33,965 nt of DNA from assembly GCA_946410555.1 (NCBI GenBank), contig CAMKAT010000013.1, positions 1 through 33,965 of the forward strand. Direction: 5' to 3'. The translations under genes were made by a program, and so were the position numbers. Under the pieces are notes generated by a model that made no database searches, was not told the DNA's origin, and was given only the letters and a program-made list of their open reading frames with translations. The DNA is from an uncultured Caryophanales bacterium (GTDB lineage Bacteria > Bacillota_I > Bacilli_A > RF39 > UBA660). Below, one piece after another: positions 1 to 33,965 of this stretch (position 1 is its first letter; the number at the start of each line of letters is the position of its first letter).

Positions 1-215
1 ATAATGGAACAATTGAAAAACCAGGAAATGGTATTATTACATCAACAGATTATGCAACACTTTCATCAATTCTTGCAGGTCTTACATTAAAGACACCAAT
101 GACTAGCTTACTATATGACTTGAATAAGAATAAGATTCTTACAGTTACAGACCTTTCTCCATTGAGTTTATTTATTGCTGGTAAAGCTACATTTACTAAT
201 TTAAACGGCCTATAA
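1..215 (+). CDS. 3' end of a gene with a dockerin-like C-terminal tail (partial)
   Basis: An open frame enters from the left edge (codons from base 3) and ends at TAA 213-215, with a second in-frame TAA next to it. About 70 residues are visible. They contain two units resembling a type I dockerin duplication: GNGIITSTDYATLSSILAG and, 25 residues on, DLNKNKILTVTDLSPLSLF followed by IAGK. Each has the spacing of an F-hand calcium loop followed by a helix, but several Asp/Asn ligands are replaced, so calcium binding may be weak. Dockerins normally dock extracellular proteins onto cohesins; the same fold also occurs as a general C-terminal module in surface proteins of gut Firmicutes. The rest of the protein lies outside the window, so its function is unknown. 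Confidence 0.55.
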   Translation, partial: NGTIEKPGNGIITSTDYATLSSILAGLTLKTPMTSLLYDLNKNKILTVTDLSPLSLFIAGKATFTNLNGL

Positions 216-229
216 TAAGGTCGTTTTTT
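204..229 (+). terminator. Intrinsic terminator after the dockerin-tail gene
   Basis: AACGGCC (204-210) pairs with GGTCGTT (219-225), with one G-U pair and an 8-nt loop, followed by a T run. The stem begins inside the last codons of the gene. Confidence 0.75.
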
Positions 230-233
230 ATGT

Positions 234-262
234 TTGACAAGGTATTTTTATTGTGTTATTAT
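234..262 (+). promoter_or_regulatory. Sigma-A-type promoter of the 294-740 gene
   Basis: TTGACA (234-239), a 17-nt spacer, and TATTAT (257-262) preceded by TGT (254-256), an extended -10. It lies immediately after the upstream terminator. Its -35 TTG should not be taken as a start codon for the downstream gene. Confidence 0.75.
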
Positions 263-293
263 CTTTCATGTTGTATATGAAAGGGGAGTTTTT

Positions 294-740
294 GTGAGTA
301 ATAAATCTATAAACATTAACGGTTATTCTATAGAATTAAAAAATAATAATGATATAGAAACTAAAATCGTTAAGCCTGTTTACGATAATGTTGATATAGT
401 TAATAAACTTTCTAATGCCTTTGACTTAATCGCTCTTTATGGTGATTTTGAAGTAGGTAAAAGAAATGTTGGTTATCCTGCAGTTGCTGCTTATGTTCCT
501 GTTTTTGCTAACATGTGGGGATATAATGAAGCTAAAGATAAACAACTATATTTAAATATTAATCCAGATGAATTTGAAAATTTAGACGATACTGAAGTTT
601 ATAAAATTGTTATTAATAAACACAGAAACATTGTTACTGAGTTTACTGAATTACCAATAAATAAAAAAGAAGAAAACAATGTAGAAACTAAGATTGTTAA
701 ATTAGAAAATATAAAAACAAGAAAAAGAGCATTAATTTAA
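294..740 (+). CDS. Hypothetical protein, 148 aa
   Basis: I do not recognise the family. I place the start at GTG 294 because AAGGGGAG (281-288) lies just upstream; extending the frame to 234 would run into the -35 element. The product is soluble, with no signal peptide or membrane segment, and rich in Asn, Asp and Lys. A central stretch (about residues 40-80) is more hydrophobic and aromatic. The string ETKIVK occurs twice, near residues 21 and 130, which may mark a small internal repeat. The gene has its own promoter and is isolated: it runs convergently into the metallophosphoesterase gene and shares a hairpin terminator with it. Confidence 0.7.
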   Translation: MSNKSININGYSIELKNNNDIETKIVKPVYDNVDIVNKLSNAFDLIALYGDFEVGKRNVGYPAVAAYVPVFANMWGYNEAKDKQLYLNINPDEFENLDDTEVYKIVINKHRNIVTEFTELPINKKEENNVETKIVKLENIKTRKRALI

Positions 741-752
741 TGCTCTTTTTTA
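721..752. terminator. Bidirectional terminator between convergent genes
   Basis: AAAAAGAGCATT (722-733) pairs with AATGCTCTTTTT (739-750). A-runs on the left and T-runs on the right let the hairpin serve both the plus-strand gene ending at 740 and the minus-strand gene ending at 750. Confidence 0.75.
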
Positions 753-1718
753 GTTTGTATAAAACCTATATAAAGTTATACTTGGTTTATTATAAAATCT
801 TAATCTTAATAATGATGTACCAATACCACCACTTATATACATATCTTTATCATTTATTATATAGTGTTCATCAAAATATTTTTTACATCCAATTGGAGTA
901 TATAAAGCTCCGATTCCTGGAAGTCTTACTTGTCCTAAATGTGAATGACCAGCAAATACTACATTATAGTTTGGATAATCATTTTTTATTTCATCTATTT
1001 GATCTGGCTCATGAATTAAAAGAATTGTATATGGATTAATATCTTCTTCCATAGCGAATGCTTTATTATAATCTGGTTTTCCTCTTAATAAATCATCTAT
1101 ACCCACGATTCTTATTGGAGTATTAGATTTATAATAAATTAAATCTGAATCATTTAATAATACTTTGAAATTAGTTTTTTCAAATATAGTATCAAAGTAA
1201 TCACTTGAGTAATCATGATTTCCTTTGATTGCATATAAACCTGCTTTTGCTTCTAGTTTATTTAATTCATTTATTAAATTATCTATTTCGGTATTAGTAA
1301 GTTCTACTTTTTCTTCAACTAAATCACCAGTAAATATTATTATATCTGGTTTTTGTTTGTTAATTTTTTCTATTACGTTACTTAATTCTTTTTCGTGAAT
1401 TGTACTTCCATAATGTAGGTCAGTAAAGTGAACTACTTTTAAACCTTCATAATCAGGATTTAAATCACTTGATTTAATAGCATATTCTTTTATTAATAAT
1501 CCTTTGGTAGAAATAAATCTTGCATAAAGGATAAATAATGTAATTATAAACGCTATTAATATTACTATTTTTATTATTGTCATTATTCTTTTCCTTTGTT
1601 TAATTTTTTCTTTTAATACTAATTCATCAATGGTTTCTATTGAATCTTTTTCTTCTAGATCCATTTTTTTGAATTCTTTAGTTTCTGATATATATTCATC
1701 TTTCTTTTTCTTTTTCAT
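750..1718 (-). CDS. Membrane-anchored metallophosphoesterase (calcineurin-like, YaeI type)
   Basis: A 322-residue protein with a charged cytoplasmic N-terminus (1-45), one membrane segment (about 46-66) and a calcineurin-like phosphoesterase domain. The metal-binding motifs are in order: D100-x-H102 (FTDLHYG), G131-D132, GNHD 166-169, H236 and GHSH 257-260 followed by LGQ. This order fits the YaeI/YkuE family of membrane-associated phosphoesterases, some of which act on lipid substrates such as UDP-diacylglucosamine. The substrate here is not established. Catalysis would occur outside the membrane if the N-terminus is cytosolic, as the Lys-rich start suggests. It is translated from an operon with the CPBP gene; only 4 nt separate them, and its ribosome site lies in the end of that gene. 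Confidence 0.88.
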   Translation of the reverse strand: MKKKKKDEYISETKEFKKMDLEEKDSIETIDELVLKEKIKQRKRIMTIIKIVILIAFIITLFILYARFISTKGLLIKEYAIKSSDLNPDYEGLKVVHFTDLHYGSTIHEKELSNVIEKINKQKPDIIIFTGDLVEEKVELTNTEIDNLINELNKLEAKAGLYAIKGNHDYSSDYFDTIFEKTNFKVLLNDSDLIYYKSNTPIRIVGIDDLLRGKPDYNKAFAMEEDINPYTILLIHEPDQIDEIKNDYPNYNVVFAGHSHLGQVRLPGIGALYTPIGCKKYFDEHYIINDKDMYISGGIGTSLLRLRFYNKPSITLYRFYTN

Positions 1719-1722
1719 ATCA

Positions 1723-2334
1723 TCACCATATTAATAATAACACACTTATTAAGTTATTAATAATATGTAATAGGTAAGAAATAAATATGTTGTCAGTTTT
1801 ATAATAGTTAAGTGTTAATCCAATGATTGGTAATAGATAGGCTATTATAAAAATAAAATCATTGGTAGAAGTAATATGTATTCCTAAGAATACTAGTACA
1901 CAAATTATAAATGATATTTTATTTCTACTTTCATGATAAGGTAATCTAAAAATAAGTTCTTCCACGAATGGAGTAATAACTAATATATTAAATGTATATA
2001 AAAGTTTATATGTTTTTATATTATTTAATATTAATTCATTGTTTGATGAATCATGTGTAACTATCATTCTTAATACTTCAGAAATAATAATACCTATGAT
2101 TATTAAACCTAAACCTATTAAAAAGTATTTTTTATTAAAATCTTTTTTAATATTTTTTATATTCTTTATTATTACATCTTTATATATATAGAAAATTATA
2201 AAAATAGTAATAATTGTACCAATTGTAATACCTAAGATTTTATTATTTCTATAAAAAAAAAGTGAATTAATTACTAAGTATAATATATATAGTCCAATAG
2301 AAATTGCTACATTTTTAATTAATTTTGAAGACAT
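1723..2334 (-). CDS. CPBP-family intramembrane metalloprotease (Abi/CAAX-protease-like)
   Basis: A 203-residue polytopic membrane protein with about six hydrophobic segments. The CPBP signature is intact: EE at 125-126 with R130 (EELIFR), FLGIH ending in H153, and H190 with N194. In this family the glutamates and histidines form the intramembrane active site. Known roles range from CAAX-type processing to bacteriocin immunity, and the substrate cannot be told from sequence. It is the first gene of a two-gene minus-strand operon with the metallophosphoesterase, and is divergent from the Tad-like operon. The stop codon is TGA, which supports use of the standard code. Confidence 0.85.
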   Translation of the reverse strand: MSSKLIKNVAISIGLYILYLVINSLFFYRNNKILGITIGTIITIFIIFYIYKDVIIKNIKNIKKDFNKKYFLIGLGLIIIGIIISEVLRMIVTHDSSNNELILNNIKTYKLLYTFNILVITPFVEELIFRLPYHESRNKISFIICVLVFLGIHITSTNDFIFIIAYLLPIIGLTLNYYKTDNIFISYLLHIINNLISVLLLIW

Positions 2335-2367
2335 AATATCACCACGTTTATTTTATCACTAGTCTTA

Positions 2368-2396
2368 TTGAAAAAGAAATATTTTATGTGTATAAT
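2368..2396 (+). promoter_or_regulatory. Promoter of the Tad-like operon
   Basis: TTGAAA (2368-2373), a 17-nt spacer, and a perfect TATAAT (2391-2396). It lies 44 nt before the start at 2440. No other convincing promoter is seen before 7330, so the five genes probably form one transcript. Confidence 0.75.
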
Positions 2397-2439
2397 TATC
2401 ATAGTGAAACCATATGTAAAGAATAATGGAGGGGAATTT

Positions 2440-3228
2440 ATGGCAACAGTAAAGAATCAATCTGTCTTAAAAAGATTTATAGGTAATAAAAATGTCGTAA
2501 CTATCTTTGGAATAGCACTTTGTATTGGTATTTTAGTTATCGGCTATTTCATAAGAGTTAATAATTCGGTAAGTACTACTAGTATTCCTTTTGCAAAGAA
2601 AGAGTTAACAGCTAGAAGTATTATTAGTGAAAGTGATATTGGTAATGTAAGAATATCACAAAACTATTTAACTACATCTGGTAATGTTATTACTAGTGCA
2701 AGAGAAGTTAATGGAAAAGCTGTAGCTTATTACAGTAATATTCCTGCTGGTAGTTTATTTTATACTACTTCGATTATGAATCCAGAAGAACTTCCTAATG
2801 CTTCATTTAAAGATATTGGTGAAGGAAATACTATTTATAATCTTGAAGTTAATAATGATACAACTTATTCTAACTCTATTAGAGCTGGGGATTATATTGA
2901 TTTATATTTATATGCTGATGATCCATTTACACAAGAAAATATCGTGTTTGGATGCTTTATTGAAAGTATTAGAGTTTTAGGAGTTAAAGATAGTAATGGT
3001 AAAAACATAGTTAAGAATGGTTCTGACTATGGTTCTCCAAGTGAATTATTATTCGCTGTAGATGATGAATATTATTTACTACTTAAAGATGCTGAATTCT
3101 TAGGTATTAAAGTAATTCCAGTTTTACATAATGGAAATTATACTGTTAATGCTACTCCTGATAGTACAAGAGTATCTAGTGATTATTTAAAGAGTATAAT
3201 TACTAGTCAAATAGAAACGGATATTTAG
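2440..3228 (+). CDS. CpaB/RcpC-like SAF-domain protein (first copy)
   Basis: I place the start at ATG 2440, behind GGAGGGG (2428-2434), giving 262 residues; extending to 2368 would overlap the promoter. A membrane segment near residues 20-40 is followed by an extracellular SAF-like domain (AKKELTARSIISESDIGNVR, then VNGKAVAYYSNIPAGSLF) and a C-terminal beta-rich half. SAF-domain CpaB/RcpC proteins are assembly factors of Tad pili. In diderm bacteria they work with an outer-membrane secretin, which a monoderm lacks, so this one probably acts at the membrane-wall interface. It is the first gene of the operon and is followed 12 nt later by a paralogue. Confidence 0.75.
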   Translation: MATVKNQSVLKRFIGNKNVVTIFGIALCIGILVIGYFIRVNNSVSTTSIPFAKKELTARSIISESDIGNVRISQNYLTTSGNVITSAREVNGKAVAYYSNIPAGSLFYTTSIMNPEELPNASFKDIGEGNTIYNLEVNNDTTYSNSIRAGDYIDLYLYADDPFTQENIVFGCFIESIRVLGVKDSNGKNIVKNGSDYGSPSELLFAVDDEYYLLLKDAEFLGIKVIPVLHNGNYTVNATPDSTRVSSDYLKSIITSQIETDI

Positions 3229-3240
3229 GAGGTGTAATTT

Positions 3241-4032
3241 ATGGATACAACTAAATTAAGAAAAAACTTTAAAAGAATAATTAGTAATCCAAATACACTT
3301 ACTTTTATTCTAGCTTTTATTTCAATTATAGCTTTATATAAGGTATATGCTTATATGGTAGATAATGCTATTAAACCAGTTACTTTATATTATGCAACTA
3401 CAGAACTTTATGAAGGTGAAACTATTACTAATGATAAAGTAGGTACTGTTGAAGTTTCAGGAAGTTTTGTTTCTGCTCAAAATGGTAACTTACTTCAAAG
3501 TGCAGGATTAATCTATAATAAATATGTAAATACTAACTATAGAATTCCTCAAAATAGTTTCTTCTTTAATACAGCAGTTACTAAAGAGGATGCTGCTGAT
3601 AAAACACCATTTACTGATTTAAAAGATAATTTTACAATTTTTAGATTAAATACTAATTTTCATGATTCATATGGTTCTTCTATTATGGAAGGTGACTATA
3701 TTGATATTTATGTTAAGACTCGTATTAATGGTAAATTATATTACGATAAATTTATCAAATCTATTCAAGTATATATGGTAGTAGATAACGAAGGTTATAA
3801 TGTATTTACTCATACTAAGACTGGTAATCAATTATCACCAGCTAAGATTTACTTTGCAGTAGATATGGATACTTACAAATTATTAGAGATTGCTCAAAGA
3901 GGTTCTCAATATACTATTGATTTAGTAGCAGTTCCAAGAGATACTTCTTATTCTGAAAATCCTGAAGATCCTACAATCGTTAATGAAGGTATAAGAGATT
4001 TAATTCTTTCGCAAGCTACTTCAGAAAATTAA
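3241..4032 (+). CDS. CpaB/RcpC-like SAF-domain protein (second copy)
   Basis: A 263-residue paralogue of the preceding gene product with the same plan: a short Lys/Arg-rich N-terminus, one membrane segment (about 18-36), a SAF-like domain (ATTELYEGETITNDKVGTVE) and a conserved C-terminal half. Both copies share a phrase of the form GDYID(I/L)Y and a segment of the form (L/I)YFAVD near the same position. A strong GGAGGTG ribosome site precedes it. Two unequal copies side by side suggest a hetero-oligomer or two assembly steps; that is inference. Confidence 0.72.
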   Translation: MDTTKLRKNFKRIISNPNTLTFILAFISIIALYKVYAYMVDNAIKPVTLYYATTELYEGETITNDKVGTVEVSGSFVSAQNGNLLQSAGLIYNKYVNTNYRIPQNSFFFNTAVTKEDAADKTPFTDLKDNFTIFRLNTNFHDSYGSSIMEGDYIDIYVKTRINGKLYYDKFIKSIQVYMVVDNEGYNVFTHTKTGNQLSPAKIYFAVDMDTYKLLEIAQRGSQYTIDLVAVPRDTSYSENPEDPTIVNEGIRDLILSQATSEN

Positions 4033-4056
4033 TATTTTAATAGAAAGGGGTATAAT

Positions 4057-5586
4057 ATGTTAAATTCAATTTTTGACCAAATGGACTTCGGTCCTTTACA
4101 AGAATTCTTAGATGATGATGACGTAACCGACGTATCGTATTCTAATGGTGGACAAGTTTGGTTAAAAACTTTAAGTAAAGGTATTTATCAAGTTGATAGA
4201 CCTAATATCAATAATGCCTTTATGGAAAAGTTAGCATTCCAATGTTCTAATGTAATGGGTAAGACATTTAACATGGCACACCCTTTCCTAGATGCTGAGT
4301 CTGCTGAATTACGTATGAACTTTGTCCATGATTCAATTGCTACAAATGGAATAGCAGTTTTAATGCGTAAGACTCCAGCTAAAATTAGACTTAATAAAGA
4401 AAAATTAATTTCAGAAGATTATGTTACTGAACAAATACATGACTTCTTAATTCAATGTGTACATGCTAGATGTAATATTATCGTAGCAGGAGAAACTGGT
4501 TCAGGTAAAACTGAGTTAGTTAAGTATTTAGCTTCTAAAACTAGAGAAGATGAAAAGATAATAAGTATAGAGGATACACTAGAGTTACACTTAGATAGAA
4601 TTTATCCTAATAGAGATATAGTTGCAATGAAGACTAATAATATTGCTTCATATACTGAAGCATTAGTAGCCTGCATGAGACAAAACCCAATTTGGATTCT
4701 TTTAGCGGAAGTTCGTTCTGCTGAAGCAGTAATGGCAGTAAGAAACTCAATTTCTTCTGGTCACCATATTCTATCTACAATCCATGCTGATAAAGCTTCA
4801 AGTATTCCAATGCGTATGTACTCACTACTTGAAAGTAGTCAAGATACAGAACAATTTTTAGCTTCTATTCATAGATATGTACAAATTGGTATATATGTTA
4901 AAGGTTACTTTAGTAAGAGACTTAATAGATTCCAAAGAGAGATTTTGGAAGTTTGTGAATTTTATGTAGATGATGAAACACAAGAACCAAGATCTAATGT
5001 TTTATATAAAAAGACTATGGATGGAAAAGTTACACTTCATAATCCAACACAACATTTAATTGATTATATGTCTATTGGTAATGTTGATGTACCACAAGAT
5101 ACATTTGGACTTGGAGATGCTGATGAGAAGGTTGATGATTCTAGAGTGGTTCCTGAAGGTGAAACTCCAGTAACTGAAGAAGCTCCAAAGGCTGAAGTTA
5201 ATAAAGAAGATCCATTTAATATGAATAATGAACCAACTAAAACTGTTGATAATCAAAATCAAAATGTTGAAAACTCTGATGATGTCAACAAAGCAATTGA
5301 TACATTAGATGAATTAAGTAGTAGTGCTAGTCCTACACCTGATACATCAGTATTAGATAATCAAATTGAAAGAGCAAGTGTTCCTGTTAATGATCAAAAT
5401 ATAGTTACTAATTTACAAAATAATGTAATTAAAAATATAGCTAGTGCTCCAATGCCTGAAGCACCAGTAAAGCCTCAAGAACCTGCAGTACCTCAAGTTG
5501 AGGAAGTTAAACCAGTTCTTGAAAATTTACCAAAACCTGAGATAAAAGGTTTTATGCAAGCACCTCCAGCTGATGCTGTTGTTTAA
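4057..5586 (+). CDS. cpaF: CpaF/TadA-type secretion ATPase with a long Pro/Glu/Asn-rich tail
   Basis: A 509-residue protein. Residues 1 to about 340 are a type II/IV secretion ATPase of the CpaF/TadA family: N-terminal domain, Walker A GETGSGKT (145-152), an Asp-box region (ISIEDTLEL), Walker B WILLAEVR (W213, E218) and a His box (SSGHHILSTIHAD). These hexameric ATPases power assembly of Tad pili at the cytoplasmic membrane. Residues from about 345 to 509 are not part of the usual family: a low-complexity tail rich in Pro, Glu, Asp, Asn and Val, ending in PPADAVV. The frame is continuous with unchanged codon use, so this is a genuine extension. It sits third in the operon, after two CpaB-like genes and 15 nt before the TadB-like gene. 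Confidence 0.87.
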   Translation: MLNSIFDQMDFGPLQEFLDDDDVTDVSYSNGGQVWLKTLSKGIYQVDRPNINNAFMEKLAFQCSNVMGKTFNMAHPFLDAESAELRMNFVHDSIATNGIAVLMRKTPAKIRLNKEKLISEDYVTEQIHDFLIQCVHARCNIIVAGETGSGKTELVKYLASKTREDEKIISIEDTLELHLDRIYPNRDIVAMKTNNIASYTEALVACMRQNPIWILLAEVRSAEAVMAVRNSISSGHHILSTIHADKASSIPMRMYSLLESSQDTEQFLASIHRYVQIGIYVKGYFSKRLNRFQREILEVCEFYVDDETQEPRSNVLYKKTMDGKVTLHNPTQHLIDYMSIGNVDVPQDTFGLGDADEKVDDSRVVPEGETPVTEEAPKAEVNKEDPFNMNNEPTKTVDNQNQNVENSDDVNKAIDTLDELSSSASPTPDTSVLDNQIERASVPVNDQNIVTNLQNNVIKNIASAPMPEAPVKPQEPAVPQVEEVKPVLENLPKPEIKGFMQAPPADAVV

Positions 5587-5601
5587 TAGAAAGGAGTAGT
5601 T

Positions 5602-6519
5602 ATGGATTACTTAGTTGAATTAACTCTAATAAGTTTAGTTATTATTTTCGTATTTGGTTATAGAGCTAGTCAAAACTCTAAAAGTGGAGATAATGTAGCT
5701 AAGTTCTTATTTAATGGATTTCAAAATATCTATAATAAATATGCTCCTTATAGTTATCAAGAAGTACAAAATAAAGCTAAAGAGTTAGGATATGATTATT
5801 CTACTCGTGAATATATAAGTCAAATAGTACTTTATGGTGGTGGAGCAACAGGTATAGCTTATTTATACTTCTATAATATTCCTATAGCTTTAATCTACGG
5901 ATTTGTTGCAACTATGGGTGTACCTTATATTAAATATTTAAAAACTAATAGATTATATTCTGAATATTTATTTGAATGTATTCAAGTTTATTGTACAAAT
6001 GTAATTAATGAATTTACTACAACTCAATCATTTGTTAAAGCACTTGAGGGAGTTAGAGATTCAGGTATCCTTGAAGAACCTGTATATAGTGATGTATGTA
6101 AGATGATTGATCAATCTTATGCAAATGGTACTATTGATGAAGCACTTGAATGGTTTACTCAAAAGTATCCATATTATATTGTTAAGAATATGCATCAATT
6201 ATTTAATCAAATCACTAAAGAAGGTGCAAAGGATTCAGGTCAATCTCTTGAAAACATGATGTTAGATATCGACCTTTTAGTTGAAGGTGTATATAGAGAT
6301 AAAATGGATAGAGAAGTTTCTCATAAGAAGTTCTTAGGATTTGGATTTGCCTTATATTTCTTAATTATCTTTGTACAAAGATTAATAAATCTAGATACAT
6401 ATAAACAAATGTTAAATGATCCTATGACTCAAATATTATTACATGCCGTTATATTCATTAATACTTCATTCATTATAGGTGGAGAAAAATTCTATAACGA
6501 AGATACGGGGGTTGAATAG
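5602..6519 (+). CDS. tadB: TadB-like type II secretion F-domain membrane protein
   Basis: A 305-residue integral membrane protein with an N-terminal segment (about 3-20), two central segments (about 80-115) and a C-terminal pair (about 245-295). The region between them has the character of the type II secretion F domain: helical, with EFTTTQSFVKALEG and a later segment around NMMLDIDLLVEGVYRDKM. TadB and TadC form the inner-membrane platform turned by the CpaF ATPase in Tad systems. Its place directly between cpaF and a second F-domain gene, 1 nt from the latter, supports the assignment. The individual TadB label rests mainly on gene order. Confidence 0.75.
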   Translation: MDYLVELTLISLVIIFVFGYRASQNSKSGDNVAKFLFNGFQNIYNKYAPYSYQEVQNKAKELGYDYSTREYISQIVLYGGGATGIAYLYFYNIPIALIYGFVATMGVPYIKYLKTNRLYSEYLFECIQVYCTNVINEFTTTQSFVKALEGVRDSGILEEPVYSDVCKMIDQSYANGTIDEALEWFTQKYPYYIVKNMHQLFNQITKEGAKDSGQSLENMMLDIDLLVEGVYRDKMDREVSHKKFLGFGFALYFLIIFVQRLINLDTYKQMLNDPMTQILLHAVIFINTSFIIGGEKFYNEDTGVE

Positions 6520-6520
6520 T

Positions 6521-7330
6521 ATGGATTTTGTAAAGAACGTTTATATTGAAATTGTTTTAATCGCTGGTATTATTATTTATGTATTACAATATATTGGTGG
6601 ATTTAGTGTTAATAAGTTTGTTGAAGATAATGCTTCATTCTTTAGAAAATTAAAAGAAAAAGATTTTGAATTTTATTTAAAAGCTAGATATGGTGATGCA
6701 GTAGATATTGATCAAGCATTTAATGCAAGACTTAAAAATGCATTATTAATTGCATTTTTAGCTATGTTATTTCAACTTAAGAATTTTAATTATGTTTCAT
6801 TAATTATTGTAATTGGATTTTTCTTGGGTGGATATAAACTTAATTACTTTGAACTAAAAAGTTATTATAAAAGACACTTACATTTAATTGATACTCAATT
6901 ACCATATTATTTAAAGAACCTTGAAATCTTAATTCAACATTATACAGTTCCAGTTGCTTTAGGTAAGTCACTTGCTGATGCTCCTGAGATATTTCAAGAT
7001 GGACTTCATGATTTAGTTGAAAAGATTAATGCTGGTGATTCAAGTATTCAACCATATATGGATTTTGCTAAAGAATATCCAGTAAGAGATTCAATGAGAA
7101 TGATGAGACTTTTATACCGTTTAGGTTTAGGTAAGCAAGAAAGAAAACAAGAACAATTACTTACTTTTTCTAGAGATGTATCTGCTTTACAACAAAAAGC
7201 CAGAGAAGCTCGTTATAGAGCCAGACTTGATCATATGGAATCCCAAACTATGAAGATGCTTGTATGTACTGGTGGTGGAGTAATGGTAATCTTAGTACTT
7301 GCTATACTTCAAACATTTAGTGGTTTTTAA
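6521..7330 (+). CDS. tadC: TadC-like type II secretion F-domain membrane protein
   Basis: I choose ATG 6521, which has CGGGGG (6506-6511) upstream and begins 1 nt after the tadB stop; a longer frame reaching back to 6479 would overlap tadB. The product has 269 residues: an N-terminal membrane segment, a pair near residues 70-105, a helical domain (PYYLKNLEILIQHY, then SLADAPEIFQDG) and a final membrane segment at 245-268. Gene order and topology fit TadC, the partner of TadB in the Tad platform. The operon ends here at a strong terminator. No Flp pilin, TadE/F pseudopilin or prepilin peptidase gene follows. Confidence 0.75.
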   Translation: MDFVKNVYIEIVLIAGIIIYVLQYIGGFSVNKFVEDNASFFRKLKEKDFEFYLKARYGDAVDIDQAFNARLKNALLIAFLAMLFQLKNFNYVSLIIVIGFFLGGYKLNYFELKSYYKRHLHLIDTQLPYYLKNLEILIQHYTVPVALGKSLADAPEIFQDGLHDLVEKINAGDSSIQPYMDFAKEYPVRDSMRMMRLLYRLGLGKQERKQEQLLTFSRDVSALQQKAREARYRARLDHMESQTMKMLVCTGGGVMVILVLAILQTFSGF

Positions 7331-7354
7331 GATTGGTTTTTACCAATCTTTTTT
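7329..7354 (+). terminator. Intrinsic terminator of the Tad-like operon
   Basis: AAGATTGGT (7329-7337), loop TTTT, ACCAATCTT (7342-7350), then a T run. The stem starts at the stop codon. Confidence 0.85.
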
Positions 7355-7433
7355 ATTATTTAAATTAGTAATTAAATAAATATTAATGTATAATAATTAC
7401 AAGTATTTAATAATGATTTAGAAAGAGGCAACT

Positions 7434-8429
7434 ATGAAAAAGATTTTAACAGGTTTAAAACCTACCGGTGATTTAACTTTAGGTAATTATATAGGATCAA
7501 TAAAACAAATGGTTTCTATGCAAGATGAATATGATTCTTATATATTTGTTGCTGATCTTCATGCTTTAACTATTGCGCAAGATCCAAAAGAAATAAATGA
7601 AAGAATTAGAAATTTTATAGCAATGTATATTGCTTGTGGTATAGATCCTAAGAAAAATACAATTTATATTCAATCTGAAAATGAATTTATTCCGGCGATT
7701 TCTTATTTATTAGAATGTACTACAACTTATGGTGAAGCTTCTCGTATGATTCAATTTAAAGAAAAATCAAAACAAAATGCAAATTTTTCTGTTGGTTTAT
7801 TAACTTATCCAATTCTTATGGCTGCTGATATTTTGTATTGTGATGCTGATTATGTTCCAGTTGGTATAGATCAAAAACAACATGTTGAACTTGCTAGAAA
7901 TATTGCAGAAAGATTTAATAATAGATATGGAAATACTTTTGTTTTACCTGAACCATTAATAACTAAAGTTGGTACTAAAATTAAAGATTTGAAAGATCCA
8001 ACTAAGAAAATGAGTAAATCAGAAGATAATCCTCAAGGTGTTATTAGTATGTTTGATGATGTGGATTCTATAGTTAAAAAGATTATGAGAGCTACAACTG
8101 ATAGTGATAATTCTATTAAATATGATCCTGATAATAAACCTGGTATTTCTAATTTAATTAATATAGTTACTTCTTTAAGTGATAGAACTATTGAAGATAT
8201 TGAAAAAGAATTTGATGGAAAAGGATATGGTGAGTTTAAGAAATACGTTGCCTCGGTAACTTCTTCTCACATTTCTGAAATCCAAAAACGTTTTAATGAA
8301 ATTATTAATAGTAAAGAATTAGATGATATTTTAAATGAAGGTATTTCTAAGTCTAAAGAATTAGCTGAAAAGAAATATAGAATAATGTGTGAAAGAATGG
8401 GAATTGTAAGAAATAAAATTAATAATTAA
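7434..8429 (+). CDS. trpS: Tryptophanyl-tRNA synthetase
   Basis: A 331-residue class I synthetase that charges tRNA-Trp in the cytoplasm. Near the N-terminus PTGDLTLGNYIGS contains the family form of the HIGH signature (GNYIGS). KMSKS is at residues 192-196. The conserved ADILYCDADYVPVGIDQKQH region is present, and the length is normal for bacterial TrpRS. GAAAGAGG precedes the ATG. The leader is only about 80 nt, with a TATAAT at 7389-7394 and a poor -35. There is no room for a T-box, unlike the serS and thrS genes in this window. It is monocistronic, with terminators on both sides. Confidence 0.96.
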   Translation: MKKILTGLKPTGDLTLGNYIGSIKQMVSMQDEYDSYIFVADLHALTIAQDPKEINERIRNFIAMYIACGIDPKKNTIYIQSENEFIPAISYLLECTTTYGEASRMIQFKEKSKQNANFSVGLLTYPILMAADILYCDADYVPVGIDQKQHVELARNIAERFNNRYGNTFVLPEPLITKVGTKIKDLKDPTKKMSKSEDNPQGVISMFDDVDSIVKKIMRATTDSDNSIKYDPDNKPGISNLINIVTSLSDRTIEDIEKEFDGKGYGEFKKYVASVTSSHISEIQKRFNEIINSKELDDILNEGISKSKELAEKKYRIMCERMGIVRNKINN

Positions 8430-8440
8430 TTATATATAGA

Positions 8441-8465
8441 AAGGTTGGATTACCAATCTTTTTTA
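8441..8465 (+). terminator. Intrinsic terminator of trpS
   Basis: AAGGTTGG (8441-8448), loop ATTA, CCAATCTT (8453-8460), then TTTT. One G-U pair is in the stem. Confidence 0.8.
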
Positions 8466-8492
8466 TTCTTTATATATAAAAATCTAAAGGTA

Positions 8493-8501
8493 TGTTATAA
8501 T
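8493..8501 (+). promoter_or_regulatory. Extended -10 promoter of sufS-sufU
   Basis: TGT plus TATAAT (8493-8501), 26 nt before the sufS ATG. The -35 region is poor, as is common for extended -10 promoters. AAAGGGAGGA lies between the promoter and the start. Confidence 0.6.
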
Positions 8502-8526
8502 ACATACTGAAAAGGGAGGAATTACT

Positions 8527-9723
8527 ATGAACAGAGAAGATTTTCCAATAATTAAGAATAATCCTGAATTAATATATTTTGATAATGGAGCTACTACATT
8601 AAAACCTAAATGTATGATTGATGCAACAAGTGAATATTATGAAAAATATTCTGCGAATGCTCATAGAGGAGACTATGATATTAGTTTAAAAGTAGATATG
8701 GCTTATGAAGGTGTAAGAGAAGAAGTTGCTAAATTTATTAATGCAGAAAAGAATGAAATTGTATTTACTAGTGGATCTACTGAAGCTTTAAATGAAGTTG
8801 CTTTTGGTTATTTTAAAAATAGACTAAATTCAAATGATGAAATATTAATTAGTTATGCTGAACATGCTAGTAATGTTCTTCCTTGGTTTAGAATTCAATC
8901 TGAAACAGGATGTAAATTAAACTTTATTCCTTTAGATGAAAATGAACATATTACTTTAGAAAATGTTAAGAAAACTATTACTGAAAATACTAAAGTTATT
9001 AGTCTTGCATATATTACAAATGTAATTGGTGATATTAGACCTATTAAAGAAATAGTAGAATATGCTCATAGTAAGAATATTTTAGTAGTAGTAGATGGAG
9101 CTCAAAGTGTTCCTCATATTAAGACTGATGTTAAAGATTTAGACGTTGATTTCCTTGCTTTTAGTGCTCATAAAATGATGGGGCCTACAGGTGTTGGAGT
9201 TCTATATGGTAAATATGAGTTACTTAAAGGAATGGTTCCTTTAATGTATGGTGGAGGAATGAATGAAAAGTTTGATTCTCCTGAATGTGTAGAACTTAAA
9301 GATGTTCCAACTAGATTTGAAGCTGGTACTCCAAATATCGCTGGTGTTATTGGATTTGGATCAGTAATTAATTATATAAATAATATTGGTATAGATAATA
9401 TTTATAATCATGAAATAGAATTAAAAGATTATTGTATTTCTAAAATGAAAGAAATACCTCACATTAATATTATTAGTAATAGTGATTCTGGAATTGTTAC
9501 ATTTAATGTAGATGGAATATTCCCTCAAGATGTAGCAGTTTACTTAAATAAATACCATATTTGTGTAAGAGCAGGTAATCATTGTGCTAAGATATTAAAG
9601 AATGAAACTAATGTTAATAATACAGTAAGAGCTTCATTCTATGTATATAATACAAAAGAAGAAATTGATAAGTTTGTAGATCTTTTAAGAGATAAAGATA
9701 AAATAATAAGGGAGATGATTTAA
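8527..9723 (+). CDS. sufS: Cysteine desulfurase SufS
   Basis: A 398-residue PLP-dependent enzyme that takes sulfur from cysteine for Fe-S cluster assembly. Visible features are the N-terminal YFDNGATTLKP segment, FTSGSTEALNEVA, the PLP lysine K216 in FSAHKMMGPTG, RFEAGTPN, and the catalytic cysteine C353 in VRAGNHCAK. The short active-site loop and overall motifs are those of group II SufS rather than IscS/NifS. It overlaps sufU by one base (TAATG), so the two are translationally coupled; SufU activates SufS in Firmicutes. SufB, SufC and SufD are not in this window. Confidence 0.95.
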   Translation: MNREDFPIIKNNPELIYFDNGATTLKPKCMIDATSEYYEKYSANAHRGDYDISLKVDMAYEGVREEVAKFINAEKNEIVFTSGSTEALNEVAFGYFKNRLNSNDEILISYAEHASNVLPWFRIQSETGCKLNFIPLDENEHITLENVKKTITENTKVISLAYITNVIGDIRPIKEIVEYAHSKNILVVVDGAQSVPHIKTDVKDLDVDFLAFSAHKMMGPTGVGVLYGKYELLKGMVPLMYGGGMNEKFDSPECVELKDVPTRFEAGTPNIAGVIGFGSVINYINNIGIDNIYNHEIELKDYCISKMKEIPHINIISNSDSGIVTFNVDGIFPQDVAVYLNKYHICVRAGNHCAKILKNETNVNNTVRASFYVYNTKEEIDKFVDLLRDKDKIIREMI

Positions 9724-10157
9724 TGGATAGTTTAACTAAAAGAGAAATTATTCTAGATAATTATTCAAATCCTTTTAATAAAGTGAATGAAGAGGTTCCT
9801 GGTTATTTAAAAGAAAACTCTAGAAACGAATCATGTATTGATAATATAGATCTTTATATAGATATTAAAGATGATATTATTAAAGATATTAAGTTTAGTG
9901 GAGAAGCTTGTGCAATAAGTACTGCTTCTACATCTATTATGATTAAAAATTTAATTGGAAAGACTGTTAAAGAAGCATTAGATTATATGACTGAGTTTGA
10001 TAATATGCTTGAAGAAAAAGAATTTAATGCTGACTTAGTTGGAGAAGCACAAGTATTTGATGAAACATATAAACAAATTAATAGAAGAACTTGTGTAGTA
10101 CTTCCATATAAAGGAATTAAAAGAGCATTAAAAGAATACTTGACTAAGAATAATTAA
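9723..10157 (+). CDS. sufU: Fe-S assembly sulfurtransferase SufU
   Basis: A 144-residue SufU-type protein. The three cysteines and the aspartate that hold zinc in this family are present: C38 with D40 (SCIDN), C63 (GEACAIS) and C124 (RRTCVVLPY). YSNPFNK near the N-terminus and YKGIKRALKEYL at the C-terminus are also typical. SufU accepts persulfide from SufS and passes it on to the SufBCD machinery. ATG overlaps the sufS stop. The -35 of the next promoter lies inside its last codons. Confidence 0.93.
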   Translation: MDSLTKREIILDNYSNPFNKVNEEVPGYLKENSRNESCIDNIDLYIDIKDDIIKDIKFSGEACAISTASTSIMIKNLIGKTVKEALDYMTEFDNMLEEKEFNADLVGEAQVFDETYKQINRRTCVVLPYKGIKRALKEYLTKNN

Positions 10158-10168
10158 TTATATATAAT
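10140..10168 (+). promoter_or_regulatory. Promoter of the serine T-box operon
   Basis: TTGACT (10140-10145), a 17-nt spacer, and TATAAT (10163-10168). The -35 lies within the 3' end of sufU. Transcription would start near 10175, just before the T-box leader. Confidence 0.8.
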
Positions 10169-10174
10169 CTAACG

Positions 10175-10380
10175 TATAAAGCGATTATATAGGACTAGTA
10201 ATAAATGAAAGTCGTTTAGAGAAAGCTTGGTTGGTGAAAAAGCTAAGACGGAAATTTATGAATCTACCTATTAGTGATATAAAAATATCCGGATAAACCC
10301 GTTAAAGTTAATTAAGTTAAATAAAGAGATGGCACCGTGCATTATGCACTTTCTTATGTGTTATCTCTTTTTTATTTTTT
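10175..10380 (+). ncRNA. T-box riboswitch (serine specifier UCU) upstream of the DUF1653 gene and serS
   Basis: T-box leaders bind uncharged tRNA and prevent termination when the amino acid is scarce. Stem I pairs CTAGTA with TATTAG and ATAAAT with ATTTAT. The loop-E parts AGTA and GAA flank codon TCT at 10263-10265, which is followed by A. The specifier is therefore serine, agreeing with serS downstream. The antiterminator core TGGCACCG is at 10330-10337. The competing terminator pairs AAAGAGATGGCAC (10323-10335) with GTGTTATCTCTTT (10358-10370), followed by a T run. Confidence 0.93.
10323..10376 (+). terminator. Regulated terminator of the serine T-box
   Basis: A 13-bp stem, AAAGAGATGGCAC with GTGTTATCTCTTT including G-U pairs, encloses the T-box core and precedes a T-rich tract. 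It is mutually exclusive with the antiterminator. Confidence 0.85.
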
Positions 10381-10397
10381 AGAAAAGAGGAGAAAAT

Positions 10398-10703
10398 ATG
10401 GAAGAAGTAAAATTTAAAAGAGGAGACATTGTTCAACATTTTAAAAGAGAAACAATGACAAAAGAAGCATTAGAAAAAGATCCTAATCTATATTTATATG
10501 AGATTTTAGGAACAGCAAGACACACTGAAAATGGTGAAGAAATGTTAATTTATAAACCATTATATGATGCTGAAAGCATGAGAGGTGTAGACTATGCTGC
10601 TAGACCACTTTCGATGTTCCTATCGGAAGTAGACCATGAAAAGTATCCTGAAATAAAACAAAAAATGAGATTTGAAATTTATGAAAAGAAAGGTGATGAA
10701 TAA
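10398..10703 (+). CDS. DUF1653-family protein
   Basis: A 101-residue soluble protein whose middle matches the short DUF1653 domain: GDIVQHFKRE, YEILGTARHTENGEEMLIYK, LY, and a later RPLSMF. The family is small, beta-rich and without an established function. It lies between the serine T-box and serS and overlaps the serS start by one base (TAATG), so it is under T-box control and coupled to serS translation. A link to translation or serine-starvation response is only inferred from this position. GAAAAGAGGAG provides the ribosome site. Confidence 0.8.
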   Translation: MEEVKFKRGDIVQHFKRETMTKEALEKDPNLYLYEILGTARHTENGEEMLIYKPLYDAESMRGVDYAARPLSMFLSEVDHEKYPEIKQKMRFEIYEKKGDE

Positions 10704-11992
10704 TGATTGATATTAAATTAATTAGAGAAAATAGAGAATTAGTTAAAGAAAATATTAAAAAGAAATTCCAAGATGAAAAACTTCCACTTGTTGATGAAGT
10801 TTATGAAATGGATATTAAAGTTAGAGAAGCACAATTAACTGCTGATAACTTAAAGGGTGAAAAAAATAAACTTAGTGGTGAAATTGGTAAATTAATGAAA
10901 GATAAAAAAATTGATGAAGCTAATGAAATCAAAGCTAAGATTCAAGGAATGGCTGAAGAAATCACTAAGAATGAACAAATAAAAGCTGAATTAGATGAAG
11001 AAATTAAAAAGAGAATGATGGTTATTCCAAATATTATCGATGATTCTGTTCCTGTTGGAAAAGATGATAGTGAAAATGTTGAAGTTGAAAAGTTTGGTGA
11101 ACCAGTAGTTCCTAGTTATGAAATTCCATATCATGCTGATATTATTGCTAACTTTAATGGATTAGATAAAGATTCAGCTGGTAGAACTTCTGGTGAAGGT
11201 TTTTATTATTTAATTGGAGATATTGCTAGACTTCATGAAGCAATGATTGCTTGTGCTAGAGACTTTATGATTGATGCAGGATTTACTTATGCTATTCCTC
11301 CATTTATGATTAGAAGTGATGTAGTTACTGGAGTTATGTCTTTTGCTGAAATGGAAGCTATGATGTATAAAATCGAAGGTGAAGATCTTTACCTAATTGG
11401 TACTTCAGAACATTCAATGATTGGTAAATTCAAAGGACAAATGTTAAAGAAAGAAGAATTACCAATTCAAATGACTAGTTATTCTCCATGCTTTAGAAAA
11501 GAAGGTGGAGCTCATGGTCTTGAAGAAAGAGGACTTTATAGAGTGCATCAATTTGAAAAACAAGAAATGATTTGTTTATGTGAACCAGAAGATTCAATGG
11601 ATTTATATAATAAGATGTGGAAATTAACTGTTGATTTATTCAGAAGCTGGGATGTTCCAGTTAGACAACTTGAATGTTGTTCTGGTGATTTAGCAGACCT
11701 TAAAGTTAAATCATGTGATATTGAAGCTTGGAGTCCAAGACAACAAAAATATTTTGAAGTTGGTTCATGTTCTACATTAGGAGATGCTCAAGCTAGAAGA
11801 TTAGGTATTAGAGTAAAAGGAGAAAATGGAAATTATTATCCACATACTTTAAATAATACTGTAGTTGCTACTCCAAGAGGATTAATTGCTTTACTTGAAA
11901 ACAATTATCAAGAAGATGGTAGAGTTTTAATTCCAAAAGTATTACAACCATACATGGGTGGAAAAACTGAATTAGTTCCTGTAAGAAAATAG
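10703..11992 (+). CDS. serS: Seryl-tRNA synthetase
   Basis: A 429-residue class II synthetase. Residues 1 to about 105 form the tRNA-binding coiled-coil arm, rich in Lys and Glu. The catalytic domain shows GTSEHSMIG, motif 2 as SPCFRKEGGAHGLEERGLYR then HQFEKQEM, a CSGDLADLKVKSCDIEAW block, and motif 3 as NNTVVATPRGLIALLE. The standard bacterial enzyme has FR(A/S)EAGSAGRDTRGL in motif 2 and TSE followed by V/A-P-L. Here these read KEGGAHGLEERGL and HSM, so this is a divergent SerRS clade, though the key Glu and Arg positions remain. It is second in the T-box operon. Confidence 0.93.
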   Translation: MIDIKLIRENRELVKENIKKKFQDEKLPLVDEVYEMDIKVREAQLTADNLKGEKNKLSGEIGKLMKDKKIDEANEIKAKIQGMAEEITKNEQIKAELDEEIKKRMMVIPNIIDDSVPVGKDDSENVEVEKFGEPVVPSYEIPYHADIIANFNGLDKDSAGRTSGEGFYYLIGDIARLHEAMIACARDFMIDAGFTYAIPPFMIRSDVVTGVMSFAEMEAMMYKIEGEDLYLIGTSEHSMIGKFKGQMLKKEELPIQMTSYSPCFRKEGGAHGLEERGLYRVHQFEKQEMICLCEPEDSMDLYNKMWKLTVDLFRSWDVPVRQLECCSGDLADLKVKSCDIEAWSPRQQKYFEVGSCSTLGDAQARRLGIRVKGENGNYYPHTLNNTVVATPRGLIALLENNYQEDGRVLIPKVLQPYMGGKTELVPVRK

Positions 11993-12012
11993 TATTTACT
12001 ATTTTCTTTTTA
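11983..12012 (+). terminator. Intrinsic terminator of the serS operon
   Basis: AAGAAAATAGT (11983-11993), loop ATTT, ACTATTTTCTT (11998-12008), then T-rich. The left arm covers the last codons and stop of serS. Confidence 0.8.
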
Positions 12013-12056
12013 TTTTAGATAATTTATAATTAAAGAGTAGAATGGAGAGTGGATAT

Positions 12057-12980
12057 ATGATTTGTCCAAAATGTGGAGCTGAGAATGCTGAAGGTTCAGT
12101 TTTTTGTATAAAATGTGGTGCTAATCTTACTGAAGCACAAAATGTTAATCCTCAAGTTCAAGCACCTGTAGATAATAATGTTGGTGTTACTGCACCAGTT
12201 GTAGAAAGTGTACAAACAGAAGTACAATCACAACCTGTACAACCAGTTGCAGAAGTTCTAGAACCAGTTATTCAACAACCAGCACAACCTGCTGTTAATA
12301 CTCAACAAACAAGTATTAGTATCAATACTAGTCCATTAAATTATTTAATGTATATAATTGCAGTTTTATTAAAACCAGTTAAAAGTTTTAAAGATGAAAA
12401 AGATAAATTAAGTAATCCTCAAACTTCTTTAATATTTAGTTCAATTGTAATAGTTGCTATGACTGTTATTAAATTATTAACTACTATTTATAATACAGTT
12501 CATTATGTTTCCTATTTGGATGAAACAGAATGGATGTGGGATAGACTTAAAGAATTTAACTGGTTTAAAGTTATTGGTCAAAGTCTTTTACTTTATGCAG
12601 GTATTATATTTGGTTTATCTGTAATCTTTTATTTAGGTGGTTTAATTATTAAGAAACAAGTTAACTTTATTAGAAATTTATCTATAACTTCAACTGCTAT
12701 TGTACCTGCTGTATTATGTATGTTTATTTTATCTCCAATTGGATCTTTAATTTCACCTTATGTAGGAGTATTCTTTAGTATAGCTGGATTTGTTTATACA
12801 ATTTCAATTTTTTGTACATTAATTTCAGAAGAATTTGAATTAAGTGGAGATATTAAAGTTTATTTCTTTGCTGCTTGTTTCACAGTATTTGCTTGTATAG
12901 CTTTTTATGCTATTAATAGTATTATTTCATCTGCTATTTCAAGTAGTGTTGGAAGAATGATGGGTAGTTTTCTAGGTTAA
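12057..12980 (+). CDS. Zinc-ribbon polytopic membrane protein (Yip1-like)
   Basis: I choose ATG 12057, with GGAGAG upstream, so that the product begins MICPKCG like its neighbours; ATG 12042 is the alternative. The 307 residues contain a CxxC...CxxC zinc ribbon (3-22), a Pro/Gln/Val-rich linker (about 28-88) and a C-terminal membrane domain with five or six segments. The membrane half resembles zinc-ribbon/Yip1-type proteins common in Firmicutes. No function is established. TATAAT at 12025-12030 is a probable -10. It is the first of three consecutive genes whose products begin with the same ribbon. A hairpin separates it from the next. Confidence 0.72.
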   Translation: MICPKCGAENAEGSVFCIKCGANLTEAQNVNPQVQAPVDNNVGVTAPVVESVQTEVQSQPVQPVAEVLEPVIQQPAQPAVNTQQTSISINTSPLNYLMYIIAVLLKPVKSFKDEKDKLSNPQTSLIFSSIVIVAMTVIKLLTTIYNTVHYVSYLDETEWMWDRLKEFNWFKVIGQSLLLYAGIIFGLSVIFYLGGLIIKKQVNFIRNLSITSTAIVPAVLCMFILSPIGSLISPYVGVFFSIAGFVYTISIFCTLISEEFELSGDIKVYFFAACFTVFACIAFYAINSIISSAISSSVGRMMGSFLG

Positions 12981-13006
12981 TATTTTATTTATAATTTTAA
13001 ATATTT

Positions 13007-13032
13007 AGACAACTATTTTTAGTTGTCTTTTC
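13007..13032 (+). terminator. Hairpin between two zinc-ribbon genes
   Basis: AGACAACTA (13007-13015), loop TTTT, TAGTTGTCT (13020-13028), then TTTTCTCT. The T tract is imperfect and no strong promoter lies between it and 13051, so read-through may feed the downstream genes. Confidence 0.65.
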
Positions 13033-13050
13033 TCTAGAAAGGGGATTAAT

Positions 13051-15885
13051 ATGTTTTGTCCTAAGTGTGGTACTAATTTACCTGACGATGCAGTCTTTTG
13101 TTCAAAGTGTGGTGCTAATATAAATGAACTTAAAGTTAATACTTCAGTTATGAATGAAGTTTCTACAAATGAAAATAAAACTCTAACTACTACTGAAGAA
13201 TTATCTAAAAAGAGCAAGGAGTTTTTTGGACCAAAGATAAATAGATTTAAAGAATTCACTAAGAAGAATAAGAAGCAATTATTAATTAGTCTTAGTTGTT
13301 TTGTTTGTTTTATTATTTTGTCTTTTATTTATAGTTTTATATTTGGGTTTGAAAAATTAAGTTGGAATAAAGATTATAAAGATTTAGATTTAAAATATGT
13401 TACACAAAATACAGTTAAATTAGGTATTAATTTTTCTAATGATAAAAAACTTAAGAAAATAAAATATAAAACTACTTGTGGTGATTATGAAGTCAGTGAT
13501 AAAGAAATTGAATGGGATCTTTCTGATTCACTAGGTGAATGTAAAGTAGAAGTTAGTTATAAGTTTAAAAAGATAACAAAGAAACTTACTGTTATTGATG
13601 AGTTTATTAATCATCAACCTTTATTTCTTGATACTGAAGAGATAGATTATGATTCTGATGAAGATTTAGATTATGATACTTTATCTAATAAACAAGAAAA
13701 AGGACTTAATACTGATCCTATACTTTCTGATACTGATATGGATGGTTTGGATGATGGTTATGAAGTTAATACTATTAAAACCGATCCATTAAAGAAAGAT
13801 ACTGACGGTGATTCTTTATCTGATTTCGATGAAATTGAATTAGGTTTAGATCCTTTAAAGAATGATTCAAAAGGTGATGGAGTTAAAGACGGAGATAGAA
13901 AATTAACTTATTCATTAAATAACGAAGATTTAGGTGTTACTATTAATTTATCTGGAAAAGGAAATATAGCTAGTACATCTATAAATACTTTTAAAAATAA
14001 TACTTTTAAGAATATAAATGGTTTAATGGATACTGTTTATAATTTCTATACTGATGGTACTATTGAGAATGCAGAAGTTACTATTAATTATTCTCTAGAA
14101 GATATTATTTCTAGGGGATTAGATGAAAATAATTTAGTTTTATATTATTTCAATGATGAGACTAAAAAGTTGGAAGCTACACCTACGGTTGTAGATAAAG
14201 ATAATAAAAAAATTACTGTTAATCTAAAACATTTTTCAAAATATGTTTTAGGGGATAAATCTGTTGTAATAGAAGATTCAAAGACTCAAATTATGATGGT
14301 TATTGATAATTCAACTTCCATGTATACTAGAAAGCAAATGGAGGCAATGGGTCATAATTCTTCCGTTGGTGCTAATGGAAATGATAGTTCTTTTAAAAGA
14401 ATAACACTTACAAATAAATTAATTGATATGTTTACTGGTAATTATTATTTTGGTGTTGCTCATTTTGCTGGTAATTATATTAATCTTAGTAAATTTACTA
14501 ATGAGAATGAAGTTTCTAAGAAGGCAGTTAATTCTATTAAAAATAATATTGAAGATCTTGATGGAGGTACTAATATTGTTAATGCTTTAAACGAAGGCAT
14601 TTCTGAATTTTCTAAAGATGATAATAATCATTATTTAGTATTATTAACTGATGGTAAAGATACTAGTTACACTTTGAAAAATAGTTCAAATACGATTATA
14701 AAAAATGCTAAAGAAATAGATGTTAAAGTATGTGTAATTGGTTTAGGTAGTAGTATAGATAGTGATGACTTAAATGATATTGCTGAAGGTACAGGTTGCG
14801 ATTATTACAATGCTAATGATGCTAACTCATTGGATGAAATATATTCTTTAATTGCTGCTGATATAAATTATAATTTGGTTGATACTGATAAAGATGGTGT
14901 AGCTGATAGTACTGTTATTGCTGATAGTGGTTTTATAGTTACTAGAGATGGTTTTTCATTTGATAATTATAATTCTAATTTATCAGATGGTGGACATTGT
15001 TATGGAATGGCTACTTTTGCAGAATTATATTATACAAAAAAATTACCTATGAGTTTAGGAACTAAACAAACTGTTAAAGAAAGTAAACTCTTAGATAAAA
15101 GAATGGAATTTAATTCCTATGCATATAATTTAAGTAGTACATATTTTTCTAGATATGATAATTTATATGATTATAAATTGAAAACTAATGCTTTAAAATA
15201 TCAATTTGGTTTTGAAAACTTTGGTGAAGAAGTACCAAAAGATTACTATACTGTTGTTGATGATGTATTAACTTATAAAGAAGATTATAAAAAAGATGCT
15301 CTTAATACTGGTTTATATGAGTTTTCAATTAAGGAATCAAGTTTAGATTCTAAAAAACAAATTGAAAAGCATGGTGCTGCTTATTCAAAATATGAGTCTT
15401 TATTATTGAATGAAGATAAAATACAAAAGAATTCTAAAGTTGATTATAATGATAAGCAATTATTAAATGCTATTTATGCTTGTTTTATTAAACAAATAGT
15501 AACTGATAATTATTCGTCATCTATGAATTTTGAATTATGGGTAAGAGATAAGTTAGGTGCTGAATCTGTTGAGAAATTAAAATCAGCTGCTTTTATTGAA
15601 CTTTTAAAATCAAGACTTGAAAGTGGAGATGTTCCTGTAATTAGTTCTGACTTTTCAAATGGTTACCATGCTGTAAATGCTATTAGTTTAGCTCAACATA
15701 TTGATAACCCAAATCATTATTCGATAGGTATTTATGATAATAATTATTCTGGTGAGAAGAGATATGTAGATATTATTTGTAATAAGAGGTCATGTGTTAC
15801 TGAAAAAGGTGCTTATTATAGCAATTCGAAGAAACCAATAGAGATTAGTAAATCATTAGAAGATGATTTAGCTTATTTTAAATAA
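13051..15885 (+). CDS. Membrane-anchored surface protein: zinc ribbon, Ca-binding Asp repeats, VWA, cysteine-peptidase-like domain
   Basis: A 944-residue protein with, in order: a CxxC...CxxC zinc ribbon (3-22), a membrane segment (about 74-96) after a Lys-rich stretch, an Asp-rich thrombospondin-3-like calcium region (about 198-280, with DTDMDGLDDGYE and DTDGDSLSDFDE), a beta-rich region, and a VWA domain (about 412-600). The VWA domain has MIDAS residues DNSTS from D419, a conserved GGTN and an LTDGKD motif. Another DTDKDGVAD loop (about 611-620) leads into a C-terminal domain (about 625-935). There C650 in GGHCYGMA, H873 in NGYHAVNA and D896 in GIYDNN are placed like a papain-fold Cys-His-Asp triad. 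The peptidase call is inference. Topology suggests the ribbon is inside and the rest outside. It is co-transcribed with the EF-Tu-domain gene, 15 nt downstream. Confidence 0.78.
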   Translation: MFCPKCGTNLPDDAVFCSKCGANINELKVNTSVMNEVSTNENKTLTTTEELSKKSKEFFGPKINRFKEFTKKNKKQLLISLSCFVCFIILSFIYSFIFGFEKLSWNKDYKDLDLKYVTQNTVKLGINFSNDKKLKKIKYKTTCGDYEVSDKEIEWDLSDSLGECKVEVSYKFKKITKKLTVIDEFINHQPLFLDTEEIDYDSDEDLDYDTLSNKQEKGLNTDPILSDTDMDGLDDGYEVNTIKTDPLKKDTDGDSLSDFDEIELGLDPLKNDSKGDGVKDGDRKLTYSLNNEDLGVTINLSGKGNIASTSINTFKNNTFKNINGLMDTVYNFYTDGTIENAEVTINYSLEDIISRGLDENNLVLYYFNDETKKLEATPTVVDKDNKKITVNLKHFSKYVLGDKSVVIEDSKTQIMMVIDNSTSMYTRKQMEAMGHNSSVGANGNDSSFKRITLTNKLIDMFTGNYYFGVAHFAGNYINLSKFTNENEVSKKAVNSIKNNIEDLDGGTNIVNALNEGISEFSKDDNNHYLVLLTDGKDTSYTLKNSSNTIIKNAKEIDVKVCVIGLGSSIDSDDLNDIAEGTGCDYYNANDANSLDEIYSLIAADINYNLVDTDKDGVADSTVIADSGFIVTRDGFSFDNYNSNLSDGGHCYGMATFAELYYTKKLPMSLGTKQTVKESKLLDKRMEFNSYAYNLSSTYFSRYDNLYDYKLKTNALKYQFGFENFGEEVPKDYYTVVDDVLTYKEDYKKDALNTGLYEFSIKESSLDSKKQIEKHGAAYSKYESLLLNEDKIQKNSKVDYNDKQLLNAIYACFIKQIVTDNYSSSMNFELWVRDKLGAESVEKLKSAAFIELLKSRLESGDVPVISSDFSNGYHAVNAISLAQHIDNPNHYSIGIYDNNYSGEKRYVDIICNKRSCVTEKGAYYSNSKKPIEISKSLEDDLAYFK

Positions 15886-15900
15886 GAAGGAGATGTTTAT

Positions 15901-17028
15901 ATGATTTGTCCAAATTGTGGTAAAGAAAATGTTGAAGGTGCAGTATTTTGCGCTTCCTGTGGTAATAGTTTAAATAATGTTGTTAATAATACGGTTAATA
16001 ATGAAACTACTGATCCAAACACTGTTAAAATATCTGATTTAGCTAGTGTTGATGTTAATGATAATAATGTTAATGTTTCACTTAATAGTGAAAAGATTAA
16101 TGATGTTTTAGATGGAAAAACTAATATTGAACAAAATCCTAATATGATTAGAGATGTTATAGGTATGATTGTTCCAGAAGATAAAGCTAATGAAGTATAT
16201 GATAAATTTAAAGAAGGTTTACAAGCTGAAATGGAAAAAAGTGCAAATAATCCTATTCCTCCACAACCTCCTAAAAAACATATAAGTATTAAAAAGATAT
16301 TTGGTATTTGCTTATTATTATTTATTTTATTATCTATAATTTATAATCTTGTATTTGTTGATAATGTTAATAAAGATGAAAAAACTTCAGATGTAACTAC
16401 AACAACTACAACAACAACTACTAGTACTACAACAACTAAGGCTGTTTCTAATGATTATGATAAAAATGTTGCTTTTTTAATGCCAGTTGAAGATATATTT
16501 AGTGTTAATGGTAGAGGTGTATCAGTTACTGGTTATATAAAAAGAGGTAATGTTAAAGTTAACGACGAAGTTCAACTTATCGGTATTGCTGATACTAAGA
16601 CATTAAAAGTTGTTGAAATAGAAAAAAATAGGGAAAAAGTAGATTCAGCACAAGCTGGAGATCCTGTTTCTATCTTTTTTGAAGGAGTTGATAGGTATGA
16701 TTTTCAAAGAGGTCAAGTTCTTGCTACTCCTAATACTATTGGTGCTCATAAAAAATTTGAAGCTGAAATTCGTTTATTAACTAAAGAGGAAGGTGGAAGA
16801 CATACACCAATATTTACTAATTATCCTCCTCAATTCATTTTCTATAATGTTGAAATTACTGGTGTAATTAAATTACCTGATAATGTAGAAATGGTTAATC
16901 CTGGAGAATCTTGTAAAGTCTCTATTGAATTAGTAGCTTCTTCTGCTATGGAATTAGGAGATGAATTTACAATTACAGAGGGTAATAGAACAGTAGGTAA
17001 AGGTACTATTACAAATATTATTAGTTAG
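15901..17028 (+). CDS. Zinc-ribbon membrane protein carrying EF-Tu domains II and III but no GTPase domain
   Basis: A 375-residue protein: zinc ribbon (CPNCG...CASCG, 3-22), an Asn/Asp-rich linker, a membrane segment (about 129-150) after KKHISIKK, a Thr-only-like tract (about 166-179), then residues 190-375 that align along their length with domains II and III of elongation factor Tu. Hallmarks are FLMPVEDIFSVNGRGVSVTG, AGDPV, RGQVLATP, KFEAE, KEEGGRHTPIF, PPQF, VEMVNPGE and GNRTVGKGT. The EF-Tu G domain (GHVDHGKT, DCPGH, NKCD) is absent, and the sequence upstream is a different protein. Positive charge before the membrane segment predicts that the EF-Tu part is outside. Translation activity is excluded on this topology. 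It could be an adhesin, decoy or structural module; no function is known to me. It has AGAAGGAG before the ATG. Confidence 0.85.
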   Translation: MICPNCGKENVEGAVFCASCGNSLNNVVNNTVNNETTDPNTVKISDLASVDVNDNNVNVSLNSEKINDVLDGKTNIEQNPNMIRDVIGMIVPEDKANEVYDKFKEGLQAEMEKSANNPIPPQPPKKHISIKKIFGICLLLFILLSIIYNLVFVDNVNKDEKTSDVTTTTTTTTTSTTTTKAVSNDYDKNVAFLMPVEDIFSVNGRGVSVTGYIKRGNVKVNDEVQLIGIADTKTLKVVEIEKNREKVDSAQAGDPVSIFFEGVDRYDFQRGQVLATPNTIGAHKKFEAEIRLLTKEEGGRHTPIFTNYPPQFIFYNVEITGVIKLPDNVEMVNPGESCKVSIELVASSAMELGDEFTITEGNRTVGKGTITNIIS

Positions 17029-17030
17029 TT

Positions 17031-17060
17031 AAAGAAATAGAAAAATCTATTTCTTTTTTT
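17031..17060 (+). terminator. Intrinsic terminator after the zinc-ribbon gene group
   Basis: AAAGAAATAGA (17031-17041), loop AAAA, TCTATTTCTTT (17046-17056), then T run. Confidence 0.85.
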
Positions 17061-17128
17061 ACGTTAATTAGTTTAATAAAACTATTAAGTTTTTGTGTTT
17101 GATAGTATAATTGTAGTAGGGTGATAAT

Positions 17129-19405
17129 ATGGCCAAAAGAGGAAGAAGAAAGAAAAAGAATACTATTAGTGCTGATATATTAGGTATTATTTTTATACTT
17201 ATTGGTATTATTGGTTTAGGTGTATTTGGTCCAATTGGTGTTTGGATTAAAGATGCTGCAGTATTTTTCTTTGGTAATTATTTTAATATATTAATAATAG
17301 AATTAATTGTTTTAGGAATGTATATGGTTATTCAAGGTAAACTACCTAATTTCTTAAGTACTAGATTAGTTGGTTTATACTTATTTATTATTTCATTCTT
17401 AATATTTAATAATATTAAATTCTTAGATATGAGTTTAGATTTTCAACATCAATTTGAAAATCTAGTTAATACTTATAATAGTGTTATCTCTAATAGTTTT
17501 ACTGGAATTAGTGAAGTAGGTAGTGGTGCTTTTGGATTTGTAACTTCATATGGATGTGTTAAAGCATTATCAGTTGCAGGTACTTATGCATTACTTGCAG
17601 TATTTATGTTATTTGGAGCTATGTTCTTATTTGATATTAGTATTCCTGATATTGTAAATGCTATTAAAGATTCTTTATCTGAATCTGAAGAAGAAAGAGC
17701 AGAACGTTTAGATAAAAAACGTAAAGCTAAAGAAGAAAAAGAAGAACGCAAGTTAGAAAAGATGAAAGAGAAAGAAGAGAAGCGTTTGAATAAGATGATT
17801 CCTCAAGATGATGAAGATGAGGAAGAAGAAACTGGTGTTATTATTAATTCTGCTGAAGAATTAAAGAAATATCACAGTGGTGCTGATCAAGCAGTTCCTC
17901 AAACTGATGTTGAGGCAGTACCTTTAATTAGTGTTAATTCTAATTATAAACTTCCTGAACTTGATCAAGTATTAAATAAAGTTAGTGGTAAGAAGAATGG
18001 AGAAAATCCTGAAGTATTAAAACAAACTTCTAAGAACTTAGTAGCTGCACTTGCTGACTTCCAAGTTGAAGCTCAAGTAGTAAATATGAATATTGGACCT
18101 ACAGTTACTCAATTTGAGTTACATGTTAAAAATGGTACTAAGATTTCTAAAATTACAGGACTTTCTAAAGAAATAGCTTTAGCTTTAGGTGCTAAGGATG
18201 TCAGAATTGAAGCTCCAATTCCTGGTAAGACTTCTGTAGGTATTGAAATACCTAATAGAAATCCAGTTGGTGTTCCAATCAGAGAAGTAATTGAAAGACG
18301 TAGAAAAGAAATGATTGATCCTGGAATGAAACTTCCTGTTTCTCTAGGTAAAGATATTAATGGTGTTCCAATGATATTTGACTTATCAAAAACACCACAC
18401 TTATTAGTTGCTGGTTCTACTGGTTCAGGTAAATCAGTTTGTATTAACTCATTTATTGCTAGTATCTTAATTAATAAGAGACCAGATGAAGCTAAACTTA
18501 TCTTAGTAGACCCTAAGAAAGTTGAGTTATCTAACTATAATGGAATTCCTCACTTAGAATGTCCAGTTGTAACTGATCCTAAGAAAGCTTCAGTTGCATT
18601 ACAAAATGTTGTTAAGGAAATGGAAAGACGTTATGGTGAATTTGAAAACGAAAAAGTTAAGAATATAACTGGTTATAATGAAAAGATGGAAAGATTAGAT
18701 AAATCTAATCCAGAAGAACATCATAATAAAATGCCTTATTGGTTAGTTATTATTGATGAGTTGGCTGACTTAATGTTAGTTGCTTCAAAAGAAGTTGAAG
18801 ATTCTATCATGAGAATTACTCAAATGGCTCGTGCTGCAGGTATTCATTTAATTGTTGCAACACAAAGACCATCAACTGATGTAATCACTGGTGTCGTTAA
18901 AGCTAACATTCCATCACGTATCTCATTTGCAGTTGCATCACAAATTGACTCAAGAACAATTCTAGATTGTGGTGGTGCTGAAAAGTTACTTGGTAAAGGT
19001 GATATGTTATTTAAACCTATGGGTCAAAATAATCCTACTCGTATTCAAGGTAACTTCATTAGTGATGATGAAATTGAAAATGTTATTGCTTATGTTTCTA
19101 AACAACAAACAGCTCAATACAATACTTCATTAACTGAAGCTGCTCCAAGTTCAAGTGGAGGAGCTGGTGGAAGTGCTGCTGGTGGAGAAGATGATGATCC
19201 ACTATATAATGAAATAGTTGATTATTGTATTCAAACTGGTAAGGTTAGTGCATCACTACTTCAAAGAAAATTCAGACTTGGATATAATAGAGCAGCCAGA
19301 ATTGTTGATATCTTAGAAGAAAGAGGAATTATTGGACCACAAAATGGATCTAAACCTCGTGAAGTATTAATTAAGATGAAACATGATGATGGAGAAGAAG
19401 AATAG
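17129..19405 (+). CDS. ftsK: DNA translocase FtsK/SpoIIIE
   Basis: A 758-residue translocase that pumps chromosomal DNA at the division septum. It has four N-terminal membrane segments (about 15-180), a Lys/Glu coiled linker (about 190-235), an alpha-beta motor with Walker A GSTGSGKS (429-436) and Walker B VIIDELADL (D543, E544), a RITQMARAAGIHLIVATQRP block, and a C-terminal winged-helix gamma domain (about 690-750) that reads polar DNA sequences. A Gly/Ser/Ala-rich spacer (about 672-690) precedes gamma. Length and domain order are normal for Firmicutes. GTAGGGTGAT precedes the ATG and TATAAT at 17106-17111 is the likely -10. It is a single-gene unit. Confidence 0.95.
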   Translation: MAKRGRRKKKNTISADILGIIFILIGIIGLGVFGPIGVWIKDAAVFFFGNYFNILIIELIVLGMYMVIQGKLPNFLSTRLVGLYLFIISFLIFNNIKFLDMSLDFQHQFENLVNTYNSVISNSFTGISEVGSGAFGFVTSYGCVKALSVAGTYALLAVFMLFGAMFLFDISIPDIVNAIKDSLSESEEERAERLDKKRKAKEEKEERKLEKMKEKEEKRLNKMIPQDDEDEEEETGVIINSAEELKKYHSGADQAVPQTDVEAVPLISVNSNYKLPELDQVLNKVSGKKNGENPEVLKQTSKNLVAALADFQVEAQVVNMNIGPTVTQFELHVKNGTKISKITGLSKEIALALGAKDVRIEAPIPGKTSVGIEIPNRNPVGVPIREVIERRRKEMIDPGMKLPVSLGKDINGVPMIFDLSKTPHLLVAGSTGSGKSVCINSFIASILINKRPDEAKLILVDPKKVELSNYNGIPHLECPVVTDPKKASVALQNVVKEMERRYGEFENEKVKNITGYNEKMERLDKSNPEEHHNKMPYWLVIIDELADLMLVASKEVEDSIMRITQMARAAGIHLIVATQRPSTDVITGVVKANIPSRISFAVASQIDSRTILDCGGAEKLLGKGDMLFKPMGQNNPTRIQGNFISDDEIENVIAYVSKQQTAQYNTSLTEAAPSSSGGAGGSAAGGEDDDPLYNEIVDYCIQTGKVSASLLQRKFRLGYNRAARIVDILEERGIIGPQNGSKPREVLIKMKHDDGEEE

Positions 19406-19430
19406 AAATACGCATGTGTTTCTATTTTTT
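19401..19430 (+). terminator. Intrinsic terminator of ftsK
   Basis: AATAGAAA (19401-19408) pairs with TTTCTATT (19419-19426), followed by TTTT. It begins inside the last codons. Confidence 0.8.
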
Positions 19431-19494
19431 GTTGAAAAAGTAAAAAAATATGTGTAAAATATGTGATATATGTTGTTTCTCTAAAGTGGGTTAT

Positions 19495-19523
19495 TTGACG
19501 GTATCTGTATTAGATGCTATAAT
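19495..19523 (+). promoter_or_regulatory. Strong promoter of the 19557-19982 gene
   Basis: TTGACG (19495-19500), a 17-nt spacer, and TATAAT (19518-19523) preceded by TGC, an extended -10. This is one of the best promoter matches in the window. Confidence 0.85.
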
Positions 19524-19556
19524 TTATATGTAATTAGGGAATAAGGGGGACGTTTT

Positions 19557-19982
19557 ATGAAAGGATTTATTCTAGATTACATCAATGAAAATGAGTTCCG
19601 TAAGTTGGAAAGAGCATTAAAGAAATATAACATGCTTGCATACAAGAAGTTAAATTTCGATTACTATCCATCTTTACGTAGTGGTAAGTTCCTTGGCGAA
19701 TTAGTTTCATCTGATTCTGTAAATAAAACAGACACTTATGAACTAAGATTACCTAGTGATACGTTGTTCACTCAAGTTCATGGTGAAGTTAAGTTAAAAT
19801 ATATTGTTTATAAAGAACAAAATGTTGTTATGCTAGAGACTATTATGCCTACTGCTATCTTACTTGAAGGTCATGTAGCAGAACTTTCTACATATAAAGG
19901 TGTAATGATTTCTAAACAAAATGCTGAAAAAGATAAATTTATGATAAATCTATTTAGTGCATTAGATAATGATAAGAAGTAG
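19557..19982 (+). CDS. Hypothetical protein, 141 aa, with a strong promoter
   Basis: I do not recognise the family. The product is soluble, with no signal or membrane segment. The N-terminal third is helical and Lys/Arg-rich (NEFRKLERALKKYNMLAYKK). The centre is a probable beta domain with alternating hydrophobics (VKLKYIVYKEQNVVMLETIM), and the C-terminus is helical. Its expression signals stand out: a near-consensus extended promoter and AAGGGGG ribosome site suggest abundant synthesis. It stands alone between the ftsK terminator and its own. Confidence 0.75.
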   Translation: MKGFILDYINENEFRKLERALKKYNMLAYKKLNFDYYPSLRSGKFLGELVSSDSVNKTDTYELRLPSDTLFTQVHGEVKLKYIVYKEQNVVMLETIMPTAILLEGHVAELSTYKGVMISKQNAEKDKFMINLFSALDNDKK

Positions 19983-20000
19983 GAGACTACTTCTTTTTTT
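19974..20000 (+). terminator. Intrinsic terminator of the 19557-19982 gene
   Basis: AAGAAGTAG (19974-19982), loop GAGA, CTACTTCTT (19987-19995), then T run. The left arm includes the stop codon. Confidence 0.85.
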
Positions 20001-20051
20001 GTATAGTAGTGTAAAATTTGTTGTTTGTTTATTAATCTTATAATTCATAAT

Positions 20052-20060
20052 TGTTATAAT
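20052..20060 (+). promoter_or_regulatory. Extended -10 promoter of the 20082-20432 gene
   Basis: TGT plus TATAAT (20052-20060), 21 nt before the ATG. The -35 region is poor. Confidence 0.6.
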
Positions 20061-20081
20061 AGTATCTCGGAGGTAATTATT

Positions 20082-20432
20082 ATGATAAACAACAAAGAAA
20101 TACAAAAGAATGAAATAATAAATGGAGTTACTGTCGTATATGGAAACTATGAAGTAACTGATGATCCTCAAAAAAATAAGTATTTATATTTAAATTCAAT
20201 AAAATTTTATGATTCAAATGGAAATGAATTTTATGCAAATTTTGATGATATAAATGAAGCATATTATGAAATGTGCTATTTAATTGAAAGAGGAGTTACT
20301 TCTGTCATAGGTCCTAAAGCACCTGTGAAAGATTATGATTTAGGTGAAATATCAGTTAATTATCATCAAGATGGAGTAGGTTTATATATTATTAAAGAAA
20401 AACAAAAAAGACTAGCTAAAGAAAAACACTAG
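20082..20432 (+). CDS. Hypothetical protein, 116 aa
   Basis: The start is ATG 20082 behind CGGAGGT (20069-20075); extending to 20025 would cross the -10 element. The product is soluble and of unknown family. Its middle (YLYLNSIKFYDSNGNEFYANF) reads as beta strands with a turn, followed by a helix (INEAYYEMCYLIERGV) and a Lys-rich C-terminal helix. It is monocistronic and convergent with the nucleotidyltransferase gene; their ends overlap by four bases at 20429-20432. Confidence 0.72.
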   Translation: MINNKEIQKNEIINGVTVVYGNYEVTDDPQKNKYLYLNSIKFYDSNGNEFYANFDDINEAYYEMCYLIERGVTSVIGPKAPVKDYDLGEISVNYHQDGVGLYIIKEKQKRLAKEKH

Positions 20433-20440
20433 TCTTTTTG
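20403..20440. terminator. Bidirectional terminator between convergent genes
   Basis: CAAAAAAGACTAG (20403-20415) pairs with CTAGTCTTTTTG (20429-20440). The stem is made from the coding ends of both genes. Confidence 0.7.
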
Positions 20441-20950
20441 TTTAAATTCTTTTTCGAATTTAATTAATTTTTTAATTCTTCCATTATCTATATTATTATT
20501 TGGATTTATTTCTTTTATTCCATTTTTTATAAAATCATCAAATGTTAATGAGATTAATGATTTATTTGATAAATCATAAAATAATCCATCTACATTATAT
20601 TGAATTGCTGAAAATAAATCATCACTTAGCCATAGATCTATTTCTAGACCATTATATTTAAGTTTAAATCCACCAAATTTATTTAAAGTGTATTCAATAT
20701 TTAATTTATCTATTATTGATTTTATAAAATCTAAGTTTTCATTACCTAACACTACGATATCTAAATCTTTTGGATAGTTAGCATTTATTAAATCTCTAAT
20801 ACAACCACCTAAAAGGTAAGTTGGACATAATTGTCCTATTATATATGCTGGTTTAAAATGATTAGTTATATAGTTTTCTAATCTCATTTGTAAAGATAAG
20901 TCATAATTGAATTCTTCATTTAATTCATTATATTTAATAGGTATAATCAT
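20429..20950 (-). CDS. Stand-alone nucleotidyltransferase (poly(A)-polymerase/CCA-enzyme head-like)
   Basis: A 173-residue protein with the signature of the class II poly(A) polymerase/CCA-adding head domain: LLGGCIRD (G48, G49, R52, D53) followed by D62-x-D64 in KDLDIVV, the likely metal-binding pair. A later GGFKLKYNGLEIDLW supplies the third strand acidic residue. Full CCA enzymes and poly(A) polymerases are 380-450 residues with helical neck and tail RNA-binding domains, which are missing here. It is therefore probably not the cell's CCA enzyme, and both tRNA genes nearby already encode CCA. The substrate is unknown. Confidence 0.75.
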   Translation of the reverse strand: MIIPIKYNELNEEFNYDLSLQMRLENYITNHFKPAYIIGQLCPTYLLGGCIRDLINANYPKDLDIVVLGNENLDFIKSIIDKLNIEYTLNKFGGFKLKYNGLEIDLWLSDDLFSAIQYNVDGLFYDLSNKSLISLTFDDFIKNGIKEINPNNNIDNGRIKKLIKFEKEFKQKD

Positions 20951-20988
20951 AATAGCCTCACTTATTTGGTTATTATACTTTTATACAA

Positions 20989-21019
20989 ATAAAAAAACAA
21001 TATCTATTTGATATTGTTT
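20989..21019 (-). terminator. Terminator of the tRNA transcript
   Basis: CAATATC (20998-21004) and GATATTG (21010-21016) with a 5-nt loop. On the minus strand the hairpin is followed by a run of seven T, placed just downstream of tRNA-Leu. Confidence 0.8.
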
Positions 21020-21030
21020 TATTTACTTAA

Positions 21031-21115
21031 TGGTGCGGGTAACAGGAGTTGAACCTGCACGGAGTAATCCACTAGATCCTAAGTCTAGCGCGTCTGCCAA
21101 TTTCGCCATACCCGC
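21031..21115 (-). tRNA. tRNA-Leu (anticodon TAG)
   Basis: On the minus strand the acceptor stem is GCGGGTA with TACCCGC, discriminator A and encoded CCA (21031-21033). The anticodon stem is CTAGA with TCTAG around loop CTTAGGA, giving anticodon TAG (reads CUA). A long variable arm follows, as expected for a class II tRNA. It lies 3 nt downstream of the CAT tRNA in the same transcript. Confidence 0.95.
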
Positions 21116-21118
21116 AGA

Positions 21119-21195
21119 TGGTGGATCTTGTAGGACTCGAACCTACGACCGCCCGGTTATGAGCCGGATGCTCTAACCAACTGAGCTAAAGATCC
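21119..21195 (-). tRNA. tRNA with anticodon CAT (elongator Met or lysidine-modified Ile)
   Basis: On the minus strand the acceptor stem is GGATCTT with AAGATCC, discriminator A and encoded CCA. D stem GCTC/GAGC, anticodon stem TCCGG with CCGGG, loop CTCATAA, and T loop GTTCGAGTC are present. The G1-C72 pair and the lack of three G-C pairs below the anticodon argue against initiator tRNA. The sequence cannot firmly separate elongator Met from tRNA-Ile2, whose C34 is modified to lysidine; the loop and body favour neither strongly. Confidence 0.93.
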
Positions 21196-21206
21196 ATGAC
21201 TACTTA

Positions 21207-21235
21207 AATATAACATAATTATTATGGTGGTGCAA
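21207..21235 (-). promoter_or_regulatory. Promoter of the two tRNA genes
   Basis: On the minus strand: TTGCAC (21235-21230), a 17-nt spacer ending TGT, and TATATT (21212-21207). It is the only good promoter upstream of the tRNA pair. Confidence 0.75.
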
Positions 21236-21265
21236 TAAAAACTTTATGTTTTTGATCTAAAAATC

Positions 21266-21279
21266 CCTTATATATAAGG
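21266..21279. repeat. 14-bp perfect palindrome upstream of the adhesin promoter
   Basis: CCTTATATATAAGG is identical on both strands. It lies between the divergent tRNA and adhesin promoters, 24 nt upstream of the adhesin -35. It could be an operator; a chance A+T palindrome is less likely given the GG/CC ends. Confidence 0.45.
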
Positions 21280-21302
21280 ATTGACGAGCACTATATAAAA
21301 AT

Positions 21303-21330
21303 TTGCATTTTTTTAAAAAAGTGCTATAAT
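21303..21330 (+). promoter_or_regulatory. Promoter of the adhesin-sortase operon
   Basis: TTGCAT (21303-21308), a 16-nt spacer, and TATAAT (21325-21330) with TGC before it. AGCACT (21287-21292) and AGTGCT (21320-21325) form an inverted repeat that flanks the -35 and touches the -10, a possible operator arrangement. Confidence 0.7.
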
Positions 21331-21357
21331 AGGACGCATCTCAAGGGGGAATATGTT

Positions 21358-22983
21358 ATGAAGAGAGTAAAATCAATATTATTTGCAATCTTAATTGCAT
21401 TTATAATTGGATTTGCTGGATTAGGATCAGTATTTGCTGCTACTAGTTTACCAAACTCAATTAAAACTGCTGACTTAACTGGAAACGGTAAGTATAAGAC
21501 AGTTAACTACATCATTGGTACTGCACAAGATGGTAAAAAGTACACTTATCCAATCGTAGTTAAAAAAGCTACAAATGGAAAATATGTATATTGTATGGAA
21601 TTAGATGCTACTTACAGATATAATGCAGATTATAAGAAAACTGGTAAAGTAGACGATGGTTTCATCTACATCATTGAATCAAACATTAATACTGGAGATT
21701 CTGAAAAGGATTTCTACATCAAACAATTAGCTGTTTGGTATTATATGGACTATGTTAATGGTAATAACAATAACTTAGAACCAAATTTAAAAAATTACAT
21801 TATTTATCATTCAAAAGATAGTAATAGAGAAAATTATGATGTTTGTAAAAAAGTAATTGATCTATTAAATGGAGCAATTAACTATAAACAAGCAAATGCA
21901 TCTATCGACTTAGTTGATGGACAAGTTACTTTCTCAATTGTTGATGGATACTATGTATCTTCAGAAATAGTTGTTAATAGTAACAATGTTAAAAATATTA
22001 AGTATTCTTTAACTAATACTCCAAAAGGATCTCAAGTAGTTAAGAGTACAAATGGTGTTAAAGTTAAAATACCTACTTCTGCTATTAAAGCTGGAGAAAA
22101 ATTAACATTTAGCTTAAATGTAAAAGCTGAAGGTGAAAACAAAGCAGCTTATTACTATTTTGCTAATTCAAAATTACAAAAATTACTTTACAGTGAAGTT
22201 GAAACTACTTCAACAAATGTAAGTGATGAATTAAAAATGACAATTGCTAACGTTGATTACACAATCAATATTAGTAAAACTGATGTAACTCAATCTAAAG
22301 AAGTAGAAGGAGCTACATTAGAAGTTAAGAATGAAAAGGGAACATTAATTGAAAAATGGGTATCTACAAAAGAAACTCATAAGATTACATTAAAACCAGG
22401 TAAATATTCATTAACTGAAACTATTGCACCTGCTGGATATAAATTATCAAAAACAACAATCGAATTTATGATTGATGTTACTGGTACAATTTATGTTAAA
22501 GACCAAAATGGTGTATACAACAAAGTTGATCATGTAGTTATGATTAATGAATTAGAAGATTCAGTTTCAATCGCTAAATTAGATAGTGAAACTGGAAAAC
22601 AAGTAGCTGGTGCTAAATTAGTCATTAAAGATTCTAATGGTTATGTAGTATCAGAATTTACTACTACTGATAAAATGTATTCATTACAATTAAAGAGTGG
22701 AGTTTATACTTTATATGAAGTTGAAGCTCCTGCTGGTTATGAATTAAGTAAAGATGTTGTAACATTCAAATTATTAGATGATGGTACAGTTCAAGTACTT
22801 AATGGTAATGGTAAATACGAAGATGTAGTTTACGTTACATTCTACAATAAGAAAAAACCAGAAGAAAGAAAAGAAGTAGAAGTTCCTGCAACAGGTAAAA
22901 ACGCAACATTATTATTAATAAGTGGTCTTGCATTACTAATTGGTGGAGCATTCTATGCTAAGAAATCTATCAAAGAATGCTAA
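21358..22983 (+). CDS. Sortase-anchored adhesin/pilin with thioester domain and two SpaA-type isopeptide domains
   Basis: A 541-residue surface protein. A signal peptide (1-28, ending VFAA) leads into an N-terminal thioester-type domain. There C79 (VYCMELD) and Q123 (KQLAVWYYMD) match the Cys-Gln pair that forms an internal thioester for covalent host binding; the usual TQ is KQ here. Two SpaA/Cna-B domains follow, each with Lys, Glu and Asn in isopeptide positions: K307, E354 (TETIAPAGY), N397; and K407, E454 (YEVEAPAGY), N497. The C-terminus has sorting signal VPATG (509-513), a hydrophobic segment and a Lys-containing tail. The next gene encodes a sortase, its likely anchoring enzyme. CAAGGGGG provides the ribosome site. 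The bond assignments are by motif position. Confidence 0.9.
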   Translation: MKRVKSILFAILIAFIIGFAGLGSVFAATSLPNSIKTADLTGNGKYKTVNYIIGTAQDGKKYTYPIVVKKATNGKYVYCMELDATYRYNADYKKTGKVDDGFIYIIESNINTGDSEKDFYIKQLAVWYYMDYVNGNNNNLEPNLKNYIIYHSKDSNRENYDVCKKVIDLLNGAINYKQANASIDLVDGQVTFSIVDGYYVSSEIVVNSNNVKNIKYSLTNTPKGSQVVKSTNGVKVKIPTSAIKAGEKLTFSLNVKAEGENKAAYYYFANSKLQKLLYSEVETTSTNVSDELKMTIANVDYTINISKTDVTQSKEVEGATLEVKNEKGTLIEKWVSTKETHKITLKPGKYSLTETIAPAGYKLSKTTIEFMIDVTGTIYVKDQNGVYNKVDHVVMINELEDSVSIAKLDSETGKQVAGAKLVIKDSNGYVVSEFTTTDKMYSLQLKSGVYTLYEVEAPAGYELSKDVVTFKLLDDGTVQVLNGNGKYEDVVYVTFYNKKKPEERKEVEVPATGKNATLLLISGLALLIGGAFYAKKSIKEC

Positions 22984-23581
22984 GCTAACACTTAGCATTC
23001 TTTTCATATTCGTGGGGTTGTGCTTAATCTTATGTACATACTTTGCAAAAATTAAAGATAATTTATTTGCTGAAAAGAGTAAAACTTTAATTCAAGAAGT
23101 TGTAGATTTTGATGAAGATGCTGGTCAAGAATTATCATTAAATGAAGAAGAGGAAACACCAGTTCAATCTGGAAATGGAAGATATGATTATATCGGATAT
23201 TTAAGAATCCCTTCAATCAACTTAGATAGAGGATTTGTTTCACTTGATAATCCTTATAACTATGTTAATTACAATATTCAATTAATTAAGGGTTCTGATA
23301 TGCCTGATGTTAAAAATGGTAATTTAATACTAGCAGGTCATAAAGGAACATCCTCAGTATCTTACTTTAGTAAATTACATAACTTAAGTCTTGGAGCACA
23401 AGCTCAAGTAGAATATAATAACAAAACTTATAGTTATAAGTTAGTTAATATATATAATGTTGCTAAAGATGGAACAGTAGAGATTGTAAGAGATCCTACT
23501 AAGAAAACATTAACTTTAATTACATGTACACATTTAAGTAAGACCGAACAAACTGTGTATATATTCGAGTTAATAGATTAA
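22955..23581 (+). CDS. Sortase, partner of the VPATG adhesin
   Basis: I choose ATG 22955 with GGTGGAG (22942-22948) upstream; a TTG at 22940 is the alternative. The product has 208 residues: an N-terminal membrane anchor (about 10-32), an acidic linker (45-68), then the sortase barrel starting YIGYLRIPSINL. H129 (LAGHKG) and C191 (TLITCTH) are the catalytic pair. The usual catalytic Arg a few residues after the Cys is not seen: the segment reads C-THLSKTEQTVYIFEL. The gene overlaps the adhesin gene by 29 nt in another frame, which should couple their translation. A terminator-like hairpin lies across this overlap. The sortase class is unclear. Confidence 0.85.
   Translation: MLRNLSKNAKLTLSILFIFVGLCLILCTYFAKIKDNLFAEKSKTLIQEVVDFDEDAGQELSLNEEEETPVQSGNGRYDYIGYLRIPSINLDRGFVSLDNPYNYVNYNIQLIKGSDMPDVKNGNLILAGHKGTSSVSYFSKLHNLSLGAQAQVEYNNKTYSYKLVNIYNVAKDGTVEIVRDPTKKTLTLITCTHLSKTEQTVYIFELID
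22972..23004 (+). terminator. Terminator-like hairpin inside the adhesin-sortase overlap
   Basis: AAAGAATGCTAAG (22972-22984), loop CTAACA, CTTAGCATTCTTT (22991-23003), and a short T run. The 13-bp stem is perfect. It spans the adhesin stop and the first codons of the sortase, so it probably lets only part of transcription reach the sortase. Confidence 0.7.
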
Positions 23582-23605
23582 AAAATAAATAAACGGGGGT
23601 TTATT

Positions 23606-24283
23606 ATGAAAGAGTTATCAATTATAGAAATAATTACTACTGCATTTAATGCAGTTAAAGATTCAAAGATTATTGTATTATTTGGATTAGAATTATTAAT
23701 TCTATTAATCCATTTAGTATTTAAAAAATCTATGGATAAGAAAATTAATAATAGAGTATCTTTAGGAGCTAGTTTATTATTACTTGGTTTCTATTTAGTT
23801 AACTATATTAATACTTTAAAAGTATTTGTTGATAATGTATCAACAAAACTATTAGATTTAATATATTTTCCTACAACTTTAGAATTTATAATTGTGGTAA
23901 TTCTTTCAATTATCATAAGTATATATACTTTAGTTAAATCTAATAAGACTTCATTAAAGATTGTTAATATACTTATACCTACTATTATTTCATTCTTATT
24001 CTTCTGTATTATTGAAAATGTTAATACATTAGAATTAGATTTTAATGAATTTAGTGTATTTACTAATTCAACATTAATGAGTCTTCATGAACTTGCTATG
24101 GGATTATTTATCTCTTGGATTATAGGTTTAATTCTATATAAAGTAGATGAATATGTAATTAATAAAGCAGTCAATGAAGTATATGAAACTGATTACAATT
24201 ATAAGACAGTTAATGCTTTATCAATTGATGAAATTAATAATCAAGATGAAGAATTAGAAATGCCTAGATTAAAAATGAACTAA
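23606..24283 (+). CDS. Polytopic membrane protein of the adhesin-sortase operon
   Basis: A 225-residue protein of unknown family with about five hydrophobic segments (near 20-40, 50-68, 90-112, 120-140 and 160-178). A short soluble C-terminal tail is acidic and ends PRLKMN. It starts 24 nt after the sortase stop behind a GGGGG ribosome site, with no promoter between, so it is probably the third gene of the adhesin operon. A role in adhesin export or sortase control is only inferred from position. Confidence 0.72.
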   Translation: MKELSIIEIITTAFNAVKDSKIIVLFGLELLILLIHLVFKKSMDKKINNRVSLGASLLLLGFYLVNYINTLKVFVDNVSTKLLDLIYFPTTLEFIIVVILSIIISIYTLVKSNKTSLKIVNILIPTIISFLFFCIIENVNTLELDFNEFSVFTNSTLMSLHELAMGLFISWIIGLILYKVDEYVINKAVNEVYETDYNYKTVNALSIDEINNQDEELEMPRLKMN

Positions 24284-24309
24284 AAAATGGATTTTATATC
24301 CATTTTTTT
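24282..24309 (+). terminator. Intrinsic terminator of the adhesin-sortase operon
   Basis: AAAAAATGGAT (24282-24292), loop TTTAT, ATCCATTTTTT (24298-24308), then T. It starts at the stop codon. Confidence 0.85.
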
Positions 24310-24340
24310 ATTGTTTTTTATTTTATTATTCCTAGAAAAA

Positions 24341-24349
24341 TGCTATATT
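24341..24349 (+). promoter_or_regulatory. Extended -10 promoter of the Pro/Ala/Val-rich gene
   Basis: TGC plus TATATT (24341-24349). The -35 region is T-rich without a clear match. Confidence 0.5.
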
Positions 24350-24371
24350 AATAGTAGAATAGGAGATGTGT

Positions 24372-25061
24372 ATGATGAATAACGAATTTGAAAACACAAC
24401 TAATATAGTCCCAGGTACACCTGATCAACCTTCTACTCCAGAAGCAATCGCAACTCCAGTTGAGACTTCTGCTCCAGTAGAACAAGCTCCAATATCTTTT
24501 GATAGTCCTGCTCCAGTAGCTTCTGCTGCTCCAGTAGTTGAAGATGTAAAAGTTACAGAAGAGGTTCCTGTATCAGTTGAACCACCTGTAGTAGAAAGCC
24601 CAGTAATGGATGATACTAATGTTGCAGTTGCTCCTGCAGTAGAACCTGCTCCAATTGTTACTCCTGATGTAGCACCTGTTGCACCAGTTGTAGCTCCAGC
24701 TCCTGTAGTTGAGCCAGCTCCAATTGATGTTGCTCCAGTTGTAGCACCAGTAGTTGAACCTGCACCAGCAGCTCCAGTAGATGTTGCTCCAGTTGTAGAA
24801 CCAACTCCAGTAGCAGCTCCAGAACCTGCACCTATTAGTGATGTTCAACCATTAGTTGATTCAAATACTGATGTAGTTAATGCACCAACACCATTTGATG
24901 CACCAATTCCTACAGTTGATCCAGTATCTGAACAAGAAACATTAAGTAGTGAGGTACCTGTTAAAGCAAATAATACTGTTAAGATTATTTCAATTGTATT
25001 AATTCTTGCTGGTATTCTTGTTTGCGGTTATGTACTTTTTACAACAATAACAGGAAAATAA
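24372..25061 (+). CDS. Tail-anchored Pro/Ala/Val-rich repeat protein
   Basis: I choose ATG 24372, 6 nt after AGGAG; ATG 24375 is equally possible and 24366 is too close to the ribosome site. About 229 residues. There is no signal peptide. Residues 10 to 195 are a low-complexity region built of degenerate units such as APVVEPAPI and DVAPVV, rich in Pro, Ala, Val and Glu, which should be extended and disordered. A single membrane segment at about 203-224 (VKIISIVLILAGILVCGYVL) lies next to the C-terminus. The topology is that of a C-tail anchor with the repeat region in the cytoplasm, though the reverse cannot be excluded. Function unknown. Confidence 0.75.
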   Translation: MMNNEFENTTNIVPGTPDQPSTPEAIATPVETSAPVEQAPISFDSPAPVASAAPVVEDVKVTEEVPVSVEPPVVESPVMDDTNVAVAPAVEPAPIVTPDVAPVAPVVAPAPVVEPAPIDVAPVVAPVVEPAPAAPVDVAPVVEPTPVAAPEPAPISDVQPLVDSNTDVVNAPTPFDAPIPTVDPVSEQETLSSEVPVKANNTVKIISIVLILAGILVCGYVLFTTITGK

Positions 25062-25088
25062 AAAAGGATTTTAAAAATCCTTTTTTTT
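25060..25088. terminator. Bidirectional terminator between convergent genes
   Basis: AAAAAAGGATTT (25060-25071) pairs with AAATCCTTTTTT (25076-25087). It serves the repeat-protein gene and the convergent sortase gene. Confidence 0.8.
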
Positions 25089-26721
25089 ATGAATTAATTT
25101 TTACTGCGTGAATTACAACTCTTTGTGAAGAACCAACACATGATGATAATGTTAATATCTTATCACTTGAATTTACTTCAGTATTAAAGTTATAAATACT
25201 TCTTGATTTTAACATGTTAACGAAGTTATTGAATTCATCGTCGTTATTAAATTCAGTAGCTAAATAATCATTTGTAACGTCTGTTCTATAAAGTGAGAAG
25301 ATTTTCCAGTTTATAGTTTCATTTTTAGTATTAAATGATATTACATAATTTTCACTATTCTTGTACCATGAAGAGGATAGTGTATTTTTTAATGTTCCAA
25401 ACATAATACCTGTTTTTATATTATGTCCATATATTATAGTATTTTTATCTAAGTTGTCTGGATTGTTTCTATAATCCATAAATATCCAGCCCATGCTGTT
25501 TTTATTTTGTCTGAAATCTCTATTCAAGTAATATGAATTACTATCTTTATTTTGGACTACAGGATAATCTATTTTTGTATTGTTTACTTTTAACCATCCA
25601 ACTGTATCATTATTTATTTTAAGTAAGTCTTCGATTACTCGAGAGTAGTTAATATAATATGGAGATACATAATTAGATTTTCTTTTAGTTGTTTGATTAA
25701 AGTCTTCAGCTCTAATATAATTTATGTCTTTTTTATTATCATCAAGAGTAGGTTCTATCCCTGAATTAATTAGGGAAGATATATCATCCATTTGACCATT
25801 TATCTTTTGTTCATCCATATATTGATTATATGAAGTAATTCCTGCATATATACCAATTAATGTTAATATGATAAATAGTACTGTACATATAAGTTTGATA
25901 TTTATTTCTTTAAAGAAATTTAAAAATCTATATTCTTTAGAATATTCTAATTTAAATTCAATGTTATTTTCTTGAATGAATTTCTTATATTGTTTTTTAA
26001 TGTAGTTTATTACTCTTAGTATTTCATCAACATTATTATTCTTTTCATTAATATATATTCTTATATTCTTTTTATTATTTTTCTTTAAATACTCAAGAAC
26101 TGTTAAAAGTGTTTCATTTGAATATTTAAGTACTCTTATTTGTTTTAATTTATAGTTAATAGATAAGAAGAAGTCTAGATCATTTATTATTTGATTAGAC
26201 ATTTCTACATCTATTATTAGTTCTCTTTTGTAATAAAAGTCTGTATATGTATCTAAGTGATTATCTATTAAGAATAGATTTTTTTCTTTGATAGTATGTC
26301 TTGTTAAAACTTTAATATTTTTCTTATCTAACATTTCTATTAGGTAAGGGGACATTTCATAACAATCTATTTTCTTTAAGGATTTACAACAAACAATTTT
26401 ATCGTAGATATCAGGAGTTATTAGTTCATCATCTATAAAATTTATTTTTTCTACCGTTTTAAAGTTCTTTACTAAATCTAAGTAGATTAAATCCATATCC
26501 ATATTTTCAATAACTACAGATTTAACTCCATATTTAAGTACAATTAAGTTTAAAAAGTTTAGTACTATATCATAGTTTTTTCTGATATAAGTGAAAGAGA
26601 AAACTAGATCATCTGCAGTTATTACATTAGTGTTATTTAGCTTCTTTAAATCTACGCTTTTTTCAACTTTTGAAATATATAAAATTTTACTAATTATTTT
26701 AAATTTTATGTTGTATTCCAT
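25087..26721 (-). CDS. Class-B-like sortase fused to a large N-terminal predicted cytosolic domain
   Basis: A 544-residue protein. Residues from about 365 to 544 are a sortase of the SrtB type: NNDTVGWLKVNNTKIDYPVVQ, YLNRDF, GWIFMDYRN, H433 in IIYGHNIKTG, C528 in LTLSSC and R534 in QRVVIHAVKI. All three catalytic residues are present. A membrane segment at about 276-298 precedes it. The first 270 residues are outside any sortase model I know: soluble, Lys/Ile/Asp-rich, with alternating strand-like and helical stretches (KTVEKINFIDDELITP, SLKKIDCYEMSP) that faintly resemble leucine-rich-type repeats. With an ordinary inside-out anchor this half would be cytosolic. TAGGAG lies upstream of the ATG. 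No substrate gene is adjacent apart from the VPATG adhesin 2 kb away. Confidence 0.85.
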   Translation of the reverse strand: MEYNIKFKIISKILYISKVEKSVDLKKLNNTNVITADDLVFSFTYIRKNYDIVLNFLNLIVLKYGVKSVVIENMDMDLIYLDLVKNFKTVEKINFIDDELITPDIYDKIVCCKSLKKIDCYEMSPYLIEMLDKKNIKVLTRHTIKEKNLFLIDNHLDTYTDFYYKRELIIDVEMSNQIINDLDFFLSINYKLKQIRVLKYSNETLLTVLEYLKKNNKKNIRIYINEKNNNVDEILRVINYIKKQYKKFIQENNIEFKLEYSKEYRFLNFFKEINIKLICTVLFIILTLIGIYAGITSYNQYMDEQKINGQMDDISSLINSGIEPTLDDNKKDINYIRAEDFNQTTKRKSNYVSPYYINYSRVIEDLLKINNDTVGWLKVNNTKIDYPVVQNKDSNSYYLNRDFRQNKNSMGWIFMDYRNNPDNLDKNTIIYGHNIKTGIMFGTLKNTLSSSWYKNSENYVISFNTKNETINWKIFSLYRTDVTNDYLATEFNNDDEFNNFVNMLKSRSIYNFNTEVNSSDKILTLSSCVGSSQRVVIHAVKINS

Positions 26722-26800
26722 ACATGACTCCTATTATATAAATATATTATCATGATTAATTAATTAATTAAATATTATTGATAAAAAAACTATATTCTTA

Positions 26801-26809
26801 TGCTATAAT
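26801..26809 (+). promoter_or_regulatory. Extended -10 promoter of the RNB-fold gene
   Basis: TGC plus TATAAT (26801-26809), 30 nt before the ATG. TTGATA (26778-26783) is 20 nt upstream of the -10, longer than ideal. A short TTAA tandem run (about 26756-26770) lies just upstream in the divergent intergenic region. Confidence 0.6.
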
Positions 26810-26839
26810 AAAGCCAGATAGAGATAGTAGGTGGTTAGT

Positions 26840-28642
26840 ATGGAAAAGCAAAGAAATGCTTTCGTAGAACTTTTTAATAAAAAGAAAGTTAAGCTTCCCA
26901 TGATACTCGCCAAATTTTCTTGTATAGACTTAAAAGATTTATTAAATACATTTGGAGATTATTTATCTAATGATTTTGATTACATAATAAATAATGAAGA
27001 ATATATGCTTAATCTTAATTTGTTTTTTATGGATTTTATAAAAGATAATATAAAAACTGAAGATGACTTATATGCATTAAGATCTATGATTTCTAAAGGA
27101 TTAGTTTCTTGTAAAGAATACTTAAAACCTTATAATAAAAAAGAAAAGAAAAAGGATGCTCTTTATAGTAGAATATATAGATTAAAATGTTTATTTCAAT
27201 ATGATATAGATTATATTGATAATAAATTATTAGATACTAACGTTAATTATTTAGATGCTAAAATTATTAATTTTATTTTATTTGATTTAAAGAATCCGGA
27301 TTATATATTTAGATTAACTGAAACTTATCCTGAGCTTTTAAATACAACTGATTACAATGGTGATAAGGTATTTACTGTTCTTATTAATTATTATTTAGAT
27401 AATGTTAATAAATTATCAGATGAAGATTTAACTTACTTTAAAAGAGTATTTATGATTCTTTTAGAAAGCGATGTATTAACACTTAAGAGTGATGAGCTTG
27501 TTGAATCATATGATAATTTAAAAGATAATTTCCATAGAACAAATAATAAAAATATTAAATATTTAATTGATTTAATTAATAGACATTATCCTAATTTAAA
27601 TGGAGATAAGATTAATTGTGTTGATTATATTAAAATGAAAGCTCCAGCATATGTTTTACCTTCGAATATAAATGAAGGTATAGATTTAACTAATGATTTT
27701 ACTATTACTATTGATGGTTTAAGAAATAAGAAATTAACTAATACATTATTTGATGATGCCTTTACTTTAAAGGGAAGTGGTAATGACTTACATATTTTAG
27801 TAAGTGTTCCTGATGTGGATATGTTTATTAAAAGAGATTCTGAGTTAGATAATTTCATGAGATGTCTTGGTGAATCTGTTTATATTAAAGATAATCATAG
27901 AGCTTTAATTGATTATAATTTAGCTAAGAATATGTCTTTAGAAAAAGGTAAGAAGAGAAATTGTATTACTTTTGATGTGAATGTTGATAGTGATGGTAAT
28001 ATTAAAGGTATAGATTTTTATAAGAGTATAGTTAGAGTTAATTATAATTTAACTAAAGATAAAGCAGATGATTTCATGAAATATCATGATTTTGATGAAA
28101 AATTGAATGTCTTAAATAAGATGTATGATTTATCTGCAAAACTTTGCAGAAAAAGAAAAGATATGATAGGAAAAAGATCTCCTGCGAAACTTATTATGGA
28201 TGAGTTTAATGTTTTGCCTGATTTAGTTACTGCTGATTATTTCTATAATAATGGTATAGTTTTCCCTTATAAAAATTATTTTGGAAAACTTAAAAGTGGT
28301 TCTAGAAAAAATGTAATTAAGATTGAAGATTTTATTCAAGAAAATAATCTTGATGAAGAGTCAATCGCTATGTTAAATTCTATCTTTGATATATATAATA
28401 GAGTTTTCTATGATACAATTAATTATGGAAATAAAACATATAAAGGTAAACCTTGTGGAAGTGTTGGTAATCCAATGAGAGAATATATTTCTCTTGAGAC
28501 TGATAGATTAATAAAGGATTTATTAATACATAATTTAAATAATTATGATTATTGGTTAGAAAGAGCTCAAAGAGATTGTATTGAATTTACTGAAACAAGT
28601 GCAAAGATAAGATCTTTATATGAATCAAAGAAAGGTAGATAA
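26840..28642 (+). CDS. Divergent RNB-domain (RNase II/R-like) protein
   Basis: The start is ATG 26840 behind TAGGTGG, giving 600 residues. Residues 1 to about 280 are helical and unrecognised. From about 288 the sequence follows the RNase II/R catalytic domain: TIDG (D292), DDA (D305, D306), LHILVSVPDVDMFIK, a GESVYI segment, ITFDVNVDSDGNIKGIDFYK, and later GNPMREYISLETDRL in place of TSPIRRYxDLxxHR. The family normally has IDG followed closely by DxDDA. Here about five residues are inserted and the first of those aspartates reads as Leu (TLFDDA), so activity may be reduced or lost. No cold-shock or S1 domains are visible. A membrane-anchored protein gene follows 2 nt later. Confidence 0.72.
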   Translation: MEKQRNAFVELFNKKKVKLPMILAKFSCIDLKDLLNTFGDYLSNDFDYIINNEEYMLNLNLFFMDFIKDNIKTEDDLYALRSMISKGLVSCKEYLKPYNKKEKKKDALYSRIYRLKCLFQYDIDYIDNKLLDTNVNYLDAKIINFILFDLKNPDYIFRLTETYPELLNTTDYNGDKVFTVLINYYLDNVNKLSDEDLTYFKRVFMILLESDVLTLKSDELVESYDNLKDNFHRTNNKNIKYLIDLINRHYPNLNGDKINCVDYIKMKAPAYVLPSNINEGIDLTNDFTITIDGLRNKKLTNTLFDDAFTLKGSGNDLHILVSVPDVDMFIKRDSELDNFMRCLGESVYIKDNHRALIDYNLAKNMSLEKGKKRNCITFDVNVDSDGNIKGIDFYKSIVRVNYNLTKDKADDFMKYHDFDEKLNVLNKMYDLSAKLCRKRKDMIGKRSPAKLIMDEFNVLPDLVTADYFYNNGIVFPYKNYFGKLKSGSRKNVIKIEDFIQENNLDEESIAMLNSIFDIYNRVFYDTINYGNKTYKGKPCGSVGNPMREYISLETDRLIKDLLIHNLNNYDYWLERAQRDCIEFTETSAKIRSLYESKKGR

Positions 28643-28644
28643 AG

Positions 28645-29154
28645 ATGCGTATATTTCTTGGATTAGTTGCATTAATTATTATTTTAGTTATAGCTTGGAA
28701 TGCTGTTATTAATACAGGACAAAAGAATAGTGATGCTATTAAAGAAGAAAAGAAAGCTTTTCAAAATAGAATTAGACTTCCTATTCAAGCTCAAGTATTT
28801 CCTGGTGAATTAGTTAAGATAGTAGATAGTGATATGTCTAATAATAGGCCAAGAATGTATACCTTTTATTATAAGTTAGAAGCTCATAAGATAGGTGTAG
28901 GTTTATATAATAAGAAGTATGTATTTATTGTAGATAATCAAGCTTATTCAACTTATGCTGAAGTTATGGGACATGCTACTGTAGCTAATAGTAGATTTGC
29001 TGGTATTAGTGCTAAATTTACTGTTACTGAAGTTATTGATCAAACTACTAATCAAAAGATTAGAGTCGAGGATGTTGAGGCTTTTAAAAATCATTTAGTT
29101 GAAGATACTTCAACACATTATAATGATCAAGTTGAATTTAAAGAAGAAAATTGA
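28645..29154 (+). CDS. Membrane-anchored hypothetical protein, 169 aa
   Basis: An N-terminal hydrophobic segment (2-21, MRIFLGLVALIIILVIAWN) followed by a soluble domain of about 140 residues, probably outside the membrane. It contains beta-like stretches (YTFYYKLEAHKIGVGLY, YVFIVDNQAYSTYAEVMGHA) and an acidic tail. Family not recognised. It starts 2 nt after the RNB-fold gene, so the two are co-transcribed and probably coupled. The stop is TGA and overlaps the TTGACA of the next promoter. Confidence 0.75.
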   Translation: MRIFLGLVALIIILVIAWNAVINTGQKNSDAIKEEKKAFQNRIRLPIQAQVFPGELVKIVDSDMSNNRPRMYTFYYKLEAHKIGVGLYNKKYVFIVDNQAYSTYAEVMGHATVANSRFAGISAKFTVTEVIDQTTNQKIRVEDVEAFKNHLVEDTSTHYNDQVEFKEEN

Positions 29155-29179
29155 CATTGATATATAATAGTGTTAATAT
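29151..29179 (+). promoter_or_regulatory. Promoter of the threonine T-box operon
   Basis: TTGACA (29151-29156), a 17-nt spacer ending TGT, and TAATAT (29174-29179). The -35 contains the stop codon of the upstream gene. Confidence 0.75.
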
Positions 29180-29185
29180 AATTGC

Positions 29186-29390
29186 ATAAATCAATGAAGA
29201 AAGACACGATTTTATAAGATAATTTATAGAGAACTTGTGGTTGGTGGAAACAAGTAAGGACTTATAAGATTACTACTTTCTGAGTGAATTAATAAATTCC
29301 GGGAAGACACCCGTTATAACAAATTAAGTTAAATATAGGGATGGTACCGTGCTTTATGCACTCCTAAGGTATCATCTCTTTTTTATTTTA
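29186..29390 (+). ncRNA. T-box riboswitch (threonine specifier ACU) upstream of thrS
   Basis: Stem I pairs AGAAAG with CTTTCT and TTATAAG with CTTATAA. On the 3' side the loop reads GATT-ACT-A, placing codon ACT at 29272-29274, which is threonine and agrees with thrS two genes on. The register is less certain than in the serine T-box because the loop-E sequence is atypical. The core TGGTACCG is at 29342-29349. The competing terminator pairs AGGGATGGTACC (29337-29348) with GGTATCATCTCT (29368-29379), then a T run. An apical stretch CTTGTGGTTGGTGGAAACAAG resembles the AG-bulge/distal loop region of stem I. Confidence 0.92.
29337..29385 (+). terminator. Regulated terminator of the threonine T-box
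   Basis: A 12-bp stem with G-U pairs encloses the T-box core and is followed by six T. It is the OFF structure of the T-box. Confidence 0.85.
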
Positions 29391-29400
29391 GGAGGGTATT

Positions 29401-29895
29401 ATGGGAAGAAAGAAATTTGATAATTGTTATTATGTAGAAATGGAAGATTTTTTAACGCAATATGTATTTCCACTTGCTGGAGATTATGAATTCCAATATG
29501 ATGAAGATGGTAATATTGTTGAAAGAGATGATCAAGGAGAACTTAAATATGATTATGATAAGTTAAAAGGATTATCACATTTAGATTTAGATGAATTAAA
29601 TATTCCAGGTGTTAAAAGAGTTGGAGATGAAGATACTTATTACAACTTTAATGAATTAATTTTAGTAGCAGCTTCAGGATATAAACATAGAGGGAAAGAA
29701 ATTCATCCATACTTAAGACCTTTTAGTGTATTAAAAGGTCAACTTGAAGAATTAGGTTATACTGATGAAGAAGTAATGAATATATTACTTAGAAAAAATA
29801 AAGATTATGATTTTAATGAATTAGATAGTTTCGATAAGATTACTGATTCAAACGGATTTAAAGTAAAGGAGAGAATTAAATATGATAAATTTTAA
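29401..29895 (+). CDS. Hypothetical protein between the T-box and thrS, 164 aa
   Basis: A soluble, acidic protein of unknown family with many Asp, Glu and Tyr and no membrane segment. An acidic turn region (FQYDEDGNIVERDDQGE) is followed by a conserved-looking central part (FNELILVAASGYKHRGKEIHPYLRPFSVLKGQL) and a helical C-terminus. GGAGGG precedes the ATG. Its last 14 bases overlap the thrS start in another frame, and the thrS ribosome site AAAGGAGAG lies within it, so both are under threonine control. The position mirrors the DUF1653 gene before serS. Confidence 0.78.
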   Translation: MGRKKFDNCYYVEMEDFLTQYVFPLAGDYEFQYDEDGNIVERDDQGELKYDYDKLKGLSHLDLDELNIPGVKRVGDEDTYYNFNELILVAASGYKHRGKEIHPYLRPFSVLKGQLEELGYTDEEVMNILLRKNKDYDFNELDSFDKITDSNGFKVKERIKYDKF

Positions 29896-31642
29896 AGAAG
29901 ATGAAAAATTATATAATTTAAACCATTCATGTGCTCACATGATGGCACAAGCAATTAAACACATTTGGCCTGAAGCTAAGTTCTGGGTAGGTCCAGTTGT
30001 AGAAACAGGTTTCTATTATGATGTAGATCTTGGAGATAAAGTTATTACTGAAGAAGATTTACCAATCATTGAAAAAGAAATGAAGAAGTTAGCTAAAGAC
30101 GGAAAGAGAATTGTAAGACATGAATTAACTAAAGCTGAAGCTTTAGAAATGTTTAAAGATGATCCATATAAAATTGATTTAATTGAAAGAATGGATGAAG
30201 ATAACACTATTATTTCTTGTTACTCTCAAGGAGATTTCACAGACCTTTGTAGAGGTGGACATGTTGAAACATTAAAAGAATGTAAGAACTTTAAATTACT
30301 TAAATTCTCAGGAGCTTATTGGAAAGGTGATACTAATAATAAAGTATTACAAAGAATCTATGGTGTTTGTTTACCAACTGCTGAAGAATTAGAAGCACAC
30401 TTACAAGAACTTGAAGAAGCTAAAGAAAGAGACCATAGAAAGATTGGTAAAGATTTAGGAATCTATATGATGTCTGATTTAGTTGGAAGAGGACTTCCAA
30501 TGTATTTACCAAATGGATTTACTTTATGGAACTTACTTGAAAATTATATTAGAGATAAAGAAATTAAAAGAGGATATGTACATGTACAAACTCCTCCATT
30601 AGGAAATGTAAATTTATATAAGACTTCTGGTCACTTAGAACATTATAAAGATTCAATGTTCCCAATTATGCAAGTTGAAGATGAAGAATATGTTTTAAGA
30701 CCAATGAACTGTCCTCATCATATGGTAATGTATTCTAATGAATTACATTCATATAGAGATTTACCATTAAGAATTGCTGAAATTGCAAGAGACTGTAGAT
30801 ATGAATCAAGTGGTTCATTAAAGGGAATTGAAAGAGTAAGAACTTTCTGTCAAAATGACTGCCATATCTTCTGTACTCCTGAACAAATTGAATCTGAATT
30901 TAAAGGTGTAGTAGATTTAATTCTTGAAGTATATAAAGAATTAGGAATTAAGAATTATAAATTCGAACTTTCACTTAGAGATCCTGAAGATAAAGTTAAA
31001 TATCATCAAGATGATGAAATGTGGAATTTAGCAGAAAATAAATTAAGAGATGTTCTTAATGACTTAAATATTCCATATGAAGAAAAGATTGGTGAAGCTG
31101 CATTCTATGGACCAAAATTAGATGTTCAAGTTCAACCAGCCGTAGGTAATGAAGTTACTTTATCTACTTGCCAATTAGACTTCTGCTTACCAGCAAAATT
31201 TGATTTAAAATATGTTGATAAAAATGGTGAAAAGAAAACTCCAGTTGTTATTCATAGAGCTATCCTTGGAACATTAGATAGAGCTATTGCATTCTATCTA
31301 GAAGAAACTAAAGGAAACTTACCTTTATGGTTAGCTCCAGTACAAGTTGCTGTTTTACCAGTTAAGAATGAATATCATTTAGAATATGCTGAAGAAGTTA
31401 CTCAAAAACTTAAAGACTTAGGAATTAGAGTAAGATTAAATGATTCTGATGAAAAGCTTTCTTACAGAATGAGAGAAGAACAAGTTAAAAAAGTACCAAT
31501 TATGTTAGTACTTGGTAACAATGAAAGAGATGAAAGAACTGTTACTTTAAGACTTCATGGTACTGAACAAAAGAATATGTCTTTAGATGAATTCTTAACT
31601 TATGTTAAAGAAAAGAATGATTCAAAAGCATTAGATTTATAA
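29882..31642 (+). CDS. thrS: Threonyl-tRNA synthetase lacking the TGS domain
   Basis: A 586-residue class II enzyme. It begins directly in the N2 editing domain: HSCAH (HxxxH) near residue 15 and DLCRGGH near 123 supply the editing-site His and Cys. The N-terminal TGS domain of about 60 residues, present in most bacterial ThrRS of about 640 residues, is missing, and the upstream frame encodes a different protein. The catalytic core has the zinc ligands in MNCPHH, NDCHIFC and VIHRAILG, motif 2 around CRYESSGSLKGIERVRTF, and a C-terminal anticodon domain (VAVLPVKNEYH to the end). It is second in the threonine T-box operon. Confidence 0.95.
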   Translation: MINFKEDEKLYNLNHSCAHMMAQAIKHIWPEAKFWVGPVVETGFYYDVDLGDKVITEEDLPIIEKEMKKLAKDGKRIVRHELTKAEALEMFKDDPYKIDLIERMDEDNTIISCYSQGDFTDLCRGGHVETLKECKNFKLLKFSGAYWKGDTNNKVLQRIYGVCLPTAEELEAHLQELEEAKERDHRKIGKDLGIYMMSDLVGRGLPMYLPNGFTLWNLLENYIRDKEIKRGYVHVQTPPLGNVNLYKTSGHLEHYKDSMFPIMQVEDEEYVLRPMNCPHHMVMYSNELHSYRDLPLRIAEIARDCRYESSGSLKGIERVRTFCQNDCHIFCTPEQIESEFKGVVDLILEVYKELGIKNYKFELSLRDPEDKVKYHQDDEMWNLAENKLRDVLNDLNIPYEEKIGEAAFYGPKLDVQVQPAVGNEVTLSTCQLDFCLPAKFDLKYVDKNGEKKTPVVIHRAILGTLDRAIAFYLEETKGNLPLWLAPVQVAVLPVKNEYHLEYAEEVTQKLKDLGIRVRLNDSDEKLSYRMREEQVKKVPIMLVLGNNERDERTVTLRLHGTEQKNMSLDEFLTYVKEKNDSKALDL

Positions 31643-31651
31643 GATTGTAAT

Positions 31652-31673
31652 AGGAACTTTTAGTTCCTTTTTT
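31652..31673 (+). terminator. Intrinsic terminator of thrS
   Basis: AGGAACT (31652-31658), loop TTT, AGTTCCT (31662-31668), then five T. Confidence 0.8.
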
Positions 31674-31698
31674 GTTTGTTTAAGTTATAGTAATTAAT

Positions 31699-31727
31699 TT
31701 GCTTATAGAGTCTTTTTTTAGTATAAT
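31699..31727 (+). promoter_or_regulatory. Promoter of the first kinase-fold gene
   Basis: TTGCTT (31699-31704), 17-nt spacer, TATAAT (31722-31727), embedded in a TTTTTAGTATAATA block that recurs at 32461 and 33943. Confidence 0.75.
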
Positions 31728-31753
31728 ATCAACCTATAAAGAAGGGGATTATT

Positions 31754-32440
31754 ATGATAATAAAGAATAAAGGAAGTATATTAGAATTAGATGTACCAAT
31801 GTATAAAGATACTCATTTTAGTACTTTATATTTAAGAGGTAATGAACTTATAAAGGTGTATGATGATTCAAAAGCACCAAGCTGTGAAAGAATATCTGAA
31901 AGAGTATTTAATAATTTAACATCAATTAACTCAGAAGCATTTTTAAATTTAAGAAAATGTTATTTAGCTAAAGTTCAACTTATGGAAGAATATCCGGAAG
32001 AAGTTGTTACTGCATATACATATGATTATATTAAAAGTATAGATAATAAAATGATTGATATGCCAATGGATTATACAATTGAAACTCTATATAGATTTAG
32101 AGAATTAGTTGAATTATTAAATCTTCGTAGAATAGAAATAAGAGATGCACATGCAAAAAATGTTGTTCGAACTGAAAATGGATTAGTTATTATTGACCCT
32201 GATAGATATATTTCTTCTCCTGAAGCTTATCATAATAATTTAAGAAAGATTAATGAATATATTATAGATCTATGGGGAGATGAATTTGGACTTGAAGAGG
32301 AAAATCTTCAAAGAGATGATATTAAGAGTTTATTCTTTAATGATGATGTAGATGCTTATATTGATGTCATGAAATCAAGATTAAATGAGAAAACACCTAG
32401 AGATTTACTAGAAAAAACACTATGTAAATCTAAAGCCTAA
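31754..32440 (+). CDS. Kinase-fold protein, copy 1 of a tandem family
   Basis: A 228-residue protein whose second half has the catalytic layout of the protein kinase/aminoglycoside phosphotransferase fold: D131, H133 and N136 in RDAHAKNVV, then D148 and D150 in VIIDPD, equivalent to the catalytic and DFG-type metal-binding positions. K34 in ELIKVYD is a candidate for the ATP-binding lysine, but no glycine loop is clear in this copy. IDMPMDYTIETLY is a phrase shared by all three copies, as is TPRDLLEKTL at the C-terminus. It is shorter than full kinases. Kinase activity is inference and the substrate is unknown. It has its own promoter and a GAAGGGG ribosome site. Confidence 0.65.
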   Translation: MIIKNKGSILELDVPMYKDTHFSTLYLRGNELIKVYDDSKAPSCERISERVFNNLTSINSEAFLNLRKCYLAKVQLMEEYPEEVVTAYTYDYIKSIDNKMIDMPMDYTIETLYRFRELVELLNLRRIEIRDAHAKNVVRTENGLVIIDPDRYISSPEAYHNNLRKINEYIIDLWGDEFGLEEENLQRDDIKSLFFNDDVDAYIDVMKSRLNEKTPRDLLEKTLCKSKA

Positions 32441-32443
32441 AAT

Positions 32444-32472
32444 TTGCGATAATGCTCATTTTTTAGTATAAT
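32444..32472 (+). promoter_or_regulatory. Promoter of the second and third kinase-fold genes
   Basis: TTGCGA (32444-32449), 17-nt spacer, TATAAT (32467-32472). The TTTTAGTATAATA core is shared with the promoter of copy 1. It begins 4 nt after the copy 1 stop, and I see no clear terminator between. Confidence 0.75.
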
Positions 32473-32498
32473 AACCCCTACAAGAAAGGGGTTTTATT

Positions 32499-33185
32499 AT
32501 GCAAATTAGAAATGGTAATGATATTATTGAATTTACTGATATTAAAGGAAATCTTAATAGTGATATTAGTCATTTATATATTGATGGTAATAAAGTAATC
32601 AAAGTATATAATGAAGATATTAATGATTTTAATAGATTAGATAAAGATATCTTTGATAAACTATCTAAATTAGATTCAAAAGCATTTCTAAAATTAAGAG
32701 ATTATTATGGTGTTAATGTTAAAAGAATAATTGATGATAAAGAGATTCCAATGACAACTGCATATTCTTATGATTATGTTAATAGAAAAGATAAATTTAT
32801 GATAGATATGCCAATGGATTATACAATTAATACATTATATGAATTTGATAAGATTGTTAAATATTTAAATGATGAAAAGATTTTAATAGGTGATTCACAT
32901 GCAGGTAATGTAGTTATTAGTGATAATAATCTTGTTATAATAGATCCTGACTATTATGAATTTAGTAATTTTGCTAAAAGAAGAAATAGAGAATTAATAA
33001 ACTTTTATATAACAGACCTTTGGTGTTTAGAAGCTGGTCTTTCAAATTATTTTGATAGAAAAGCAGTAACAGATATTTTATATAAAGGTTATATGCAAGA
33101 TTATTTAAAAGAGAATATTAAAAGACTAGATGAAAAAACACCTAGAGATTTAATTGAAAAAACTTTAAGAAAGAGAAATAAGTAA
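32499..33185 (+). CDS. Kinase-fold protein, copy 2 of a tandem family
   Basis: A 228-residue paralogue of copy 1, aligned almost without gaps. Candidate catalytic residues are D132, H134 and N137 (GDSHAGNVV) and D149, D151 (VIIDPD). K35 (KVIKVYN) is the candidate ATP lysine. The shared IDMPMDYTINTLYEF and TPRDLIEKTL phrases are present. The HAGN form is closer to ordinary aminoglycoside/choline kinase-like motifs than copy 1's HAKN. It is co-transcribed with copy 3, 22 nt downstream. Role unknown. Confidence 0.65.
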   Translation: MQIRNGNDIIEFTDIKGNLNSDISHLYIDGNKVIKVYNEDINDFNRLDKDIFDKLSKLDSKAFLKLRDYYGVNVKRIIDDKEIPMTTAYSYDYVNRKDKFMIDMPMDYTINTLYEFDKIVKYLNDEKILIGDSHAGNVVISDNNLVIIDPDYYEFSNFAKRRNRELINFYITDLWCLEAGLSNYFDRKAVTDILYKGYMQDYLKENIKRLDEKTPRDLIEKTLRKRNK

Positions 33186-33207
33186 TTTTATTATAAGGGG
33201 TATTATT

Positions 33208-33903
33208 ATGGAAATTTATAATTATAGTGAATTAGATAATAGTGTATTAGGAAAACCAATTAATCTTGATAAAGGTTCTAGAGGCGATGTTTATAGATAT
33301 GGAGATATTGCTATAAAAAAATATAGAAGTGTTTCTTATGACTGTGATAATATTCAATTAGATATGTTTGAAAATCTAAGAAAAATTCAATTGCCTGCAT
33401 TTGTAGAATTAATTGATTGTACAACTGAAGTAGTTGAAGATGAAAGAGAAACTTATGACATATATGGTAGACCAAATAAAAGAGAAGTAGTAAGTGCTTA
33501 TTCTTCAAGATTTTATGAAACTTCTGATGAATTTATGATTGATAAACCAATGGATTATACATTAAATAGTTTATATGAATTTAAAAAGTTAGTTGAAGAA
33601 TTAAATAAAAAAGATATTGTTATAGCAGATTCTCATGGTGAGAACCTAATTGTTGCTGATAATAATATAGTTATAATAGATCCGGACCTTTATAGAAAAC
33701 ATAAAAATCCTGATAAGATTAATCAAAAAAGAGTTAAAGAGTATCTTAGAGAATTATGGTTAGATGAATACGATAGAGAATTTGAAACTGAATATGTTAT
33801 TAAAAATTTATTTAAAGGTTCAATTGATGAAACTATAGATAGAATTAAGTCATCTAATGAATCTACACCAAGAAAACTATTAGCTAGAGAATTAAAAAGA
33901 TAA
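33208..33903 (+). CDS. Kinase-fold protein, copy 3, with a clear glycine loop
   Basis: A 231-residue paralogue and the most kinase-like of the three. It has a glycine-rich loop GSRGDVYR (23-30), an AIKKY segment with K37/K38 at the ATP-lysine position, D141, H143 and N146 in ADSHGENLI, and D158, D160 in VIIDPD. The family phrases appear as IDKPMDYTLNSLYEF and TPRKLLARELKR. It is more divergent from copies 1 and 2 than they are from each other. It ends the transcript at a strong terminator whose stem overlaps the -35 of a further promoter. AAGGGGT precedes the ATG. Confidence 0.68.
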   Translation: MEIYNYSELDNSVLGKPINLDKGSRGDVYRYGDIAIKKYRSVSYDCDNIQLDMFENLRKIQLPAFVELIDCTTEVVEDERETYDIYGRPNKREVVSAYSSRFYETSDEFMIDKPMDYTLNSLYEFKKLVEELNKKDIVIADSHGENLIVADNNIVIIDPDLYRKHKNPDKINQKRVKEYLRELWLDEYDREFETEYVIKNLFKGSIDETIDRIKSSNESTPRKLLARELKR

Positions 33904-33915
33904 TACTATTTAAAG

Positions 33916-33939
33916 AAGAAGCAGATTTGCTTCTTTTTT
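33916..33939 (+). terminator. Intrinsic terminator after kinase-fold copy 3
   Basis: AAGAAGCA (33916-33923), loop GATT, TGCTTCTT (33928-33935), then T run. The right arm contains most of the next promoter's -35. Confidence 0.8.
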
Positions 33940-33955
33940 CTATTTTTAGTATAAT
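33927..33955 (+). promoter_or_regulatory. Promoter of a gene beyond the window end
   Basis: TTGCTT (33927-33932), 17-nt spacer, TATAAT (33950-33955), with the same TTTTTAGTATAATAT block and following ACCTAT as copy 1's promoter. The gene it drives lies outside the window. Confidence 0.7.
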
Positions 33956-33965
33956 ATAGACCTAT

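Follow-up and report, generated by a model that had tools for sequence, protein, structure and literature searches.

A class B sortase joined across the membrane to a conserved, predicted cytosolic domain

The window analysed here (33,965 nucleotides, contig CAMKAT010000013.1 of assembly GCA_946410555.1, from an uncultured Caryophanales bacterium) carries an ATG-initiated open reading frame for a 544-residue protein in which a large N-terminal domain, a membrane segment, a linker and a class B sortase domain follow one another (Table 1). The initial annotation had described a sortase joined to a large N-terminal domain, and the reading frame, as well as the size (approximately 265-270 residues) and place of that domain, were confirmed. 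Convergent with this gene is one for a protein of 231 residues (24366-25061, plus strand) that is rich in Pro, Val and Ala and has a C-terminal membrane segment; between the two lies an inverted repeat bordered by runs of A and T (approximately 25062-25088) that is possibly a two-way terminator. Elsewhere on the plus strand of the window, a SpaA-like surface protein ending in VPATG (21358-22983; the motif becomes VPATS, VPATD or VPSTD in relatives) precedes a short sortase of its own that is not of class B (22940-23581). In 9 of the loci compared, this sortase adjoins a multi-pass membrane protein of 225 residues (here 23606-24283) for which Pfam has no family. Because that short sortase adjoins it, we do not claim the VPATG protein as a substrate of the fused sortase.

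Table 1. Parts of the fused sortase gene, with their positions in the window and the evidence on which each assignment rests.
Feature	Position	Strand	Evidence
Whole gene: N-terminal domain, single membrane segment and class B sortase, 544 residues	25087-26721	-	Full-length conservation in relatives
N-terminal domain, residues 1-270; predicted cytosolic alpha/beta solenoid, weakly leucine-rich-repeat-like, no Pfam or NCBIfam family	25912-26721	-	AlphaFold2, Foldseek, family searches
Single transmembrane segment, residues 277-295, with positive residues N-terminal of it	25837-25893	-	Hydropathy and charge, 18 aligned relatives
Variable acidic/Thr-rich extracytoplasmic linker (predicted), residues 296-355	25657-25836	-	Alignment
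Class B sortase catalytic domain, residues 356-544	25090-25656	-	PF04203, TIGR03064 over cut-off, PDB SrtB matches
Catalytic His433 (YGHN)	25423-25425	-	Invariant in 108 relatives
Catalytic Cys528 (TLSSC)	25138-25140	-	Invariant in 108 relatives
Catalytic Arg534	25120-25122	-	Arg in 105 of 108 relatives, Lys in 3

Family searches placed the C-terminal half of the protein among class B sortases, with PF04203 (Sortase) matching residues 377-540 and TIGR03064, the NCBIfam equivalog for class B sortase, matching residues 339-531 at 170.6 bits against a cut-off of 153.75. The closest solved structures by sequence are likewise sortase B entries, 1ng5 being the best (3.6e-37) with 4ux7 and 5gyj close behind; the first is SrtB of Staphylococcus aureus and the other two are SrtB of Clostridioides difficile. 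All three catalytic residues (H433, C528 in a TLxTC-type motif, and R534) are present, in line with the earlier description of a complete sortase, and their conservation extends across the 108 fused relatives. The exchange of the catalytic Arg for Lys is seen in L006, L012 and one further fused relative, and some fused sortases of the window genus (L006, L007, L009) carry a Thr/Glu-rich tail C-terminal of the catalytic domain.

The protein thus described shares with SrtB of C. difficile and S. aureus the catalytic domain, the His-Cys-Arg residues and a single N-terminal membrane anchor. Class B sortases cleave signals of the NxxTN or (S/P)PXTG type and attach the proteins bearing them to the wall. 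Known SrtB enzymes, however, have a short cytosolic N-terminus and usually total about 250 residues, whereas the membrane segment here comes after a conserved domain of some 265 residues. The contrast drawn in the initial annotation, with SrtB-type enzymes of about 250 residues and a short anchor, is broadly right but does not hold throughout, as many members of a sister class B clade from this bacterial family (L202-L219) bear other, unrelated cytosolic extensions that are often low-complexity and very variable in length. Repeated LEKT/LENT-type motifs occur in two of these sister-clade proteins (L206 and L207). On sequence grounds, the protein of the window is a class B sortase variant with a family-specific, predicted cytosolic domain.

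The placement of the two halves on opposite sides of the membrane follows from hydropathy and charge. The protein has one strong hydrophobic segment (mean KD 2.63), and its second hydropathy peak (residues 52-70, 1.62) falls within a predicted strand/helix region of the folded N-terminal domain and is lower in most relatives. Within 20 residues on each side of the strong segment, five Lys/Arg and three Asp/Glu precede it while one Lys/Arg and four Asp/Glu follow it; a single membrane segment, with basic residues outnumbering acidic ones before it, was found in 18 of 18 aligned relatives. Given this charge bias and the single segment, residues 1-270 should be cytosolic and the catalytic domain extracytoplasmic (N-in, C-out), a topology predicted from sequence that agrees with the one first proposed. 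A second membrane segment that could place the N-terminal half outside was sought by hydropathy in the window protein and the 18 aligned relatives, and none was found.

Evaluating how widely the fusion occurs, we found full-length relatives at 37-74% identity both in the source genus and outside it, with the N-terminus conserved among them. A profile of the N-terminal domain matched 66 of the 193 genomes sampled from this bacterial family (about a third, and 47 of 148 genera), nearly always in frames of 515-612 residues; where frames were not cut by a contig end, the domain was followed in nearly every case by a membrane segment and a sortase. Class- and phylum-wide searches outside the family returned only short, marginal matches, which we take as chance, and a plasmid search returned no match. 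One genome holds a second copy with half of the N-terminal domain. That two genes were joined by a sequencing error, or that the 5' part is non-coding, is scarcely credible: the genomes are metagenome assemblies, but no support for such an artefact was found, the same unbroken frame recurs in dozens of independently assembled genera, and the N-terminal part is conserved at the protein level, so that the relatives already contradict it. When 143 sortase domains were placed in a tree, the fused proteins stayed together and 27 non-fused class B sortases formed one clade, further label changes stemming from four long-branch rows of uncertain place. This pattern fits a single origin of the fusion, which, judged by these comparisons, is real and old.

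The N-terminal domain itself showed no convincing Pfam or NCBIfam family, no leucine-rich-repeat (LRR) Pfam match at threshold, and, when its profile was compared with solved structures, nothing below E 0.7. An AlphaFold2 model built from 16 sequences predicts alternating strands and helices arranged as an alpha/beta solenoid (mean pLDDT 87.7), in which the loop at residues 30-34 is the lone low-confidence stretch. With this model, Foldseek matched nothing in the PDB at E<=0.001; TM-scores were low, and the LRR proteins tropomodulin, CARMIL and SDS22 were among the matches. Against viral models, a leucine-rich-repeat protein came first (E 1.2e-4, probability 1.00), and many of the lower-ranked matches were LRR or F-box proteins. 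Profile self-comparison of the domain found no internal sequence repeats, and LxxLxLxxN-type units were not found. The domain may resemble LRR proteins in its predicted strand-helix solenoid and in the viral-library matches that they lead, but differs from them in having no repeated sequence motif, no LRR family match at threshold and no significant PDB match. Because of the low TM-scores, the lack of a PDB match at that threshold and the lack of sequence repeats, the LRR label is a weak one, and we describe the modelled fold as weakly LRR-like.

Comparing the rates at which the two halves have changed, the N-terminal domain diverges faster, with a median pairwise identity of 31% against 50% for the sortase, as would be expected of a binding scaffold rather than of an enzyme. 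Among the 108 fused relatives, N189 is invariant, N154, N49 and K165 are kept in 94-96%, and the N30-T31-N32 loop in 80-90%; Y260, F185 and F150 are also among the most conserved positions. These polar positions could form a ligand site, and the loop at 30-34 stands apart as the only low-confidence part of the domain model, both of which would suit a cytosolic sensor whose binding of a ligand or signalling protein would gate the activity of the sortase on the far side of the membrane. We nevertheless regard such a sensor as unlikely, since family searches gave no similarity to sensor, kinase, cyclase or nucleotide-binding families, a single-pass link that leads into a variable linker some 60 residues long is a poor conduit for a conformational signal, and the domain diverges fast overall. 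The initial annotation had proposed that a cytosolic signal or partner might control the transpeptidase; with fast divergence, a solenoid-like predicted fold and no similarity to sensors or enzymes, an adaptor or positioning role would fit at least as well as control by a cytosolic signal.

A further observation on the N-terminal domain comes from three species of one genus (L135, L136 and L137), which encode a protein of 289-294 residues consisting of this domain and the membrane segment without a sortase. Two of the three also carry the full fused protein, and the stand-alone genes adjoin mraZ/mraW in L136 and L137 and a gene for a PrsA-like foldase in L135 and L136. These paralogues indicate that the module can exist without the enzyme. 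They are additions confined to one genus, and apart from them the N-terminal half is not a separate gene in the relatives. They also bear on whether the domain is a passive anchor that sets topology, stability or membrane retention only, with no specific partner. The unrelated, often low-complexity extensions of the sister clade suggest that a large tail in the cytosol may be of general benefit, but the domain is a conserved, folded one (as modelled) with near-invariant polar residues, and it persists without the sortase in one genus, which leaves a purely passive role improbable, to about the same degree as the sensor.

To relate the fused sortase to possible substrates, we counted C-terminal sorting signals (a short motif, a hydrophobic stretch and a basic tail) in the proteins encoded by divergent neighbours within 420 bp, using the 93 loci whose upstream sequence was long enough. 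Here the divergent upstream reading frame ended in such a signal in 49 of the 93 loci, compared with 10 of 179 control frames under the same rule (Fisher p 1.5e-18, a value that overstates independence because the loci come from related species), and in 5 further loci a same-strand gene carried one. The motifs are mainly NPxTG, with SP, TP, EP and QP variants; the domain type varies among loci, being often cohesin-like, possibly vWA-like in some, and different again in others. One neighbour that we modelled (pLDDT 75.6 overall, about 90 in the core) matches cohesin modules in the PDB, and ScaE of R. flavefaciens, a cohesin protein that a sortase anchors, is a functional analogue of this cohesin-like type. 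In many relatives the neighbour resembles the NPXTG-anchored proteins of NCBIfam NF033846 in being small and secreted with an NPxTG-like C-terminal signal, although the NF033846 match of one such protein lies below the cut-off (E 0.22) and the type is absent from the window. SrtB of C. difficile is reported to cut (S/P)PXTG (PMC5118464), a specificity that resembles the signals adjoining relatives of the fused sortase. Taking linkage and motif together, the divergent NPxTG-like neighbour is a probable substrate of the sortase.

The same linkage could be read as a sign that the N-terminal domain acts in the cytosol as a dedicated chaperone of the adjacent NPxTG protein, for instance by binding its nascent chain or signal peptide before export. 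Such a substrate chaperone would be in keeping with the strong linkage of the gene to that of one secreted protein and with a solenoid-like fold, which binding proteins typically have, but the domain type of the linked protein changes while the N-terminal domain remains one family, and the linked substrate is missing at several loci, including those of the source genus, so that we consider this reading quite improbable and less so only than an artefact. The source genus has a gene for an RNB-domain protein in the divergent position and lacks the NPxTG neighbour; the source genome encodes five proteins ending in NPKTG signals that are unlinked to the fused sortase, together with a second, short class B-like sortase, which could serve these five proteins instead. 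Across the family, NPxTG-type motifs are enriched in 187 of 193 genomes whether the fused sortase is present or absent, which lends no support to an exclusive pairing of motif and enzyme.

Our preferred reading, which we put forward tentatively and at somewhat less than an even chance, sees in this protein a single-pass sortase of type II topology, of the same kind as SrtB of C. difficile, equipped with a cytosolic docking or positioning module built on an LRR-like solenoid. The extracytoplasmic catalytic domain would cut NPxTG-like signals at the Thr-Gly bond and attach the proteins bearing them to the wall, and the expected signals are NPKTG, NPETG, NPDTG, SPxTG, TPxTG and QPSTG. The N-terminal domain would remain in the cytosol as a putative LRR-like alpha/beta solenoid and act as a docking platform for a cytosolic or inner-membrane partner, for example of the secretion or division machinery, and docking would place the sortase where its substrates emerge. 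Docking is the most likely role for the domain given its fold type, its fast divergence and the stand-alone paralogues.

Our search of the open-access literature revealed no paper on a sortase with a large cytosolic domain, which is weak evidence of novelty as subscription papers lay outside that search. How sortases are placed at envelope sites and matched to their substrates is poorly understood. Because a conserved, predicted cytosolic domain of no known family is here joined to the enzyme through the membrane, the sortase is probably retained or guided from the cytosolic side. It is possible, though we hold this with more doubt than the docking model, that these proteins represent a family of transmembrane sortases in which a dedicated, previously undescribed solenoid domain in the cytosol positions or switches transpeptidation at the surface, the domain also occurring without the enzyme in membrane proteins encoded close to division genes. 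A sortase with a built-in, conserved and predicted cytosolic domain, for which nature also supplies enzyme-free versions, would offer a direct handle for finding the cytosolic partner.
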